DNA of 64,000 nucleotides from Nakamurella lactea DSM 19367 (GTDB lineage: Bacteria > Actinomycetota > Actinomycetes > Mycobacteriales > Nakamurellaceae): contig NZ_AUFT01000008.1 in NCBI RefSeq assembly GCF_000426645.1, positions 62,001-126,000 of the forward strand, written 5' to 3'. The first letter of the stretch is position 1; each line of letters starts with the position of its first letter. Positions 1 to 64,000 of this stretch are shown here, in pieces. The translations under genes and the position numbers were made by a program. The notes beneath the pieces are model-generated. The model worked only from the letters and a program-made list of their open reading frames with translations, did not search any database and was not told the DNA's origin.

Positions 1-640
1 GATCCAGCCAGATCTTCCGCAGGTGACCGGCGGCCCGGAGCCGGTCGGTCGGCGCATCGGCCACCGCGTCCCAGAACGCGACCGCCGAGTCCGGTGCGAC
101 CGTGACCGCCACCCCGTCGATGCTCTCCAGGGTCGCCCCGGCGGTGGCGTGGGCCGGCGCCGGTCGCCGGTCGAGGGTGCGCGCCGTCGGCTCGTCGTCG
201 TAGGTCAGGATCAACGGAATCGCCTTGTCGTCGGTGCCGAACCCGTTGTCCAGCAACGCCGTTACGTTGAACAGCTGTCGGTCCAGGGTTCCGGCCGTGA
301 CCAGCCCCGCGACCGGCTCGGGGATCACGAAGAGATCACCGGCGTCCTCGATGATCTTGACCGCGGCCGGCGGCCGACCGGGCGGCTGGATCAGGGTTGC
401 CAGTTGCTTTCCTGCCGTCGTGCGGCTGACCCGTACCCGATCTCCGGTGACCAGCGTGACGGCGCCGACCGCGGTGGCCGGGTCTGCAACCGGCGCTGCC
501 GCAGTGGACGCTGCGGTAACGGGCGCTGCCGCCGGGACCGCGCCGGCGCCGGACGGAGTGACCAACGTCAGCGCCACACAGACGGCCGAGGCGACGGCCA
601 GCAGCGACCTCGCTGGGGTGTGGAACGGGCGGGACGTCAT
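1..640 (-). CDS. Secreted S8-type (subtilase) peptidase, N-terminal part
   Basis: The gene is cut by the left edge, so only its first ~213 codons are here. The start is the ATG at 640, preceded by GAGAGG about 8 nt upstream. Residues 1-35 form a Sec signal peptide (basic start, Ala/Val/Leu core, GAGA cleavage region). The next part carries VTLVTGDRV, LDRQLFNVTALLDNGF and IPLILTYDD, which I recognise from the prodomain of large secreted subtilases of actinomycetes. The catalytic Asp/His/Ser lie outside the window, so activity cannot be judged. It is divergent from the regulator at 771, a common pairing for this family. Confidence 0.7.
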   Translation of the reverse strand, partial: MTSRPFHTPARSLLAVASAVCVALTLVTPSGAGAVPAAAPVTAASTAAAPVADPATAVGAVTLVTGDRVRVSRTTAGKQLATLIQPPGRPPAAVKIIEDAGDLFVIPEPVAGLVTAGTLDRQLFNVTALLDNGFGTDDKAIPLILTYDDEPTARTLDRRPAPAHATAGATLESIDGVAVTVAPDSAVAFWDAVADAPTDRLRAAGHLRKIWLD

Positions 641-770
641 AGCGGAACCTCTCGGCAGACCGGACGCAGGCCGATCGAGCCTGACACGCGGTTTGTCGGT
701 CGGCTAGGGTCCGCGGTGACGTATTCACGTCAATGGCGGAAGTCGGTCGGTCGAGCTCGTTGGGGGTGCC

Positions 771-1763
771 GTGGACGATCTCGAGACGCTGGGGCTGACG
801 CCGGCGGAGGTGGTCGCCTACCGCAGGTTGGTGGATCGACCGCCGATGACGGTGGCCGAGTTCGCCGATGGGTTGCCCGGCGAACCGGCCGTCCAGGAAC
901 TACTCGCGGGCTTGACCGCCAAAGGGCTGGCGACCACCTGGGCGGGGGTTCCGACCCGATACGCGGCCGTGGCGCCCGACGTCGCCCTTGACAACTTGGC
1001 GAACGCGCGGGAGGAAGAGATCGCCAAGGCGCGCATTGCGGCCGGCGAACTCGCGCGCCGCTGGTCGCGGGTCGGCCGGTCGGTCGATCCCCGGGAGCTG
1101 ATCGAGATCGTCGTCGGTCGCGAGGCGACATTGCAACGGGCAGAACAGATCCAGCGGACGGCAACCGACGAGGTACTGATCTTCGACAAGCCGCCGTACG
1201 CCAGCTCCGGACTGGGCAACGCCACCGAGCTGCAGCTGCTGACCAGCGGCTCCACCAGTTTCCGCTGCCTCTACGACCGGGCCGCGCTCGACCTGCCCGG
1301 CAACTACACCCGGATCCAGGAGCTGGTGGTGGCCGGCGAATCGGCCAGGGTGGCGCCGACGGTGCCGTTGAAAATGGTGATGGGGGACAACCGGATTGCG
1401 CTGCTGCCGCTGGAGACGGCGCCGGAGTCGATCGGGGTCGCGGCGGCCATCCACCCGTCGGCCCTGCTGGACTCGTTGCGAGCCCTGTTCGAGGTGCTCT
1501 GGCAACAGGCGGCACCGCTGCGGTTCACCAGTACCCGGCCGGCCGGTGCCGGACCGGCCAGCACCGTCCCGGAGAGTCTGAGCCCGATGGATCAGGACGT
1601 GATTCAGCTGCTCGCCGCCGGTCTCACCGACAAGGCCATCGGACGCCAGCTCGGGATCGGCGAGCGGACGGTCCAGCGGCGGGTCAAAGTGATGATGCAG
1701 GCGTACGGGGTGACGAACCGGCTGCAGCTGGGGATGCGGCTGGCCGGCACCGGGTGGGGATGA
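771..1763 (+). CDS. LuxR-type HTH transcriptional regulator with TrmB-like N-terminus
   Basis: 330 aa with a GTG start preceded by a G-rich ribosome site. Residues 1-60 resemble a TrmB-like winged helix (LTPAEVVAYRRLV, then AKGLATTW). The middle (~100-240) looks like a sensor or phospholipase-D-like fold of unknown ligand. The C-terminus (~265-325) is a LuxR HTH with LSPMDQDVIQLLAAGLTDKA and IGERTVQRRVK. This architecture is common beside secreted subtilase genes in actinomycetes, and here the gene is divergent from one, so it may control that peptidase. Target and signal are unknown. Confidence 0.75.
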   Translation: MDDLETLGLTPAEVVAYRRLVDRPPMTVAEFADGLPGEPAVQELLAGLTAKGLATTWAGVPTRYAAVAPDVALDNLANAREEEIAKARIAAGELARRWSRVGRSVDPRELIEIVVGREATLQRAEQIQRTATDEVLIFDKPPYASSGLGNATELQLLTSGSTSFRCLYDRAALDLPGNYTRIQELVVAGESARVAPTVPLKMVMGDNRIALLPLETAPESIGVAAAIHPSALLDSLRALFEVLWQQAAPLRFTSTRPAGAGPASTVPESLSPMDQDVIQLLAAGLTDKAIGRQLGIGERTVQRRVKVMMQAYGVTNRLQLGMRLAGTGWG

Positions 1764-1817
1764 GCGATCCTCGATTTCCGGGACCGCGGGGGTGACGTCT
1801 GTCCCGGCCTACCACTT

Positions 1818-1836
1818 TGCCCCGCGCACCGGGGCA
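1818..1836. terminator. Short GC-rich hairpin between convergent genes
   Basis: A 7-bp perfect stem (TGCCCCG/CGGGGCA) with a 5-nt loop lies in the 157-bp gap between the converging LuxR gene and dciA. No U-tract follows, as is usual in GC-rich actinobacteria. It is probably a bidirectional terminator, but the evidence is only structural. Confidence 0.35.
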
Positions 1837-1920
1837 CAGTGGCAGCCGCGCACCCACCTTCGGTCGGCACGTCCGCGATCCAGTGATCAGGCCGACGCAT
1901 CCCGGGACTACCGCTGGTCG

Positions 1921-2484
1921 TCAGCCGTAGGTGTCGCGGGGGCCTCGGCCGGGCACGTGCCGCGGGCCGAATCGCCAGGACGGCCCGGAGGGACCCTGTG
2001 CCTTGATCCGCCGGACACTGCCGTGACCGACCGCCTCGTTGATCTTCCTGACCACTTGCGGGGCCATCAGCCGCACCTGCGACGCCCACGCCGTGGACTC
2101 GCACTGCAGCACCAACTCACCATCGGTGAGCGAGACCGGGTGGGCATGTTCGGCCAGGGCGGCGCCGACGATCTGCGGCCACCGGGCGAACAGCGTCGCC
2201 TTGCCGATGTCGGCTCCCGCACCTGCGGTCTTGACGAATTTCTGCAGGGTCGCCGACAACGGCTGTGGGTCACGGAAGTCCGGACCGGACCCGGACCACC
2301 GGCGGCGGCGCAACGACCTGGTCGAGCCGCCCGACCGTTGGGTGAGCGGGATCCGGTCCTTGCGCTTGGCGGCGTTCTGCTTGCGGGCGGCGGCCAACGC
2401 CTCCCTGGCCAGGTCCGATCCACGACCGGTCGACGCCCCGCCCGCCGCGGCGCTCCCGGCGGCAGCGTCATTCTCGTCAGCCAT
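1921..2484 (-). CDS. dciA: DciA family protein (DUF721), replicative helicase loader
   Basis: 187 aa. Residues 1-75 are low-complexity and basic. Residues ~80-165 form the DUF721/DciA domain ([38 protein letters not shown], a KH-like fold). DciA interacts with the replicative helicase DnaB in bacteria lacking DnaC. The gene follows recF with an 8-nt overlap, the standard actinobacterial dnaN-gnd-recF-dciA order. The usual next genes, gyrB and gyrA, are replaced here by a convergent regulator. Confidence 0.9.
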
Positions 2485-3703
2485 CGGTAGTGACCGTCCC
2501 GTTCTGGATCAGTAACCTGTTGCCGCCCAACACCTTCGGCACGTCGGTCTCGACGGCGGCGGTGATCAACACCTGTTCGGCGTCGGCCACCAGCTCGGCG
2601 AGTTGATCACGCCGTCCGGCGTCCAGCTCGGCGAATACGTCGTCGAGCACCAGCACCGGATCGACGCCGTCGCTGCGCAGCAGGGCGAACGAACCGAGCC
2701 GCAGGGCCAGCGCGAACGACCACGATTCGCCGTGCGACGCATAGCCTTTGGCCAGCCCATCGGCCAACCGCAGCTCCAACTCGTCCCGGTGTGGTCCGAC
2801 CAGCGAGACCCCGCGCTCCAGCTCCGCCGACCGGCGCGTCGCCAGGTGCCCGAGCATCGCGCCCTTCACGGCCTCGCGGTTCTCAGTGCGGTTATCGGCG
2901 CCGTTCCGGGTGTCAAAACCACCGTCGGACCCGCGAACCTCGGGGTCCGCGGGCTCCACCGCGGTTGTCGGCGCCGCACCATCCGGATCCAGCGGCTCCA
3001 GCACCCGAGACCGGTACACCAGGTCGATCGGCTCCGACTCCGGTGCCAGTTCGGCGTAGCCGGCCACCACGTGCGGCCGAAGCGCGTCCACCAGGGCCAG
3101 CCGTTCGCAGATCAGCTCGGCGCCGACCTCGGCCAGGTGCTCGTCCCAGACATCGAGGGTGGACAGCTCCGGGGCGCGCCCACTGCGCCTGGCGATCCCG
3201 GCCGATTTGAGCAAGGTGTTGCGCTGCTTGAGGATCCGGTCGTAGTCGGAGCGGACGCCGGCCAGCCGCGGGGCACGCATCACCAGCACCTCGTCCAGGA
3301 ACCGGCGGCGTTCGGACGGGTCGCCGCGCACCAGCGAGAGATCCTCGGGGGCGAACAGCACGGTGCGCAGCGCCCCGAGGATGTCCCTGGGGCGGGTGAC
3401 CGGTGAGCGGTTGATCCTGGCCCGGTTGGTCTTGCCGGTGGTGATCTCCACCTCGAGCAGCAGCTCCCTGCCCCCGGACACCACCGCGGCTCGCACCAAG
3501 GCCTGCGCCGCGCCTCGGCGGATCAACGCCTGGTCTGACGAAACCCGGTGTGAGGCAAGGGTTGCCAGGTAGCCGACGGCTTCGACCAGGTTGGTCTTGC
3601 CGACCCCGTTGCGGCCGAGCAACACGTTGACGCCGGGTTGCAGCGGGACCTCGACGGTCTCCCAGGAACGGAAGTCACCGACCGAGAGGTGACGGACGTA
3701 CAT
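2477..3703 (-). CDS. recF: DNA replication and repair protein RecF
   Basis: 408 aa from the ATG at 3703 ([14 protein letters not shown]), chosen over an upstream in-frame start at 3751 because GAGGAGG lies ~10 nt before it and all RecF proteins start at this point. Walker A is GRNGVGKTN near residue 32, and the ABC-type Walker [13 protein letters not shown] is near the C-terminus. RecF loads RecA at gapped DNA with RecO and RecR. An insert rich in Asp, Gly and Ala near residues 260-290 is longer than in many homologues. It is co-directional with dciA and gnd. Confidence 0.95.
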
Positions 3704-3852
3704 CCGGCCGATCGCCTCCTCGTGGGGTGTTCGATCCCCGGCGCTTATCAACTTCGTCTGCGCTTATCAAAGGGCACGAACTGGGACTGGTGTGACGCAA
3801 GTGTTCAACTTGGCCAGCGGATGCGATGTTGATAAGCGCCCAGGGCGGGGGG

Positions 3853-4758
3853 TCAGGAGGTGGGGACGGCGTCGGTGGAGCCGGCCTTGCCGACGGCGTG
3901 GCCGCCGAACTCGTTGCGCAGCGCGGCCACCACCTTCATCGCCAGCGATTCGTCCTGGCGGGAATTGAACCTGGCGAACAGGGCGGCGGTGATCACCGGC
4001 AGCGGGATCGCGTTCTGGATCGCGGCCTCGATGGTCCACCGACCCTCGCCGGAATCCTGGGCGTAGCCACGGATCTCGGTGAGACCCGGGTCCTTCTTCA
4101 GCGCGTCCACCATCAGGTCGAGCAGCCAGGACCGGATGACGGTGCCCTCCTTCCAGGACGCGAACACCTCGTCCGGGTTGGTCACCATGTCCACCGACTT
4201 GATCAGCTCGTAGCCCTCGCCGTAGGCCTGCATCATGCCGTACTCGATGCCGTTGTGGACCATCTTCACGAAGTGACCGGAGCCCACCGAGCCGGCGTGC
4301 ACGAAGCCGCCGTCACCCTCGGGCTTCAACGTGTCGAACACCGGTTGGACGACTGCGACAGCGTCGTCGTCGCCGCCGCACATCAGGGCATATCCCTCGG
4401 TCAGGCCCCAGACGCCGCCGGAGACGCCGCAGTCGATGAACCTGATGCCCTTCTTCGACAGCTCGTCGGCGTGCACCTGGTCGTCGGTGTAGCGGGAGTT
4501 GCCGCCGTCGATGACGATGTCGCCGGATTCCAGCGCCTCGCCGAGCGAGCGGATGGTCTCCCTGGTCGGGTCGCCGGAGGGCACCATCACCCAGACCGAG
4601 CGCGGCGTCTGCAGGGCACCCACCAGCTCCTCCAGCGAGGCGACATCCCGCTTGGAGTCCGGATTTCGGTCGTAACCGACCACCTCGTGACCACCCTGAC
4701 GCAACCGCTCCGCCATGTTGGCACCCATCTTGCCCAGGCCGATGAGACCGATCTGCAT
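3853..4758 (-). CDS. gnd: 6-phosphogluconate dehydrogenase, decarboxylating (short, NAD-type)
   Basis: 301 aa with a Rossmann start MQIGLIGLGKMGANMA and an AAAGGA ribosome site. It contains VIDGGNSRYTDDQ, GVSGGVWGL (substrate/catalytic loop) and GHFVKMVHNGIEYGMMQ. The length fits the ~300-aa GndA/YqeC-type enzymes, which tend to use NAD, rather than the ~470-aa enzyme of the classical pentose phosphate pathway. It oxidises 6-phosphogluconate to ribulose-5-phosphate with CO2 release. In many actinobacteria it sits directly between dnaN and recF; here 3.6 kb of sugar-related genes separates it from dnaN. Confidence 0.93.
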   Translation of the reverse strand: MQIGLIGLGKMGANMAERLRQGGHEVVGYDRNPDSKRDVASLEELVGALQTPRSVWVMVPSGDPTRETIRSLGEALESGDIVIDGGNSRYTDDQVHADELSKKGIRFIDCGVSGGVWGLTEGYALMCGGDDDAVAVVQPVFDTLKPEGDGGFVHAGSVGSGHFVKMVHNGIEYGMMQAYGEGYELIKSVDMVTNPDEVFASWKEGTVIRSWLLDLMVDALKKDPGLTEIRGYAQDSGEGRWTIEAAIQNAIPLPVITAALFARFNSRQDESLAMKVVAALRNEFGGHAVGKAGSTDAVPTS

Positions 4759-4862
4759 GCTGTCCGTCCTTTCGAAGGCTGCTGACCACGACTGTAGACA
4801 GCACCGCCGGGGGCGCGCGACCGCGCGGTCGGGTCGCGGGTCAGCCGCGGGTCAGCCGCGGG

Positions 4863-6017
4863 TCAGCCGCCGGTGGGGTCGACGCCAGGGCCGGCACCGG
4901 GGTCGACCGCGGGACCGGTGGTCGAACCGGTTGACCCGCTGCCGCTGGTCGGCTGCTCGGGCCGCGGCTGGGCGGCCACCAGCAGGTCGACCGCACTCTG
5001 CTGGGTGGCGGCGTTGACGCCGGCGATCGGGCCCGCCCAGTGCACCCCGTAGCGGCCGTTGGCGTCCCGGTCGTTCTTGTACGCGCTGTTCGCCTGGTCG
5101 GTGAGGTAGCCGCTGTAGGGCTGATCCTCCAGCGCATCGTTCAGTTCGCCGAGATTGCGGACGTAGATGCCCTTGAAGCTGACGCCGTTGGTGTCGCATC
5201 CGGTCGCCTCGCAGGGTTCGGTGAGCACGCCGTCGACGTGCAGGGCATCGCTGGTCGCCGAGGCGTCGGCGAGCTCCCTGGCCCGTTGCAGGTAGCCGAT
5301 GTCGCCGGTGGCCTGGTGCAGCGCCACCAGACCGCCCAGCACCACACCCTGGTTGTACGTCCAGGTCTGGTCGCCGTTGTTCCGGCAGGTACTGGACGAC
5401 AGACCGTCGTTGATCAGGAGCTGATCGTTGATCAGCCCGCTGCTGTCGAACCAGTCCCAGACCTGTAGCGCCTGCTGCAGATAGCGGGTGTCGCCGGGAA
5501 CTCGGTTGTGCAATTCGGCGGCGGCCTTGATGAACAGCTCGCTGGAGATCGCGTTCTTGTAGCTGCGGCTGGTGGTCCACCACAGCCCTCCGCCGCAGAC
5601 GTCGTCGGCGTACTGCCACATGAAATCCACTCCGCGCTTTGCCACCTGCAGGAACCGCGGATCACCTGTCAGGTCGTAACCACGGATCCAGGCCAGGGCC
5701 CACCACCCGGTGTCGTCGATGAACGAATTGATGAAGTTGCCCTGTAAGGCATTTCGTTTCTTGTTGTACGTATTGTCCAGCACCCAGGCATAGCGATGGT
5801 CGCCGGACTTGATCATGTAGTCGGTGAGCGTGGTGAGCGCATTCGCCGAATTCCACCATCCGGTCGTCGGCCAGACCCCGACCCGGAGGTCGTAGTCTGC
5901 CACCAGGACATCGACCGCCGCCACGTCGGAAGGAGCGCGTGAGGAGCACCCGCTGAGCACGAGTGTGAAGCAGACGGCCAGGGCGATACCGCGCCGCAAT
6001 GCCCGTCGGATTCTCAT
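4863..6017 (-). CDS. Glycoside hydrolase family 76 lipoprotein (alpha-1,6-mannanase-like)
   Basis: 384 aa from the ATG at 6017. Longer in-frame starts exist, but this one begins a clear lipoprotein signal (MRIRRALRRG, hydrophobic core, LVLSGCSS lipobox). The body has an alpha/alpha-barrel pattern, with WWNSANALTTLTDYM, the paired-aspartate FIDDTGWWALAW that forms the GH76 active site, GGGLWWTT and QTWTYNQGVVLGGLVAL. GH76 enzymes cut alpha-1,6-mannan, found in fungal walls and in actinobacterial lipomannan. The tail is Gly/Ser/Thr/Pro-rich. It is divergent from a sugar-type ABC binding protein, suggesting linked glycan breakdown and uptake. Confidence 0.88.
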   Translation of the reverse strand: MRIRRALRRGIALAVCFTLVLSGCSSRAPSDVAAVDVLVADYDLRVGVWPTTGWWNSANALTTLTDYMIKSGDHRYAWVLDNTYNKKRNALQGNFINSFIDDTGWWALAWIRGYDLTGDPRFLQVAKRGVDFMWQYADDVCGGGLWWTTSRSYKNAISSELFIKAAAELHNRVPGDTRYLQQALQVWDWFDSSGLINDQLLINDGLSSSTCRNNGDQTWTYNQGVVLGGLVALHQATGDIGYLQRARELADASATSDALHVDGVLTEPCEATGCDTNGVSFKGIYVRNLGELNDALEDQPYSGYLTDQANSAYKNDRDANGRYGVHWAGPIAGVNAATQQSAVDLLVAAQPRPEQPTSGSGSTGSTTGPAVDPGAGPGVDPTGG

Positions 6018-6060
6018 GTCACCCCGTTCTGGCTGACGACACCGCACCCAGGAGGACATC

Positions 6061-7248
6061 ATGCCATCGGCGTACGCCGGTCGGGTCCGGCCCGGGACCG
6101 GCCGCCGGCCCGGACGGCGGATGCTGTCGCTGGTGCTCGCCACGGTGCTCGCGGGCGGCACCGCCTGCACCGCGGTGAATCCGTCACCGCCGGAAACCGG
6201 GCAGACATCGCAGACCGGGCCGATCAGCACCAGCCCCTCCAGCACCCCCAGCGGCGCCTCGACGAGCACCACGACGAGCACCACGAACCCGAGTGGTGAT
6301 TTCGGCTCCGACCACTTCACCCCGTTCCGGACGACCGTGCCGAACAGCGCGGAGGGCAGGCGGATCGGGCTGATCGGCCTCGACCAGGCGAACCCGTACA
6401 GCAAACTGGTGTCCGAGTCGATCAAGGAGCAGGCGACGATCGCCGGTGCCGCACTGGTCTACTGCGATGCCGAGAACAACGCCGAGGTCGCGCTGCGCTG
6501 TGCCCGTCGGCTGGCCGCCCAGGGAGTGGACGCCTGGGTGACGTTCCAGCCGGTGATCTCGGCCGGGCAGTCGATCTGCGGGGCGGGACCGAAGGACGTC
6601 CCGATGATCTCCATCGACAGCACCCAGGGCAACTGCCAGTCGACCAGGGTCGGCATCGACGACCAGTGGGCGGGCTTCACCCTCGGTACCGAGCTGGGGC
6701 GCTTCATCCAGCGGCGCTTCGACTGCCAGGTCGGCGTCGTCGTCTATCTGGTCGATCCCACCGACGGGTTCGTCCACCGACGTCGGGCCACCGGCGCCGG
6801 CATCGGGCTGGACACCATCTGTCCGGCGGCGACCGACCGGCCGCCGCCGGTACAGCTCGAGGCCAGCGGCCAGGACGCCGCCTTCGCCGCCGTCGGCAAG
6901 GCGCTGACCTCCATCGACAAGGGGCAACGGGTGCTGATCGTCGGCGCGAACGACGGCCTGACGCTCGGCGCGGTCGGCGCCGCCAGGGCAGCCGGGCGAC
7001 TCGACGACGTCTACGTCGGCGGCATCGGCGCCGATCCGCGTTCCTACTGCGAGATCGCCGAAGATCCGCACTGGGTGGGCGATGTCGCCTCGTTCCCGGA
7101 GAAGTACGGGCAACTGGTGATGCCCTACCTGGTCGATCTGATGGCCGGAAAGCCGGTGCCGGCCAACCTGTTCGTCCGCAACGAGTTCATCGACGCGTCG
7201 ACCATCGGTGAGCACTACGACGTCTCCGACTGCGAGCAGACGCCGTGA
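6061..7248 (+). CDS. Sugar-type ABC transporter substrate-binding lipoprotein
   Basis: 395 aa, ATG with AGGAGG 6 nt upstream. Residues 1-40 form an N-terminal lipoprotein signal with Cys after GGTA, followed by a Ser/Thr/Pro linker (45-80). The rest is a periplasmic-binding fold of the ribose/galactose (LacI-like) type: RIGLIGLDQANPYSKLVSES, repeated substrate-pocket loops, VLIVGANDGLTLGAVGAARA and YVGGIGADP. Ligand specificity cannot be read; the GH76 neighbour points to mannose or mannan oligosaccharides. It overlaps the permease gene by 4 nt (GTGA), so the two are translationally coupled. No ATP-binding gene is adjacent. Confidence 0.85.
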   Translation: MPSAYAGRVRPGTGRRPGRRMLSLVLATVLAGGTACTAVNPSPPETGQTSQTGPISTSPSSTPSGASTSTTTSTTNPSGDFGSDHFTPFRTTVPNSAEGRRIGLIGLDQANPYSKLVSESIKEQATIAGAALVYCDAENNAEVALRCARRLAAQGVDAWVTFQPVISAGQSICGAGPKDVPMISIDSTQGNCQSTRVGIDDQWAGFTLGTELGRFIQRRFDCQVGVVVYLVDPTDGFVHRRRATGAGIGLDTICPAATDRPPPVQLEASGQDAAFAAVGKALTSIDKGQRVLIVGANDGLTLGAVGAARAAGRLDDVYVGGIGADPRSYCEIAEDPHWVGDVASFPEKYGQLVMPYLVDLMAGKPVPANLFVRNEFIDASTIGEHYDVSDCEQTP

Positions 7249-8435
7249 GGAAGTACCTGGCCGGGGTGGCCGAGGGGAACCCGGCGGAACCAACGGATCC
7301 GGCAGCGAAGCCGACGATCCGGTCGCTGAGCAGAACCGAGTGGGCGCTCTTCGGTGCGCTGCTGATCGGCCTGGTGGTGCTGTTCGCCCTGGCCAGTCCG
7401 TACTTCCTGTCCGCCGGCAACATGAGCAACCTGTTCACCACGATGGCGTTGGCCGGCATTCTCGCCGCACCGGCCACCTTCCTGATGGTGGCCGGTCAGG
7501 TGGACCTGTCGGTCGGCGCCACCGCGGCGATCTGCGGGGTGGTGCTGGCCGGCCAGGCCCAGGGGCTCGGCCTGGCCGGCAGCATCGTGCTGTCGGCGGC
7601 GGTGGGCATCGTCATCGGCCTGACCAACGGCGTGCTGGTGGCCGTGCTGGGGATCCCCAGCCTGGCCGTCACCGTCGGCAGCCTGGCCATGGTGCGCGGC
7701 CTTGCCTACCTGCTGCCCAGTGGCCAGGTGGTGCCGATCGCCGGGTTCGGTGCACTCGGGAACGCCCGGCCACTGCTGAACATCCCGTTGCCGGTGTTGA
7801 TCCTGGTGGTGGTGCTGGTGTCCGCCGGCATCATCCTGCGGTACACCGCCATCGGCCGCGGCACCTACCGGGTTGGTGGGCGGCCGGCGCTGTCCAGGCT
7901 GCACACCGTCCGGGCAAAGGTGTTGGTGGTCGGGGTCTTTGCCGCCTCGGGTGCCGCTGCCGCGCTGGTCGGCATGATCATCACCTCACAGCTCAGTACC
8001 GCCGTCCCCAACGTGGCCGACGGGGTCGAACTGACGGTCCTCACCGCGGTGCTGCTCGGCGGCGCGAGCCTGTCCGGCGGCCGCGGCACGGTGGCCGGCA
8101 CCGCGCTGGCACTGCTGATCCTCAACGTGCTGGACAACGGACTGTCGCTGCTCAACGTCACCTCGTACTGGCAGCAGTTCGCCAGTGGTGCGCTGCTGCT
8201 GCTGGCCCTGCTCATCGACCGCGTGCGCTGGTACACGAGGCACCGCCGCTGGTCGCGACGGGCGAACCGGGCCGGGGCGGCAGAAGCCGCGCCGGCGGCC
8301 GGCAAGGGCGCCCCCGCGAACACTGCCGCGAATACCGAGGGCGAGGCCGCGAACAAACCCGGGGATGACGCCCGGCGGCCCGATCCGGCGGACGATCAGC
8401 CGGGCAGGCGGGCCGGCATCACCAGGTACCGGTAG
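7245..8435 (+). CDS. ABC sugar transporter permease, RbsC/BPD_transp_2 family
   Basis: 396 aa with a GTG start overlapping the upstream stop. About eight to ten hydrophobic segments lie between residues 25 and 335, with RbsC-like signatures (VDLSVGATAAICGVVLAGQ, GIPSLAVTVGSLAMVRGLAY, LLGGASLSGGRGTVAGTALA). The last ~65 residues are a charged, Ala/Pro-rich cytoplasmic tail. It should form the membrane channel for the preceding binding protein. The partner ATPase gene is missing locally and must be supplied from elsewhere. The 3' end overlaps the 3' end of convergent dnaN by 40 nt. Confidence 0.9.
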   Translation: MRKYLAGVAEGNPAEPTDPAAKPTIRSLSRTEWALFGALLIGLVVLFALASPYFLSAGNMSNLFTTMALAGILAAPATFLMVAGQVDLSVGATAAICGVVLAGQAQGLGLAGSIVLSAAVGIVIGLTNGVLVAVLGIPSLAVTVGSLAMVRGLAYLLPSGQVVPIAGFGALGNARPLLNIPLPVLILVVVLVSAGIILRYTAIGRGTYRVGGRPALSRLHTVRAKVLVVGVFAASGAAAALVGMIITSQLSTAVPNVADGVELTVLTAVLLGGASLSGGRGTVAGTALALLILNVLDNGLSLLNVTSYWQQFASGALLLLALLIDRVRWYTRHRRWSRRANRAGAAEAAPAAGKGAPANTAANTEGEAANKPGDDARRPDPADDQPGRRAGITRYR

Positions 8436-9529
8436 CCCTCGTCGACCGTGTCGCCGGACTCGGAATTGTCCAGCTGCAGCAGCAGTGCCGGCCGGCTGGG
8501 AGTGGTGAACGCCAGCCGGACCTTCGGCGTGCGCAGCACGGCGAGTCCGTCGATGAGGTAGCCGGGGTTGAAGGCGATCAGCAGTTCGGCGCCGTCGGCG
8601 TCCACCGGCAGGTCCTCCTCGGCACGACCCTCGTCGTCGCCGCCGGCGGTCAGCGTCAGCGCACCGTCGGACACCTGCAGCCGCAGGTGGTGCCCGCGGT
8701 CGGTGACCAGCGATACCCGCTTGATCGCGTCGGCCAGGTCCTGCACCGGCACGTCGACCGTGGTGGTCGACTCGTTCGGCAGCAGCGAGCGGTACTTGAC
8801 GAACTCCAGGTCCATCAGCCGGACGGTTGTCCGTCGGCCGGCCGACTGCAGGCCGAGTAGCCCGTCGCCCAGCGACACGGTGACGTCCTTGCTGCCGCCG
8901 AGGCTCTTCGCGGCATCGGACAGGGTGCGGGCCGGCACCAGCAGCGCGGTCGACAGGTCGCTCTTGGTGGGGGTCCAGCTCAGCGTGCGCAGCGCGAGCC
9001 GGAACCGGTCGGTGGCGGCCAGCGTGAGCGTCTCACCCTCGATCTCCAGCCGGATGCCGGTGGTCATCGGCAGTGCGTCGTCCCGCCCGGCCGCGACAAC
9101 CGTTTGGGCGACCGCCTCGGCGAATGCGGCCGAGTCGACGGTGCCGGAGGTCTCGGGCAGCTCGGGCAGCGCGGGGTAATCCTCGACCGGCATGGTCGGC
9201 AGGGTGAACCGGGCCGAACCGCCCTTGATGGTGACCTTGGAGCCGTCCACCGCGATGTCGACCGGCTTGCCGGCGGGCAGCGAGCGGGTGATCTCGCTCA
9301 GCAGCCGCCCGGAGACCAGCACCCGGCCTGCCGTCTCGGCGTCCACCGACACCTCGGCCCTGGTCGAGACCTCGTAGTCGAAGCCGGCCACCGTGAGGAC
9401 GGGGGGCGTCGCGTCATCGATCGTCAGCAGGATTCCGCCGAGTACCGGTACCGGCGGCCGGGCCGGTAGCGACTTGGCCACCCAGGCCACGGCGTCGGCG
9501 AGGTCTTCGCGTGCGACGCGGAACTTCAT
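8396..9529 (-). CDS. dnaN: DNA polymerase III beta sliding clamp
   Basis: 377 aa from the ATG at 9529 (MKFRVAREDLADAVAWVAK), chosen because AGGAGG lies 9 nt upstream; an in-frame start 8 codons earlier lacks this. The protein has the three-domain clamp pattern and ends RYLVMPARLPG, typical of the actinobacterial beta clamp. It tethers polymerase III to DNA. The gene lies downstream of dnaA on the same strand, with a 650-bp gap holding DnaA boxes. Confidence 0.96.
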   Translation of the reverse strand: MKFRVAREDLADAVAWVAKSLPARPPVPVLGGILLTIDDATPPVLTVAGFDYEVSTRAEVSVDAETAGRVLVSGRLLSEITRSLPAGKPVDIAVDGSKVTIKGGSARFTLPTMPVEDYPALPELPETSGTVDSAAFAEAVAQTVVAAGRDDALPMTTGIRLEIEGETLTLAATDRFRLALRTLSWTPTKSDLSTALLVPARTLSDAAKSLGGSKDVTVSLGDGLLGLQSAGRRTTVRLMDLEFVKYRSLLPNESTTTVDVPVQDLADAIKRVSLVTDRGHHLRLQVSDGALTLTAGGDDEGRAEEDLPVDADGAELLIAFNPGYLIDGLAVLRTPKVRLAFTTPSRPALLLQLDNSESGDTVDEGYRYLVMPARLPG

Positions 9530-10181
9530 CTTCTCCGGCCTCCTGGGTGACAAGTGCGCTGGAGCCGGGACACCGGTTCGGTGTACCGAGCGCTGACGTG
9601 CGAAAGGGATGACGCTGGACGTGGTCCCGGCGAATGACGGCCGGGGCGTTCACCGTACGGCCTGCCGGGGTGTCCGCGCACCTCCGGGGTGGTGTTTTCG
9701 ATGCGACCCGACGGATCGGGTGCCGATTGCGATGTCGGTGCTCGGACCGATGGTGGGCCGGGAGCCGGCGGGCGGGGTGGTCTGTCCCCAACCCTGGTTC
9801 TTTTCAGAACTCTCAGAGAGATAAATCCAGTCGTAGTAGTAGGCACTGTGGACGGTGTGGACGGACCCCGGTCGCTGCTGGCCGGCTCGCGTGGCGGGTC
9901 GGTGGACGGATCCGGGACGGCGCTTGTCTCAGCCATGTAATTACGGGGACGGGGGAGGCATCCGACCGACCGGGCAGTCATCGGTCCCCCTGATTTGTCG
10001 ATTTGTCCCCAGCTGTCCACAGGGTTATGCACAATTGGTGAAAACTCTGCGTGTCGTAGATCACTCCAATGGGTGATTCCAGGATCGACGCGAGATTTGT
10101 CCGGCCACCGACCGGCTGCCGGCCCGTGCCCAGGGGTCGCCGATCACCGGTGCCACGAGACACCGGGAGGGCGCGCAGGGG
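9530..10181. other. dnaA-dnaN intergenic region, main oriC candidate
   Basis: This 652-bp gene-free stretch contains several DnaA-box-like 9-mers: TTATGCACA at 10025-10033 (one mismatch from TTATCCACA), CTGTCCACA at 10013-10021, TTGTCCCCA at 10003-10011, CTGTCCCCA at 9782-9790, and a tandem pair TGTGGACGG at 9847-9855 and 9856-9864 (reverse complement CCGTCCACA). AT-richer patches around 9795-9845 and 10025-10085 could be unwinding elements. The dnaA-dnaN gap is the known oriC position in Mycobacterium and Streptomyces. Open frames crossing it look non-coding. Confidence 0.7.
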
Positions 10182-11741
10182 TCAGGTCCGGCGGACCCGG
10201 TCCCGGATCCGGGCCGTCAGCTCCTGGACGTTGTCGTAGGTCTGACGGCGCTCGTTCATCTCGCCGCGGATCTTCTTGTCCGCGTGCATCACTGTTGTAT
10301 GGTCGCGGCCGCCGAACAGCTGGCCGATCTTCGGCAGCGTGAGGTCCGTCAGCTCCCGACACAGGTACATGGCGATCTGCCGGGCGCCGGCGATCGCCTT
10401 GGTCTTCTGCGGGCCGCACATCTCGTCCAGGGTCAGATCGAAGTACTCGGCGGTGACGGCCATGATCGTCGGCGGATCGATGTCGTTGCTGGCCGCGTCC
10501 CTGATCAGGTCCCGCAGCACGGTCTGGGCCAGCGCGAGTTCGATCGGCTGCTTGTTCAGCGAGGAGAACGCGGTGACCCGGATCAGCGCACCCTCCAGCT
10601 CGCGGATGTTCCGCTCGATGTGGGTGGCGATGAACTCCAGCACGTCGTCCGGGACCTTGAGCCCGTCGTTGGCGCTCTTCTTGCGCAGGATGGCGATCCT
10701 GGTCTCCAGCTCGGGCGGCTGGATGTCGGTGATCAGGCCCCACTCGAACCGGGTGCGCATCCGGTCCTCGAGGGTCTCCAGCCGCTTGGGCGGCGAGTCC
10801 GAACTGATGACGATCTGCTTGTTCGCGTTGTAGAGCGTGTTGAAGGTGTGGAAGAACTCCTCCTGCGTCGACTCCTTGCCCTGCAGGAACTGGATGTCGT
10901 CCACCAGCAGCAGGTCGACGTCGCGGTAGCGGCGCTGGAAGGCCACCTTCCGGTCGTCGCGCAGCGAGTTGATGAAGTCGTTGGTGAATTCCTCGCTGGA
11001 GACGTAGCGCACCCGGATACCGGGGAACAGCCCCTGCGCGTAGAGCCCGATCCCATGCAGCAGATGGGTTTTGCCCAGCCCGGACTCGCCCCAGATGAAC
11101 AGCGGGTTGTAGGCCTTGCCCGGCGCCTCGGACACCGCGACGGCGGCCGCATGGGAGAACCGGTTGGAGGCGCCGATGACGAAACTCTCGAAGGTGTACT
11201 TCGCGTTCAGCCTGGTCTGCGAGGTGTTCGGGGTCGGCAGGTCACGGCGCCCGGTGTAGGTCGGCCAGATCTCGCTGACGGTGGCCAGCGCCTCGGCCTC
11301 CTCGTCGACGGTGTCCTCGTCGGCGTCGGCCGTGGTGCCGTTCGTGCTGCCGCCAGCACGCTCGTTGGTGCCGAGAGCGCCGCCGGTCCGCGGTCGGGGC
11401 GGTTCCGTCGCCGGGTCGGCGCGGTCCGTCGGGGCTGACGTCAGCCCATCGCCGTTGGTCGTCCGACCGGCCGCCGCGGCGCCATCGGCGATGGTGACGG
11501 CCAGGCTGATCGGCAGCTTGAGCCGGGAGGACAGCGCGCCGGCCACCTCGTCCCTGATCGCCCGCTCGATGGTGTCCTTGGCGTAGCTGTTCGGGACGGA
11601 GAGCAGGGCCGTGTTGCCGAGCAGGCCGATGGGTTCGGTGAGGGCCAGGCAGGCTCGTTGCTGTTGGGAGACGCGGCGGTCGAGGTCGGCGATCGCGGCG
11701 GGCCAGATGTCGTGCAGGGAGATTCCCGGTTCGTCAGCCAC
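10182..11741 (-). CDS. dnaA: Chromosomal replication initiator protein DnaA
   Basis: 519 aa with a GTG start and GAGGAGG upstream. Domain I occupies ~1-85. Domain II is a long acidic linker (~90-175). Domain III is the AAA+ ATPase with Walker [16 protein letters not shown], Walker [13 protein letters not shown] and sensor motifs. Domain IV carries the DnaA-box-binding signature [15 protein letters not shown]. It opens oriC and loads helicase. DnaA boxes lie on both sides of the gene, including a perfect one ~83 bp upstream of the start, which suggests autoregulation. Confidence 0.97.
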
Positions 11742-12568
11742 CCTGTGGAAGCCCTCCTCGTTGGTCCTGAGCGTCAGTCGTTCGATACGTCGACACTCTC
11801 ACCCCGACGACCATCCACAGATGTTATCCACAGAAGTGGACAACTGCTGCGGCTGCCTTCGCGGATCCTTCGGACCCCCGGGGACGGGACGGGCGGAGGG
11901 CCCGGATGTCCGGGGCTTGCCCGTGGCACGCTAACAACTTCGTTCGGCTCTGCACAAGACCGCGCCGGTTGGCAAGCATCGGCTTCGGCGTGTCGCCGAG
12001 AACTTCTGGCGAGGTGGCGGCGCGCCGCTGCCGCAAACGCCGTCGATGCAGGTCGCGGACCGTGTCCCGAACCGCGGTGCTTGGGCCGGCGGGGACGGCA
12101 GCGTCACCCGACCGGCGGGTTGCGCGCGGCCCGATCCGGGGATGTGCGGGGACGTGGTTGTCACCCCGAGTGCCGATTCCCAAGCCTCATCAGCCCATCG
12201 GGTTGATTCTGCGGAACACGCGGAAACGGTCGTTCCGGATGCCCGCCATCGGGCGGTCCCGCGGGACACTGGGCGGCAGGTCCGGCGGGACGCTGATTCC
12301 GGGTGTCGGACCCCGCATCCGTGCTGGCCTGCGCGGTTTGACCGGCGACGCGGCCGACCCGTACCCTGTAGCGAGTGCCTGGACACACCAGGCTGCTGTG
12401 CGCTGCCGGACCGACGACAACAGTCTCGATCCGGAACCAGCAACAGTCCCCTTGCCCGGGAGAAGTGATGGTCGTCGCCGACCGTCAGCCGATCGTGGGC
12501 CACCTGAAGGCAACCGTCGGATTCGTTTCCACGCGGCTGCCGTCACCGATCTGACGTGGAGAAACACC
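11742..12568. other. dnaA-rpmH divergent intergenic region with DnaA boxes
   Basis: This 827-bp region lies between divergent dnaA and rpmH. A perfect DnaA box TTATCCACA is at 11824-11832. It is flanked by CCATCCACA (11811-11819) and an opposite-facing TTGTCCACT (on the minus strand at 11835-11843). These lie in the dnaA promoter area and may be a secondary origin element or an autoregulatory site. The rest holds the rpmH promoter and leader. Long open frames across it have arginine/proline-rich GC-frame composition and are not credible genes. Confidence 0.65.
12338..12367 (+). promoter_or_regulatory. Vegetative promoter of rpmH operon
   Basis: TTGACC (12338-12343) and TACCCT (12362-12367) are separated by 18 nt. 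This is a good match to the housekeeping sigma-70-type promoter and lies about 200 nt upstream of the rpmH GTG. It would give a long 5' leader. No other motif in the region fits as well. Confidence 0.5.
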
Positions 12569-12706
12569 GTGAGCAAGCGGACCTTCCAGCCGAACAATCG
12601 CCGTCGCGCGAAGACGCACGGCTTCCGTCTGCGGATGCGGACCCGCGCCGGCCGCGCCATCCTGGCCGCCCGTCGCCGCAAGGGCCGCGTCGAGCTGTCG
12701 GCCTGA
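12569..12706 (+). CDS. rpmH: 50S ribosomal protein L34
   Basis: 45 aa, GTG start, sequence beginning [19 protein letters not shown] and ending with a basic helix (RKGRVELSA). Length and sequence are those of L34. It is the first gene of the rpmH-rnpA-yidD-yidC-jag-rsmG cluster, divergent from dnaA as in nearly all actinobacteria. Confidence 0.97.
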
Positions 12707-12730
12707 GCCGACAGTCGACCCCCTCGACCC

Positions 12731-13132
12731 GTGCTTCCCGCCGCGTCTAAGTTGCGGCGCCCGCAGGAATTCTCCGCGGTGGTCCGCAACGGCCGCCGCG
12801 CGAGTACCCGGCATCTGGTGGTGCACCTGCTTCCCGTCCCCGGACCGGCCGATCCGACCGATCGGTCCGTCCCGGCCGGTTCGCAGCGACCGCCGCGTGC
12901 CGGGTTCGTCATTTCCGGCAAGATCGGGAACTCGGTGGTCCGGCACCGGATCACCCGACGGCTCCGGCCCCTGGTGCGCGAACGTCTCGTCGGCCTGCCG
13001 GCCGGGACCGATCTGGTGATCCGGGCGCTGCCCGCCGCTGCCACTGCCACCAGTTCCGCGCTGGCCTCCGACCTGGATCGTGGTCTCAAGGCTGTCGCCC
13101 GGCGGTCCGGCCCGGTCGGGGCCAACCGATGA
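12731..13132 (+). CDS. rnpA: Ribonuclease P protein component
   Basis: 133 aa, GTG start 24 nt after rpmH. It has the RnpA core: [18 protein letters not shown] at the N-terminus and the RNA-binding RNR-type segment [21 protein letters not shown] Pro/Asp-rich insert (~40-58) is longer than in many homologues. It is the protein cofactor for tRNA 5' maturation. Its stop overlaps the yidD start (ATGA). Confidence 0.93.
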
Positions 13133-13539
13133 CCAGCCTGCCGGCCAGGATGCTGCTCGGTCCGATCCGGCTGTACCAGCGGTACATCTCCCCCGGGCTG
13201 CCGGCGACCTGTCGGTACTACCCCACCTGCAGCGCCTATGCGGTGGAGGCCCTGCAGGAGTGGGGTGCGCTGCGCGGCAGCTGGCTGGCCCTGCGCCGGC
13301 TGGGCCGTTGCCAGCCGTGGAGCAGGCGGGAACACATCGATCCGGTGCCGATCCGGGAACCTGGTGGCTCCGCCATGAGTTCCACTGCTGGTGCCGCCGG
13401 CCTGCCGGCCGGTGGTCCACCCGGCCACCGGGACGCCGTGCGGGCGGCGGCCGGGCCGGCCAGGTCGGTCGAACCCCTGAGCTTCCAGGACGCGTTCCGC
13501 GCGTCACCACCCCCTGACCACGGGAGTCGTCTCGCGTGA
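13129..13539 (+). CDS. yidD: Membrane protein insertion efficiency factor YidD
   Basis: 136 aa. It has the signature [21 protein letters not shown] followed by [23 protein letters not shown] and CQPW, with the conserved Cys residues. The ~75-residue core is followed by a low-complexity Gly/Pro tail absent from short homologues. It overlaps rnpA (4 nt) and yidC (GTGA, 4 nt), so the cluster is translationally coupled. It assists membrane protein insertion with YidC. Confidence 0.93.
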
Positions 13540-14840
13540 ACTTCAACTTCTTCAGCCTCGACTACCTGTACTACCCGGTCTCCGGGATCATGTGGGTCTG
13601 GCACAAGGTGTTCGGCTCCGTCCTGGGGGACGGTAACGGCTGGGCCTGGGTGCTGTCGGTCATCTTCCTGGTGTTCACCCTGCGGGCGCTGCTGTTCAAG
13701 CCGTTCATGAAGCAGATGGACAGCCAGCTCAAGATGCAGACCATCCAGCCGCAGATCAAGAAGCTGCGGGAGAAGTACAAGGACGACCGTCAGCGTCTCG
13801 CCGAAGAGATGATGAAGCTGAACAAGGAGGCCGGCGTCAGCCCGATCGGCGGCTGCCTGCCGGCGCTGATCCAGGCCCCGGTCTTCATCGGTCTGTTCCA
13901 CGTGCTGCGGATGTTCCAGCCGGTGCCCGACGGTGCCGGCGGCTGGATGTTCCGGGACAACGTCTACTTCTTCGACAGTGCCGACGTGCAGAGTTTCGGC
14001 CTGGCCAAGCTGTTCGGTGGCGCGCCGCTCGGCGGCTCGATGTCGATGCCGATCGAGCAGCTCTCGCACATGGGTGGCATCCGCTCGACCATCATCGCCG
14101 TCGGCGTGCCGCTGACCATCCTGGCCGGTATCGCCACCCACATGACGAGTCGCCGCTCGGTCGGGCGGCAGAAGGAGCTCAACCCGGACGCGGCCACCAC
14201 GGGCCAGGCCGCGATCATGAACAAGCTGATGCTCTACTTGTTCCCCGCCTTCGTGGTGGTCGGTGGCCCGTTCTTCCCGCTGGCGATCCTGTTCTACTGG
14301 CTGGCCAACAACTCCTGGACCTTCGGTCAGCTGTTCGTCGCGCACCGGTTGCAGGACAAGCGCAAGGCTGCCGAGGCCTTCCTGGTCGTTGAGCAGCAGG
14401 AAGCCAGGCGGTTCAGCAAACCCGCCCCCGGTGCCAAGCCGGTGGCCGGTGCGCGACCGGCGCCGGGTGCGAAGCCGGCACCCGGTGCCCGCCCGGCACC
14501 TGGCACGAAGCCCAAGCCCGGTACGAAGCCCAAGCCCGGTGCGAAGCCGAATCTCACCAAGTCGTCACCCGAGATCGTCGACGGGACGATCGGCAGCGAA
14601 GGGGTGTACGGCTACCTCGATCCGAGCAACAATGCGTCCGGCAATGGCACCTCCGATGCGGGGGTTGCCGACACCGGAGCCGGCGACGACGCGCTGCCGC
14701 CCGGCACCATCTCCGATTCGCAGCGGCCGAAGGCCAAGCCGTCCAGCAACGGTGGCGGCAACCGGTCGAAGGCCGGGAACCGGCCGGCAGGCGGTCAGGG
14801 CAACCGCAACCGATCCGGCGCGAAGAAGAAGAAACGCTGA
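13536..14840 (+). CDS. yidC: Membrane protein insertase YidC/Oxa1
   Basis: 434 aa, GTG start overlapping yidD. The Oxa1 core spans ~1-285: first transmembrane segment near residue 12, the cytoplasmic [19 protein letters not shown] hairpin, [21 protein letters not shown], and C-terminal transmembrane segments. There is no large periplasmic domain, as usual for Gram-positives. After residue ~290 comes a tail of repeated [13 protein letters not shown] units, rich in Lys and Pro, then a Gly/Asn/Lys-rich end (GAKKKKR) that could contact ribosomes. Confidence 0.95.
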
Positions 14841-14957
14841 CCGGCGCCCGCTCGCTGCAGAGGTGCCGCGCGAGCCGGGGCCGTTCGATGACCAACCCCG
14901 CTGGGGACCAGTACGGCCGCATGCTGAAGACCGCATGCTGAACTCGAAGGAAGAACG

Positions 14958-15707
14958 ATGACGGAGAACCAGACCACCGTGACCGACACCGTTGTCGACC
15001 ACGATCTCGCCGCCGCTTCGATCGGCGAAGCCGAGCAGGCGCCCGAGGTGAACCACGCTGCGGTGCAGGGTGTGCCGGCGCTCGATGAGCCGGCGGCCGA
15101 CAGTACCGATGGTTCCGATACGGCGGATAGCACCGATGGTGCCGATACGGCCGATAGCACCGATGGCGCCGCCGAGGTGGACGACGCCGATCAGGTGGTC
15201 GCGGCCAAGCTCAACTGCTCGTCGCGCCGGGCACCCGGACACGAGCAGCTGGTCGCCGAGGGCGACGCCGCCGGCGACTACCTCGAGCGGCTGCTGGACA
15301 TCCTGGACTTCGACGGCGACATCGACCTGGACGTCGAGGGTGAGCGCGCCGTGGTGTCGATCATCGGTGACGGTCCCGACGTCGAGAAGCTGGTCGGCGA
15401 CCGCGGCGAGGTACTGGATGCGCTCCAGGAACTGACCCGGCTGGCCGCCACCGCCGAGACCGGCCAGCGGTCCCGGTTGATGTTGGACGTCGCCGGCTAC
15501 CGGGCCAATCGCCGGCTCGAACTGTCGGAGCTGGGTGCCCGGACCGCCCGCGAGGTGCTGGAGTCCGGCGAACCGGTCCGGCTCGCACCGATGAACCCGT
15601 TCGAGCGCAAGGTGGTACACGACGCGGTCGCCGAGGTCGACGGGGTCGAGTCCTCCAGCGAGGGCGAGGAGCCGCACCGGCGGGTTGTCGTCAGCCCGAC
15701 GTCCTGA
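14958..15707 (+). CDS. jag: KhpB/Jag family RNA-binding protein
   Basis: 249 aa, ATG with GAAGGAAGAACG upstream. Residues 1-85 are acidic and carry TADSTDGAD-type repeats. Residues ~105-165 form a KH-II-like domain (YLERLLDILDFDGDIDLDVEG, VSIIGDGPDVEKLVGDRGEVL). Residues ~180-245 form the R3H domain (YRANRRLELSELGARTAREVL, then MNPFERKVVHDAVAE). Jag/KhpB binds RNA, often with KhpA, and sits next to yidC across Gram-positives. Confidence 0.93.
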   Translation: MTENQTTVTDTVVDHDLAAASIGEAEQAPEVNHAAVQGVPALDEPAADSTDGSDTADSTDGADTADSTDGAAEVDDADQVVAAKLNCSSRRAPGHEQLVAEGDAAGDYLERLLDILDFDGDIDLDVEGERAVVSIIGDGPDVEKLVGDRGEVLDALQELTRLAATAETGQRSRLMLDVAGYRANRRLELSELGARTAREVLESGEPVRLAPMNPFERKVVHDAVAEVDGVESSSEGEEPHRRVVVSPTS

Positions 15708-15815
15708 GCGATGCCCCGAGGTTCGCGGGTTCCAGCGCAGTTTCCCGGTGCGTCGTTCGACCGCTAACCGCCGTACGACCCGCGAGCCTCCGGGTCCGCC
15801 GATCCTGAGGTGATT

Positions 15816-16559
15816 ATGAGCGAGGTCAACGACACCGAGGACGTGCCGTCGGCGGATGTGCTGGCAGCGGTCTTCGCGCATCGTTCCGACCTAGCTGTCC
15901 GGTATGTCCGGTCTTTGGCGGCTGAGGGTGTGTTGCGAGGCCTGATCGGCCCGCGGGAATCGGGACGGCTGTGGACCCGGCACGTGCTGAACTCGGCGGT
16001 CGTCGCCGAACTGATCGCCCCCGGGGCCTCCGTCGTCGACATCGGATCCGGTGCCGGACTGCCGGGCATCCCGCTGGCCATTGCCCGGCCGGACTGCACG
16101 GTGATCCTGGTCGAGCCGTTGTTGCGCCGCACGGTGTACCTGGCCGAGATCGTTGCCGAACTCGGTCTGACGAACTGCCGGGTGTTGCGCGGCCGCGCCG
16201 AGGACGTGATCGGCCGACTGGGTGCCGGCGCGACCGAGGGCGCCGATGTGGTCACCTCCAGAGCCGTTGCGCCACTGGCGAAGTTGGCTCGATGGTCGGT
16301 GCCGCTGCTGCGGGTCGGAGGTCAGTTCCTGCCCTTGAAGGGCGCCAGCGCCGCTGACGAGGTCGCCCGGGACACCGCCGAGCTGGCAGCGCTCGGGCTC
16401 GGCCCGGCCGAGGTGCTCGACGTCGGTGACGGAGTGGTCGATCCGCCGACACATGTGGTCCGGGCGGAGCTACTGCGGCGGGTACCCGGCTCGGTGCCAG
16501 GGAAGGCCGGCGGGAAGGGCGTGGTCCCGAAGAGCGTGGGCCGGAAGAGGGCCGGCTGA
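15816..16559 (+). CDS. rsmG: 16S rRNA (guanine527-N7)-methyltransferase RsmG
   Basis: 247 aa from the ATG at 15816, which has GAGG 5 nt upstream; an in-frame GTG two codons earlier is less likely. The SAM-binding motif [21 protein letters not shown] is near residue 70, followed by [16 protein letters not shown] and [15 protein letters not shown], as in RsmG. It methylates G527 of 16S rRNA. Position before parA/parB is conserved, but a minus-strand LLM gene and a parS array intervene here. Confidence 0.95.
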
Positions 16560-16812
16560 CTCCGGCCGATGACCGGGTTGTCGACCCGGACCTGCGTGAG
16601 AGGTCGTTCGGCGAGGCCGCGGAAGGCCACAGTCCCCCGATCGAGGCCGCCGGGCTGATCGGCCTCCGGTTCAGCCACTGGCGGGATCGCATTGCTGCCG
16701 GAGGACCGCATGCAGCGCGGCCGGCAGATCTGCGAGCTCAACAGCACCGGGCATCTGGCGGCGTTGTCACCCGCGATCCACGGCTCCGGTGCCGGCCGGG
16801 TAGTCGGGGTCG

Positions 16813-17793
16813 TCAGCGTCGGGCGAGTGCGGACACCTGACCGATCTGGGACCGGGCGATGTCGATGTCGATGGACGGGAAGAAGCTGATCCCGGTGACT
16901 CCCTCGGCCTCCAGTGCCGCGATGTAGCCGAGCGCGTCGTCCATGGTCCCGATGGCGCCGAGCTGCTGCCACCACTCGGTCGGCATGCCGGTGAGACCGT
17001 CCTGGCCCTTGGCGGCGTACAGCGTCACCAACTCGTCATGGAACGGCAGCTGCCGGAGCTGCTGACTCCCGTCATCAAGTAGATCGGCGATCAGTGGTGC
17101 CATCGCCCGATAGGCGTCGGCCCGATCGTCGGAGATCGACATCGAGGCGAAGCAACGGAATTCGAAGGCGTCGCCGGCGGCGCACTGCTCCTTCGCCCAA
17201 CGGACGTAGGCCGGCGGGCAGGGGCCATCGAGCAGTACTCCGTCGGCGTGCCGGCCGGCATGCGCCAGTGACTTCGGTCCACGGACACCGGCGATCACCG
17301 GTGGCACCGGTGACGGGGGCTGCGCCAACCCGACGTTTTCCAGGAAGACCTGCCGTCCGCGGGTACTGACCGTCTCCCCCGCCAGTAGTTGCCGGACCGC
17401 CGTGATCACCTCGTCGAGGGTGGTCAACGGCGACGCGGTGGCGACGCCCATCTGTGCCATCCAGCTCTGCACGCCGTGACCGATCCCGGCGATCACCCGA
17501 CCCGGTGCCATGCCTGCCAGGGTGGCGATCTCCATGGCGGTGATGGCCGCCGTTCTGGCCACCGCCGGCAGGATGCCCAGGCCGACGGTGAGCTGATCGG
17601 TCACGGCCAACGCGGCCGCCGCGAGTGGCGGTGCGGTGGTGTAGAAGCAATCCTCGATCAGCCAGAGCTCGTCAACTCCCCCGACCTCCAACGCCCGGGC
17701 GAACTCGGTCACGGTGGCCGAGGGGAAGGTCCGGTGGAAGCACATGCCGATGGATGCGCGCGGCGCTGGGGTGATCACGGAGTTCGTCGTCAT
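16813..17793 (-). CDS. LLM-class (F420/flavin-dependent) oxidoreductase
   Basis: 326 aa from the ATG at 17793; no strong ribosome site is visible for this or for the upstream GTG at 17835. It has a TIM-barrel bacterial luciferase-like pattern: ELWLIEDCFYTTAPPLAAAAL, VGLGILPAVARTAAITAMEIA, RVIAGIGHGVQSWMAQMG, and PPVIAGVRGPKSLAHAGRHAD. These resemble methylene-tetrahydromethanopterin-reductase-like F420 enzymes. The substrate is unknown. It is inserted between rsmG and parA on the opposite strand, its start facing the parS array. Confidence 0.8.
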   Translation of the reverse strand: MTTNSVITPAPRASIGMCFHRTFPSATVTEFARALEVGGVDELWLIEDCFYTTAPPLAAAALAVTDQLTVGLGILPAVARTAAITAMEIATLAGMAPGRVIAGIGHGVQSWMAQMGVATASPLTTLDEVITAVRQLLAGETVSTRGRQVFLENVGLAQPPSPVPPVIAGVRGPKSLAHAGRHADGVLLDGPCPPAYVRWAKEQCAAGDAFEFRCFASMSISDDRADAYRAMAPLIADLLDDGSQQLRQLPFHDELVTLYAAKGQDGLTGMPTEWWQQLGAIGTMDDALGYIAALEAEGVTGISFFPSIDIDIARSQIGQVSALARR

Positions 17794-17837
17794 ACCGATG
17801 ACGGTAGTGCGTGTCCCTGACAGTGGGGCGCTCACTG

Positions 17838-17853
17838 TGTTTCACGTGAAACA
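17838..17853. promoter_or_regulatory. parS site 1
   Basis: Perfect 16-bp palindrome TGTTTCACGTGAAACA, the consensus ParB-binding centromere site. It lies 45 bp upstream of the LLM gene start. Confidence 0.95.
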
Positions 17854-17913
17854 TCCCAGTGGAGAAGTCCGAGATGCGACCCGGGACCGGGACGCGGCCG
17901 ATCGCCCGGCCGA

Positions 17914-17929
17914 TGTTTCACGTGAAACA
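17914..17929. promoter_or_regulatory. parS site 2
   Basis: Perfect TGTTTCACGTGAAACA inside the first 111-bp repeat copy. A decayed parS-like site follows at 17949-17964. Confidence 0.95.
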
Positions 17930-18024
17930 GGACGCTTTGACGGCACGCTCGTTCTCGTGAGACAGCCCGGTCGAGGAGTCCGAGACGCGACCCGGGACCG
18001 GGACGCGGCCGATCGCCCGGCCGA

Positions 18025-18040
18025 TGTTTCACGTGAAACA
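18025..18040. promoter_or_regulatory. parS site 3
   Basis: Perfect TGTTTCACGTGAAACA inside the second 111-bp repeat copy. A decayed parS-like site follows at 18060-18075. Confidence 0.95.
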
Positions 18041-18135
18041 GGACGCTTCGACGGCACGCTTGTTCTCGTGAGACATCCCCGTCGAGGAGTCCGGGATGCG
18101 ACCCGGGACCGGGCCGCGGCCGATCGCCCGGCCGA

Positions 18136-18151
18136 TGTTTCACGTGAAACA
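18136..18151. promoter_or_regulatory. parS site 4
   Basis: Perfect TGTTTCACGTGAAACA inside the third 111-bp repeat copy. Confidence 0.95.
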
Positions 18152-18171
18152 AGACGCTTCGACGGCACGCT

Positions 18172-18187
18172 CGTTTCACGTGAAACA
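18172..18187. promoter_or_regulatory. parS site 5 (15 of 16 matches)
   Basis: CGTTTCACGTGAAACA differs from consensus only at the first base. It occupies the place of the decayed second site in the other repeat copies and lies 62 bp before the parA start, so ParB bound here could affect parAB transcription. Confidence 0.9.
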
Positions 18188-18248
18188 TCCCGACAGTCGT
18201 GTCGTAGGCTCGATCCGGCACCGACCGACAAACGAGCTGGAGGACTGT

Positions 18249-19424
18249 GTGACGTCGAGGGAAACTGATTCCGGCGAACGGATGGACGGAGGTTCTCCGG
18301 GCAACGGCACGGGTGATGTTTCACGTGAAACATCGAGCGATGCCGTCGAGCAACCCCTGCCGAAGACCGCGTACTCCGCAGCGGATACGGACGATGACGA
18401 CGCGGAGGTCGCACACATCCCACTCAATGGCCCGGGGAGTATCCGGATCGCCGACAGCCCGTCAGACGAGGACTTCGACCCACTCGACGACGACACTCCA
18501 ATCGGCCGGGCCGCGCGCCAGGCGATCGATGTACAGCAGGGCGATCTGACCCTGCCGCGCCCCCGGAACCGCCGGGTGTTCACCGTGGCCAACCAGAAGG
18601 GCGGCGTCGGCAAGACGACCACGACGGTCAACATCGGTGTGGCCTTGGCCCTGGCCGGGCTGCATGTCCTGGTGATCGACCTCGATCCGCAAGGCAACTC
18701 CAGTACGGCGCTCGGCGCCGAACGGGTTCTCGGCACGCCGTCGATCTACGAAGTTCTGCTCGGCGAGATCGAAGCCGGCGAGGCGATCCAGACCTGCCCG
18801 GACGCACCGCGCCTCGGCGTGCTGCCGGCGACCATCGACCTTGCCGGTGCGGAGATCGAACTGGTGAACATGGAGGAACGCGAGTTCCGCTTGAAGCGCG
18901 CCATCGACGCGATCAAGGGCGAGTACGACTACGTCTTCATCGACTGCCCACCGTCGCTCGGCCTGCTGACGATCAACGCCATGGTCGCCACCGAGGAGGT
19001 GCTGATCCCGATCCAGTGCGAGTACTACGCGCTGGAGGGTCTGGGCCAGTTGCTGAACAACATCGGCCTGATCCAGCAGCACCTCAACACCGGACTGGAG
19101 GTCAGCACGATCCTGCTGACGATGTACGACGGCCGAACGAAGCTGGCGGACCAGGTCGCCGCCGAGGTCCGCAACCATTTCGGCGACAAGGTGCTGACGA
19201 CCGTCATCCCGCGGTCGGTCAAAGTCTCCGAGGCGCCGGGCTTCGGCCAATCGGTGATCACCTATGACGCCGGCTCGCGTGGGGCGATGAGCTACCTGGA
19301 TGCCGCACGCGAGATCGCCCACCGAGGCGCCAAGCCCGTCGACGCCCCCCGGGTCGACAACCCCGTCAGCACCGATGAAGAGCAGCACGAGTCGGCCCAC
19401 CAGGGCCAGGAGGAAACAGTATGA
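18249..19424 (+). CDS. parA: Chromosome partitioning ATPase ParA
   Basis: 391 aa from the GTG at 18249, preceded by GGAGG 5 nt upstream. The frame is open further 5' only because of the parS repeat array. Residues 1-105 are acidic and probably disordered; a perfect parS lies inside this part. The ATPase domain starts at ~113 with [20 protein letters not shown] (deviant Walker A), [15 protein letters not shown] and [18 protein letters not shown]. ParA segregates origins with ParB-parS complexes. It overlaps parB by 4 nt (ATGA). Confidence 0.95.
18317..18332. promoter_or_regulatory. parS site 6, inside parA coding sequence
   Basis: Perfect TGTTTCACGTGAAACA within the disordered N-terminal part of parA, read as the residues Val-Ser-Arg-Glu-Thr around it. 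It is the most downstream site of the cluster. Confidence 0.95.
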
Positions 19425-20629
19425 GCAAGTCCAGAGGTGGTCTCGGGCGCGGTATCGCCTCCCTGATCCCGACCGGTCCGCCGACGAACACGGTGTCCGA
19501 CGTCTTTCTCGGCGGTCCGCCGAAGCCGAAGCCCGTCCCAGCCGCGGCGGACGCGGAGCGGTCGACGGACACCGATGGCGACGGTGCGGTGAACGGTGGG
19601 ACCCCGGCCGGGACCGGACCGGCGTCAGCATCGTCGTCGGCTGGCGCGGCAAGTGCGAACGGCGCGCCATCCGCCGACGGCGCGGTCGGTGGGCCGGACG
19701 GCCCGCGGTATGCGGAGATCGATCCCGAGCAGATCCGGCCCAATCCGCGAAACCCACGCACGGTCTTCGATGAGGACGCGCTCGGCGAGCTGGAACACTC
19801 GTTGCGCGAGTTCGGCATGCTGCAGCCGGTGGTGGTCCGTGAGTTGCCGGCCGGAACCGATGGCGGCCGCTACGAACTGGTGATGGGCGAACGACGGTGG
19901 CGGGCCGCCCAGCGTGCCGGCCTCGACGCAATCCCGGCCCTGGTCCGCAAGACCGAGGACGCCGACCTGCTGCGGGACGCGCTACTGGAGAACATTCACC
20001 GGGCGAACCTCAACCCGCTGGAAGAGGCGGCCGCATACCAGCAGCTACTCGAGGAGTTCGAGGTGACGCACGACGAGCTGGCCGCCCGGTTGGGGCGCAG
20101 CCGCCCGGTCATCTCGAACACCATCCGACTACTGAAGCTGCCGGTCGCTGTGCAGCGCCGGGTCGCGGCCGGGGTGTTGTCCGCCGGTCATGCCCGCGCT
20201 CTGCTCGGTCTCGACGACGCCGGCGCCCAGGAGGAACTGGCCGCCAAGATCGTGGCCGAAGGCCTGTCGGTCCGGGGCACCGAAGAGCAGGTGACGATGC
20301 TGGGTTCGCAGACGCCGAAGAAGCGAGCGGCCCCACGCAAGAAGCTGATCATGCCCGGCCTCGACGACCTGGCCCGTGGCCTGTCGGACCGGTTCGACAC
20401 CCGGGCGAAGGTCGAGCTCGGCAAGCGCAAGGGCAAGATCACCCTCGAGTTCGCGACGGTCGACGACCTTGAGCGGATCGTCGCGATCATGGCCCCCGAC
20501 GTCGCCCGCCGGACCGCCGCCGACGGTGGATTTCAGGCCACCGACGCCGCGGTCGGTGTGGTCGAGTCGACCAACGGCCCCGCTGACGGCGCCGTACTGG
20601 CACACAGTTCGGTGATCGAATCACAGTGA
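19421..20629 (+). CDS. parB: Chromosome partitioning protein ParB (CTPase)
   Basis: 402 aa, ATG overlapping the parA stop. Residues ~1-95 are basic then low-complexity. The CTP-binding ParB/Srx domain (~97-215) has [34 protein letters not shown] and [18 protein letters not shown]. The HTH (~225-250, [21 protein letters not shown]) binds parS. The C-terminus is the dimerisation region. ParB spreads from the parS sites just upstream to form the segregation complex. Confidence 0.96.
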
Positions 20630-20647
20630 TGTAATTTCGACGACCGA

Positions 20648-20692
20648 CCACCCACGGCCGTTCCGTCACGGTGACGGAACGGCCGTGGGTGG
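20648..20692. terminator. 45-nt near-perfect palindrome after parB
   Basis: Two 22-nt arms pair perfectly around a single central base. The left arm starts CCACCCACGGCC and ends CGTCAC; the right arm starts GTGACG and ends GTGGGTGG. It lies 18 bp after parB, before the convergent GNAT gene. It should act as a strong bidirectional terminator, but there is no U-tract and the stem is unusually long. Confidence 0.6.
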
Positions 20693-20877
20693 GTTCCGAA
20701 CCACGACCGTTTCAGACCGAGACACCTTGCAGCGCAACAGTTTCAGTAGTTCCCGGCCGCGACGACGACCCTCCGTCCGTTCCGAACGGCGCTGGGGTGG
20801 AGTCGCATGGCCCAATCCTCCGGTCGACGCGAACGGCACTGGCGGGTCTCGCTCGCTGCGCTCGCATTGCTTCCGCC

Positions 20878-21456
20878 CTACGTGCCTTTTCGCGCCGACC
20901 TGCAGCTTGGCCCAAGCTCGTTGCCGAACAGATCCTGTCGACGGAGTAGGCGAATTTCGTCGGCGTTCAGATCCTCGTCATGGAGGCGGCCGCCGTCGGG
21001 CTCGAAACCGTGGCGGCGGTAGAAGGATTGCGCGCGGGCGTTCTGCTCGACCACCCAGAGGTAGGCGGGATCGTCGGCGATGGTCGCGGCCATCAGCAGA
21101 TCGGCAACGCCGCTGCCGTGATGCGCGGCCAGAACATTGATCGCCCACAGCTGCCGCGGCGTCGGCGGATCGTCATCCCGGGCATTGCCGGCCGTCGCGA
21201 AACCGGCAATCTCCCCGGTCACCGCATGTTGGGCAATCCGAGTGACCAGACCCTCGCGTTCTGCCGACTCCGCGCGCTCGGCGATCTGCCGCCACCGCTC
21301 AGCCGAGCTCTCGGGATTGAGCCGCGCCAGCGCCTCCTCCGACATCATCCCGACATAGGCCTCCCGCCACACCGCCACATGCAGCGCCCCCAACTCGGTT
21401 GCATCGCCAACCAACGGCCGTCGAATCACATACTCAGACCTGTTGTCAGAACTCAT
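20878..21456 (-). CDS. GNAT family N-acetyltransferase
   Basis: 192 aa. The N-terminus (YVIRRPLVGDATELGALHVAVWREAY) and PESSAERWRQIAE match single-domain GNAT proteins. The acetyl-CoA loop region is LWAINVLAAHHGSGVADLLM (the usual R/Q-x-x-G-x-G/A is modified to HHGSGVA), and the C-terminal motif is VVEQNARAQSFYRRHGFEPDG. The substrate cannot be inferred. It faces parB across a large palindrome. Confidence 0.85.
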   Translation of the reverse strand: MSSDNRSEYVIRRPLVGDATELGALHVAVWREAYVGMMSEEALARLNPESSAERWRQIAERAESAEREGLVTRIAQHAVTGEIAGFATAGNARDDDPPTPRQLWAINVLAAHHGSGVADLLMAATIADDPAYLWVVEQNARAQSFYRRHGFEPDGGRLHDEDLNADEIRLLRRQDLFGNELGPSCRSARKGT

Positions 21457-21570
21457 ATCTCAGTATTTCACTCCGCACCCACGACGTAGCGCACGCAGGC
21501 CGCCGGGATAAGGCGCGTATGGCGGCGTGGTGACAACCGTCGAGAACCGGCGGCCGAAGAGGTCCGCCGC

Positions 21571-21666
21571 CAGCGCCGTTCCCGGTGGCCGGAGGGCGCG
21601 GTACCCGACCAACCCCAGCGCCGTTCCCGGTGGCCGGAGGGCGCGGTACCCGACCAACCCCAGCGC
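21571..21666. repeat. 45-bp tandem repeat, two copies plus a partial
   Basis: The unit begins CAGCGCCGTTCCCGGTGG and recurs exactly at 21571, 21616 and, as a six-base start only, 21661. It lies in the 251-bp gap between the GNAT start and the ATP-grasp gene stop. The period is a multiple of three, so frames stay open, but there is no plausible gene. The two full copies are identical, suggesting a recent duplication. Confidence 0.85.
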
Positions 21667-21707
21667 AGGGTGGGCTCACCCGGAGGGGTCGCCGGGCGAA
21701 AGACCCG

Positions 21708-22679
21708 TCAGCGCTTGCCTCGGGAAATCGCTTGTTCGATCAGGCGCGAATACAGTCCACCGAGGGATTCACCGGCCGCCTCCACCGCCATCGGTAGCAG
21801 CGACGTCTCGGTGAGGCCGGGCGAGACGTTCACTTCGAGGAACTGGACGGTTCCACTCTCGTCGACGATGGCATCGGTGCGGGACACGTCGCGCAGGCCG
21901 AGGATGCGGTGGGCGGCAACGGCCAGCTCGGCGGCCGCGGCCCGGCCGGCTTCGTCGAGCCGGGCCGGCGTGTGGTAGGTCGTCATCCCGGCGGTGTATC
22001 TGGCGTCGTAGTCGAAAACGTCACCGGGAAAGGAGACCTCAACCGCGGGCAGCGCTCTGGGACCGGATCCGTCGTCGATCACGGTGACCGCGATCTCCCG
22101 CCCGGTGACGAACCGTTCGACCAGCACCACCTCGCCGTAGCCGAAGCTGGACACCAGCGAGGCCGGCAGCTCGCCGGCGGCGCGCACCACGTTCGTCCCG
22201 AGGGCCGATCCGCCCTGATGCGGCTTGAGCGTCAGCGGGAGTCCGATCGACGACACCAGCAGCTCGATCAACGACGAGGCACCCAGATCACGGAACGTAC
22301 TGTGCGACAGGGTGAACCAGTCGGGGGTCGGGAATCCGGCGCGGCGCATCAGGCTCTTGGCCGTTGGCTTGTCCCAGGCGAAACGGCAGTCATGCGAAGC
22401 GGTCCCAGGGAATGGGATCCCCATCATCTCCAGCACCCCTTGCACAGCACCGTTTTCGCCGCGCCCTCCGTGCAGGGCGATCACCGCGGCGTCGGGTCGT
22501 TGGGAGGCCAGCCAGGGCACCAGATCGCTGTCGGCGTCGCGGACGGTGACGTCGTGGCCGTCCCGTCGCAGCGACTCGGCGAGCCGGGAACCGGATCGCA
22601 GGGAAACGTCACGCTCGTGGGTCAACCCGCCGGCCAGCACCACCACATGGCGCGACGGTGGTTCGTCAGCGGCGGGCAT
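21708..22679 (-). CDS. D-alanine--D-alanine ligase-like ATP-grasp enzyme
   Basis: 323 aa from the ATG at 22679 (MPAADEPPSRHVVVLAGGLTHER); AAGGAG lies 12 nt upstream, and a TTG nine codons earlier is less likely. Ddl-family motifs are present: GGLTHERDVSLRSG, ALHGGRGENGAVQG (canonical GEDG has become GENG), LTLKPHQGGSALGTN and FLEVNVSPGLTETSLLPMA. It probably ligates D-Ala or a related amino acid. Many actinobacteria have such a gene near parB in addition to the main ddl, so it may not be the essential peptidoglycan ligase. It lies 45 bp after the aminotransferase stop. Confidence 0.8.
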   Translation of the reverse strand: MPAADEPPSRHVVVLAGGLTHERDVSLRSGSRLAESLRRDGHDVTVRDADSDLVPWLASQRPDAAVIALHGGRGENGAVQGVLEMMGIPFPGTASHDCRFAWDKPTAKSLMRRAGFPTPDWFTLSHSTFRDLGASSLIELLVSSIGLPLTLKPHQGGSALGTNVVRAAGELPASLVSSFGYGEVVLVERFVTGREIAVTVIDDGSGPRALPAVEVSFPGDVFDYDARYTAGMTTYHTPARLDEAGRAAAAELAVAAHRILGLRDVSRTDAIVDESGTVQFLEVNVSPGLTETSLLPMAVEAAGESLGGLYSRLIEQAISRGKR

Positions 22680-22724
22680 TGACCATCCGATCTCCTTGTG
22701 GTGCAACGGGTCAGCGGAAGCGCA

Positions 22725-24026
22725 TCAGACTGCGTCGGGGGCCGGCGCGGTCGGCCCACCGAGCCGCAGATCGGGCCTTGACACCGATCCGACGCCGAAG
22801 GTCCGCAGCATCTCCTGCTCGGCCTCCAGTACCGTTCCCAGCCGGCGGATTCCCTCGACGATGCGCTCGGGAGTCGGGTAACAGAACGAGAGCCGCATCT
22901 GCCGGGTGCCGAAACCATCGGCGTAGAAGGCGGTTCCGGGTACGTAGGCGACCCGCTCGGTGACCGCCCTCGGCAACATCGCGGCGGTGTCGTAACCCTC
23001 GGGCAGGGTCAGCCAGACGTAGAAGCCGCCGTCCGGCCGGGTCCAGGTCGTGCCGGCCGGCATGTGCGTCTCCAGGGCAGCCAGCATGGCGTCGCGGCGC
23101 TCGGCGTACAGCTCCCGATAGGTCTTGATCTGGCTCTGCCAGTCGAAGTTCGCCAGATACCGGGAGATCATCATCTGGTTGAACATCGGCGGGTTCAGAA
23201 TGGCGGACTCGTTGGCCAGCACCAGCTTTTCCTTGACCGCGTGCGGCGCCAGCACCCAGCCGACCCGCAGCCCGGGAGCGAAGGTCTTGGAGAACGAGCC
23301 GAGGTAGATCACGTTGTCGGGATCCAGCGAACGGATTGCCGGGTAGACGGTGTCCGAGAAGCCGAGCAGCCCGTACGGATTGTCCTCCAACACGGTGATC
23401 CCGGCCTCGGCGCAGATCCGGGCGACCTGCGCGCGCCGGTCAACGGACAGCGTCACGCCGGCCGGGTTGTGGAAGTTCGGGACCGTGTACAGCAGTTTCG
23501 CCCGCCGCCCGGACTCACGTACCGCGGCGATCGCGGCCTCGAGCGCCGCCGGAACCAGGCCGTCGTCATCGGTCTCGACGTGCACCACCTGCGCCTGGTA
23601 GGCGGAGAAGGTGCCCAGCGCGCCGACGTACGACGGTGCCTCGGCCAGGATCACATCGCCTGGGTCGCAATAGATCCGGGTCACCAGGTCGAGGGCCATC
23701 TGCGAGCCGATGGTCACCACCACGTCGTCCGGGTGGGCGCTGATCCCCTCGAGGGCCATCACCTGGCAGATCTGTTCCCGGAGTTCGGGAATGCCCTGCC
23801 CGGCCCCGTACTGCAACGCCACCCGGCCGTCATCGGCGAGCAGCCGCCCGGTCTCCGCGGCCAGCTGCTCCAGCGGCAACGAGTCCAGGAACGGCATTCC
23901 GCCGGCCAGCGAGACCACCTCGGGACGGTTGACCACCGCGAACAGTGCCCGGATGGCCGAGGCCCGCATGCCGCCGGTGCGGACGGCGTTCCGCTGCAAC
24001 TGCGGATCCAGGGATCGACCGGACAT
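22725..24026 (-). CDS. PLP-dependent class I/II aminotransferase
   Basis: 433 aa. It is fold type I, with VSLAGGMPFLDSLP near the N-terminus, LQYGAGQGIPELREQI, the NFHNPAGVTLSVDRR loop, and the PLP-lysine motif IYLGSFSKTFAPGLRVGW. It resembles LysN/2-aminoadipate and MocR-type aminotransferase domains, without an N-terminal HTH. It lies directly upstream of the ATP-grasp ligase on the same strand, so the two probably form an operon in amino-acid or cell-wall metabolism. Confidence 0.87.
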   Translation of the reverse strand: MSGRSLDPQLQRNAVRTGGMRASAIRALFAVVNRPEVVSLAGGMPFLDSLPLEQLAAETGRLLADDGRVALQYGAGQGIPELREQICQVMALEGISAHPDDVVVTIGSQMALDLVTRIYCDPGDVILAEAPSYVGALGTFSAYQAQVVHVETDDDGLVPAALEAAIAAVRESGRRAKLLYTVPNFHNPAGVTLSVDRRAQVARICAEAGITVLEDNPYGLLGFSDTVYPAIRSLDPDNVIYLGSFSKTFAPGLRVGWVLAPHAVKEKLVLANESAILNPPMFNQMMISRYLANFDWQSQIKTYRELYAERRDAMLAALETHMPAGTTWTRPDGGFYVWLTLPEGYDTAAMLPRAVTERVAYVPGTAFYADGFGTRQMRLSFCYPTPERIVEGIRRLGTVLEAEQEMLRTFGVGSVSRPDLRLGGPTAPAPDAV

Positions 24027-24144
24027 CGCGCAACTTCCTTCGGCGGAGGGGAAGCTGCGATCCTACAGGCACCCACCGGAGACGCCCGCGGACCACGCGG
24101 CAGTGGGCAGCCCGCGAGTGCTGGATGCGACCAGTCCGGCGGAT

Positions 24145-25071
24145 CTACGGAGTGCTCAGCGGATCCGCGCCGTGCCCGGCATCGGGTGCCAGGTGCCGGG
24201 TGAGCCCTGGCGGCAGTACCCGGCGTAGCCGTTCCGGGTCGGCGAGGATGTCGATCTCGCTGATCAGGCCGTCGCGCACCGCGATGCTGACGATCGCCAT
24301 CGGGACGCCACGCGGGGCGGCGACCAGGCCCGGCGCGCCGTTCACCAGGACCGGAACGGTCGAGCGGGCCAGCCCGGCGTACCGCTGAGCCTGCCCGGCC
24401 ACCGTCACCGGACCGCGAAGCACCCGCGACGGGCCGAGCGGCCCGTCGCCGGCGTCGGCCCGCAGCACCACGTCCGGGTGCAGCAGCGCCACCAGGCCCT
24501 CGAAGTCGCCCTCCCTTGAGGCGCTGAGGAACGCGTCCAGCACCTCGGAGTGCCGGCGCGCGTCGGCGTCCGGGGTCGAACCGGCGGACCGCAGCCGCTG
24601 TCGAGCTCGGCTGGCCAGTTGCTTGGCCGCGGCCGGCGACCGATCCAGCATCGGCCCGATCTGGTCGAACGGGACCCCGAACACGTCGTGCAGGACGAAC
24701 GCCAATCGCTCGGCGGGCGACAGCGTTTCCAGCACGATCAGCAACGCCAGCCCTACCGAGTCGGCCAGTTCGGCGCGCGCCTGCGGGTCGTCATCGACGG
24801 CGGTGACGATCGGGTCGGGTAGATGCCCGTCCTCGATCGGGTCCTCGCGCCGGGCGGCCCGGCTGCGCAGCATGTCCAGGCAGATCCGGCCGACCACGGT
24901 GGTGAGCCAGGCGCGCAGGCTCCGCACCTCGTCGGTGTCGGCGCGGGCCAGCCGCAGCCAGGCCTCCTGGACGGCGTCGTCGGCATCCGTCAGCGAACCC
25001 AGCATGCGGTACGCGACGGCCTGCAGATGAGCGCGGTGGGCCTCGAATTCGGCTGCCAGCCGGTCGGTCAC
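24145..25071 (-). CDS. ECF sigma factor with SnoaL-like C-terminus (SigJ/ECF41 type)
   Basis: 308 aa, GTG start. Sigma region 2 is at ~10-80 (AYRMLGSLTDADDAVQEAWLRL, LRAWLTTVVGRICLDMLRSR) and region 4 at ~120-180 (LSPAERLAFVLHDVFGVPFDQIG). A ~110-residue SnoaL-like domain follows (FLSASREGDFEGLVALLHPDV). ECF41-type factors are regulated by this fused domain instead of an anti-sigma. It is divergent from a deazaflavin-type oxidoreductase at 25160, a likely target. Confidence 0.88.
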   Translation of the reverse strand: MTDRLAAEFEAHRAHLQAVAYRMLGSLTDADDAVQEAWLRLARADTDEVRSLRAWLTTVVGRICLDMLRSRAARREDPIEDGHLPDPIVTAVDDDPQARAELADSVGLALLIVLETLSPAERLAFVLHDVFGVPFDQIGPMLDRSPAAAKQLASRARQRLRSAGSTPDADARRHSEVLDAFLSASREGDFEGLVALLHPDVVLRADAGDGPLGPSRVLRGPVTVAGQAQRYAGLARSTVPVLVNGAPGLVAAPRGVPMAIVSIAVRDGLISEIDILADPERLRRVLPPGLTRHLAPDAGHGADPLSTP

Positions 25072-25159
25072 TGTTACCTGCCTCCCTCCTGGTTCGTCCT
25101 ATCAGAGAAAGACGAAGCAGCACCGGCGGATGTCACATCCGACGACGAAGGAGACCCTG

Positions 25160-25690
25160 ATGACGAACGACGCAGCACCGCAGCCGGCGCCGAATCCGGT
25201 ACCCCACCCGGCCGCCGGGAACGCCGCCGAGCGGCCGCAGCCGCGCGCCAACAAGCTGCGCTTCCAGCGATTCACCAACGCGCTGATCCGCGGCCTGTTG
25301 CGCACCCCGCTGCTGTGCCGACTGGTCGGTGCGCGGCTGCTGACCATCTATCTGGTCGGCCGCAAGAGTGGCCGGCACTACGCGATCCCGGTCGCCTACA
25401 CCGCCCAGGGCACCGACCTGCTGGTCGGCAGCCCGTTCGGCTGGATCCGCAACCTGCGCACCGGCGATCCGGTCGACATCCGGCTCAAGGGCCGGCGGGT
25501 GGCGGCGGACGTCCGGGTCTTCCGGGACGAACAGGGGGCGATCGCGGCCTACCGGACGATGGCCCGCGACAACCACGCCTTCGCGGGCTTCAACAAGATC
25601 GGCATCGGGGCTGACGGCGAGCCGGACGCCGGGGACCTCCGGCTGGCCTTCGAGGCCGGTGCCAGGGCGGCGGTGCTGACGCCGCGCTGA
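25160..25690 (+). CDS. Nitroreductase/deazaflavin-dependent (DUF385-like) oxidoreductase
   Basis: 176 aa from the ATG at 25160, which has GGAG upstream; an in-frame ATG ten codons earlier lacks a ribosome site. The split-beta-barrel pattern includes LLTIYLVGRKSGRHYAIPVAY, LLVGSPFGWIRNLRTGDPVDI and MARDNHAFAGFNKIG. This matches Ddn-like F420-binding proteins. The substrate is unknown. It is divergent from the ECF sigma gene, pointing to co-regulation. Confidence 0.75.
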   Translation: MTNDAAPQPAPNPVPHPAAGNAAERPQPRANKLRFQRFTNALIRGLLRTPLLCRLVGARLLTIYLVGRKSGRHYAIPVAYTAQGTDLLVGSPFGWIRNLRTGDPVDIRLKGRRVAADVRVFRDEQGAIAAYRTMARDNHAFAGFNKIGIGADGEPDAGDLRLAFEAGARAAVLTPR

Positions 25691-25725
25691 CCGCGGCCGC
25701 CGGAAGCTACCCGCGAGTACGGGTC

Positions 25726-25755
25726 GATTTCGGCCGCGACTACGCGGCCGAAATC
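25726..25755. terminator. Hairpin terminator after the deazaflavin gene
   Basis: A 13-bp perfect stem (GATTTCGGCCGCG/CGCGGCCGAAATC) with the loop ACTA, 35 bp after the stop. There is no U-tract, as usual in GC-rich actinobacteria. Confidence 0.6.
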
Positions 25756-25859
25756 CACCCCATCACCGCAGCCGCCGCCGGCGGCCGGGCCGCGGCGGCG
25801 CCACGCTGCCCGGTTTGGGATGCTGGGACGTGCACCGGCACCCCGATCGGAAGGACGCG

Positions 25860-26519
25860 ATGACGCTCGCCCTCGTCCCGCTGTCCATGTCGACCATCGA
25901 GATGATCCCGCAACCGTGTCGAGACTGTGTGTTCTGGGAGCTGGACGCCGAGGCGAATCAGATCGCCTCCCGCGAGGGACACACGGCGTTCGAGAAGGAG
26001 GTCTGGCTGTCCGGGGTGATGCTGACCTGGGGCAGCGCCGGGCTGATCGTCACCGTTGACGACCGACCGGCCGGCTACGCATTGTTCGCACCGCCGACGA
26101 CGGTCCCGGCCGTGGCCGCCTTCCCGTCCGGGCCGGTATCCCCCGATGCGGTGTTGCTCACCACCGTCCGGGTACAGCCGCAGTACACGGGTGGCGGCAT
26201 CGGATCGTTCCTGCTGAACGGGGTGGTGCAGACCCTCACCAGGCGCGGGGTGCGGGCCGTCGAGGTGTTCGGCCGGGAGCCGCGGTCCCGCGACGGGAAT
26301 GCCGAACCGCCGTCCCGGCGGCACTGCACGGTGCCGGCGGACTTCGTCCGCAGTGCCGGATTCGTCGAGATCAAGGGCCATCGGCGATACCCGCGACTGC
26401 GGTACGAGCTGTCCGGCAAGCACGACTGGAAGGCGGAGGTGGAGGCCGCGCTGGATCGCCGGTTCGACCTCGTCCCGGCCGGTGCCGGGTCGGCGACCGC
26501 GGCGTTGGTCGAGCATTGA
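25860..26519 (+). CDS. GNAT-like acetyltransferase, Rv3916c-type
   Basis: 219 aa from the ATG at 25860 with GGAAGGA upstream. The central GNAT core has LLTTVRVQPQYTGGGIGSFLLNG (the acetyl-CoA loop Q-x-x-G-G-G-I-G) and ADFVRSAGFVEIKGHRRYPRL. An N-terminal Cys pair (PCRDCVFWELD) is noticeable and may bind metal. It is on the parAB strand between parB and cwlM, the position of Rv3916c in M. tuberculosis, so I take it as the positional homologue. Confidence 0.78.
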   Translation: MTLALVPLSMSTIEMIPQPCRDCVFWELDAEANQIASREGHTAFEKEVWLSGVMLTWGSAGLIVTVDDRPAGYALFAPPTTVPAVAAFPSGPVSPDAVLLTTVRVQPQYTGGGIGSFLLNGVVQTLTRRGVRAVEVFGREPRSRDGNAEPPSRRHCTVPADFVRSAGFVEIKGHRRYPRLRYELSGKHDWKAEVEAALDRRFDLVPAGAGSATAALVEH

Positions 26520-26551
26520 CCGCGGCGCTGGTCGAGCACCGATCGCGGCGC

Positions 26552-26839
26552 TCAGGCGCTCGGCGTCAGCCTGATCAGCAGGAACGCACCCACCAGCAGG
26601 ACGACGTAAACCGCCGCCGCGACCAGCCAGAACCATTGCACCGGGGAGCCGAACAGGGCGTTCACGCCCAGGCACAGGACCAGCGTCGACAGGCCGCAAC
26701 CGAGGGTAATGAGGATCGCGTCGCGGCGGCGCATCTTGCCCTGCCGCGCCCGTGACCGAATGGTGGACGGGTGTCCGGTTTTCGGTGCCTCCGACCGCTC
26801 ACTCACGACGTCACCGACCCTTCGCCGCATCACCGGCAT
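26552..26839 (-). CDS. Small two-helix membrane protein
   Basis: Up to 95 aa; the exact start is uncertain. The N-terminal third is basic and polar. Two hydrophobic segments follow: DAILITLGCGLSTLVLCLGV and WFWLVAAAVYVVLLVGAFLL. It ends 32 bp from the convergent acetyltransferase gene. The function is not recognised. Confidence 0.6.
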   Translation of the reverse strand: MPVMRRRVGDVVSERSEAPKTGHPSTIRSRARQGKMRRRDAILITLGCGLSTLVLCLGVNALFGSPVQWFWLVAAAVYVVLLVGAFLLIRLTPSA

Positions 26840-26855
26840 TTCGCCAGCCGGACAG

Positions 26856-27614
26856 CTACGAGCCTACCCGTCCGTTGCCGACCACCGGCAGCACCGTCTG
26901 CTCGAGGCCGTTGAACATCTCGTCGATCAGGGCGCGGATCTGGGCCGACGGAGGCAGGCCGAGCTCGCGTTCCAGCAGCTGCCGGTACCGGTCGAAATGC
27001 AGTACCGCGGCGGAGGCGTTGCCCTGCCGCAGATGGACCTCGATCAGCAGCCGATGGGTGCTGTCCCGCAACGGATCGGCGGCCACTCCGGCCATCGCCA
27101 GTGCCAGCGCCTCGTCGAGGTTGTCCTCCCGCAGCTGGGTCGCGCAGAGCCGCTCCAACGCGGCCACCCGTAGGTTCCGCAGTCTCTCCCGCTCGTCGCG
27201 TGCCCAGTCGTCATACCAACCGGGGAGCAGTTCGCCGGCGCAGCGGACCGTCGACCGGCCGGTCCGATGGACCGGCCGCCCGTCGAGGGCGGCGTCGATG
27301 AATCCGAGCAGCTGCAGCAGGTCGGTGTCCGTCACCGCTCCCAGCCCGAGGGCCGACCGATCGCCGTCGAGCAGGCCGGGGGCTTCCCGCAGCACCCGCC
27401 ACATGGTGGTCCGCAGGCTGGCCATGGCGGCGGTGTCGCGGTGATCGGGCCAGAGCGTTCCGGCCAACCAGCAGCGTTCCTTGATGCCGACCACCGCCAG
27501 CAGGGCGATCAGTCGGCGACCGTTCGGTGGCAGCCGCACAGAACGGCTCCCCGGGTTCGCAGTCAGCTGGAAGCTGTCCAGTAATCGCAGGCTGTATCCG
27601 ATGGTCTCGGTCAT
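26856..27614 (-). CDS. SARP/AfsR-type transcriptional regulator (BTAD domain only)
   Basis: 252 aa from the ATG at 27614. An N-terminal OmpR-like winged helix (YSLRLLDSFQLTANPG, LPPNGRRLIALLAVVG, AGTLWPDHRDTAAMASLRTTM) is followed by the bacterial transcriptional activation domain (~95-245, ERLRNLRVAALERLC, PLRDSTHRLLIEVHLRQGN, FDRYRQLLERELGLPPS). SARPs usually activate secondary-metabolite clusters. It is divergent from the peptide genes at 27868, with 253 bp between, so it is the probable pathway activator. No signalling domain is attached. Confidence 0.85.
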   Translation of the reverse strand: MTETIGYSLRLLDSFQLTANPGSRSVRLPPNGRRLIALLAVVGIKERCWLAGTLWPDHRDTAAMASLRTTMWRVLREAPGLLDGDRSALGLGAVTDTDLLQLLGFIDAALDGRPVHRTGRSTVRCAGELLPGWYDDWARDERERLRNLRVAALERLCATQLREDNLDEALALAMAGVAADPLRDSTHRLLIEVHLRQGNASAAVLHFDRYRQLLERELGLPPSAQIRALIDEMFNGLEQTVLPVVGNGRVGS

Positions 27615-27867
27615 CCCGTCACCGCCCAACGCTTCGACGTGAACCGACCTGCAGGTTCACCCATCCCTGAGGTTCCGGTTCGATGTCCGGATACGTCACC
27701 AGGGGTAGCAGATTGTCCGTCACCCGTTCACCACAAAGTGGCCTCGACCTCGGAACGAAGACGGATCGGTGATGCGACGGTTACGCAGCGATGACGGGTG
27801 GGGGTGCCTACTGATGGCGTGCGCACAACACATCCATCCACATCACCATCAGAAGGGAACCACCATC
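27615..27867. promoter_or_regulatory. Divergent promoter region, SARP gene / peptide operon
   Basis: This 253-bp stretch separates the SARP start from the first peptide start. It is less GC-rich than its surroundings. Repeated TTCACC/GTCACC words (around 27655, 27700, 27720 and 27727) could be activator half-sites, but spacing is irregular and I do not assign an operator. Confidence 0.35.
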
Positions 27868-28062
27868 ATGTCTGCACTCACGCTGCGCGAACTGTCCACG
27901 GAGTCGGCCGAACTGCTGCCGACCCGGGAGACGCTGGACTTCATCCACGTCAACTACGCCAACGTCTGGGCGAGCAACTCGTCGCTGGCCCTGAACGCCG
28001 CCTCGCTGTTCTCCCTGGCGAACTCCTCCGCGGCCCAGGTCATCACCGTCGCCCAGGGCTGA
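27868..28062 (+). CDS. Leader-type peptide 1 (RiPP-like precursor candidate)
   Basis: 64 aa, ATG with AAGGGAA 9 nt upstream. It has no Sec signal. Residues 1-23 form a putative leader (MSALTLRELSTESAELLPTR, then ETL). Residues 24-64 form an Ala/Asn/Ser/Val core with alternating small residues, no Cys, and end VAQG. It shares MSA, RE, ELLPxRETL and most of the Asn/Ala positions with the next gene. The core aligns without gaps with the CxxC repeats of the secreted protein at 31193. It precedes a PqqD-M50 fusion, so I infer a processed precursor. Confidence 0.75.
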   Translation: MSALTLRELSTESAELLPTRETLDFIHVNYANVWASNSSLALNAASLFSLANSSAAQVITVAQG

Positions 28063-28067
28063 TCGCG

Positions 28068-28265
28068 ATGTCGGCCATCGAGATCCGGGAGATCGCGGCC
28101 CAGACCGGCGAACTGTTGCCGTCGCGGGAAACGCTCGCACTGTTCTCGATCAACATCGCGCCGGTCACGGCGGTGAATGTCGCTATCGCCGTGAACGCGG
28201 CGACCATCAACTCGTCCGCCCAGGCCTTCGCCGGCCAGTGGATCACGATGGCGCTGCACACCTGA
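28068..28265 (+). CDS. Leader-type peptide 2 (paralogue of peptide 1)
   Basis: 65 aa, starting 5 nt after peptide 1. The leader is MSAIEIREIAAQTGELLPSR then ETL; the core runs from residue 24 to the C-terminal MALHT. It aligns without gaps with peptide 1 to residue 62. Shared core positions include N29, A31, V33, A35, N37, A41, N43-A45, S49, A51, A55, Q57, I59 and T60. The alternating pattern (NxAxVxAxN, IAVNAA) suggests a beta-strand or amyloid-like core. No Cys. A strong hairpin follows before the processing gene. Confidence 0.75.
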   Translation: MSAIEIREIAAQTGELLPSRETLALFSINIAPVTAVNVAIAVNAATINSSAQAFAGQWITMALHT

Positions 28266-28323
28266 TCCCGACTTCCGGGGTCACCCGCCGGTCGCCCGGT
28301 ACTGCGGCGATCGGACCCGGGAT

Positions 28324-28352
28324 GCGGTGGGGGTCACGCCGACCCCCACCGC
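28324..28352. terminator. Hairpin between peptide genes and processing gene
   Basis: A 12-bp perfect stem (GCGGTGGGGGTC/GACCCCCACCGC) with a 5-nt loop sits in the 165-bp gap after peptide 2. As an attenuator or RNA-stabilising 3' end it would keep peptide mRNA far more abundant than mRNA for the downstream membrane protease, a common arrangement in precursor-peptide operons. Confidence 0.65.
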
Positions 28353-28430
28353 TCCCTCCGGCTCGTCGCTGCCAGGTGGATTCGACTCACCCGCCGCCAC
28401 CGATCCGGTCAACATCCAGGAGTACGGAAG

Positions 28431-30872
28431 ATGAGCAACGCCGACGACGTGCTGCACCGCAGGGCCGACGGCCTCGAACTGATCGGCGAGTTCGACGGAT
28501 CCGGCTACCGCGATCCGCGTTTCCTGGTGATCAGGGCGGACGGTCAGGCCGTCCACCTCACCCGCCTGCTGTACCTGGTGCTCGAGGCCCTTGACGGGGA
28601 GCGCACCGACGAGCAGGCCGCGGCTCTGGTCGGCGAACGGTTCGACCGCGAGCTGCCACCCGAGGCCTTCGACTACCTGCTGACGGAGAAGCTGGCCCCG
28701 CTCGGCCTGCTGGCCGGGCAACGGTCGCCGGCCCCGGACAGCGCCGTCGTCGGCGCTTCCCCGAAGGCCGATCCGGTGCTGGCGCTGCGACTGCACGCCA
28801 CCCTGATTCCGGTCCGCTGGGTCCGGCGGTTGGCCCGGCTGCTGTCCCCGCTGTTCGTCGCGCCCGTCATCGCCGCGGCCCTGCTCGCCCTGCTGGTCGT
28901 GGACGGCGTGCTGCTGGCGACCGCCGACATCGGTGCCGCGCTGGGCCAGGTGATCCTGACCCCGACGGACGTGTTGCTGGTCGTCGTGGCGATGGTCGCG
29001 GTGTCGCTGTTCCACGAGCTCGGCCACGCGGCCGGCTGCCATCGGGGCGGAGGCCGACCGGGCCGGATCGGTATCGGCCTGTACGTGATCTTCCCGGCCT
29101 TCTACACCGACGTCACCGACTCGTACCGGCTGACCCGCGGCGGACGGCTGCGTACCGACCTGGGTGGGGTGTACTTCTCCGCGCTGACGGCGCTGGCCGC
29201 AGGCGTCGGCCACCTGACCACCGGCTCCCCGTTGTTGTTGCTGGTGGCGTTCCTGGCGCAGATCGAACTGGCGCAGCAGTTGCTGCCGCTGGTCCGGATG
29301 GACGGGTACTTCATTCTCACCGACCTGACCGGCGTCCCCGATCTCTTCGGCCGGATCCGGCCGCTGTTGTCCGGCCTGATCCCGGGCCGCGGAACGCATC
29401 CGGACGTGGCACACCTGTTGCCGCGCACCAGGACCATCGTGGTCGGCTGGGTGGCCGTGGTGGTCCCGGTGCTGACCGTCGGGTTCGGATTCCTGTTGCT
29501 GCAGACGCCGACCATCATCAGCTCGACCGTGGCCGCCTGGCAGCAGGCCTGGCACACCGGCCTCGACGGCTGGTCGGACGGCTCGGTCGCGACCGTGCTG
29601 GTCGCGCTGATCACCGGTCTGCTCGCCGCGCTGCCGGCGGTCGGGCTGGCCATGTTGACCGTGGTGCTGTTGCGAAAGGGTGTGGCTTTCGCGGCATCCC
29701 GGCTGAGTGTGCTCAGGCCGGCCGCGCCGTTGGTGACGGCGTCGGCCGGACTGCGCTGGACCAGCTGGGGCACCGGAGCGCCGGCGGCGGGGACAGGCGA
29801 CATTGCCCCGTCCACAACCTCGCCTTCCGCGCCGTCGGCCCACGCAATGCCACCGGGGACGACGGACGGGGGTGAGTCGGTGGACGGGGGTGACGACAGC
29901 GAACGGCCGCCCGGCGCCGATCAGTTCACCGAACTGACCATGCTCCGGCCGCGGGCCAAGCCCCCGACCCGCGGCTGGCGGCGGGCCGTGCACCGGGTCA
30001 GCGGTGGGCGGATCAATCCGGGACCGACGAAGGCGGAACTGGCCCAGTCGGCGCTGCTGGCCAGGGCCCGCCGCCCGGTGCCGCGGACCCGGCGGATCGT
30101 CGTGCTGTCCCGCAAGGGTGGGGTCGGGAAGACGACGACCACGCTGATGCTCGGGCACACCTTCGCCAGCATCCGCGGCGACCGGGTGGTGGCGCTGGAC
30201 GCGAACCCGGACGCCGGCAATCTCGGCCAGCGGGTGCCAAGGGAGACCAACGCCACCGTCACCTCGCTGCTCGCCGCGGCGGACAGCATCGAGCGGTACA
30301 CCGACATCCGGGTGTTCACCTCACAGGCCGAGACCCGGCTCGAGGTGATTGCCTCCGACGACGATCCACGGATCACCTCGGCGCTGGGCATGTCGGACTA
30401 CCGCAGGGTGATCGACACGCTCGACCGGCACTACACGCTGATGATCATCGACACCGGGACCGGCATCCTGGATGACGCCATCCAGGGCATCCTCGGCGAG
30501 GCGGATCAGCTGATCGTGGTGATGCCGCCGGCCCTGGACGGCGCTCGGGTGGCGGCCGGCACCCTCGACTGGCTGGATCAGCATCGCTACGGCCGTTTGG
30601 TCGACGGGGCGATCGCGGTGGTGAACGGGGTTCGGGACTCCGACGGGCTGGTCGATCTCGCCAAGGTGGACGCGCACTTCGCCGCCCGCTGCTCGGCAGT
30701 GGTGCGGATTCCCTGGGATCGCACGCTGGAGGCCGGCGCCCAGGTGCAGCTGGACGCGCTCGCCAGGCGTACCAGGAGCGCGTACCTGGAACTGGCCGCC
30801 GCGGTCGCCGACCGGTTCGCCGATCCGCCGGCGCGGGTTGCCGGGCGGGTTGCAGGTCAGGACCTGACGTGA
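28431..30872 (+). CDS. PqqD-like / M50 metalloprotease / MinD-like ATPase fusion
   Basis: 813 aa, ATG with CAGGAG upstream. Residues ~5-95 resemble a PqqD-type peptide-recognition winged helix. Residues ~125-420 are an M50 site-2-protease-like membrane domain with FHELGHAAGCHRGGG (HExxH at 195-199) and LVRMDGYF (third ligand Asp291). A Pro/Ser/Asp linker (~445-500) follows. Residues ~510-800 are a MinD/ParA-type ATPase with [29 protein letters not shown] (562-569), LDANPDAGNLGQRV and IIDTGTG. This half closely resembles the ATPases found with type VII secretion (EspI/Rv3876 group). The combination probably recognises, cuts and moves the adjacent peptides. I know of no described homologue with all three parts. 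Confidence 0.85.
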   Translation: MSNADDVLHRRADGLELIGEFDGSGYRDPRFLVIRADGQAVHLTRLLYLVLEALDGERTDEQAAALVGERFDRELPPEAFDYLLTEKLAPLGLLAGQRSPAPDSAVVGASPKADPVLALRLHATLIPVRWVRRLARLLSPLFVAPVIAAALLALLVVDGVLLATADIGAALGQVILTPTDVLLVVVAMVAVSLFHELGHAAGCHRGGGRPGRIGIGLYVIFPAFYTDVTDSYRLTRGGRLRTDLGGVYFSALTALAAGVGHLTTGSPLLLLVAFLAQIELAQQLLPLVRMDGYFILTDLTGVPDLFGRIRPLLSGLIPGRGTHPDVAHLLPRTRTIVVGWVAVVVPVLTVGFGFLLLQTPTIISSTVAAWQQAWHTGLDGWSDGSVATVLVALITGLLAALPAVGLAMLTVVLLRKGVAFAASRLSVLRPAAPLVTASAGLRWTSWGTGAPAAGTGDIAPSTTSPSAPSAHAMPPGTTDGGESVDGGDDSERPPGADQFTELTMLRPRAKPPTRGWRRAVHRVSGGRINPGPTKAELAQSALLARARRPVPRTRRIVVLSRKGGVGKTTTTLMLGHTFASIRGDRVVALDANPDAGNLGQRVPRETNATVTSLLAAADSIERYTDIRVFTSQAETRLEVIASDDDPRITSALGMSDYRRVIDTLDRHYTLMIIDTGTGILDDAIQGILGEADQLIVVMPPALDGARVAAGTLDWLDQHRYGRLVDGAIAVVNGVRDSDGLVDLAKVDAHFAARCSAVVRIPWDRTLEAGAQVQLDALARRTRSAYLELAAAVADRFADPPARVAGRVAGQDLT

Positions 30873-31093
30873 TGACCCCGCTGCGGCTGCTGACGGTGTT
30901 CCTGCTGTTCGGCGTGCTCGTCACCGACCAGTCGGCACCGGCCGCAACCGGCCAGCACGGGCCGGCACCACCGGCCGTGACGAGCATCCAGACACGCTGT
31001 GGCACAACAGAATTCCGGTTGACCTTCATCGGCGAACCGGGGAGTGGACGGGCACTCGGGTTCTACAACCGAGTGGTGCGCACCGGCTGCTGA
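30872..31093 (+). CDS. Small secreted protein with two cysteines
   Basis: 73 aa, ATG overlapping the stop of the fusion gene (TGATG), so translation is coupled. Residues 1-26 form a Sec signal peptide (MTPLRLLTVFLLFGVLVTDQ). The mature part is ~47 residues with a Pro-rich start and two Cys residues, one at RCGTTEFRL and one as the last residue, which could form a disulphide. I do not recognise a family. It may be an accessory of the peptide system. Confidence 0.65.
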   Translation: MTPLRLLTVFLLFGVLVTDQSAPAATGQHGPAPPAVTSIQTRCGTTEFRLTFIGEPGSGRALGFYNRVVRTGC

Positions 31094-31192
31094 GCAGCCG
31101 ACGAACACCCCAGTAGGTGCCGAGGAGAGTGCGGCACTCGCACTGCGCGCCGCAGCGGAACCGTTGCGGCGCAGTCAATCAGGAGGAACGTG

Positions 31193-32017
31193 ATGAGCGA
31201 ACCACGCAGGACTGCGCTGGCCCGACCGGTGATCGCCATGGTGATCGGACTGTTGGTCGGCCTGTCGGCCGGGCCGGTGACCGCGTCGGCGGCCACTGGG
31301 TCGGCGGCCGCCGGGTCAACGGCACTGTCGATCGGCAAGGCCGGGAGCACCGTCGCCGGCTTCTCGCATCCCGACTACCGGTTCAACCGGCACCCGGACG
31401 TGGTCGCCTCGGCGCAGCCGACCAGCGGCCAACCGTCGGCGAGCGAGACCCAGAAGGTCAGCGTTCGGCTGGCCAAGCGGACCAAGGCCAACACCACGGC
31501 GACCTCGTCGGCGGTCTGCGACGGTTGCGCGGGAACCGCTGTCGCCGTCGTCGACGTTCATCTGCCGTTCCGCTACGGCACGGTGCGTGCCGACAACGTG
31601 GCGACCGCCTGGTCCGCTGGTTGCCAGAACTGTTCGGCCATCGCGGTTTCGGTGCAGGTGGTGCTCGGCAGATCGGCCAAGGACGTCCAGGTCAACAATC
31701 GGGCGCTCGCGGTGAACGCGGCGTGCACCGACTGCAGCACCACCGCGGTTGCGGTGCAGTTCGTTCTGCTCGGTGGCCGGGACGCCTGGTACTCGCCGAA
31801 CGGCCGGGCACTGGCCGGCCAGATCGCCGATCAGATCCTCGCCACCATCACGGCACCGCCGGTGGCCGCCGCGCGATCGATGGCGGCCGAGACCGCCGGG
31901 GCCCCGGACACCCTCACCGACGCGGTGACGGCGACGGCCGAGCAGAACCGGGTGGCATTGCAGCGGCAGTTCGGGGCCGCCACGTCAACCGTGACGGTGC
32001 AGGCGATGTCCGGCTGA
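31193..32017 (+). CDS. Secreted protein with three CxxC repeats
   Basis: 274 aa from the ATG at 31193 with AGGAGG upstream. The signal peptide is residues ~1-34 (ending TASA). CxxC motifs lie at C109/C112 (CDGC), C144/C147 (CQNC) and C178/C181 (CTDC), spaced 35 and 34 residues, each followed by TAVAV- or AIAVSVQ-like strands. The repeat pattern is N-x6-A-x-C-x2-C-x3-A-x-[AS]-x-Q, with Val for the final Gln in repeat 1. The two peptides upstream fit the same pattern with Ser/Thr for Cys. The C-terminal ~75 residues are Ala-rich and helical. It may bind metal or heme, form disulphides, or act as a scaffold for the peptides. The family is not recognised. Confidence 0.7.
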   Translation: MSEPRRTALARPVIAMVIGLLVGLSAGPVTASAATGSAAAGSTALSIGKAGSTVAGFSHPDYRFNRHPDVVASAQPTSGQPSASETQKVSVRLAKRTKANTTATSSAVCDGCAGTAVAVVDVHLPFRYGTVRADNVATAWSAGCQNCSAIAVSVQVVLGRSAKDVQVNNRALAVNAACTDCSTTAVAVQFVLLGGRDAWYSPNGRALAGQIADQILATITAPPVAAARSMAAETAGAPDTLTDAVTATAEQNRVALQRQFGAATSTVTVQAMSG

Positions 32018-32090
32018 GCACCGCGGCCTGCAGGGCGCTCCGCCCCCGTTCGGCACTGCGACCGGACGGGGGCGGGGATCTGCGCCCTCT

Positions 32091-33248
32091 TCAGCTGCCG
32101 AGGCCGCGCACCGATTCCTCGTGGGCCAACAGGTCTGACATCGTGTAGGTGCCGGTCTGCGGCTCGTCGCGGCCGTCCATGTACAGCCGCTTGATGGCGA
32201 CCAGCAACCCCTCGGCGATGGTGTTGCGGAACTCGGGCGACAGCAGGGAGTTCCGGTCGGCATCGTTCGTCAGGTAACCCAGTTCGACCTGGACGGCGGG
32301 CATCTTGGTCAGCCGCAGCAGATCCCAGGCGGCGTGGTGGATCCGGCAATCGAGCAGCCGGGTGCGGGCGACCAGCTCGCGGTGCACCAGTTCGGCGAGG
32401 TTCTCGCCGACGGTGGACACCCCGCCGGAGTCGGTGCCGAAGTGGAAGGTGGCCATCCCGGATGCCTTCGGCGAGCTGGTGCCGTCGATGTGCAGGCTGA
32501 TCAGCAGGTCGGCATCCAGCGAATTGGCGCGCGCCGCGCGTTCCTCGGCCGACGGGTTCTGGCCCGGCCCGCGGGTCAGGAAGGTGGACATCCCGGTAGC
32601 CGTCATCCGGCCCTCGAGCCGGCGCGCCACGTCGAAGACCAGGTCGGCGGCGCGTACCGCGTCGACCACCCAGCCGGGATCGCCGTCACCGTGCGCCGGG
32701 TCGATGACGATCCGTTTGCCGCGCAGCCGGGGTCCGGAGGTGCGCACCTGGTCGTACTCGCGCAGGTAGTGCGGCCGGCCACCGGTGACCAGCGGCCGAC
32801 GGGTCATCCGGCCGAGTTCGCGGGCGGTGTCGGCGCCGAACACGCCGTCCTCCGGCAGGCCCGAGTCGCGTTGGAACTGCCGGACCGCGGCGTCGGTGGT
32901 GTCGCCGAACAGGCCGTCAGGTCGGCCGGTGTTGAACCCGAGACCGGACAGCCGCATCTGCAGGTCGGCGACGTCGTCGCCGGTCATCGGGGCCGAAAGG
33001 GTGTACGACAGGGTGCGGTCGCCGAGCCGCCAGCGGGCATCGAGCAGGGCTCGTTGGGTGGCCGGGCCGACGACCCCGTCGACGATCAGCTGACGCTTCT
33101 GCTGGAACGCGCGGACCGCGCCGTCGACGTCGGCATCGAACACCGCCAGCGCGTCGTTGTCGAGGAACTCCGGTGCGACCAGCCCGAGGGAGCTGAGCTC
33201 CCGACGCAGCTGCGCCACAGCGGCTCCCGCGTCACCGAGTCGCAGCAC
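32091..33248 (-). CDS. cwlM: CwlM-like amidase_3-fold protein with PG-binding domains
   Basis: 385 aa from the GTG at 33248, which has GGAGG close upstream; a GTG 8 codons earlier is possible. Two peptidoglycan-binding repeats occupy ~5-65 and ~80-140 (DVDGAVRAFQQKRQLIVDG, DAAVRQFQRDSGLPEDGVFG). The amidase_3 domain (~170-375) has IDPAHGDGDPG, LLISLHIDGTSS and VQVELGYLTN. The Glu zinc ligand expected ~15 residues after the first His is Ala here (AVRAAD), suggesting loss of activity. Mycobacterial CwlM is a non-catalytic regulator of MurA and MurJ. It is adjacent to trxA as in mycobacteria. Confidence 0.88.
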   Translation of the reverse strand: MLRLGDAGAAVAQLRRELSSLGLVAPEFLDNDALAVFDADVDGAVRAFQQKRQLIVDGVVGPATQRALLDARWRLGDRTLSYTLSAPMTGDDVADLQMRLSGLGFNTGRPDGLFGDTTDAAVRQFQRDSGLPEDGVFGADTARELGRMTRRPLVTGGRPHYLREYDQVRTSGPRLRGKRIVIDPAHGDGDPGWVVDAVRAADLVFDVARRLEGRMTATGMSTFLTRGPGQNPSAEERAARANSLDADLLISLHIDGTSSPKASGMATFHFGTDSGGVSTVGENLAELVHRELVARTRLLDCRIHHAAWDLLRLTKMPAVQVELGYLTNDADRNSLLSPEFRNTIAEGLLVAIKRLYMDGRDEPQTGTYTMSDLLAHEESVRGLGS

Positions 33249-33446
33249 ATTCCCTCCTGACCGGGTGACCACCGGACCGTGCTCTCGAGCGGGTCCGAAC
33301 GCTGTTGGGGCGGTTGTCGTGACCCCTCACCGTAGCGCGCCGGCCGACCGGGAACGACCAGTCGCGGCGCCGCAACGGGCGCCGCTTCCGGGGTCGATCA
33401 TGGTCCGTCGAACCGGCGTGACCGTGGGTGGAACCCGGGCCCTCGA

Positions 33447-33770
33447 TCAGGCGAGAACGTCACCGAATTCGGCGACCAGGGCGGCCTTCGGCTTCGCGCC
33501 GACGACCTGCTTGACGACCTCGCCGCCCTTGAAGACGAGCATGGTCGGGATCGACATGATCTGGTACCGCGCGGCGATCTGCGGGTTGGCGTCGATGTCC
33601 AGCTTCGCCACCGTCACCTTGTCCGAGTTGGAGTCGGCGATCTCCTCGAGGACTGGCGCGATCACCTTGCAGGGCGTGCACCAGTCGGCCCAGAAGTCGA
33701 CGATGACCGGCTTGTCCGACTGCAGGACATCCTGGGCGAAGGTGGCGTCGGTGGTCTTGATGCTTCCCAT
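33447..33770 (-). CDS. trxA: Thioredoxin
   Basis: 107 aa with the active site WCTPCK (Pro second in CxPC, one residue different from the classical CGPC) in VIVDFWADWCTPCKVIAP, then KLDIDANPQIAARYQIMSIPT with the cis-Pro. It is reduced by TrxB and follows trxB by 87 bp on the same strand. Confidence 0.94.
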   Translation of the reverse strand: MGSIKTTDATFAQDVLQSDKPVIVDFWADWCTPCKVIAPVLEEIADSNSDKVTVAKLDIDANPQIAARYQIMSIPTMLVFKGGEVVKQVVGAKPKAALVAEFGDVLA

Positions 33771-33857
33771 GTGTAATTCCCTTTCTGGGATTCTGAGTCG
33801 TGCATGGTGGGGTGGGTCTGGTGGTCGTTCCGGGACCGGGGCTGACGGCGCCCCGGG

Positions 33858-34886
33858 TCAGGCCAGCGCGGGCTCCACGGCGGCTTCCGGTTCGGGATCG
33901 GTGGTGCGGGCGCCGTGGGCGGCCAGCCAGTGCTGGGCGTCCAGCGCGGCCGCGCAGCCCGAGCCGGCCGCGGTGATCGCCTGCCGGTAGGTGTGGTCGA
34001 CCAGGTCGCCGCAGGCGAACACCCCCGGCAGTGACGTCGCCGTGCCGGGGACGTCGGCGGGGGCGTCCGGCAGGTTGACGCCGGTGAGCACGTAGCCCTC
34101 GTCGTCGGTGGCGACCGCATTGCGGACCAGTTCCGACCGCGGGTCATGGCCGATGGCCAGGAACAGCCCGGTGGCGTCCAATTGGCGCTGCTCGCCGGTT
34201 TCGGTATCGGTGACGGTGAGCGATTCGACCTTCTGCTCGCCGTTCACTCCGGTGACCTGCGCGTTGGTGGCCCAGCGAACCTTCGGGTCGGCCTTCGCCC
34301 GGTCCAGCATGATCGGGCTGGCCCGGAACTCGTCCCGACGGTGCACGATGGTCACGCTGTCGGCGAACCGGGTGAGGAAGGTGGCCTCCTCCATCGCCGA
34401 GTCGCCGCCGCCGATCACCGCGATGTCCTGGCCCTTGAAGAAGAATCCGTCGCAGGTGGCGCAGGCGCTGACGCCGCGGCCGATCAGCCGCTGCTCGTCC
34501 GGCAGGTTGAGGTAGCGGGCGGCGGAGCCGGTGGCCAGCACGATGGCCCTGGCCCGGAACACCTCGCCGTCGACGACGACGGACTTGATCTCTCCGTCCA
34601 GGTCCATCGATTCGACGTCCTGCATCCGCAGTTCGGCGCCGAACCGCTCGGCCTGTTCGCGCATCTTGGCCATCAGGTCCGGGCCCATGATGCCCTCGGG
34701 AAACCCGGGGAAGTTCTCCACCTCGGTGGTCGTCATCAGCGCGCCGCCGAAGTTCAGGCCCTCGAACACCAGCGGCTTCAGCTCGGCCCTGGCCAGGTAG
34801 AGGGCGGCCGTGTAGCCGGCCGGCCCGGATCCGACGACGATGACGTCGCGCACGACGTTCTCGGTGCTGGTGGTGGTGTCGCTCAC
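33858..34886 (-). CDS. trxB: Thioredoxin reductase (NADPH)
   Basis: 342 aa. It has FAD-binding [20 protein letters not shown], the redox-active CATC in [12 protein letters not shown], the NADPH motif [17 protein letters not shown] and the C-terminal [21 protein letters not shown]. It reduces the thioredoxin encoded downstream. A SigR-type promoter lies ~95 nt upstream. Confidence 0.96.
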
Positions 34887-34982
34887 TACTCTCCTTCGCC
34901 GGCCTGCATCCCCGACCGATGCCGCAGGCGCGGTGTCGCCACCGGGGGCGCGGTCGGTGCTGTTCGGGTGTGCATTGTTTGG

Positions 34983-35009
34983 AACGTCAGCCTACCGACC
35001 GGCATTCCC
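34983..35009 (-). promoter_or_regulatory. SigR/SigH-type promoter of trxBA
   Basis: On the minus strand GGGAAT and GTT are separated by exactly 18 nt. This is the consensus for the disulphide-stress sigma factor SigR of Streptomyces and SigH of Mycobacterium (GGGAAT-N18/19-GTT), which is known to drive trxBA. The predicted start lies ~90 nt before the trxB ATG. Confidence 0.7.
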
Positions 35010-35110
35010 TCCGTCGGCCGGGACAGATCCGGCGCCGGATGCGGAAATCGGGGGCGGATGCGGTCCCGTCGCGGCCGCCGACCGATTCTCTGCGGACCGA
35101 TCGCGGAATG

Positions 35111-35144
35111 GGTCCGCCGGCGGGTGGGTACCCGCCGGCGGACC
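35111..35144. terminator. Strong GC-rich hairpin upstream of trxB
   Basis: A 15-bp perfect stem (GGTCCGCCGGCGGGT/ACCCGCCGGCGGACC) with a GGGT loop, between the crystallin-like gene and the trxB promoter. It probably insulates trxBA from transcription arriving from the upstream minus-strand gene. The remainder of the 350-bp gap (34887-35236) holds the trxB promoter and a second hairpin. Confidence 0.6.
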
Positions 35145-35188
35145 GGGAAACCTGCCGCCAACCCGGCAGGATCGTCACTCCCCTCAGA

Positions 35189-35225
35189 CTTGGTCCCGCT
35201 ACCCCCGACCGGCAGCGGGACCAAG
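35189..35225 (-). terminator. Terminator after the crystallin-like gene
   Basis: A 12-bp perfect stem (CTTGGTCCCGCT/AGCGGGACCAAG) with a 13-nt loop, 12 bp after the stop of the minus-strand gene. It forms a tandem pair with the hairpin at 35111-35144. Confidence 0.6.
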
Positions 35226-35236
35226 CCACCCCCCGG

Positions 35237-35833
35237 TCAGGTGAACCGCACCGACCAGACATGGTCGTTGAGCGTGCTGCCCACGTTCGAGCTGGAACTG
35301 GTGTACCCGACGCTCGATCCGCTGTAGCCGGTGTTCCGCCAGGCCTTGATCGCACAGTTCGAGTACGCCCGGAACGAGCTGATCCGGGACCGCCAGCTGG
35401 TGGTGTCCGACCAGCTCGAGTCGATGTCGCTGCCGGTGCTGGTGCAGGGTGAGGAGGCGAACCAGTCGATGTAGCCGTGGGTGGTCAGGAAGAGCTCGTC
35501 GTCGTAGAAGCGGCCCAGCAGGTACTGGGCGGCGGCGATCGCTCCCGGTCGCGCGACGCCCAGGTCCGGTTCGACGCCGGCGGCCTGCTTGGCCGCCGGA
35601 TAGTCCTGTAGGTCGTCAACGCAGGCGAGCACGCCGGTCGCCGAGTTGAACGCGCAGAAGCTGCCGGCGTCGTCGATCCTGCCGGCGGCTGCTGAGGGTG
35701 CTGACGGTACCGAGGGTGCTGACGGTGTTGCCCATACCGACGGTGTCGAGACGGTGATCGCGGCAGCAGTCAACGCCGCCATTGCCGCCCGCATCCACCA
35801 CCGGCGCGGGCCGGACGAGGCCGGCTGCAGCAT
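35237..35833 (-). CDS. Secreted beta/gamma-crystallin or I36-inhibitor-like protein
   Basis: 198 aa from the ATG at 35833 with AGGAGG 5 nt upstream. Residues 1-35 form a signal peptide (WWMRAAMAALTAAAITVSTP, then VWA). The C-terminal ~75 residues have the SSWSDTTSWRSRISSFRAYSN pattern followed by CAIKAWRNTGYSG and NDHVWSVRF, typical of beta/gamma-crystallin-like and peptidase-inhibitor I36 proteins of actinomycetes. Four Cys residues in the mature part could form disulphides. The role is unknown; such proteins inhibit proteases or bind calcium. Confidence 0.65.
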   Translation of the reverse strand: MLQPASSGPRRWWMRAAMAALTAAAITVSTPSVWATPSAPSVPSAPSAAAGRIDDAGSFCAFNSATGVLACVDDLQDYPAAKQAAGVEPDLGVARPGAIAAAQYLLGRFYDDELFLTTHGYIDWFASSPCTSTGSDIDSSWSDTTSWRSRISSFRAYSNCAIKAWRNTGYSGSSVGYTSSSSNVGSTLNDHVWSVRFT

Positions 35834-35914
35834 CGGCACCTCCTGCGCTGTCGTCCCTGCTCTCTCTTGTTGCCGAAGACGGTTCCGTGCTGCAAAGGGT
35901 TGATGTGATCTAGG

Positions 35915-36604
35915 TCACTCATGACGATAGTTCTCCAACCCGAGGCTCTCGCAGGTGGTGTCGTCACCCGGGAAGATGCCGGCCTGCCCGGACGGCAGGA
36001 CGCAGGCGACCAGCGGCGGAACCGAGTAGGCATTGCCGGTCGGCACGGCGTTGATGTCCGGTGGCTTGCCGAACTGGAAGACCCCGGACCGCCAGTAGGC
36101 GGCGCAGATGTCGACCCCGCTGGCCGCGGCGTCCCGCGGGTCCTCCGCGGTCCCCTGGGTGGCGAACTCCATCCGATTCCCGTTGTCCTCGCTCAGGCTT
36201 GCACTGCCGTAGCAGTAGGCGGTCTCGGTATTGGTGACCTTGCCGAACACTCCGAAGGCGGCGGCCGTGCCGGTGCCCGCCAGGATCACCGCGATGCTGA
36301 TGCCGCCGGCGATGAAGCGCCGGCGCCGGCGGCGCTGGGCGGCCAGGTCGATCACCACGGCGTCCCGGCCGGCGGCCGTGCCCGCGTCAGTGCGGTCCTC
36401 GGTGTCGTGGTCGGGTGCAGTGTCGTGGTCGGGTGCAGTGTCGTGGTCGGGTGCAGTGTCGTCGTCGGGCGCGGTGTCGTCGTCGGGCGCGGTGTCGGTG
36501 GCGGTGTCCGGCAGGGCCGCCAGGTAAGCCAGGTGGCGGCGCTGCACCTGCGGACTCAGCTCGAGGTCGGGCAGGTCCGCGACCAGGTCGTCGAAGGTCG
36601 TCAT
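35915..36604 (-). CDS. Probable anti-sigma/membrane partner with DTAPD repeats
   Basis: 229 aa, ATG overlapping the ECF sigma stop (ATGA). Residues 1-30 are a short cytoplasmic helix. Residues ~35-65 are five to six DTAPDDD/DTAPDHD hexapeptide units. A basic stretch RRRRRRF precedes one transmembrane helix (IAGGISIAVILAGTGTAAAF). The external ~120 residues contain four Cys and no known domain. Gene order and topology suggest control of the sigma factor, although a zinc-finger anti-sigma motif is absent. Confidence 0.6.
   Translation of the reverse strand: MTTFDDLVADLPDLELSPQVQRRHLAYLAALPDTATDTAPDDDTAPDDDTAPDHDTAPDHDTAPDHDTEDRTDAGTAAGRDAVVIDLAAQRRRRRRFIAGGISIAVILAGTGTAAAFGVFGKVTNTETAYCYGSASLSEDNGNRMEFATQGTAEDPRDAAASGVDICAAYWRSGVFQFGKPPDINAVPTGNAYSVPPLVACVLPSGQAGIFPGDDTTCESLGLENYRHE
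36403..36492. repeat. 18-bp coding repeat, five copies
   Basis: The unit TGTCGTGGTCGGGTGCAG (with TGTCGTCGTCGGGCGCGG variants) recurs at 36403, 36421, 36439, 36457 and 36475, inside the anti-sigma-like gene, where it encodes the DTAPDHD/DTAPDDD track. Copy number is likely to vary between strains. Confidence 0.85.
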
Positions 36605-37203
36605 GGGTTGCTCCTGCGGGTGCGGCGGGGTGCGTCATCGGAGTTGAGAGCTGCATAGCTGGTGCGCGCCTTGGCCAGTGCGCGGGACAGCCGGGACCTG
36701 ACGGTGCCGGCGGGCTCACCGGTGACGCCGGCCACCACGTTCGCCGACAGTCCGCGCAGCACGCAGAACTGGATCACTTCCTGCTCGGCCGTGGTGAGGT
36801 CGGCCAGCACATCGGTGAGCATCCGGATCCGGGCCCGATCCTCGGCGGACGCGGCCAGCTCCTCGGCGATGTCCGGGACGTCGCCGGGCAGCTCGACCCT
36901 GGCCAGGGCGCGGCGGGCCCGGATGATCGACCGGCGGCTGTCCTTGATCAGGTTGTTCGCGGTGCCGAGCAGCCAGGGCAGCAGCCCGGCGGTGGGGTGC
37001 GGTTCGATCACCGACCGGCGACGCCAGGCGATGGCGAACACCTCGGCGGTCAGGTCCTCCGCGTCGGCGCGGACCACCCCACGTTGCAGGAAGTGGGTGA
37101 ACACCTGGGACGAATGACGGCGGTAGACGGCCGCGAACGCCGCCCGGTCATCCTCATCGGCGGTCGGCTGCAGCTGCCGCTCGTCGTCCGTAGTCGCTCC
37201 CAC
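36601..37203 (-). CDS. ECF-subfamily RNA polymerase sigma factor
   Basis: 200 aa from the GTG at 37203; no strong ribosome site is visible and an upstream start at 37296 is possible but gives a Cys/Pro-rich non-conserved N-terminus. Sigma region 2 is FAAVYRRHSSQVFTHFLQRGV and DAEDLTAEVFAIAWRRR; region 4 is LTTAEQEVIQFCVLRGLSANV and GEPAGTVRSRLSRALAKAR. The 4-nt overlap with the membrane partner gene supports a sigma/anti-sigma pair. Targets are unknown. Confidence 0.83.
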   Translation of the reverse strand: MGATTDDERQLQPTADEDDRAAFAAVYRRHSSQVFTHFLQRGVVRADAEDLTAEVFAIAWRRRSVIEPHPTAGLLPWLLGTANNLIKDSRRSIIRARRALARVELPGDVPDIAEELAASAEDRARIRMLTDVLADLTTAEQEVIQFCVLRGLSANVVAGVTGEPAGTVRSRLSRALAKARTSYAALNSDDAPRRTRRSNP

Positions 37204-37267
37204 CGTCGGTAATGGCCGTCGGCATCCGAGCGTTGCACAGGTCCGAAATTTTGGGACCGGAGGACGG

Positions 37268-37702
37268 TCAGCCGGCGTGCTGTTGCAGCACCGCACCGAT
37301 CCGCGGCAGCGCCGCCTTGACGTTCTCCTTGGCCCGGCCGCGCAGCCCGTTGTAGGCCTTCTGCACGGTCTTGCGGCCGGACTTGCCGACCCGGTTGTCG
37401 GTGACGGTGAGCAGGGCGTCCGCCGCCTCGTCGCCCCGGCCGGCCAGATAGCTGCCGAAGTCGCCGGCGCCGCCGAAGTCGGTCCAGAACGGCTCGAGAA
37501 CGGTGGCGAAGTCCGGCAGCATCCGGTTGGTGGCGCTGGTGGTGATGTTCGGGCTGACCTTCTTGACCGTGGCGTAGCCGGCCTTGATCGCGGCGCCGGA
37601 GACGCCCTTCTTGCCCTTGACCTCGGCGTCGATCACCGCCACCAGATCGGCGACGACGGCGGGACGACGCTGCTCGGCGAGTAGGGCTTCGGTCAGGGTC
37701 AC
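37268..37702 (-). CDS. DUF6918-like conserved hypothetical protein
   Basis: 144 aa from the GTG at 37702. The sequence begins VTLTEALLAEQRRPAVVADL and contains GVSGAAIKAGYATVKKVSPN, MLPDFATVLEPFWTDF, SYLAGRGDEAADALLTVTD and a basic C-terminal helix. I recognise the pattern of a conserved actinobacterial family (I believe DUF6918) of unknown function. It is all-helical in appearance, with no signal peptide. Confidence 0.7.
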   Translation of the reverse strand: MTLTEALLAEQRRPAVVADLVAVIDAEVKGKKGVSGAAIKAGYATVKKVSPNITTSATNRMLPDFATVLEPFWTDFGGAGDFGSYLAGRGDEAADALLTVTDNRVGKSGRKTVQKAYNGLRGRAKENVKAALPRIGAVLQQHAG

Positions 37703-37891
37703 TGGTGGCGCCTTTCGGTCGGGTCGGGTCCGCGTCCACCGTAACGGGCGGCAGGTTGGCGGATCCGGGCCGTCCACGGCAGCGCAGTGCACCCGGAATG
37801 CCCTGTGCGGGCACTTCGAGTGCATCCGGCGCGGCTGACGAGTGCGGGCCAGCACTGGTTGGGATCGGAGTACGGGATTACCGTCGGATCC

Positions 37892-38542
37892 ATGACCGAC
37901 CAGATCACGGCGCGGCAGTTCCACGAGGCGGATGGGGTCGACGACTGGCGGGTGGTGTTCGCCGGGGCGGGCGCGTACTTCAGCACCGGGTCGTTCGGCA
38001 AGGGCGTCGCGCTGGTGGATGCCATCGGCGCCCTGGCCGACGCGGCGAACCACCATCCGGACGTCGACCTGCGCTATTCGGCGGTGGCCGTGCGGCTGAT
38101 CAGCCACGACGTCGGTGGCCTCAGTCGTCGTGATGTCGCACTGGCGCAACAGATCTCGGTCGCCGCGAAGGAGTTGGGTGTGACCGCCGACCCGTCGATG
38201 GTGCAGACCGTGCAGGTGGCCATCGACGCCGTGGTGAGCAGCGAGGTGATGCCGTTCTGGCGGGCGGTGCTCGGCTACGTGGAGCGGGGTGATGAGGACC
38301 TGGACGACCCGCGCGGCAGCGGTCCGTCGCTGTGGTTCCAGGACATGGACCGGCCCCGACCGGAACGCAACCGCATCCACATCGACGTGTCGGTGCCGCA
38401 CGACCAGGCGAAGGCCAGGGTCGACGCGGCGATCGCCGCCGGCGGCCGGCTGATCAACGACAAGTTCGCGCCGATGTGGTGGACCCTCGCCGACGCGGAG
38501 GGCAACGAGGTCGACGTGGCGTCCTGGGTGGGCCGCGACTGA
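37892..38542 (+). CDS. 4a-hydroxytetrahydrobiopterin dehydratase fused to a VOC domain
   Basis: 216 aa from the ATG at 37892. Residues 1-95 are a pterin-4a-carbinolamine dehydratase domain (TARQFHEADGVDDWRVVFAGA, DAANHHPDVDLRYSAVAVRL with the HHPD motif, SRRDVALAQQIS). Residues ~105-216 are a glyoxalase/VOC domain (VMPFWRAVLGYVERG, NRIHIDVSVPHDQA, APMWWTLADAEGNEVDVASW). Such fusions occur in actinobacteria without a clear pterin-dependent hydroxylase, so the physiological reaction is uncertain. Confidence 0.85.
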   Translation: MTDQITARQFHEADGVDDWRVVFAGAGAYFSTGSFGKGVALVDAIGALADAANHHPDVDLRYSAVAVRLISHDVGGLSRRDVALAQQISVAAKELGVTADPSMVQTVQVAIDAVVSSEVMPFWRAVLGYVERGDEDLDDPRGSGPSLWFQDMDRPRPERNRIHIDVSVPHDQAKARVDAAIAAGGRLINDKFAPMWWTLADAEGNEVDVASWVGRD

Positions 38543-38632
38543 CGGTGGTGTCGCCCGGAGTGCACCCAAAGTGCGGCGTGGGACCCCTTTTGATGCATTC
38601 GGTGAGGGAGGAACTGATCTGCCACGCTGGGT

Positions 38633-39418
38633 TCAGCGGGCATAGACGCTGATGTGCCGCTTGCTGTCGGACGTGAACGGCTCGTCGCGCCAACCGGCCC
38701 ATCGGTTGACCAGCCGCAAGCCGGCGATCCGGGCCATCAGGTCCATTTCGCCCGGCCAGATCAGCCGGCAGGAGATCGGGCCCATCCGCACACCGCCGCT
38801 GGTCAGGCTGACGTGGTTCTCGTCCAGGATCTGGGTGACCGGGTCGTAGCGGTTCACGTCCAGCACCACCTCGTCGGTGGTCACCCGTTCGACGTCGACG
38901 AACTGGTCACCGCGCAGCCAGGCTGACGGAACCCCGGCCTCGACCACGAACACCCCGTTGTCGGTGAGATGCCGGGCGGCATTCTCGAAGCAGCGGACCT
39001 GCGCCTGCTGGGTCAACAGGTTGTAGATGGTGTTGAACACCAGGTACACCAACGGGTATCGCTCGCCCGGTGCGCGAACCTCCGCCATGTCGCCGATCGT
39101 CACCCGCAGGTCGGCGCCACCGGGTTTGGCCCGCATCGCCGCCACCATGTCCGGCGACAACTCGATCCCGTCGACCCGGACGCCGCGCTGCGCCAGCGGT
39201 AGCGCGATGCGGCCGGTCCCGATGGCGAGTTCCAGCGCCGTCCGCTCGACGGCGTGGCCCTGCCCGGCTCGGCCGCCGTCCGCGTCGCCACTGGTCGCAT
39301 CACGATGGGTGTAGCGGTCGAGGAAGTCCACGGTCTGGGCCTCGTCGCCGCGCGGGTGGTCGTCGTAGCGACCGGCGACGTCGGGGCCGAAGCTGGTCGC
39401 CGGGTCGAATCCCTGCAT
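38633..39418 (-). CDS. Class I SAM-dependent methyltransferase
   Basis: 261 aa from the ATG at 39418 (MQGFDPATSFGPDVAGRYDD). Motif I is ALELAIGTGRIALPLAQRGV, then VDGIELSPDMVAAMRAKPGG, VTIGDMAEV and LVYLVFNTIYNLLTQ. The N-terminal segment DVAGRYD(D)HPRGDEAQTVDF is typical of a common actinobacterial methyltransferase group of unknown substrate. It stands alone. Confidence 0.83.
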   Translation of the reverse strand: MQGFDPATSFGPDVAGRYDDHPRGDEAQTVDFLDRYTHRDATSGDADGGRAGQGHAVERTALELAIGTGRIALPLAQRGVRVDGIELSPDMVAAMRAKPGGADLRVTIGDMAEVRAPGERYPLVYLVFNTIYNLLTQQAQVRCFENAARHLTDNGVFVVEAGVPSAWLRGDQFVDVERVTTDEVVLDVNRYDPVTQILDENHVSLTSGGVRMGPISCRLIWPGEMDLMARIAGLRLVNRWAGWRDEPFTSDSKRHISVYAR

Positions 39419-39557
39419 GCCCGGGAGTGTGACGGGCAGCGGCCGGATCGGCAACAGCTTTACCCGTCAGCCCGTCAGCCGAATCGGTCGACGACCGCGG
39501 AACCGGCGCGGGCCCGGACCGAATGGTCCGGGCCCGCGTTATCAGAACACTGGTCGG

Positions 39558-39677
39558 TTACCAGCGGCGTCGGTCGACGCTCTTCCGTCGTTCGGTGCGG
39601 ACCCGGCGGGCCACGCGGATGGCCTCCATGTCACGTCGGTTCTGCTTCTGTCGGTCGCGGGCCAGGTCTTCGTACAT
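39558..39677 (-). CDS. Possible very small basic conserved protein
   Basis: 39 aa: MYEDLARDRQKQNRRDMEAI then RVARRVRTERRKSVDRRRW. It resembles short Arg-rich actinobacterial proteins that begin with an ExLARxR-like helix. The same frame is open upstream to a stop near 39765 and reads plausible sequence (HHESPRSAALHW), so the true start could be a non-ATG codon further 5'. The rest of 39419-39973 shows no other gene. Confidence 0.4.
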   Translation of the reverse strand: MYEDLARDRQKQNRRDMEAIRVARRVRTERRKSVDRRRW

Positions 39678-39973
39678 CCAGTGCAATGCGGCGCTCCGGG
39701 GACTCTCGTGATGGGTTTCGTCGTCGATGTCTGTGTTGGTCCTCTCCGGTCGATAGATGAGACCTCAAGTGGCGCAACAAACTTCTTCGGGATGCTGGCT
39801 TCAGGGTGGGAGCTCGGGTGGACCTCGGGAGCGGACGGTGACGGGTTTCGGGCGCGCAGGCGTTGGCAGTCCCTTCGAAGGGGTGGCTGGGGGGCGACCG
39901 ACAAACATACCTCTTGGCGTCGGTCGACGGAAGGCCTGCCGGCCGCTGATGCCCGGCCAGGTCGACCGGCGGA

Positions 39974-40399
39974 TCACCCGAAGGGGGTCACGAACTTCCG
40001 CTGTGATCGGGTTTCGACCGCACGTGCGTCGTAATGCCGGCGCACATATTCGACCGCCGCCACGGCCGGCACCCCGTCCAGGACGGCGAGGCAGGCGAGC
40101 GCCGTGCCGGTGCGGCCGTGGCCACCGGCGCAGGCGACCTCCACCCGTTCGTCGGTGGACCGGCGCCAGAGCTCGGCCAGCGCATCGCGGGCATCCCGCG
40201 GGTCCGAAGGCAGCCGGAAGTCCGGCCAGTGCACCCAGCGTGACGGCCAGTCCAGCGGTGCGGGCCGCCGGCCGAGCAGGTACAGCCCGAACTGTGGCGG
40301 TGGCCCGATCGGCATTGGCCTGCTGAGTCCGCGGCCCCGAACCAGCCGGCCGGACGGCAGCGCCAGCACGCCGGCAGCGGTAGCGTCCCAGCCGTCCAT
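39974..40399 (-). CDS. Protein tyrosine phosphatase-like protein
   Basis: 141 aa from the ATG at 40399. The P-loop VACAGGHGRTGTALACLAVL has the CX5R(T) signature, with Cys nucleophile and Arg. The general-acid loop may be HWPDFRLPSDP. The N-terminus reads MDGWDATAAGVLALPSGRLV. It is shorter than classical tyrosine phosphatases and matches compact actinobacterial members. The substrate is unknown. It is divergent from aminopeptidase N. Confidence 0.75.
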   Translation of the reverse strand: MDGWDATAAGVLALPSGRLVRGRGLSRPMPIGPPPQFGLYLLGRRPAPLDWPSRWVHWPDFRLPSDPRDARDALAELWRRSTDERVEVACAGGHGRTGTALACLAVLDGVPAVAAVEYVRRHYDARAVETRSQRKFVTPFG

Positions 40400-40511
40400 C
40401 ACGGGCACGCTACCCGCGCGGCGGCGACGGACCGGCGACACAGCGGCGACGGAGCAGCGACCGACCGACGACGGCGCTGCCGCCCCTGTCCGGGGTGCTT
40501 GACTGGAGCCG

Positions 40512-43175
40512 ATGAGTACCGCGAACCTCACCCGGACCGAGACCGCCCGCCGCGCCGAGCTCGTCGGTGACCTGCGGCAACTGGTCGAGCTCGACCTGAC
40601 CGCAGCGGCCGATCCGGCCGTCGGCACCTTCGGCTCCCGCAGCACCCTGCGGTTCAGCGGAGTTCCCGGCGAGCACACCTGGGTTGATCTGATCGCCGAC
40701 GGCCTCGGGTCGGCAATCCTGAACGGCGTGCCGCTGGACGTCGCCGACTATGACGGCGCCCGGCTGCCGATCGGCCCGCTGGCTGCGGAGAACCAGCTGG
40801 TGGTGCAGGCGGCCTGCAGGTACAGCGTCACCGGCGAGGGCCTGCACCGTTTCCGCGACCCTGAGGACGGCAACACCTACCTCTACAGCCACTTCGAACC
40901 GACCGACTCACGGCGGATGTTCAGCTGCTTCGAGCAGCCGGACCTCAAGGGCCGCTTCACCTTCCGCGTCACTGCACCGGCCGACTGGCAGGTGCTGTCG
41001 AACCAGCCGGAGTCCGGACGGGAGCCGGTGGGCGATGACGTCGCGACGGTGAGCTTCGCCGTCAGCCCGCCGTTGTCCAGCTACCTCACCGCGGTGGCCG
41101 CCGGCCCCTACCACCGGGTCGACGACGGCTGGTCGACAGCCCGTCAGGACGGCAGCAGCCAGCAGATCGAGCTCGCGCTGTTGTGTCGCGCCTCGATGGC
41201 GCAGCACCTGGCCGCCGCCGACATTCTCACCGTCACCAAGCAGGGTCTGGACTTCTACGACCGGGAGTTCGGCTACCCGTACCCGTGGGGGAAGTACCAC
41301 CAGATCTTCGTGCCGGAGTACAACATCGGCGCGATGGAGAACCCGGGGCTGGTCACCTTCACCGAGGATTACCTGCCGCGTGGCTCGGCGACCCGGCCGG
41401 AACGGGAGGCCAGGGCGAACACCATCCTGCACGAGATGGCGCACATGTGGTTCGGCGACCTGGTCACCCCGCAGTGGTGGGACGACCTGTGGCTCAAGGA
41501 GAGTTTCGCCGACTACATGGGCACCCACGTCAACTCGGTGGCGACCGAGTTCACCGATGCCTGGACGCCGTTCGCCGCCCGCCGCAAGGCCTGGGCCTAC
41601 CTGCAGGACCAGCTGCCGACCACCCATCCGATCGTTGCCACCATCGACGACGTGGAGGCGGCCCGGCAGAACTTCGACGGCATCACCTACGCCAAGGGTG
41701 CGTCAGTGCTCAAGCAGCTGGTCGCCTATGTCGGCGAGCCGGCGTTCTTCGCCGCCGCCCGCCGGTACTTCGCCGAGCACGCATTCGGCAACACCAGACT
41801 GCCGGACCTGTTGGCCGCGTTGACCTCCGAGTGCGACCGCGACCTTCAGGCCTGGTCGGTGCAGTGGCTGCAGACCGCCGGGATCTCGGAGCTCACGCCG
41901 GTGCTCACTCGCGGCGCCGACGGTCGGCTCACCGAGCTGGTCATCGAGCAGCGGGCCACCGACCCGACCACCGGCGAGCCGAACCTGCGTCCGCACCGGC
42001 TGGTGGTCGGCCTGTACGAGCTGGTCTCCGGCCGGCTCACCCGCACCGAGCGGATCGAACTGGACGTGGTCGGCGGGCGAACCCCGGTGCCCGACGCGGT
42101 CGGCAGCGACCCGGCGCTGGTGCTGGTCAACGACGACGACCTGACCTACGCCAAGGTGCGGCTCGCCGCTGACGCACTGCCGACGCTGCGCACGCACCTG
42201 TCGACCATCGACAGCAGCCTGTCCAGGGCAATCGTCACCTCGGCACTGTGGAACGCCACCCGGGATGCGCTGCTGCCGGCGGCCGACTACCTGCAGCTGG
42301 TCGGGGCGCAGTTGCGGGACGAGCCGGACCTCGGGCTGCTGCGTGGCCTGATCGGCAATGCGCAGATCGCCGTCGAGCGCTACCTGCCGGCGGCCGACCG
42401 GCCAGCGGCGCGGGCCGCGCTGCTGGCCGCGATCCGACAGCGCCTCGACGCTGCTGCCGCCGGTTCGGAGCTGCAGCTGCTCCTGGCCCGTAGCTTCCCG
42501 GCGGTCGCCGCCACGGTGCCGGCCGCGGCACCGCAGGTCCGCGGGTTGCTGGCGGGCAGCGAGGGACTGACCGGGCTGACGATCGACCCGGATCTGCGGT
42601 GGCAGCTCTGGCAGGCGCTGGCTGCCGTCGGCAGCGCCACCGAGGCCGAGCTGGCCGCGGTGCTGGCGCAGGACAACACCATGAGCGGCCGTACCGCGCA
42701 CCTGCAGGCGGTGACCAGCCGCACCGGTCGCAAGGACAGCGATTGGGCCCGGATGACCACCGACAGCTCGCTGACCAACGACCAGCTCGGCGCGATGATC
42801 ACCGGCTTCACCCAGCCGCTCGGCGCGGGCGAGCGGCACGACTTCGTGCAGCCGTACTTCGCCATGCTGATCGACATCTGGCGGCATCGCTCACAGGTGA
42901 TGGCCAGCATGCTGGCCGAGGACCTGTTCCCCGGCGGCGACCTACGGCCGGGCACCGCGGCCGACGGCCGGGACAACCTCGCCACCTCGCCGGCGGACGG
43001 CGTCGGCCCAGCTACGCCGATGGGGCAACATCCGGTGTTGGCCGAGGCCCACGGTTGGCTGGCTGCGCACCGGGACGCGCCGAATGCGTTGCGCCGCATC
43101 GTGATCGAGCGGACAGACGAGCTGGAGCGGGCGTTGCGCGCCCAGCAGGCCGGCACCGCGTCGGACGCCGGCTAG
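40512..43175 (+). CDS. pepN: Aminopeptidase N (M1 family)
   Basis: 887 aa. The N-terminal beta-domain is ~1-200 (THGR-like STLRFSGVPGEHTWVDL, FEPTDSRRMFSCFEQPDLKG). The catalytic domain has NIGAMENPGLVTF (exopeptidase GAMEN motif) and ILHEMAHMWFGDLVTPQWWDD followed by the Glu in WLKESFADYMG, giving the HExxH-x18-E zinc site. The C-terminal helical domain is ~530-880. It removes N-terminal residues from peptides in the cytoplasm. Length is normal for actinobacterial PepN. Confidence 0.95.
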   Translation: MSTANLTRTETARRAELVGDLRQLVELDLTAAADPAVGTFGSRSTLRFSGVPGEHTWVDLIADGLGSAILNGVPLDVADYDGARLPIGPLAAENQLVVQAACRYSVTGEGLHRFRDPEDGNTYLYSHFEPTDSRRMFSCFEQPDLKGRFTFRVTAPADWQVLSNQPESGREPVGDDVATVSFAVSPPLSSYLTAVAAGPYHRVDDGWSTARQDGSSQQIELALLCRASMAQHLAAADILTVTKQGLDFYDREFGYPYPWGKYHQIFVPEYNIGAMENPGLVTFTEDYLPRGSATRPEREARANTILHEMAHMWFGDLVTPQWWDDLWLKESFADYMGTHVNSVATEFTDAWTPFAARRKAWAYLQDQLPTTHPIVATIDDVEAARQNFDGITYAKGASVLKQLVAYVGEPAFFAAARRYFAEHAFGNTRLPDLLAALTSECDRDLQAWSVQWLQTAGISELTPVLTRGADGRLTELVIEQRATDPTTGEPNLRPHRLVVGLYELVSGRLTRTERIELDVVGGRTPVPDAVGSDPALVLVNDDDLTYAKVRLAADALPTLRTHLSTIDSSLSRAIVTSALWNATRDALLPAADYLQLVGAQLRDEPDLGLLRGLIGNAQIAVERYLPAADRPAARAALLAAIRQRLDAAAAGSELQLLLARSFPAVAATVPAAAPQVRGLLAGSEGLTGLTIDPDLRWQLWQALAAVGSATEAELAAVLAQDNTMSGRTAHLQAVTSRTGRKDSDWARMTTDSSLTNDQLGAMITGFTQPLGAGERHDFVQPYFAMLIDIWRHRSQVMASMLAEDLFPGGDLRPGTAADGRDNLATSPADGVGPATPMGQHPVLAEAHGWLAAHRDAPNALRRIVIERTDELERALRAQQAGTASDAG

Positions 43176-43200
43176 CGCCTGGGCACCGACAAGGGCGAGG

Positions 43201-44070
43201 ATGACGGACATGGATATTGGCATCGGACTCCCGAACACCGTCCCCGGCGTCGATCGCGCCGGCATCGTCGATTGGGCGCGGCGCAGCGAACAGGCGGGCT
43301 TCGCCTCGCTGGGCACCATCGACCGGCTGGTCTATTCGAACTACGAATCGCTGATCGCGCTGGCCGCTGCCGCGGCCGTCACCGAGCGGATCAGGCTCAC
43401 CACCGACGTGCTGCTCGCCCCGCTGCACGGCACCGCGCTGCTGGCCAAGCAGGCCGCCACCATCGACAGCCTCTCGAACGGCCGGCTGGTGCTGGGCATG
43501 GCAGTCGGTGGGCGGGAGGACGACTACCGGGCCGCCGGTGTCGACTTCCGTTCTCGCGGCAAGGTTTTCGACCGCCAGCTGGAAGAGCTCAGCGCGCACT
43601 GGGGCGGGGAGACCGGCGTCGGTCCTGCGCCCGCCGCCGGCCGGCCGCAGCTGTTGATCGGCGGCGGGAACGCCAAGTCCTACCAGCGGGTCGCCCGCTA
43701 TGCCGACGGCTGGACGATGGGCGGCGGCACCCCGGACATGGTCGCCGGAGCGCTCCCCGAGCTGACCGCCGCCTGGGCGGAGCAGGGACGCGAGGGCAAA
43801 CCGCGGGTCGTGGTGCTCTGCTACTACGCGCTGGGTGACGACGCCGAACAGCAGGCCCGCGACGACCTCGGGCACTACTACGCGTTCCTCGGCGACTACG
43901 CCGAGATGATCATCGGCAGTGCCGCCAAGGACGCCGACACCATCGGCCAGTACGTCGCGGGCTTCGCGGCCGCCGGGGTCGACGAGCTGATCCTGTTCCC
44001 GACCTCGGCCGACCCGGCGCAGGTCGAACTGCTGGCCGAAGCGGTGCCGGCCGGCCTGCTGGCCGGATAA
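43201..44070 (+). CDS. LLM-class flavin-dependent oxidoreductase
   Basis: 289 aa. The start at 43201 (MTDMDIGIGLPNT) or at 43210 is possible; the second has GAGG at better spacing. Luciferase-like barrel motifs are GFASLGTIDRLVYSNYESLIA, RLTTDVLLAPLHGTALLAKQA, RLVLGMAVGGREDDYRAAGVD and PQLLIGGGNAKSYQRVARYAD. It uses FMN or F420; the substrate is unknown. It follows pepN by 25 bp and may be co-transcribed. Confidence 0.85.
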   Translation: MTDMDIGIGLPNTVPGVDRAGIVDWARRSEQAGFASLGTIDRLVYSNYESLIALAAAAAVTERIRLTTDVLLAPLHGTALLAKQAATIDSLSNGRLVLGMAVGGREDDYRAAGVDFRSRGKVFDRQLEELSAHWGGETGVGPAPAAGRPQLLIGGGNAKSYQRVARYADGWTMGGGTPDMVAGALPELTAAWAEQGREGKPRVVVLCYYALGDDAEQQARDDLGHYYAFLGDYAEMIIGSAAKDADTIGQYVAGFAAAGVDELILFPTSADPAQVELLAEAVPAGLLAG

Positions 44071-44098
44071 CCGCAGTTGAACCCGCGAACCGGGCGGG

Positions 44099-45268
44099 TC
44101 AGCGGGTGACGACCTGGCTGTCCAGGGTGTCGGCGGCGCCGTCGGTGCCACACTTCTCGCCGACCACCACCACATCGACCTTGGTGTTGTTCTCCTGCTT
44201 CACCGCGATCGCGTAGGCCGGCTTGCCCTGGTAGGTCACCTGGGTGATCCCGGAGATGTCGCGGGGGTCGATGCCGTTCGCGCCGAGGCAGGCGGCCTGG
44301 GTGACCGGGTTCGCGAGCGGACCGCCGGGCGTCATGTTGCCCTCGATCTGGTCCAGCGAATCGCCCAACTTGCCCGGCTCCAGCACCAGTGCCTGCGGGG
44401 CATCGCCGTTGTTACCGGCCCCAGGGGCGGGCACGCCGGTCTGGATCGTGACGGTCTCGGTCGGCGCCGCGCTGCCGGCGACATTGTTGCCGTTGCCGGA
44501 GGTCAGCGAGATTGCCGTCACCGCGCCGATCGCCACCACTGCCGCGGCGGCCAGCAGCCCGCCGGTCCAGCGCCGGCGTTTGGCGCGCTGCGCTTCGAGC
44601 GAGCCGACCCGGCTGGGTCCGGTCGGACCCGACGGTGCGGCAGCGCGCGGCGGGCGCCCGTCGGCCGGCCGGTTCCCGGTGGCGGTGCGCAGGTCGGTGA
44701 TGTTCGCGGCCGGGCCACCCGGTTCGGTGGCCGGCGCCGGGGTTGCTGCGGCCGGTGCCGGAATCCCTGCCGTGGGGCGCGGCCCGCCGGGCAACACGGC
44801 CGGGATGACGGGCTGTCGACGGGGCGGATGCACCGGCCGGGCGGAGCCGACCTGGCGCGGTAGCTGGGCGCCGACGGCGCCCGGCCCGGCAGTGGCCGCT
44901 CCCGGCCGCAGGAGCGCGCCGAGGTGCCCGCGGATGACGTCTGTCCCACCGGCCCCTGGTCCGTTCGCGCTACCGGCCGATCCGGATCCGACGCCGGCCG
45001 GGGTCGCCGGCGTCAGTGCTGCGTATTCCGCGGCCAGCGCCGCGTCGAGCCGCTTCACCACCGACTCCGGCATGGTCAACGCGGGCATCAGGGACAACCC
45101 GTCGACCGTGCTGTCCAACGCGGCCAGGATCGCCGCCCCCTGTGGGTCGTCCGCGATCAGCCGGCGGAGTTCGGCGGTCTGCTCTGGTGGGAACACGCCT
45201 GCGTGGACGTCAGCGACGACGTCGACGTCCCAGGGTGGCCCGTACGGGCCCTGGAACTCGGTGGTCAT
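44099..45268 (-). CDS. Anti-sigma-M factor-like membrane protein (RsmA/Rv3912 position)
   Basis: 389 aa, ATG overlapping the sigM stop by 4 nt. Residues ~1-95 are a cytoplasmic helical sigma-binding region (LRRLIADDPQGAAILAALDS, MPESVVKRLDAALAAEYAAL). A long Pro/Ala/Gly linker follows (~100-205). A transmembrane helix lies near 215-240 (TGGLLAAAAVVAIGAVTAIS). The external domain ends with two Cys residues (AACLGANGID, GEKCGTDGA). Coupling and position match the mycobacterial sigM-rsmA pair; sequence similarity is modest. Confidence 0.75.
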   Translation of the reverse strand: MTTEFQGPYGPPWDVDVVADVHAGVFPPEQTAELRRLIADDPQGAAILAALDSTVDGLSLMPALTMPESVVKRLDAALAAEYAALTPATPAGVGSGSAGSANGPGAGGTDVIRGHLGALLRPGAATAGPGAVGAQLPRQVGSARPVHPPRRQPVIPAVLPGGPRPTAGIPAPAAATPAPATEPGGPAANITDLRTATGNRPADGRPPRAAAPSGPTGPSRVGSLEAQRAKRRRWTGGLLAAAAVVAIGAVTAISLTSGNGNNVAGSAAPTETVTIQTGVPAPGAGNNGDAPQALVLEPGKLGDSLDQIEGNMTPGGPLANPVTQAACLGANGIDPRDISGITQVTYQGKPAYAIAVKQENNTKVDVVVVGEKCGTDGAADTLDSQVVTR

Positions 45269-45948
45269 GGGGTGCTCCCTCGATGCGCATGCGGCGCCGC
45301 TCCTCCCCCGACCCGGCCCGTCGGGGGTCCAGATCCGGATGCGGCTTTCGAAGCTTCGACGCCGCTCGAGGAGTCTTGGTTCCGTAGGTGCCCGAGTAGC
45401 ACGGCAAGTTTCGCGCGCCCCCGAGCGCAGCGACTCTTCACCGTCCCCTCGGCCACCTCGAGCATGCGCGCCACTTCGGCCACTGGGTAACCTTCGATAT
45501 CCACCAACACGATGGCCGCCCGCTGTTCGTCGGGCAGCGTCGCCAGCGCATCGGTGATGTCCATCTGCAGTTCCCGGTCGGCCATCGCGTCCCGCGGCGC
45601 GGCCAACACGGCGGGATCGCCGGGAGTCCCTGACCCCTCCTCGGGCAACGGGACGGTCGGCCGGACCTGCTTGCGGCGGATCCGGTCAAGGCAGGCATTC
45701 ACCACGATCCGGTGCAACCAGGTGGTGACGGCCGACTCGGCGCGGAACCGGGCGGCCGCCCGAAAGGCCGAGATCAGCGCCTCCTGGACGGCGTCCGCGG
45801 CCTCCTCCGGATCACGCAGGGTGCGCAACGCCACCGCCCACATCCGGTCCCGGTGCCTGGCGACGAGTTCACCGAACGCGCCCGAGTCGCCGGCCACGTG
45901 AGCGGCGATCAGGTCGGCGTCGGAACGCCCGGAATCGAGGACTGGCAC
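45265..45948 (-). CDS. sigM: ECF sigma factor SigM
   Basis: 227 aa. Region 2 is AFGELVARHRDRMWAVALRTL and DPEEAADAVQEALISAFRAAA. Region 4 is LPDEQRAAIVLVDIEGYPVAE followed by VARMLEVAEGTVKSRCARGRA. This is very close to mycobacterial SigM. It lies between murJ and an anti-sigma gene, as Rv3911 does. SigM in mycobacteria controls surface and ESX-related genes; targets here are unknown. Confidence 0.9.
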   Translation of the reverse strand: MPVLDSGRSDADLIAAHVAGDSGAFGELVARHRDRMWAVALRTLRDPEEAADAVQEALISAFRAAARFRAESAVTTWLHRIVVNACLDRIRRKQVRPTVPLPEEGSGTPGDPAVLAAPRDAMADRELQMDITDALATLPDEQRAAIVLVDIEGYPVAEVARMLEVAEGTVKSRCARGRAKLAVLLGHLRNQDSSSGVEASKAASGSGPPTGRVGGGAAPHAHRGSTP

Positions 45949-46035
45949 CCCGAGAGCCTAACGGGCTCCACCGCGAGGGTCGAAAGAGATCAACTCCGGC
46001 CCGGGCCGGCGCCGCCTGACCGGGCCGCGGCCGGG

Positions 46036-49000
46036 TCAGTTTCCGTTCACCACGATCTCGCCGATCTTCGCCTGGTAGGTGTTCCCCGAACCCGGGATCT
46101 GGGTGAGGAAGACCAGCAGATACGGCGATTTCGGCGCCCCGCTGACCGGGATGGCCGCCGGTCCGCCGGCCACCGTTCCTGAACCCACGACCGTGGTGCC
46201 GGCCAGTGGTCCGGGGTCCATCCCGCCGGCCGTGCGGATCTCGACCGTCATCTCGCCGGCGCCCTCGGGCACGGTGATCTCGACCGACTGCGGGGTGACG
46301 TCGCGCTCGAACTGCAACACCACGCCGACTCCGACCTTGTAGCCGCCCTCGGCCTTCGGCTTGAACTGCTGCTTGTAGACCCAGGTGAGCCATTCGGTTG
46401 ACGGGTCGCCGTCGTACAGTCGGTCCCGCAGGTCCTCGTAGTCCTTGGACCCCTGCCCCTCCGGGTCGTAGATCGCCGAGCCGATGATCTTGACCTTCTT
46501 GGCGGCCGGTGCCGTCGTGGTGGCGCTGCCGGCCGACGAACTGTTGCCGGTCGGGCCGCTGCTGCCCTGCCCGCCGGCGGGCTTGGCCGTGGTCGCGGAC
46601 ACCGTGGGCTGCGAGGACTCGGCCAGCTGGTCGAATCCGGCGGCGTTCGACTCGTTGATCCCGGTCAGCGCGTTCTTCGCCAGCGTCGCCACGATGATCA
46701 GCATCAGCGCGACGAACACCGCCATCAGCGAAGCGGCCAGACCCAGCTTGACCCGGCGCTCCTTGCGGAGCTTGCGATCGGCAGGCGACATGGTCGGCGG
46801 CGGCGGTTCGGGCGCGGGTCGCCCGGGACCGGCCGGTGCGCCGGCGAACGCGCTGATCCCGGCCGACGGTGCGGGCTCGGGAGAGCGCAGCAGGGTGGCC
46901 AGGGCGCCGACCGCGTGTATTCCGTTGGGGTCCTCCGGGTGCAGAGCCCGTTCGGTGAGGTCGGCCAACGGCGCCGGGACCTCCTCGTTCGCCTCGTCGG
47001 CCGGAATCTCCCGGCCGTTCCGGTGCGGCGCCGCCTTCAGGTTCGCTCCGGGCACCATCGGAACCTGCTCGCCGGCCGGCCAGGTGCCGGTCAACATCAG
47101 GTACAGCACCGCACCGAGCGCCCGGATGTCCTCATCGGGGGTGGCGGCGGCATGGGCGATGACGTGGGAGAACCGGACCTGGCCGTCGACGTTGACCCGC
47201 ACCAGCGACGGGCTGATCGAGCCGAGGGACAGGCCATTGCGGTGGGCCTCCGCCACCGCCTCACTGATCTTGCCGGCGATCGAACTGGCGACCGCCGGTT
47301 CCAGCGGTCCGCGGGCCAGCAGGTCGGTGAGCGTCGCCCCGTCCACCCATTGCCCGACGACGAAGGTTTGCCCACGGTCGGTACCCAGGTCCAGGGTCTG
47401 CGGCAGGCCGATGTGATGCAGCCGCCCGGCCCGCAGGGTGCGAGCGACGGTGGCTGACGTGCCCGACGAATCGGGCAGCAGGGTGACGGCCATGTCCCGC
47501 GGCAGCACGGTGTCCTTCGCCCGCCAGAACCGGTTGCCGGCGGCGTCCACCGCCACCTGGCTGACCAGCCGGTAGCGGCCGCCGATGGTGACGCCGGGCG
47601 CCGGAGGCGCCTCGTCGGCCGGGGGGCGGGCCGATTCGGATCCGGGCGGCGGCGGGATCGACACGGTCTCGTCGGCGCCGCTGTCCGTCGGTGTCGTCGG
47701 CGCATCCGTGGGTGTCGTCGGTGCATCCGTGGGTGTCGGCGGTGCGTCCGTGGGTGTCGGCGGTGCGTCCGTGGGCGTCGGCGGAGCGTCGGCCGGCGTC
47801 GCCTCGTCGGCCGGCGGACGGGCCGGCTCGGATCCAGGGGGGACGGAAACCACCGGGTCGGACTCCTGACTGTCGGGAACCGGCGCCCGGGCCGGGCGCG
47901 CTGGTGCGGTGTGCGTCATCGATGGTGCCACCTGCGGAACGGAAGTCGGTGACGGCGCCGCTGCCGCAACGCCGTCGGACACCACCGGCCGCGGCCCGAA
48001 GCCGAGCGCCGCCGCGATCCGTCGGCGCAGCGGATCCACCTCGGGAAGCCGCACCACCAGCATGGCCGGGACCAGCACGATCAGCCCCACCGCCCCGCCG
48101 ACGAGTAACCGGATGATCGCGCCGGAAGCGCCGACCGGTTCGCTCATCCGGCCCACCACCCACCAGGCGGCGACGCCTGCCAACCCGGCGGCCAGCGTCA
48201 TCTTGAGCACCGTCAGCAGCAGCCGACCGGTGCCCATCGCGCCGAACCGGGCCCGCAGCCAGGCCTCGCCGACCACCGCGCCGACCAGGTACGAGGCGGT
48301 GGTGGCGACGGCGATGCCGGGGGCGATCAGATCGGTGCGCAGGTTCGCGCAGAGCAGGATCAACGGAATCCGCACGGCGACCATCACGGCGTTGATCAGT
48401 GTCGGGGTGCGGGCGTCCTTCATCGCGTAGAAGACCCGCATCTGCACCAGGGTGACGGCCAGCGGCACCAGGCCGAGGGCGAACCCGGCCAGCGTGCCGC
48501 CGATCATCGCCGAACCGGCCGCGTCCACCTTGCCGTAGCGGGTGGTGATCACCGCGAGCGGCCCGGACAGCGCCAGCATCGCCACCGCCACCGGCATCAA
48601 CGCGATGGCCGACAGCCGGTTGGCCAGCGAGGCGTCGTCCTTGACCGACTCGATGTCGCCGTTGGCGGCGTGCCGGCTCATCCGCGGCATGATCGCCGTC
48701 AGCACCGAGACACCGAGAATGCCGTACGGCAGCTGGAACAGCATGGAGGCGAACGAGTAGCCGGACAGCGCGCCGGCCACCTTCTCGGTGAACACCCTGG
48801 TGGTCACGACGAACGAGACCGCAGAGATCAGTGCGTAGGCGATCGACCAGAGCATCAGCCCGCCGGCCTCGGCGAGCCGCTGGTCGCCACCCCAGCGCCA
48901 GCGGAACCGGAAGCCGGAGCGCAGCAGCGAGGGCAGCATGACGGCGGCCTGCACCACGATGCCGGCCGTCGTGCCGAGACCGAGCAACAGCAGTTGCGGT

Positions 49001-49989
49001 GCCGTCAGCCCGGTGGTGCTGATCCCGCCCATCGACCCCAGCACGATCGCCACGGCGATCACCACCAGGTTGTTCGCCAGCGGTGCCCAGGCCGGGGCGG
49101 CGAAGCGCTCCTTGGTGTTGAGGATGGCGCCGAACAGCGCCGCGATGCCGTAGAAGAAGATCTGCGGCAGCAACAGCCGGGCGAGCCGGGTGGTCAGCTC
49201 CGGGTCGGCGTGGCTGCTGTCGGAGCTGTAGATGGCGGTGAAGACCGGCGCCGCCAACACCGCCAACACGGTGACGACGATCAGCCCGACCAGGGCCATC
49301 GTCATCAGTCGTTGGGTGTAGGCCTGACCGCCGTCGGGATCGGCCCTGGCCCGCGACAGCAGCGGGATGGCCACCGAGGTGAGGACGCCGCCGATCACCA
49401 GCTCGAAGACGATGTTGGGCAGCGTGTTGGCCAGGTTGTACGAGTCGTTGACCAGGGTCAGTCCGATGACGCCGAGCAGCAGCGCCTTGGCGATGAACCC
49501 GGTGATCCGGCTGGCCAAGGTGGCCACCGCCATCATCGCGCCGGCCCGGACAACACCGCCGGTCCTGGCGGTCCGCATCGGTTCGTCGTCCGGCCCGCCC
49601 CGGGCAGCGCCGTCGCCGTCGTCGGGCCCGCCCGGCGGGCGATCATCGACCACCACCCGCGGAGTCGTCGCAGTGATGTCGACTTCATCGGTGATCCGCT
49701 GGATCAGGACGGTGGCGTCCTCCTGACCGGGGAAGAACGGCACCTGGAACGGCCCTGGGTTCGGGCTCAGGTACGGGCCCACGTTCTGCCTCGGCTGCGG
49801 TGGCGGGCCGGCAGCCGGTGGAGCATCGTCGCGGGCGTGCCGTGGCCCGGGTCGGCCGGCCGCGCTCTGCTCGGGACGGCGTTCCCAGGGGCCGCGCGGA
49901 ATCGTCACGACCCCGTCCCGCTCGTCCCTCGCGGGTTGGCGTCGTTCAGCGCTGATGGTTCCCTGGCACGCTCGTTCACGACTCCTCAC
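46036..49989 (-). CDS. murJ: MurJ lipid II flippase fused to pseudokinase and C-terminal domain
   Basis: 1317 aa (start uncertain: GTG at 49989 overlapping the upstream gene, or GTG at 49908). After ~130 disordered residues comes the MviN/MurJ membrane domain (~145-680, ARTGGVVRAGAMMAVATLASR, RADPDGGQAYTQRLMTMALVG, YGILGVSVLTAIMPRMSRHAA). Then a low-complexity linker with TPTDAPP repeats, a kinase-like domain (~800-1030) starting GGRYRLVSQVAVDAAGNRFWR but without the catalytic HRD motif (SLGSISPSLVRVNV), a transmembrane helix near 1090, and a discoidin-like extracellular domain. M. tuberculosis Rv3910 has the same layout. Confidence 0.93.
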   Translation of the reverse strand: MRSRERACQGTISAERRQPARDERDGVVTIPRGPWERRPEQSAAGRPGPRHARDDAPPAAGPPPQPRQNVGPYLSPNPGPFQVPFFPGQEDATVLIQRITDEVDITATTPRVVVDDRPPGGPDDGDGAARGGPDDEPMRTARTGGVVRAGAMMAVATLASRITGFIAKALLLGVIGLTLVNDSYNLANTLPNIVFELVIGGVLTSVAIPLLSRARADPDGGQAYTQRLMTMALVGLIVVTVLAVLAAPVFTAIYSSDSSHADPELTTRLARLLLPQIFFYGIAALFGAILNTKERFAAPAWAPLANNLVVIAVAIVLGSMGGISTTGLTAPQLLLLGLGTTAGIVVQAAVMLPSLLRSGFRFRWRWGGDQRLAEAGGLMLWSIAYALISAVSFVVTTRVFTEKVAGALSGYSFASMLFQLPYGILGVSVLTAIMPRMSRHAANGDIESVKDDASLANRLSAIALMPVAVAMLALSGPLAVITTRYGKVDAAGSAMIGGTLAGFALGLVPLAVTLVQMRVFYAMKDARTPTLINAVMVAVRIPLILLCANLRTDLIAPGIAVATTASYLVGAVVGEAWLRARFGAMGTGRLLLTVLKMTLAAGLAGVAAWWVVGRMSEPVGASGAIIRLLVGGAVGLIVLVPAMLVVRLPEVDPLRRRIAAALGFGPRPVVSDGVAAAAPSPTSVPQVAPSMTHTAPARPARAPVPDSQESDPVVSVPPGSEPARPPADEATPADAPPTPTDAPPTPTDAPPTPTDAPTTPTDAPTTPTDSGADETVSIPPPPGSESARPPADEAPPAPGVTIGGRYRLVSQVAVDAAGNRFWRAKDTVLPRDMAVTLLPDSSGTSATVARTLRAGRLHHIGLPQTLDLGTDRGQTFVVGQWVDGATLTDLLARGPLEPAVASSIAGKISEAVAEAHRNGLSLGSISPSLVRVNVDGQVRFSHVIAHAAATPDEDIRALGAVLYLMLTGTWPAGEQVPMVPGANLKAAPHRNGREIPADEANEEVPAPLADLTERALHPEDPNGIHAVGALATLLRSPEPAPSAGISAFAGAPAGPGRPAPEPPPPTMSPADRKLRKERRVKLGLAASLMAVFVALMLIIVATLAKNALTGINESNAAGFDQLAESSQPTVSATTAKPAGGQGSSGPTGNSSSAGSATTTAPAAKKVKIIGSAIYDPEGQGSKDYEDLRDRLYDGDPSTEWLTWVYKQQFKPKAEGGYKVGVGVVLQFERDVTPQSVEITVPEGAGEMTVEIRTAGGMDPGPLAGTTVVGSGTVAGGPAAIPVSGAPKSPYLLVFLTQIPGSGNTYQAKIGEIVVNGN
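47684..47788. repeat. 21-bp coding repeat in murJ, five copies
   Basis: Units of the form TCCGTGGGTGTCGGCGGTGCG repeat from 47684 to 47788. On the minus strand they encode the heptapeptide track TDAPPTP/TDAPTTP in the linker between the flippase and pseudokinase domains. Length is probably polymorphic. Confidence 0.85.
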
Positions 49990-52588
49990 CCTCCTCCGGG
50001 TCGCTGGCGCTGGCGATGATCGAGCCGGCCGCCGGCGGTGGCGGCGGCTCCGCCTGCTGGGCGGCCGCGGCGGCGATCCGGTCGCGCCGGGCCTTCCACC
50101 GCTGCCAGATCCGTAGCGCCACCATCAACAACAACACACCGCCGGCCACCGAGATCAGGATGATGGTCAACGCGCCGTAGGCGTTCGACCTGATCTTCAG
50201 CGGGACCGGGTCGTTCCATTCCTGGCCGTCCGGCCCGATCAGCTGGGCCGAAACCAGAAACGTACCGGCTCGGCTGACGGTTGCCGGGATCTGCAGTTGT
50301 CGGGTGGTGTCGGCGGCCAGCGTCAGCCAGTCCTGCGGCGGGGTGCTGAGGCCGGCCTGCTGCCCGCCGTCGATCCGGACCTTCACCTTGACCGGGAACG
50401 GCAGCGTGTTCTGGACGGTCAGGACCAGCGGCGAATCCGATGAGGCCAGCGTGTACGAGCCGACCGTCGGTCGGATCGACACCCCGGCCCGCAGGTGCGC
50501 GATGGTCGCATCGACGGTGGACAGCACGGCATCGCCGGGGCTGCGGTCGACCCGCAGCGAGGTCGAGGTGAGCGGGGCCAACGAGGCCTTCAGCTCGGCG
50601 ATCAGGGCAGCTGCCCCGGGATCCGGCGTTGCCGGCAGCGCCGCGGCGAGCAGGTCGAGTTCGGTCTGCGCGTCCCGCACCCGGCGCAGGTAACCGGCAT
50701 CGAGCAGGGAGGCCTGCTCGGCGGCCGGCAGGGCGACGGTCAGCGCGGGGGCCCGGGGGTCGGAGCGGACCGCAGCGGTGAGGCTCGGTAGGTCGGCCGG
50801 CGCCACCGATCCATCGCCGGCCAGCGCGGACAGGGCGCCGCCGAGATCGTCAAGGCCGGCGGCCGCGACCACCTGGTCCGGCATCCGCAGCACGATCCGC
50901 TGGTCGCCGTCGAACGATCGGCGGGCCAGCAGCGCCACCACCGAGTTCAGGGCCAGCGCGCCGGTCCCCGAGCTGGGATGGATGACCTGATCCAGCACCG
51001 TCTGCAGATCCGAATCGTCGAGCAGGGCGGGCAGTTCGGCGCCGACCGCGGTGCTCGCCAGCCCGACGCCGCCGCCGTCGTCGCCGCTCAGACCGGCCGC
51101 GGACAGCAGGACGGAGCCGTAACCCGCGGCCCGGTACCCGTCCAGCGTCGCGGCATCGGTGACGGCGTTCGGCGGCAGCGCCACATCGTCGATCAGCTGC
51201 TGGCTGCCCAGCACCCTGGCGGCCACCTGCCGGCCGGTGGCGGCCGACGTGGTGAAGGAGTCGCCGGAGCGCACCAGCGCGGCGGTGTCCGGGTTCGAGT
51301 ACGGCAGCACCAGCACCTGGGTCCCGGCGGCCAGCTCGCGCAGCCGGCCGAGGAACGCTGCGGCCGCTGCCGCGCCGGTGCCGGCGACGGTGTTCGGCGC
51401 CGCTTCTGTCGCCCCGGCGGCCGCGGTCGACCCGGTGGCCGCGTCGGTCGCGGTCTGGTCTGACGCGGCAGGGGCTGACGCCGGGGACGACCCGGCCGCG
51501 CCGGCGGTCGCCGGTACGCCGCCGGATACCGCAGGCTCGGACATCGCGGTGCCGGACGAGGCGGTATCGGTCTCGCTCTGCCCGCCCGCGCTGCCGGTGG
51601 TCGCGGCCGTGGTGGTCGGGGCCGGCGTGGGCACCTGGGTGATCGGTCCCTGCACGGTGCCCGGTCGCTGCACCCGGTACCCCTTGCTCATCGCGTCCAG
51701 TTCGTCCAGCAGCAACGGGTCGACCGCCAGCGTCGCGGTGCCGGCCGGCAGATGGGCGTTGGCCAGCGCATCGACCCGGTCCGCCAGCACGTGGCCGGGC
51801 GAGATGTCGGTGGCCAGCGAGTCGTCCAGGAACACCCCGCCGACGCCGCGGTGCGGGCGTGAGGTGAGCGGCCAGATCAGTCCGAACGGGACCGCGGCGC
51901 GGGCTGCGGGCGCCGCGGGCGCGGTGGCGGCCGTGCCGGGCACCGCCGGCACCGAGGTGACGGTGATCAGCACGTGCAACTCGCCCAGCCGGGCCTCCTT
52001 CTGTTCCCCGTCATCGGAGATCACCCCGTTGACGTTGACCATCAGCGGATAGACGCCTGGATGGGAGATGCGCAGGCTGTCGACCCCCTGGCCGACGATG
52101 GTGGTGGCCGCCGCGAGGTTGGTGCGGGCGCCGGGGTCGATCCGGTCGGCCAGCTTGACCCAGTCGCCGGTGATCACCTCGGTCGGCGTCGACGGGGTGT
52201 CGATCTCCTTCTGGACGGCAGCGGAGCTGGTCAGCGCCGCGCCGCGCTGCAGCCGGAAGATCAGGCCGGTCACCGGTACCTCGGCGGTGTTCGTCACCGC
52301 GGCGCGGATGGCCAGCGCATTCCCGCTGCGGGTGGTGACCACCGACGGCGTCAGCGCGGTGAGCATGAACTGCAGGGTGTCGGCGAAGATGCCCGACGGG
52401 GCGGCCGTGCTACCTCTGTCGGCCGTGGTGCCCGGCGTGCCGGCGGCGGCCGGCGGGACAACCGCGCTACGTCTGTCGACCGCTCCGACCGTCGTGCCGG
52501 CAGCTGCTGCGGGCAGGCCGGCGAACAGCAGGGGTGCCGCCAGCGCCAGCACCAGCGCGATCACCGCCGCGAGGCGGCCCGCCCTCAC
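49976..52588 (-). CDS. Rv3909-like secreted/membrane-anchored protein (DUF6049-like)
   Basis: 870 aa from the GTG at 52588, chosen because GGGGGAG lies 5 nt upstream and it begins a signal peptide (VRAGRLAAVIALVLALAAPL). The large extracellular part includes a low-complexity Ala/Thr/Ser/Pro insert (~300-400), and FGLIWPLTSRPHRGVGGVFLD. A C-terminal transmembrane helix (AYGALTIILISVAGGVLLLMV) precedes a short cytoplasmic tail. It lies between mutT4-like and murJ, as Rv3909 does, and overlaps murJ, so a role in cell-envelope synthesis with MurJ is likely. Confidence 0.82.
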   Translation of the reverse strand: MRAGRLAAVIALVLALAAPLLFAGLPAAAAGTTVGAVDRRSAVVPPAAAGTPGTTADRGSTAAPSGIFADTLQFMLTALTPSVVTTRSGNALAIRAAVTNTAEVPVTGLIFRLQRGAALTSSAAVQKEIDTPSTPTEVITGDWVKLADRIDPGARTNLAAATTIVGQGVDSLRISHPGVYPLMVNVNGVISDDGEQKEARLGELHVLITVTSVPAVPGTAATAPAAPAARAAVPFGLIWPLTSRPHRGVGGVFLDDSLATDISPGHVLADRVDALANAHLPAGTATLAVDPLLLDELDAMSKGYRVQRPGTVQGPITQVPTPAPTTTAATTGSAGGQSETDTASSGTAMSEPAVSGGVPATAGAAGSSPASAPAASDQTATDAATGSTAAAGATEAAPNTVAGTGAAAAAAFLGRLRELAAGTQVLVLPYSNPDTAALVRSGDSFTTSAATGRQVAARVLGSQQLIDDVALPPNAVTDAATLDGYRAAGYGSVLLSAAGLSGDDGGGVGLASTAVGAELPALLDDSDLQTVLDQVIHPSSGTGALALNSVVALLARRSFDGDQRIVLRMPDQVVAAAGLDDLGGALSALAGDGSVAPADLPSLTAAVRSDPRAPALTVALPAAEQASLLDAGYLRRVRDAQTELDLLAAALPATPDPGAAALIAELKASLAPLTSTSLRVDRSPGDAVLSTVDATIAHLRAGVSIRPTVGSYTLASSDSPLVLTVQNTLPFPVKVKVRIDGGQQAGLSTPPQDWLTLAADTTRQLQIPATVSRAGTFLVSAQLIGPDGQEWNDPVPLKIRSNAYGALTIILISVAGGVLLLMVALRIWQRWKARRDRIAAAAAQQAEPPPPPAAGSIIASASDPEEGEES

Positions 52589-52696
52589 GCTGTCTCCCCC
52601 TGGCTCGTCCCTGGCTCGTTGCCGCCGCTGCGTGCCGACGGTTCGTCCCCGCGGTTCGCTGCGGCCCGGCGTTCCGCGCCCGTCATGCAAGCTCGC

Positions 52697-53161
52697 TCAC
52701 GCGTCGTCCGCCAACATGTCGGTGGCCTTGCGGACCAGCCGCCGTTCGCCGGCGTAGGCAAGGCGTTCGTCGAGTTCCTGCAGCGGGACCCAGGCCACCT
52801 CGGTCACCTCGACGTCCTCGTCGGACAGCTCGCCGCCGACGGCCTCCATCAGATAGTGGTGCACCCGTTTGTGCACCCGCCGGCCCTCAACGGTGAAGGT
52901 GTAGTCGACGCTGCCCAGCCGGGCCGTGATCCGGCCGTCGATGCCGGTCTCCTCGGCCACCTCGCGGACCGCCGCCTGCTCGGTGGTCTCGCCCCGTTCG
53001 ACGTGACCCTTGGGGAGCGACCAGCGCAGCCTGCCGCGCCGGTCGAGCCGGCCGATCAGCGCGCCGGCCCGCACACCGTCCGCGAATCGGACCACCAGGC
53101 CGCCCGCCGAGGTCTCGTCCGCCCGGCGCCGCCGGGGTCGAGAGCGTGCAGAAGCGGGCAT
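52697..53161 (-). CDS. NUDIX hydrolase (MutT4/Rv3908 position)
   Basis: 154 aa from the ATG at 53161. The Nudix box [20 protein letters not shown], then TGI, is complete (G-x5-E-x7-REVxEExG). Flanking strands are AGGLVVRF and [10 protein letters not shown]. It hydrolyses nucleoside diphosphate-linked substrates; M. tuberculosis MutT4 occupies the same place. It is divergent from pcnA and heads the Rv3909-murJ-sigM operon. Confidence 0.88.
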
Positions 53162-53270
53162 TCGTCCGATGGTAGTGGGGCGCCCTGGGTGCCCCGGTCG
53201 GCTCACCGACTCAACGCTGGCCGTTCGCGCCGCCGGTGACGCGGTGCCCGAGCTCGCGACCGTGGTGTCC

Positions 53271-53455
53271 TTTGCGACGTCTCGGTGCCCTCGGGTCGGG
53301 AAATCATCCGGCCTCGGGATCCTTTGCGACGTCTCGGTGCCCTCCGGTCGGGAGATCATCCGGCCTCGGGATCCTTTGCGACGTCTCGGTGCCCTCCGGG
53401 AGGGAAATCATCCGGCCTCGGGATCTTTTGCGACGTCTCGGTGCCCTCCGGTCGC
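53271..53455. repeat. 52-bp tandem repeat upstream of pcnA, about 3.5 copies
   Basis: The unit starts TTTGCGACGTCTCGGTGCCC and includes ATCATCCGGCCTCGGGATC. It begins at 53271, 53323, 53375 and 53427, exactly 52 bp apart, with a few substitutions. The last copy is partial. It fills most of the 341-bp gap between the NUDIX and pcnA starts. A 52-bp period is not a multiple of three, so it is not a coding repeat. Confidence 0.93.
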
Positions 53456-53488
53456 GCTCGGCGGGCCGAGCGTGCGTCCGACTGCCCG

Positions 53489-53494
53489 TAGAAT
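53489..53494 (+). promoter_or_regulatory. -10 element for leaderless pcnA transcript
   Basis: TAGAAT lies 8 nt before the pcnA GTG. With the usual 6-8 nt spacing, transcription would begin at or next to the start codon, so pcnA is probably translated from a leaderless mRNA. No ribosome-binding site is visible. Confidence 0.5.
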
Positions 53495-53502
53495 CGCCCA
53501 AC

Positions 53503-55005
53503 GTGTCTGATCCGCCCCCGACTCCAGGCCGGCCGGCCGTGCAACCACCTGATCAGCCGGCGGCCGATGCCGCCCGGCTGACCCGTGCCCAACAGGATGC
53601 GGTGGCCGAACTGCTGCGCATCTCGCCGGTGGCCGACGATCTGGGGAAACTGTTCCAGCGCAGCGGCTTCCAGCTGCATCTGGTGGGCGGGTCGGTCCGC
53701 GACGCGCTGCTCGGCGTGCTCGGCAACGATCTTGACTTCACCACCGACGCCCGGCCGGCGCAGATCCTCGACCTGGTCAGGGACTGGGGCGATTCGGTCT
53801 GGGAGACCGGGATCGAGTTCGGCACTGTCGGGGTGGGCAAGGCCGGCTTCGTCATCGAGATCACCACTTTCCGCAGTGATCAGTACGACGGCGACTCCCG
53901 CAACCCGGTGGTCACCTTCGGCGACACCCTGGACCACGACCTGCAGCGCAGGGACTTCACCGTCAACGCCATGGCGGTATCGCTGCCGGCGCACGAATTC
54001 ACCGACCCGTTCGGCGGCCTGCGCGATCTGGCCGCGGGTCGGCTGGACACCCCGGCCGCTCCGGAGCAGAGCTTCGGTGACGACCCGCTGCGGATGCTCC
54101 GCGCGGTCCGGTTCACCTCCCAGCTCCGGGTCACCCCGACGGCCAGGGTGGTCGCCGCGATGACCGACATGGCACCGCAGCTGGCCAGGATCACCGTCGA
54201 GCGGGTGCAGGTTGAACTGCGCAAGCTGATGCTCACCGCCAACCCCAGGGCCGGGCTGACCCTGATGGTGGACACCGGACTGGCCGAGCTGGTGCTGCCC
54301 GAGCTGCCGGCGCTGAAGCTGGAACGCGACGAGCACCACCAGCACAAGGACGTCTACCAGCACAGCCTGACCGTGCTGGAGCAGGCGATGGCCCAGGAGG
54401 ATCCGGCGGAGGGGGCCGACGAGACCCTGCGCTGGGCGGCATTGCTGCACGACATCGGCAAGCCGGCCACCCGCAGATTCGAGCCCGACGGCGGTGTCAG
54501 CTTCCACCACCACGAGGTGGTCGGCGCGAAGCTGGTGCGCAAACGCCTGCGCGCCTTGAAGTTTCCGAAGAATCTCACCGAGGACATCGCTGACCTGACG
54601 TTCCTGCACCTGCGGTTCCACGGGTATGCCGGTGGCGAGTGGACGGACTCGGCAGTCCGCCGGTACGTGACCGACGCCGGCGAGCTACTGCCCAGGCTGC
54701 ACAAGCTGGTGCGGGCCGACTGCACCACCCGCAACAAGCGGCGGCGGGCGGCGCTGCAGGGCGCCTACGACTCGCTGGAGCGGCGGATCGCCGAACTCGC
54801 GGCGGCCGAGGACCTGGCCAGGGTGCGCCCGGACCTGGACGGCAACGCGATCATGCAGCTGCTGAACATTCCGCCGGGGCCGCTGGTCGGCCGGGCCTGG
54901 TCGTTCCTCAAGGAGTTGCGGCTGGAACGCGGGCCGCTGGATCCGGCGGACGCCGAGGTTGAACTGCTGGCCTGGGCGAAAAGGGAAGGCCTCGGAACGC
55001 CGTAG
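53503..55005 (+). CDS. pcnA: CCA tRNA nucleotidyltransferase with HD domain
   Basis: 500 aa from the GTG at 53503 (VSDPPPTPGRP); the frame is open further 5' only through the repeat array. The nucleotidyltransferase head has FQLHLVGGSVRDALLG and NDLDFTTDARP (catalytic DxD), then the DHDLQRRDFTVNAMAV motif and DPLRMLRAVRFTSQL. An HD domain follows (LRWAALLHDIGKPATRRF, HHEVVGAKL). It adds or repairs the tRNA 3' CCA end. Position matches Rv3907c pcnA. Confidence 0.94.
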   Translation: MSDPPPTPGRPAVQPPDQPAADAARLTRAQQDAVAELLRISPVADDLGKLFQRSGFQLHLVGGSVRDALLGVLGNDLDFTTDARPAQILDLVRDWGDSVWETGIEFGTVGVGKAGFVIEITTFRSDQYDGDSRNPVVTFGDTLDHDLQRRDFTVNAMAVSLPAHEFTDPFGGLRDLAAGRLDTPAAPEQSFGDDPLRMLRAVRFTSQLRVTPTARVVAAMTDMAPQLARITVERVQVELRKLMLTANPRAGLTLMVDTGLAELVLPELPALKLERDEHHQHKDVYQHSLTVLEQAMAQEDPAEGADETLRWAALLHDIGKPATRRFEPDGGVSFHHHEVVGAKLVRKRLRALKFPKNLTEDIADLTFLHLRFHGYAGGEWTDSAVRRYVTDAGELLPRLHKLVRADCTTRNKRRRAALQGAYDSLERRIAELAAAEDLARVRPDLDGNAIMQLLNIPPGPLVGRAWSFLKELRLERGPLDPADAEVELLAWAKREGLGTP

Positions 55006-55039
55006 CCGGGTGCCTGATCAGACGGACGCCGGCCACGAC

Positions 55040-55498
55040 TCACCCGCGCGCGTCCTGGTCCTTCAGGGAACCGATCATGCTCTGCAGAGCGGTGAACGCA
55101 GCCGACTGCTGGGCCTGCGTCATCCCGCTCAGCATCCTCACCTCGACGGATCGGACGGCAGCGGTCGCCGTCGCGAGGCTTCGCCGACCGCGTGGCGTGA
55201 GCCGCGTGGGCAGAACCTTCCCCACGGGCGCCTCGGCCGGCCTGGTCACGTACCCGTCCCGTTCCAAGGCCTGCAGCAGCACGTTCATCGACTGCCTGGT
55301 GACGAACGCACCTCGCGCAAGCTCGGAGTTGGACAGACCCGGGCGTTGAGCCAGCAGCTCGAGGCAGGAGTAGTGCGTCACGGTCATCCCGAGCGGCCGC
55401 AGCACTGCGTCCATGGCGGCGCGAAGGGCGCTCGAGGCCTCCTTCAGCAGGTAGCCGAGCGAGGTCTCCAGATCGATACCCGGTCCGTCTTGACTCAT
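55040..55498 (-). CDS. MarR family transcriptional regulator
   Basis: 152 aa, ATG at 55498. The winged helix has SCLELLAQRPGLSNSELARGA, FVTRQSMNVLLQALERDGYVT and the wing PVGKVLPTRLTPRGR. A perfect 16-bp palindrome overlaps its start codon, so it probably represses itself. It is divergent from a VOC protein, its likely target. The ligand is unknown. Confidence 0.9.
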   Translation of the reverse strand: MSQDGPGIDLETSLGYLLKEASSALRAAMDAVLRPLGMTVTHYSCLELLAQRPGLSNSELARGAFVTRQSMNVLLQALERDGYVTRPAEAPVGKVLPTRLTPRGRRSLATATAAVRSVEVRMLSGMTQAQQSAAFTALQSMIGSLKDQDARG

Positions 55499-55513
55499 GT
55501 CAGCATTCTGACA
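55498..55513. promoter_or_regulatory. MarR operator 1
   Basis: Perfect inverted repeat TGTCAGCATTCTGACA (6-bp arms, 4-nt spacer), overlapping the first base of the marR ATG. Its arms are identical to those of operator 2. Confidence 0.75.
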
Positions 55514-55525
55514 TAAATTGATTGG

Positions 55526-55541
55526 TGTCAGAAAACTGACA
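55526..55541. promoter_or_regulatory. MarR operator 2
   Basis: Perfect inverted repeat TGTCAGAAAACTGACA, centred 28 bp from operator 1 and 20 bp upstream of the VOC gene start. It is well placed to block both divergent promoters. Confidence 0.75.
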
Positions 55542-55561
55542 CGACAAGAAGGAGTATCACC

Positions 55562-55930
55562 ATGCCTGCCACCGGCCCCGACTTCATTTCCCTGCAGGCG
55601 CGCGATCTCGACGCCTCGCAGGCGTTCTACGAGCAGTACCTCGGCCTCGTCCGCTCTCCGGCGGGCCCTCCCCATGCTGTCGTCTTCGAGACGAAGCCGA
55701 TCGCGTTCGCACTGCGAGACATCGTTCCGGGCACCGATCTGGCGTCCGTTGCCCAGCCCGGCATCGGTGCCGCGATCTGGCTCCATGCCACCGACGTCCA
55801 GGCCATTCACGATGCGCTCGTCGCCGACGGCCACCCGATCGTGTCCGCACCGATCGACGGACCCTTCGGCCGGACGTTCACCTTCGCCGACCCCGACGGC
55901 TACCAGATCACCCTCCACGACCGCGCCTGA
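55562..55930 (+). CDS. VOC family (glyoxalase/bleomycin-resistance-like) protein
   Basis: 122 aa, ATG with AAGGAG upstream. It has the beta-alpha-beta pattern of vicinal-oxygen-chelate proteins: ISLQARDLDASQAFYEQYLGL, AIWLHATDVQAIHDALVADGH and RTFTFADPDGYQITLHDRA. It may be a dioxygenase or resistance protein; the substrate is unknown. It shares an operator region with the divergent MarR gene. Confidence 0.85.
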   Translation: MPATGPDFISLQARDLDASQAFYEQYLGLVRSPAGPPHAVVFETKPIAFALRDIVPGTDLASVAQPGIGAAIWLHATDVQAIHDALVADGHPIVSAPIDGPFGRTFTFADPDGYQITLHDRA

Positions 55931-56048
55931 TCGTTCGCCCGCTCACCCGGTGCTGATGGGTCGTTCGATCTCGTCGAAGACCCGGTCCACCAGCGGGTCC
56001 GGTTCGGTCGCGTCACCTTCGTACAGGCGACGCGCGATCAGGACTGGC

Positions 56049-56477
56049 TCAGCGGACGAACTTCGGTGGCTTCCGGTAGATCCGGCGACGGTAGTCCCGG
56101 CCGGTGGTCGGCGGGAACAGCTCGACGAACCCGATCGCGCCGTTGTCCTCCGACCAGGCGACGCCCTGGTCGGCGACCACGTGCAGCGAGGCGGTCTTGC
56201 CCTCCCTGGACGGAAGTTCGTCACCGGCGGTCCCGAGTGCGGTGCGCAGCGATTCGTCGTCCAGCCCTGTTGGGAGGGCGGCATCGCCGAGGTAGATCAG
56301 CACCAGTTCCTCGCCGCGCAGGTAGAGACAGCCGCCGCCCGGGGTGTCGATGGCGTCCAGGCCGGTCATCCCCTGGTACGCGAAACCCGTTGCGCGGCTG
56401 GCGGTGTCGGCGCCGGTCAGGGTGGCCGCCACGCTCAGCGGTGCGCCTGGCAGGCCGAGCATCTCATCGAGGGTCAT
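56049..56477 (-). CDS. Hypothetical protein coupled to the DUF4157 gene
   Basis: 142 aa. The start ATG at 56477 overlaps the upstream stop (TGATG), so translation is coupled. It has a mixed alpha/beta pattern (MTLDEMLGLPGAPLSVAATL, GGGCLYLRGEELVLIYLGD, GKTASLHVVADQGVAWSEDN) and a basic end (RRRIYRKPPKFVR). There is no signal peptide. I do not recognise a family. The tight pairing with a metalloprotease-like protein suggests an inhibitor, immunity protein or chaperone. Confidence 0.65.
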   Translation of the reverse strand: MTLDEMLGLPGAPLSVAATLTGADTASRATGFAYQGMTGLDAIDTPGGGCLYLRGEELVLIYLGDAALPTGLDDESLRTALGTAGDELPSREGKTASLHVVADQGVAWSEDNGAIGFVELFPPTTGRDYRRRIYRKPPKFVR

Positions 56478-58252
56478 CAGCTGGCCGTCAGCACCGGGAC
56501 GTCGCCGGAGGTATCAGCACCGATGGTTGTCGTCGGGTCCTGACGGCCGGCCGTGGGCTGGGTGGGGGTGACGATCGGGGTCGAGGCGCCCGGATCGGTG
56601 TCGCTCGGGGCGGCGATCGGTCCGCCGGACGGCGGAGACTCGCTGCCGGGCTCGCCGGCCGCATCGTCGGCAGCGGCATCTGCCTGGGCGGGCGTCCAGC
56701 CGGCCACCTCGGCCGCCATGAACGCCTCCCGCTTCGGCGCCACCTTCTTCAACTGCGGCCGGTTGACGAAGAACATCGCGGTCGATTCGCAGATGTCCTC
56801 CTTCGCGTTCGTCTCGCCGTAATCCGTCGGCGGCGGTTCCATATTGTCCAGACCGCTGGCGGTGAAGGTGTTCTTCCAGTACTTCATCTCTGCCAACCAC
56901 TTGTCCAGCACCCGTGGCACCACAAGACCGTGTGCCATCTCGTGGATCGCGGTTGCGGTGAGGCTGGTGTCGACGTCGCTCTTGGTCTTTCCCTCGGCGA
57001 CGAAACTGGTGTCCGTGTACTTGGTGCCGGCCTCGAACAGGCCGAGGCTCGAACTGCCCTTGAAGTACTCACCGACCGTGCTCGACTCGAGCTTGCCCTT
57101 GGCGACGTTCCGGTTGATCGCCTTCTTCATCTTGCCGATGGTGGTGACGCCCTGCACCTCGGCGGACAGCGACGAGCCGGCCCTTGCCGCGCCGAGAATC
57201 GGGGCGTAGCTGACCAGCGCGGTGCGCAGCGCTCGCAGCTCCGACATCCGCCACACCCCGGCGGCGACCTTGTTGAGCACCTTCGCGGCGACCTTGGTGT
57301 ACTGGGCCTTCAGTCCAGCGACCGCTGTCGCGGAGGACAGGTCGATGCCGTAGGTGTCCTTCAGCAGCTTCACGATGGCGGCGGCCTCTGCCTCGTCGGC
57401 CTCCTTCTCCACCCGGACCCGTTCGGCCCCGAGGTCGATGGTGCGTGGATATTTGACCTTCTTCACCTTGGGGGTTGTCGAGGGAGCTGGACCTTCGGAA
57501 GCCGAGCCGCCGGAGGCTGAGCTCTTCGAACCCCTGCTCCACGGCCAGCGACGCAGTACCGCAGCCTCGTCCCGGCCGGCCTCCGCGGACCGGCGCAATG
57601 CCGTCAGCACCGTTTCCGGAGTGCGGTCCGTGGCGACCTCCGTTCGGCCGGGCGTGACGGCCGCCGTGCGCCGCAGCGCGCTCATCACGCCGTCCGCCAT
57701 CCGGTCGGCGGCCGCCTCTGCCGGATCGTTGGCGCGACCGACCGTCAGCGGGCCGGCGCTGCCGCGGTCGGCACCCGATTGCTGCGCCGCGACGTGACTC
57801 ACCTCGTGCGCCAACATCCGTTGCCCGGCGGCCGAGCTGGGCCGGTAGCGACCGGGGGCGAAGTAGATGTCTTGGCCGTGGGTGAATGCGGCGGCCTGGA
57901 CGGCGCCGGCCAGCCGGCCGGCGTCCGGATCGGCGTGCACCCGCACTCCGGACAGGTCGACGCCCAGCTGCTGTCCCATCGGGCCCGCGAGCTGCTGCGG
58001 CAGCGGCTGCCCGCCTCCGCGCCGGCGACGGAGGGCCTGCACCACCGTGTCCGGTGCCTCGGTTCCACCCAGCGGATCGTCCGACGGTTGGCGGCGGAGC
58101 CGGCCCAACACCGTTCCGGGCACCGGCGCCGGCGCACGCAGGGCGGCACCGACCGGGTTCGCCCCCGTCGGATCCCCCTGGGCCGGGTCGAGCCGATCAC
58201 GCGGATGGGCGGCCCGCTGCTCGTTCCGGTGAACGGTAGCGAAGTGCGGCAT
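56477..58252 (-). CDS. DUF4157 (eCIS core) protein with second metalloprotease motif
   Basis: 591 aa. Residues ~85-175 are the DUF4157/eCIS core domain (GQQLGVDLSGVRVHADPDAG, AAAFTHGQDIYFAPGRY, MLAHEVSHVAAQQSGA with HExxH). A low-complexity basic region follows, then an alpha-rich domain (~270-400) and a second HExxH at TAIHEMAHGLVVPRVLDKWL, with downstream acidic residues (KEDICESTAMFFVNRP) that could supply another ligand. The tail is Pro/Asp-rich. DUF4157 proteins are often linked to extracellular contractile injection systems as toxins or effectors; no such structural genes are in this window. Confidence 0.82.
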   Translation of the reverse strand: MPHFATVHRNEQRAAHPRDRLDPAQGDPTGANPVGAALRAPAPVPGTVLGRLRRQPSDDPLGGTEAPDTVVQALRRRRGGGQPLPQQLAGPMGQQLGVDLSGVRVHADPDAGRLAGAVQAAAFTHGQDIYFAPGRYRPSSAAGQRMLAHEVSHVAAQQSGADRGSAGPLTVGRANDPAEAAADRMADGVMSALRRTAAVTPGRTEVATDRTPETVLTALRRSAEAGRDEAAVLRRWPWSRGSKSSASGGSASEGPAPSTTPKVKKVKYPRTIDLGAERVRVEKEADEAEAAAIVKLLKDTYGIDLSSATAVAGLKAQYTKVAAKVLNKVAAGVWRMSELRALRTALVSYAPILGAARAGSSLSAEVQGVTTIGKMKKAINRNVAKGKLESSTVGEYFKGSSSLGLFEAGTKYTDTSFVAEGKTKSDVDTSLTATAIHEMAHGLVVPRVLDKWLAEMKYWKNTFTASGLDNMEPPPTDYGETNAKEDICESTAMFFVNRPQLKKVAPKREAFMAAEVAGWTPAQADAAADDAAGEPGSESPPSGGPIAAPSDTDPGASTPIVTPTQPTAGRQDPTTTIGADTSGDVPVLTAS

Positions 58253-58504
58253 GCCGGATCCTCCCGTGACTGATCGTCGCCAGGAGTCGCGGCACCAGAG
58301 ATCGGCAGCGGATTCAGCCGGCTGGAATCCACGTTAATCACCCATTTGGTACATCGGCAAGTCCCCAGGAGAGTGGTCATGGTCGTCGACCTCCCGCTCC
58401 GGGCCCCGGAACCGGGCTTCGATCCGTACCGTCCGAACCGAGTCGACAGGGTGCGGTTTTCGGGGCGCCCAGTCCCACGCACAACACGGGAAGGCAGTTC
58501 CGCG

Positions 58505-59479
58505 ATGGCGAGCAGCAGTGCACAGGTCGGGCCGGGCGATGAGCTGACCTACATCTTCGGTGGTACCGACTACTCCGGAAAGCCGGACGTGGACGTGGAC
58601 GGCGACGGCACCCTCGACGGAATCCGGCTCGACTTCGACGGTTCCGGCCACCGGGACTCGATCGCCTACGACTCGGACGGTGACGGCGCGGTGGACACCA
58701 TCCTGGTGTCGTCGAGGCACGACGGCACCTACGACACCGCCTATTACGACCACTCCGGCAACGGCGCCTGGGACACGGCCGAATCGGTGTCGATGCAGCT
58801 CGGACCCCCGGATGACGAACCGGGTCAGGCCGACGGCCCGGACGCGACGGGCGTCACCCTGAGCTATTCGTTCGGCGACAGCCACACGCCGACCCAGATC
58901 TACACCGGCCTGGCCGATACCGACGTCGACGGCGACGGAGTGGCCGACGGGATCGCGCTCGATTTCGACGGCTCCGGTCACCGGGACGCCGTCGCGTACG
59001 ACTCGGACGGTGACGGCACCGTGGACACCATCCTGGTGTCGTCGAAGCACGACGGCACGTTCGACGTCGCCTACCACGACCCGGCCGGCAACGGCCACTG
59101 GAACCTCGCCGAGCCGATCACCGGCGATCCGGCGGATGCCCGCCCGGCGGGTACGGGCGCCGCTGACGACTCCGGGCAAACCCCGGACGAGCCAACGGAT
59201 CCGGCCGCCGGAGCCGAGGCGTCCGACCCGGGTGCGATCGCCGGCGCGGACGGTTCGGATCACCGGGACCATCCCGGCCGCACCGACGACCCGGGAACAG
59301 GTGCGTCCGACGCCGGCGACGACGCCGACCCGTCGACGGTGACCACCGAGGGTCCGGCGGACCAGGCGCCGGATGATGGCGCCGGCCTCGAGACGGGCTA
59401 CCAGACCGGCAGCGATGACGACCCGTACGCGCACCTCGCCGACGATGTGGTCGACACCAACGACTGGCACTTCGGCTGA
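58505..59479 (+). CDS. DxDxDG-repeat (calcium-binding-like) protein
   Basis: 324 aa from the ATG at 58505. Two ~110-residue repeats share DVDGDGxxDGIxLDFDGSGHR and YDSDGDGxVDTILVSSxHDGT, followed by GNGxW segments. The Asp/Gly pattern resembles EF-hand-like or thrombospondin-3-like calcium loops, as in the actinobacterial DUF6802 group. The C-terminal ~105 residues are acidic and Pro/Gly-rich. There is no signal peptide from this start. It is divergent from the DUF4157 gene. Confidence 0.7.
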   Translation: MASSSAQVGPGDELTYIFGGTDYSGKPDVDVDGDGTLDGIRLDFDGSGHRDSIAYDSDGDGAVDTILVSSRHDGTYDTAYYDHSGNGAWDTAESVSMQLGPPDDEPGQADGPDATGVTLSYSFGDSHTPTQIYTGLADTDVDGDGVADGIALDFDGSGHRDAVAYDSDGDGTVDTILVSSKHDGTFDVAYHDPAGNGHWNLAEPITGDPADARPAGTGAADDSGQTPDEPTDPAAGAEASDPGAIAGADGSDHRDHPGRTDDPGTGASDAGDDADPSTVTTEGPADQAPDDGAGLETGYQTGSDDDPYAHLADDVVDTNDWHFG

Positions 59480-59504
59480 ACCGCAACTCGGCGACGGCCG
59501 GACC

Positions 59505-60212
59505 TCAGGCACCCAGCAGATCGAGGTCCCGGCGGCAAAAGCTGTGGTGCGCCCACTCCTCGTCGAGGACGGTACTCAGGCACTGTCGCACCGACCGGCC
59601 GCGGGCGTAGGGCGGCCAACCGGGGCCATCGGGGATCGGGGCCGGCGCGTCGAGCTGCTCCCGGGTCACGGCGGCCAGCCAGTCCTGCAGCTCAGTAGCC
59701 TGTGTGCGTCGCACCGCGAGCACCTCGTCGAGCGTCGGCGTCGCGTCCGGATCGAGGCCCTGCCCCTCGCGGTCGGGAACGAAGTCCGTCGCCAGCCCCA
59801 GCGCGGTGAACGGCGCGGTCGATCCGAGACAGCAACGGCGGAACCACGAGTCGTGGACGAACACCAGGTGCCGCAGGGTTTGCACGGCCGACCATTCGCC
59901 GTTGACGCCGCGGTGCTCGATGCCGGGAGTGCGCCGCATTCGCTCGACCGTCGCCGCCCACTCGGCATCCAGCTGCCGGCGGCCCTCGCGAAGCTCGGCC
60001 GGGTCATCGGACCGGATCAACAACCGGACCGGATGACGCCGGTCGAGTTCGGCCTCGACGAAGCCGGTCACCTCGACGCCGTTGACCACCAGATTGGTGA
60101 CCAGGCCGTCGATCTCGGCGTCCTGCATGACCACGCCGACCAGCCGGGCCTCGCTCATATCGCACTCGCGGAATTCCGCGCCCCGCAGATCTTCGTCCTC
60201 GAATCGTCGCAT
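59505..60212 (-). CDS. DinB-like domain protein
   Basis: 235 aa from the ATG at 60212 (MRRFEDEDLRGAEFRECDMS, a short pentapeptide-like start). The four-helix DinB-type domain follows, with RGVNGEWSAVQTLRHLVFVHD, DSWFRRCC and LDEEWAHHSFCRRDLDLL, giving His residues at typical metal positions. DinB-like enzymes include mycothiol- and bacillithiol-dependent transferases. A TACAGT -10 hexamer 6 nt before the ATG indicates a leaderless mRNA. Confidence 0.78.
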   Translation of the reverse strand: MRRFEDEDLRGAEFRECDMSEARLVGVVMQDAEIDGLVTNLVVNGVEVTGFVEAELDRRHPVRLLIRSDDPAELREGRRQLDAEWAATVERMRRTPGIEHRGVNGEWSAVQTLRHLVFVHDSWFRRCCLGSTAPFTALGLATDFVPDREGQGLDPDATPTLDEVLAVRRTQATELQDWLAAVTREQLDAPAPIPDGPGWPPYARGRSVRQCLSTVLDEEWAHHSFCRRDLDLLGA

Positions 60213-60278
60213 GCACGCACTGTAGGAATGCTGTCCGACACCGGAGCCTGAGGTCGACGCGACGCTCGTCACCCGGAC

Positions 60279-60316
60279 TTGACGTCTCCCCCATTGGTAA
60301 GGTTAGCCTTGCCTGG
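60279..60316 (+). promoter_or_regulatory. Iron-box-controlled promoter of the siderophore ABC operon
   Basis: TTGACG (60279-60284) serves as -35. A DtxR/IdeR-type iron box lies at 60298-60316 (TAAGGTTAGCCTTGCCTGG, 14 of 19 positions matching TTAGGTTAGCCTAACCTAA). It covers the -10 region and touches the GTG start at 60316. Repression when iron is plentiful is expected. Confidence 0.7.
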
Positions 60317-61275
60317 TGACGATGACCGCGCCCGCTCCCGGCAGCCATGCCGCCCGGCTGCCCGCAGCCGCCGCCTCGAACCGGTCGGCCGCCGGCGGGC
60401 TGGCCGGCCGCAGCCTGACCCTCGGCTACCGGACCGGCACCGTTGTCCACGCTGCAGATGTGGCGATCGAGCCGGGTGTCGTCACCGCACTGGTCGGTCC
60501 GAACGGCAGCGGCAAGTCGACACTGTTGCGAGCCCTGGCCCGGCTGCACACCGCCGAGTCCGGTCAGGTCGTGCTGACCGGCGGCCCTGCCGTCACCGGC
60601 GACCGTGCCGTAACCGGCGACCGTGCCGTTGCCGGCGACCGTGCCGTAGCCGGCGACCGTGCCGTAGCCGGGGACACAGATGCCCTGGCACTGAGCCGTC
60701 GCGCTTTCGCCCAGCGGGTTGCACTGCTCACCCAGCAGCGACCCACCCCGGACGGGGTCACGGTCCGCGACCTGGTCGGCTTCGGCCGGAACCCGCACCA
60801 GGGTCGCTTCCGCCGGCAGGATCCCGCCGGCCCGGCCATCGTCGAGCGGTCGATGTGGGCGGCCGGGGTCGCGGACCTGGCCGAGTGCCGGGTGGACGAA
60901 CTCTCGGGTGGGCAGATCCAGCGGGTCTGGCTCGCGTCGTGCCTCGCCCAGGACACCGCGGTGCTGCTGCTGGACGAACCGACCAACCACCTCGATCTGC
61001 GTTACCAGGCCGAGATGCTCGACCTGATCGGCGATCTGGCGGCCGGCGGGGTGGCTGTCGGGGTGGTGTTGCACGACCTCAACCATGCCGCCGAGGTGGC
61101 CGATCGGGTAGTGCTGCTGGCCGCCGGCCGGGTGATCGCCGACGGGTCACCCGCCGAGGTACTGACTGCCAATCGGCTCACCGACGTGTACCAGGTGCCG
61201 ATCGCGGTGCACACGGATCCGGCCACCGGCGTCCTGACCACCCGTCCGCTGCGGCGCACCCGAACCGACCGCTGA
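60316..61275 (+). CDS. Iron-siderophore ABC transporter ATP-binding protein
   Basis: 319 aa, GTG start (or ATG two codons later). Residues 1-40 are a low-complexity extension. Walker A is VGPNGSGKSTLLRAL, the signature is VDELSGGQIQRVWLASCLAQD, Walker B is VLLLDEPTNHLDLRYQ, and the switch His is in VVLHDLNHAAEVADRV, all typical of FhuC/FepC. An insert of five AVxGDR hexapeptides lies between Walker A and the Q-loop. It energises uptake through the permease at 62495. Confidence 0.92.
   Translation: MTMTAPAPGSHAARLPAAAASNRSAAGGLAGRSLTLGYRTGTVVHAADVAIEPGVVTALVGPNGSGKSTLLRALARLHTAESGQVVLTGGPAVTGDRAVTGDRAVAGDRAVAGDRAVAGDTDALALSRRAFAQRVALLTQQRPTPDGVTVRDLVGFGRNPHQGRFRRQDPAGPAIVERSMWAAGVADLAECRVDELSGGQIQRVWLASCLAQDTAVLLLDEPTNHLDLRYQAEMLDLIGDLAAGGVAVGVVLHDLNHAAEVADRVVLLAAGRVIADGSPAEVLTANRLTDVYQVPIAVHTDPATGVLTTRPLRRTRTDR
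60589..60678. repeat. 18-bp coding repeat in the ABC ATPase gene, five copies
   Basis: Units of the type GCCGTAGCCGGCGACCGT repeat five times and encode AVTGDR/AVAGDR. They sit in a loop between the Walker A region and the Q-loop, where ATPases of this family normally have only a short strand connection. Confidence 0.85.
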
Positions 61276-61328
61276 GCCGGGCCCGATTACCCGTCATTCC
61301 CGTCAACCCGTTGGGCATGCCCAGTCGA

Positions 61329-61347
61329 GCCGGTGCGCCGCACCGGC
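61329..61347. terminator. Short hairpin between ATPase and binding-protein genes
   Basis: An 8-bp perfect stem (GCCGGTGC/GCACCGGC) with a 3-nt loop in the 99-bp gap. It may reduce read-through or stabilise the downstream mRNA so that more binding protein is made. Evidence is structural only. Confidence 0.35.
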
Positions 61348-61374
61348 CGGCCGAGAACCAGGAGAGATCGCTTC

Positions 61375-62484
61375 ATGAGCAGAACCCGTACCGCCCTTGG
61401 CCTCTGCACCGCCGCGCTGCTCGCGCTGACGGTGGCCTGCGGCACCACCGAGGACCCGGCGGCGGCCGGCACCCAGGCCGCCGGAGCGGCCGCGTCGGCG
61501 GTCGCGGCGACGACCGAAACGGAGACCAGCACCGATTCGGGTCCCGGTAGCGACGCGGCGGCGGGATCGAGCGTCGCCCCCTCGGCCGGTGCGGCTTCGA
61601 GCGCGGCTTCGAGCGCGACCGGGCCGGTCGAGATCACCGACGGGCGCGGAACGACCTTGACGCTGGAGAAGCCGGCCACCAGGGTCGTTGCCCTGGAGTG
61701 GGGCGAGGCCGAGACGCTCGCCTCGCTCGGGGTGATGCCGGTCGGGGTGGCCGACCTGAAGGGTTACACCACTTGGGATGTCGCCGAGCCGATGGACTCG
61801 TCGGTCAAGGATGTCGGCACCCGCAGTGAGCCGAGCATCGACGCCATCCTGGCGTTAAAGCCCGACCTGGTGGTGATCACCGGGGACAGTGCCGACCAGG
61901 CGAAGCTGATCGGCAACTCGGTGCCCGTGCTGGTCACCAAGGGCACCGATCCGACCCGTCAGCTGGACCGGCTGCGGGACGACGTGACCCTGCTCGCCGC
62001 GGCCACCGGGACCGAAGCCGCCGGGGAGAAGCTGTTGGCGGACATGGACTCCACCCTCGTGAACGGCAAGGCCGCGCTGGCCGCAGCGGGCAACGCCGGC
62101 GACCCGTTCCTGATGGCGGATGGTTGGAAGGAAGGGTCGGCGGTGGCGATCCGGGTCTTCGCGAAGGGCTCGCAGAACTCGGACGTCGCCGAGGCGCTCG
62201 GGCTGAAGAACGCCTGGACCGGCAAGGGCGACGCCGCCTGGGGCCTGGCCCAGACCGACGTGGAGGGCATGGCGGCGATGACCGACCCGGCGCTGCGGCT
62301 GTTCTACAGCGCCTCGGAGGAGGACGTTTTCGTCGACGGGCTGGCGCAGAACCCGATCTGGAAGTCGCTGCCCTTCGTCAAGAGTGAGCAGCTGACGAAG
62401 TTGAGGACCGGCACCTGGACCTTCGGCGGTCCGGCCTCCGTCGACTTCTTCGTCGAGCAGGTCCTTGCGGCCTACGGCGCCTGA
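61375..62484 (+). CDS. Iron-siderophore substrate-binding lipoprotein
   Basis: 369 aa from the ATG at 61375 with GGAGAG upstream. The lipoprotein signal is MSRTRTALGLCTAALLALTV then AC. An Ala/Ser/Thr linker (~25-80) precedes a FecB/FepB-type domain: VEITDGRGTTLTLEKPATRVV, ALEWGEAETLASLGVMPVGVA, PSIDAILALKPDLVVITGDS and a C-terminal WTFGGPASVDFFVEQVLAAY. It binds ferric siderophore outside the membrane. It belongs to the same iron-regulated operon. Confidence 0.92.
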   Translation: MSRTRTALGLCTAALLALTVACGTTEDPAAAGTQAAGAAASAVAATTETETSTDSGPGSDAAAGSSVAPSAGAASSAASSATGPVEITDGRGTTLTLEKPATRVVALEWGEAETLASLGVMPVGVADLKGYTTWDVAEPMDSSVKDVGTRSEPSIDAILALKPDLVVITGDSADQAKLIGNSVPVLVTKGTDPTRQLDRLRDDVTLLAAATGTEAAGEKLLADMDSTLVNGKAALAAAGNAGDPFLMADGWKEGSAVAIRVFAKGSQNSDVAEALGLKNAWTGKGDAAWGLAQTDVEGMAAMTDPALRLFYSASEEDVFVDGLAQNPIWKSLPFVKSEQLTKLRTGTWTFGGPASVDFFVEQVLAAYGA

Positions 62485-62494
62485 TCGTCCCGTT

Positions 62495-64000
62495 GTGACC
62501 GCCCTCGACCTCCAGAAAAGCGACCCGGCGGGATCACCGGCGGGCAACGCCGGTGCGCCCGGCGGGTCAGGGGGCAGACCGGCACTGCCCGCCGGCGGCC
62601 GGGCCAGGATCGGCTTGCTGTTCGCCGGCGTCAGTGCATTGTTACTGGTGCTGGCGGCCTTTCATCTGACTCAGGGCACGTCCGGCATCGGGCTGGCCGA
62701 TCTGTGGGCGCAGCTGACGCACAGCGGCGATGACGCCCATCGGACCCTGGTCGGGACGATCCTGACCGGGTCGCGGATCCCGCGGCTGGTGACCGGCCTG
62801 TTGGTCGGCGTCGTGCTCGGCGTCGCCGGGGTGGCCATGCAGTCGCTGGCCCGCAACCCATTGGCCTCGCCGGACACTCTGGCGGTCAACGCCGGCGCCC
62901 AGTTCGCGGTCACGATGGTTGCCGCGCTTGGCATCTCGCTACCGGCGTTGCCGGGCAACGGGGTGGCCTTCATCGGCGGACTGTTGGCGGCGGGAGTCGT
63001 GGTGCTGATCGGCGGCAGCGGCAGCACCGCGCGGCTGGTGCTCGCGGGGACGGCGCTGGCGATGGCGTTGTCCGCGGTCACCAGCACCATGATGATCCTG
63101 TTCCAGCAGGAGACGGCAGGCCTTTTCGCTTGGGGCAGTGGCAGTCTGCTACAGATCGACCTGGACACCGTCCGGCAGCTGCTGCCGGTGATGGTGGCGG
63201 CGATCGGCGTGCTGCTGCTGCTGAGCCACCGGATGGACCTACTGGCACTCGGCGACGACACGGCCAGCATGCTCGGGGTGCACGTCGGGCGGCTCCGGGT
63301 GGTGGTGCTGCTGGTGTCGGTGCTGCTGGCGACCACGGCGGTGGCGATGGCCGGGCCGATCGGTTTCGTCGGGCTGTTCGCCCCGGCCAGCGTCGGGCTG
63401 TTGGTGCGTTTCGCGCCCGGGTTGGCCAGGCATCGGGTGCGGTACCCGGCCGCCGCGCTGATCGGCGCAGTCACGGTGATCGGTGCGGATGTGTTGCTGC
63501 GTGCCATCTTCGGCGACACGGCCGGGGTCAACGTGCCGACCGGGGTGGTGACGACGGTGCTCGGCGCGATCCTGCTGGTGGCGATCGCCCGCCGGACGTC
63601 GGCGTCCAGGGTTGCCAGCAGCACCGGCGCAGTAGCCACCGGCAGCCGCCGCCGGTTCGCCTGTTGGCTCGCGGTGGCGATTGTCGCCGCCGTCATCTTC
63701 CTGGTCTCCGGCATCGTCCTCGGCGGACGGCTGGTGTTGTTGGGCGACCTGCCGAACTGGCTGGCCGGTCGGTCGAGCGTCGAACTGTCCGGCGTGCTGG
63801 ACGAGCGGATGCCGCGGGTGCTGGGTGCGTTCCTGGCCGGTGCCGCGCTGGCCGCGGCCGGCACCACGGTTCAGGCCGTCTGCCGAAACCCGTTGGCCGA
63901 GCCGGGTTTGCTCGGAATCACCGCCGGGGCCGGGCTCGGTGCGGTGCTGGTGATCACCGTGTTCCCGGCGGCCGGGGCGGTCACCATCATGGCCGCGGCG
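62495..64000 (+). CDS. Iron-siderophore permease, FhuB-type double FecCD fusion (partial)
   Basis: 502 codons from the GTG at 62495 to the window edge, with no stop. After a ~40-residue polar start comes one complete FecCD unit (GSRIPRLVTGLLVGVVLGVAG, QSLARNPLASPDTLAVNAGAQ, ALGDDTASMLGVHVGRLRVVV, GPIGFVGLFAP). A second unit begins near codon 390 (IVLGGRLVLLGDLP, RMPRVLGAFLAGAALAAAGTT, NPLAEPGLLGITAGAGLGAVL). This is the FhuB arrangement, in which one chain forms the whole channel. The 3' part lies outside. Confidence 0.93.
   Translation, partial: MTALDLQKSDPAGSPAGNAGAPGGSGGRPALPAGGRARIGLLFAGVSALLLVLAAFHLTQGTSGIGLADLWAQLTHSGDDAHRTLVGTILTGSRIPRLVTGLLVGVVLGVAGVAMQSLARNPLASPDTLAVNAGAQFAVTMVAALGISLPALPGNGVAFIGGLLAAGVVVLIGGSGSTARLVLAGTALAMALSAVTSTMMILFQQETAGLFAWGSGSLLQIDLDTVRQLLPVMVAAIGVLLLLSHRMDLLALGDDTASMLGVHVGRLRVVVLLVSVLLATTAVAMAGPIGFVGLFAPASVGLLVRFAPGLARHRVRYPAAALIGAVTVIGADVLLRAIFGDTAGVNVPTGVVTTVLGAILLVAIARRTSASRVASSTGAVATGSRRRFACWLAVAIVAAVIFLVSGIVLGGRLVLLGDLPNWLAGRSSVELSGVLDERMPRVLGAFLAGAALAAAGTTVQAVCRNPLAEPGLLGITAGAGLGAVLVITVFPAAGAVTIMAAA

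What the first reader, a model, noticed from the sequence alone, without database searches (positions are those of the whole stretch)
26856..32017. Candidate undescribed peptide maturation/export locus
A SARP activator is divergent from two 64-65 aa paralogous peptides sharing an ELLPxRETL leader. These are followed by a PqqD/M50/MinD-like fusion, a 73-aa secreted two-Cys protein and a secreted three-CxxC protein. The genes are co-directional, the fusion and small secreted gene overlap, and all sit as an insert between the conserved Rv3916c-like and cwlM genes. Leader plus PqqD-like domain plus protease is RiPP logic, but no known RiPP tailoring enzyme is present.
Basis: partly seen in the sequence, partly recalled or inferred. 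Interest (0 to 1): 0.88.

Follow-up and report, generated by a model that had tools for sequence, protein, structure and literature searches.

The report
Leader-guided peptide secretion cassette in actinobacteria
This is a real, widespread and apparently unnamed bacterial gene set in which a membrane protease seems to recognise a shared tag on small peptides, cut it off and release them, and in which a secreted partner protein is built from a repeat like that of the peptides, hinting that the two assemble together outside the cell.

Summary
At 26856-32017 lie a SARP gene, two paralogous ELLPxRETL peptides, an 813-aa RRE/site-2-protease/MinD fusion, a 74-aa secreted-looking protein and a secreted three-CxxC protein, inserted between a GNAT gene and cwlM, which are adjacent in 8 of 16 congeners.

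The locus belongs to a large family. Of 85 related loci, 84 carry the leader peptides; the exception starts at a contig edge. The protease matches the daptide protease model (60 of 60, all below its cutoff), but no tailoring enzyme or ABC transporter is shared by these loci as far as my clustering and pattern tests show. Pfam, NCBIfam and my literature searches gave no name for the peptides or the CxxC protein.

New here: the main peptide core resembles the CxxC protein's ~34-aa repeat, scoring above all 200 column shuffles. The CxxC gene tracks this core type (64 of 73 loci, against 1 of 11 with other cores), while protease and leader are shared by all. The CxxC domain is fused to the protease in 27 of 82 loci, MinD in 19, with hydropathy consistent with opposite sides of the membrane.

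Best reading: leader-guided, transporter-independent maturation and export of beta-strand peptides that co-assemble with the CxxC protein. The first half is well supported; assembly is inferred.

The parts
26856..27629 (-). SARP-type (BTAD) regulator, divergent from the peptides; probable ATG start at 27614
   Evidence: Pfam BTAD E 2.5e-18; relatives of it within 7 kb of the protease in 28 of 82 loci, the window included, at E<=1e-6
27868..28062 (+). Peptide 1 (64 aa): ELLPTRETL leader and Asn/Ala/Ser beta-like core ending QG (type A)
   Evidence: core-only HMM (trained on these cores too) E 5.1e-15 or better for the window peptides
28068..28265 (+). Peptide 2 (65 aa): ELLPSRETL leader, paralogous core (type B)
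28431..30872 (+). RRE / site-2 protease (HELGH ... MDGY) / MinD-like ATPase fusion, 813 aa
   Evidence: H195, E196, H199 and D291 invariant in 60 of 60 aligned proteins
28473..28715 (+). N-terminal RRE-like (PqqD-like) domain, about residues 15-95
   Evidence: AF2 order E16-20 E31-34 E40-43 H45-53 H60-71 H77-91; PqqD 3g2b as the only PDB profile hit, E 0.57
30078..30830 (+). C-terminal MinD/ParA-like domain (KGGVGKT), about residues 550-800
30869..31093 (+). 74-aa secreted-looking protein with two Cys; orphan
   Evidence: no relative in any fetched locus, best tblastn E 0.72
31190..32017 (+). Secreted CxxC-repeat protein (probable ATG at 31193); three ~34-aa repeats with CxxC at about 31517, 31622 and 31724
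   Evidence: AF2 strands between residues 82 and 193, 8 of 11 ten-residue blocks of 81-190 above pLDDT 90

Best explanation
A self-contained, leader-guided peptide maturation and export cassette. (1) The SARP activates the divergent operon (inferred). (2) The N-terminal RRE-like domain of the membrane protease binds the EL..E.LPxR[E/A] leader (inferred from conservation and from the daptide precedent). (3) The site-2 protease removes the leader near the LPxRE motif and releases the core outward, with no ABC transporter (cleavage inferred from the intact active site and exclusive pairing; export inferred from the lack of a shared transporter and from what is thought of the epipeptide protease EpeP). 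(4) The released core is a beta-strand unit of the same type as the ~34-aa repeat of the secreted CxxC protein (sequence similarity shown); the two co-assemble outside the membrane, the CxxC protein acting as template, cap or anchor (inferred). (5) In this clade a MinD-like ATPase fused on the cytosolic side positions or energises the protease (inferred).
For: Pairing: leader peptides in 84 of 85 loci: 78 of 82 by clustering; the HMM found them in L053, L077 and L096 and in L032, L056 and L063, whose protease my pattern had missed; 83 of 85 by HMM (trained on these loci) plus L095 by clustering. A phylum-wide sample, without L098 and L099 which are model sources, gave hits at 22 of 23 strong homologues (E<=0.01; L111 marginal) and at 0 of 5 distant ones. 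Leader constant, cores variable: 131 of 144 clustered peptides hold LPxR[EADQT] or LPxKE, with cores ranging from beta-like to Cys-rich, Gly-rich and hydrophobic. Active site invariant in 60 of 60. Core versus CxxC repeat: hhalign score 18.5 against at most 11.5 in 200 column shuffles and 11.5 reversed; core subsets 16.0 and 21.4 against at most 11.4 and 13.5 in 100 shuffles each. CxxC gene in 64 of 73 loci with this core type and 1 of 11 with others, Fisher p 3e-7, post hoc and without correction for kinship; second set 9 of 15 and 0 of 7. Fusion: CxxC domain C-terminal of the protease in 27 of 82, MinD in 19 of 82; before the extra domain the CxxC fusions have 2 or 3 hydrophobic segments (21 and 6), the MinD fusions 1 (19 of 19). 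No ABC-like gene within 4.5 kb in 82 loci by sequence pattern, and no further gene cluster in more than 13 loci apart from the SARP cluster in 29.
Against: No experiment exists. Foldseek gives the CxxC model no significant match (best E 0.12; TM-scores to FapC and CsgA 0.07-0.12); only the kind of weak hits fits. hhalign probability is only 53%, and Ala/Asn/Val-rich sequence can look alike, although column shuffles keep composition. 9 of 73 loci with the core type lack a detected CxxC gene: four Saccharopolyspora, Georgenia, L049 and L057 without an excuse of the full kind, L044 and L078 cut by the contig end. An earlier regex version of that test was weaker (51/7 against 14/12, p 0.0013). The protease model has no PDB match at E<=0.001 either, and the RRE assignment rests on weak hits plus predicted element order. 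Not all protease forms fit the simple topology picture: short forms have 1 segment in 19 of 22, tail forms 1, 2 or 3 (3, 7, 4 of 14). Export by the protease alone is unproven.
Confidence: 0.5

Rival explanations
1. The products are antimicrobial (bacteriocin-like) or otherwise bioactive RiPPs; the CxxC protein is an accessory or immunity factor and no fibre is made.
For: Multiple paralogous precursors per locus, variable cores behind a constant leader, protease related to daptide and epipeptide proteases (60 of 60), SARP relatives nearby in 28 of 82 loci.
Against: No further gene shared widely that could serve as tailoring enzyme, transporter or immunity gene, none recognised beside the window locus. 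Core and CxxC repeat look alike, which immunity does not explain simply. Many precursors are long: 24 of 39 long forms have 208-335 aa, with two tandem repeats in most rows aligned.
Confidence: 0.2
2. The CxxC protein is a look-alike chaperone or scavenger that binds the secreted cores through the same strand pairing and keeps them soluble or inactive; the peptides themselves act as signals or toxins.
For: Repeat similarity and co-occurrence with that core type; membrane-anchored fusion in 27 of 82 loci.
Against: Does not explain why cores themselves resemble a structural repeat; no receptor or immunity gene shared widely.
Confidence: 0.15
3. A peptide pheromone system: the processed core signals back to the SARP or its longer Nocardioides form.
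For: SARP divergent from the peptides; many Nocardioides SARPs here are 506-580 aa, and in the one I read (L021, 506 aa) a hydrophobic stretch follows the BTAD part by eye.
Against: SARP relatives found in only 28 of 82 loci; cores of ~40 aa and precursors up to 335 aa are long for signals; no importer or sensor shared widely.
Confidence: 0.08
4. The protease acts in regulated intramembrane proteolysis of other substrates and the peptides are inhibitors or adaptors, not substrates.
For: Site-2 proteases commonly do this (established knowledge of the family, recalled).
Against: N-terminal RRE-like domain, constant leader with varied cores, daptide and epipeptide kinship.
Confidence: 0.05

Closest known systems
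Daptide biosynthesis (protease MpaP/DapP; NCBIfam NF041824; PMC10036551 and PMC12338566, passages seen)
   Same: [quoted passage not shown] short precursors, several per locus; a leader motif with EL at a similar place (daptide ELExMEAP, with MpaA1 residues E-8 L-7 D-6 P-5 M-4 E-3 P-1 tested in the paper; here ELLPxRET).
   Different: All 60 proteins match the model, but the best of them, the window protein, has 133.8 bits against a cutoff of 300. No daptide oxidative decarboxylase or methyltransferase among 10 genes beside the window locus. C-terminal Thr in only 5 of 105 short peptides. Secreted CxxC partner instead of ABC transporter.
Epipeptide protease EpeP/YydH/LiaK (NCBIfam NF058609; PMC10885120, passages seen)
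   Same: M50 protease thought to do both cleavage and export (review passage); 60 of 60 members match the model.
   Different: Window protein 44.4 bits against cutoff 225; no radical SAM gene among 10 genes beside the window locus.
Curli (CsgA subunit, CsgB nucleator) and other functional amyloids (features recalled)
   Same: Secreted repeats with spaced Asn/Gln/Ala and a second protein carrying the same kind of repeat; the non-significant Foldseek listing includes FapC (rank 4, E 0.7) and CsgA (rank 10, E 2.5).
   Different: No curlin Pfam match in 26 long precursors; leader and protease route instead of Sec plus CsgG; CxxC pairs; Gram-positive hosts.

Membership tests
Daptide RiPP class | RRE-site-2 protease fusion | tested here: met
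   NF041824 matched by 60 of 60, all under the cutoff (best 133.8 of 300 bits); AF2 element order RRE-like and S2P as top though non-significant fold hit
Daptide RiPP class | Invariant C-terminal Thr of precursors | tested here: not met
   5 of 105 short peptides end in Thr; window peptides end in G and T
Daptide RiPP class | Oxidative decarboxylase, aminotransferase and methyltransferase genes | tested here: not met
   None recognised in 10 genes around the window locus (NCBIfam, E<=1e-6; three had no hit); the only PLP protein (22725-24026) is MocR/aminotransferase-like, ~4 kb from the cassette. Other loci: no gene of such kind can be shared by more than 13 of 82; the smaller clusters were not identified one by one
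Epipeptides | M50 protease plus radical SAM epimerase | tested here: not met
   Protease model matched below cutoff; no radical SAM gene among 10 genes beside the window locus
RiPP in the general sense | Leader-guided processing of a genetically encoded core | tested here: inconclusive
   Constant leader, varied cores, RRE-like domain and protease all present; no processing data
RiPP in the general sense | Post-translational modification of the core | not testable with these tools
   No widely shared tailoring enzyme seen; needs mass spectrometry
Peptidase family M50 (site-2 protease) | HExxH plus distal Asp-Gly motif in transmembrane helices | tested here: met
   H195, E196, H199, D291, G292 invariant in 60 of 60; top fold match 3b4r, prob 0.94, E 0.17; PF02163 in 14 of 60 at E<=0.1
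Curli | Curlin repeat (Pfam) | tested here: not met
   No curlin match at E<=1 in 26 long precursors
Curli | CsgG/E/F export genes | not tested
   Not sought with a model
SARP regulators | BTAD domain | tested here: met
   PF03704 E 2.5e-18

The most novel reading that the evidence does not exclude
A RiPP-style, transporter-independent secretion pathway that makes a two-component beta-strand surface polymer in Actinomycetota and Chloroflexota: leader-tagged cores are subunits, and the CxxC protein, sometimes fused to the exporting protease itself, is the nucleator or anchor, a system that would work like curli but be unrelated to it and assembled by a natural-product-type leader protease.
Probability: 0.35. 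Interest if true: 0.92.

Novelty: new variant of a known kind. Interest (0 to 1): 0.8.

Why it matters
A peptide system found strongly in 25 of 396 sampled genomes of the window's phylum, its own included, and also in contigs labelled Chloroflexi, has no family name in Pfam or NCBIfam; in the two annotated records I looked at, its genes are called hypothetical. It would show that the RRE/site-2-protease logic known from daptides also serves peptides with no evident tailoring, and that a leader can carry very different cores through one membrane protease without an ABC transporter. If the co-assembly reading holds, it is a new route to extracellular beta polymers in Gram-positive bacteria and a compact tool for tag-directed peptide secretion.

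Tried and rejected
Daptide membership: rejected (no C-terminal Thr rule, no daptide enzymes beside the window locus). Epipeptide membership: rejected. Curli membership: rejected by Pfam. The 74-aa gene and MinD as core parts: rejected, since the first is an orphan and the second is in 19 of 82 loci. A PDB relative of the CxxC fold: none at E<=0.001, and three sequence hits at E 0.08-0.35 that I take as chance. Heme binding at the CxxC pairs: not supported, since only 1 of 97 listed units (L089, 6500) reads CxxCH, the usual motif (recalled). Isolated Pfam hits set aside as chance: CxxC proteins, VMAP-M0 E 0.00097 and DUF7351 E 0.0011 in 1 of 19 each, zf-C4pol E 0.0025 in 2 of 19; long precursors, GLTT repeat E 9.4e-5 in 1 of 26 and Gasdermin best E 0.046 in 3 of 26. 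The CxxC protein was compared with NCBIfam for the window member only.

Literature: nine searches, among them strings of the cores (0 papers) and of the leader motif (3 papers that match by chance), found no description; the library is open-access PMC only. Passages of PMC7470986 and PMC12710340 (RRE surveys) hold no mention of M50 or site-2 protease in the main text.

My first regex test of CxxC against core type misclassed long precursors and gave 51/7 against 14/12 (p 0.0013); the core HMM was chosen after that. Kinship is corrected for in neither. L016, the one exception, is a long precursor that my leader pattern probably cut wrongly. Rows dropped: L018 (duplicate of L013); 3 of 105 short peptides without a clear leader; A2 used 19 CxxC proteins, three-repeat type only; A3 used the window plus 59 of 76 listed proteases; A4 used 70 of 75 non-redundant of 105 short peptides; A5 used 26 of 35 long ones. 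Gene calls, protease and ABC patterns are my own scripts.
Full report
What is there. Searches confirm each gene at the stated place. The 813-aa protein has three parts: an N-terminal domain whose predicted element order is that of an RRE (three strands, three helices), a site-2 protease with HELGH and a distal MDGY, and a C-terminal MinD/ParA-like ATPase with KGGVGKT. The two peptides share ELLP[TS]RETL and paralogous Asn/Ala/Ser-rich cores. The last gene is a secreted protein with three ~34-aa repeats, each with one CxxC. The cassette is an insert: the aligned parts of GNAT and cwlM lie 3-506 bp apart in 8 of 16 congeners; in the other 8, GNAT was not found in the ~1.5 kb fetched. In the congener G011 the cassette lies on another contig than cwlM.

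A family, not an oddity. Of 61 near genomes 8, the own one included, hold a protease match. In an even sample of 396 genomes of the phylum, 53 matched at E<=1e-3 and 25 strongly (E<1e-90), the own genome included. I worked on 85 loci: the window, five from unnamed relatives and 79 of the 80 named (L018 repeats L013).

The peptides belong to the protease. Clustering of neighbours put leader peptides in 78 of 82 loci where my pattern found the protease. An HMM then found them in L053, L077 and L096, and in L032, L056 and L063 whose protease the pattern had missed. In total 84 of 85 have them, L095 by clustering only; L014 starts at a contig edge. All 19 MinD-fusion loci have them (lists). The HMM had no hit further than 4 kb from a family protease in 12,341 ORFs, though it was trained on these loci. 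In the phylum sample, leaving out L098 and L099 which fed the model, 22 of 23 strong homologues had a hit and 0 of 5 distant proteases did. Of the 22, L111 is marginal (E 0.0087, no LPxR peptide seen) and its protease reads through one stop; L122 has no HMM hit but an LPTR ORF by eye. Genome overlap between the sets cannot be excluded.

Leader constant, cores varied. 131 of 144 clustered peptides hold LPxR[EADQT] or LPxKE. In 70 aligned peptides the columns L, P and R of the leader and N, A, N, A, A, Q of the core are at least 90% conserved. Outside the main core type the leader continues with quite other cores: Gly/Ser-rich with a Cys tail (Streptomyces), Cys-rich (L053) and aromatic/Gly (L096), hydrophobic (L117, L119, L122). 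This is the pattern of leader-guided processing.

Kinship of the protease. 60 of 60 proteins match both the daptide protease and the epipeptide protease models at E<=0.01; the window protein scores 133.8 of 300 and 44.4 of 225 bits. The catalytic residues are invariant. Foldseek has no match at E<=0.001; its top one is the M. jannaschii site-2 protease (prob 0.94, E 0.17). [quoted passage not shown] the motif here, ELLPxRET, resembles it in place and in EL. The review PMC10885120 (passages) says EpeP is thought to do both cleavage and export, a precedent for the missing transporter.

What is missing. Apart from protease/CxxC, peptides and SARP-like regulators (29 loci by clustering, 28 by phmmer), no gene cluster within 7 kb is shared by more than 13 loci; one of the two of that size is Nocardioides only, the other mostly Nocardioides. 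A pattern for ABC ATPases found none within 4.5 kb in 82 loci. Ten genes around the window locus hold no recognised RiPP enzyme; a nitroreductase-family deazaflavin oxidoreductase-like gene (25160-25690, under its cutoff) and a MocR/aminotransferase-like gene lie beyond the GNAT flank.

The CxxC partner. Cores and CxxC repeats align as N-x-A-x-A-x-N-x-x-[S/C]-x-x-[S/C] followed by A-x-A-x-Q: hhalign score 18.5, probability 53%, against at most 11.5 in 200 column shuffles and 11.5 for the reversed profile; two core subsets give 16.0 and 21.4 against at most 11.4 and 13.5 in 100 shuffles each. The CxxC gene follows the core, not the protease: 64 of 73 loci with this core type have it against 1 of 11 with other cores, and 9 of 15 against 0 of 7 in the second set, whose fetched flanks are only about 1.5 kb. 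Of the 9 exceptions two are cut by the contig end (L044, L078); four Saccharopolyspora, Georgenia, L049 and L057 are not so excused (L049 has only 1.2 kb left). The p-value (3e-7) is post hoc and ignores kinship; an earlier regex version gave p 0.0013. Two Streptomyces plasmid loci fit the rule by eye: one with a beta-like core has a CxxC-type protein next to the protease; in the one with Gly/Cys cores none was seen, though I translated only three of its eleven listed genes.

Fusions and topology. In 27 of 82 loci the CxxC domain is fused C-terminally to the protease, in 19 MinD is; 22 are short and 14 have another tail. Before the extra domain and after the protease core, MinD fusions have one hydrophobic segment (19 of 19) and CxxC fusions two or three (21 and 6); short forms mostly one (19 of 22), tail forms one to three. 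One more membrane crossing in the 21 puts the CxxC domain opposite to MinD, as an ATPase inside and a Cys-pair domain outside would need; the third segment in the 6 is not resolved. On the protease tree, rooted at the midpoint, the CxxC fusion is one group (100/97), and MinD lies within one starred 30-row group with 11 short forms (4 changes); the window's nearest relatives lack MinD.

Structure. AF2 gives the CxxC protein (19 sequences, mean pLDDT 77) seven strands of 11-13 residues from 82 to 193, 8 of 11 blocks of 81-190 above 90, then helices; residues 1-64 are mostly under 50. Foldseek has no significant match; many of the 50 weak hits shown are, by recalled knowledge of those folds, beta-solenoids, FapC and CsgA among them (E 0.7 and 2.5, TM 0.07-0.12). 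This is at most suggestive.

Interpretation. Shown: a conserved gene set, near-exclusive pairing of leader and protease, constant leader with varied cores, similarity of main core type and CxxC repeat, co-variation and fusion. Inferred: binding, cleavage site, export, co-assembly, the jobs of MinD and SARP. I rate the maturation half at about 0.8 and the assembly half at about 0.4, and hold the statement as a whole at 0.5 (mainly for its maturation part).

Novelty. Neither Pfam nor NCBIfam names the peptides or long precursors, nor Pfam the CxxC proteins (NCBIfam for the window member only); isolated hits in one to three members are listed under Tried and rejected. Nine literature searches in the open-access library found no description. 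Subscription papers were not searched.

Noticed in passing
L021 4049-5584 and 5595-7115 (the first shared by 13 loci, all Nocardioides): The SARP divergent from the peptides is a long form (506 aa, BTAD plus a later hydrophobic stretch by eye) and is followed by a secreted-looking ~510-aa protein with a bacterial Ig-like domain (Big_1 E 1.6e-8 in L021, 7.3e-6 and under cutoff in L028), a surface-type gene.
   Followed up: partly
L053 1099-1587; L096 7470-7685; L116, L117, L119, L122: Same leader in front of wholly different cores (Cys-rich, aromatic/Gly, Arg-rich, hydrophobic), possibly separate product classes.
   Followed up: partly
L148 (NZ_CP107797.1) and L149 (NZ_CP102333.1): Family loci on Streptomyces plasmids; the cassette genes I translated are annotated as hypothetical protein.
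   Followed up: yes
L111, L120 (genome search rows G223, G292): Protease genes with an in-frame stop, in L111 together with no clear leader peptide; they may be decaying copies. Described only.
   Followed up: no
L089 6500-7051: A second, free-standing CxxC protein gene upstream of a locus whose protease already carries the CxxC domain; its pair reads CxxCH, alone among 97 listed units.
   Followed up: no
window 30869-31093: Orphan 74-aa secreted-looking protein that starts on the fusion's stop codon, where several Nocardioides loci start the CxxC gene.
   Followed up: partly
L031 6237-7004, L074 10411-11181: A ~255-aa, lipoprotein-like (by eye) gene without Pfam match in L031 follows the CxxC gene; its cluster has members in 6 loci.
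   Followed up: no
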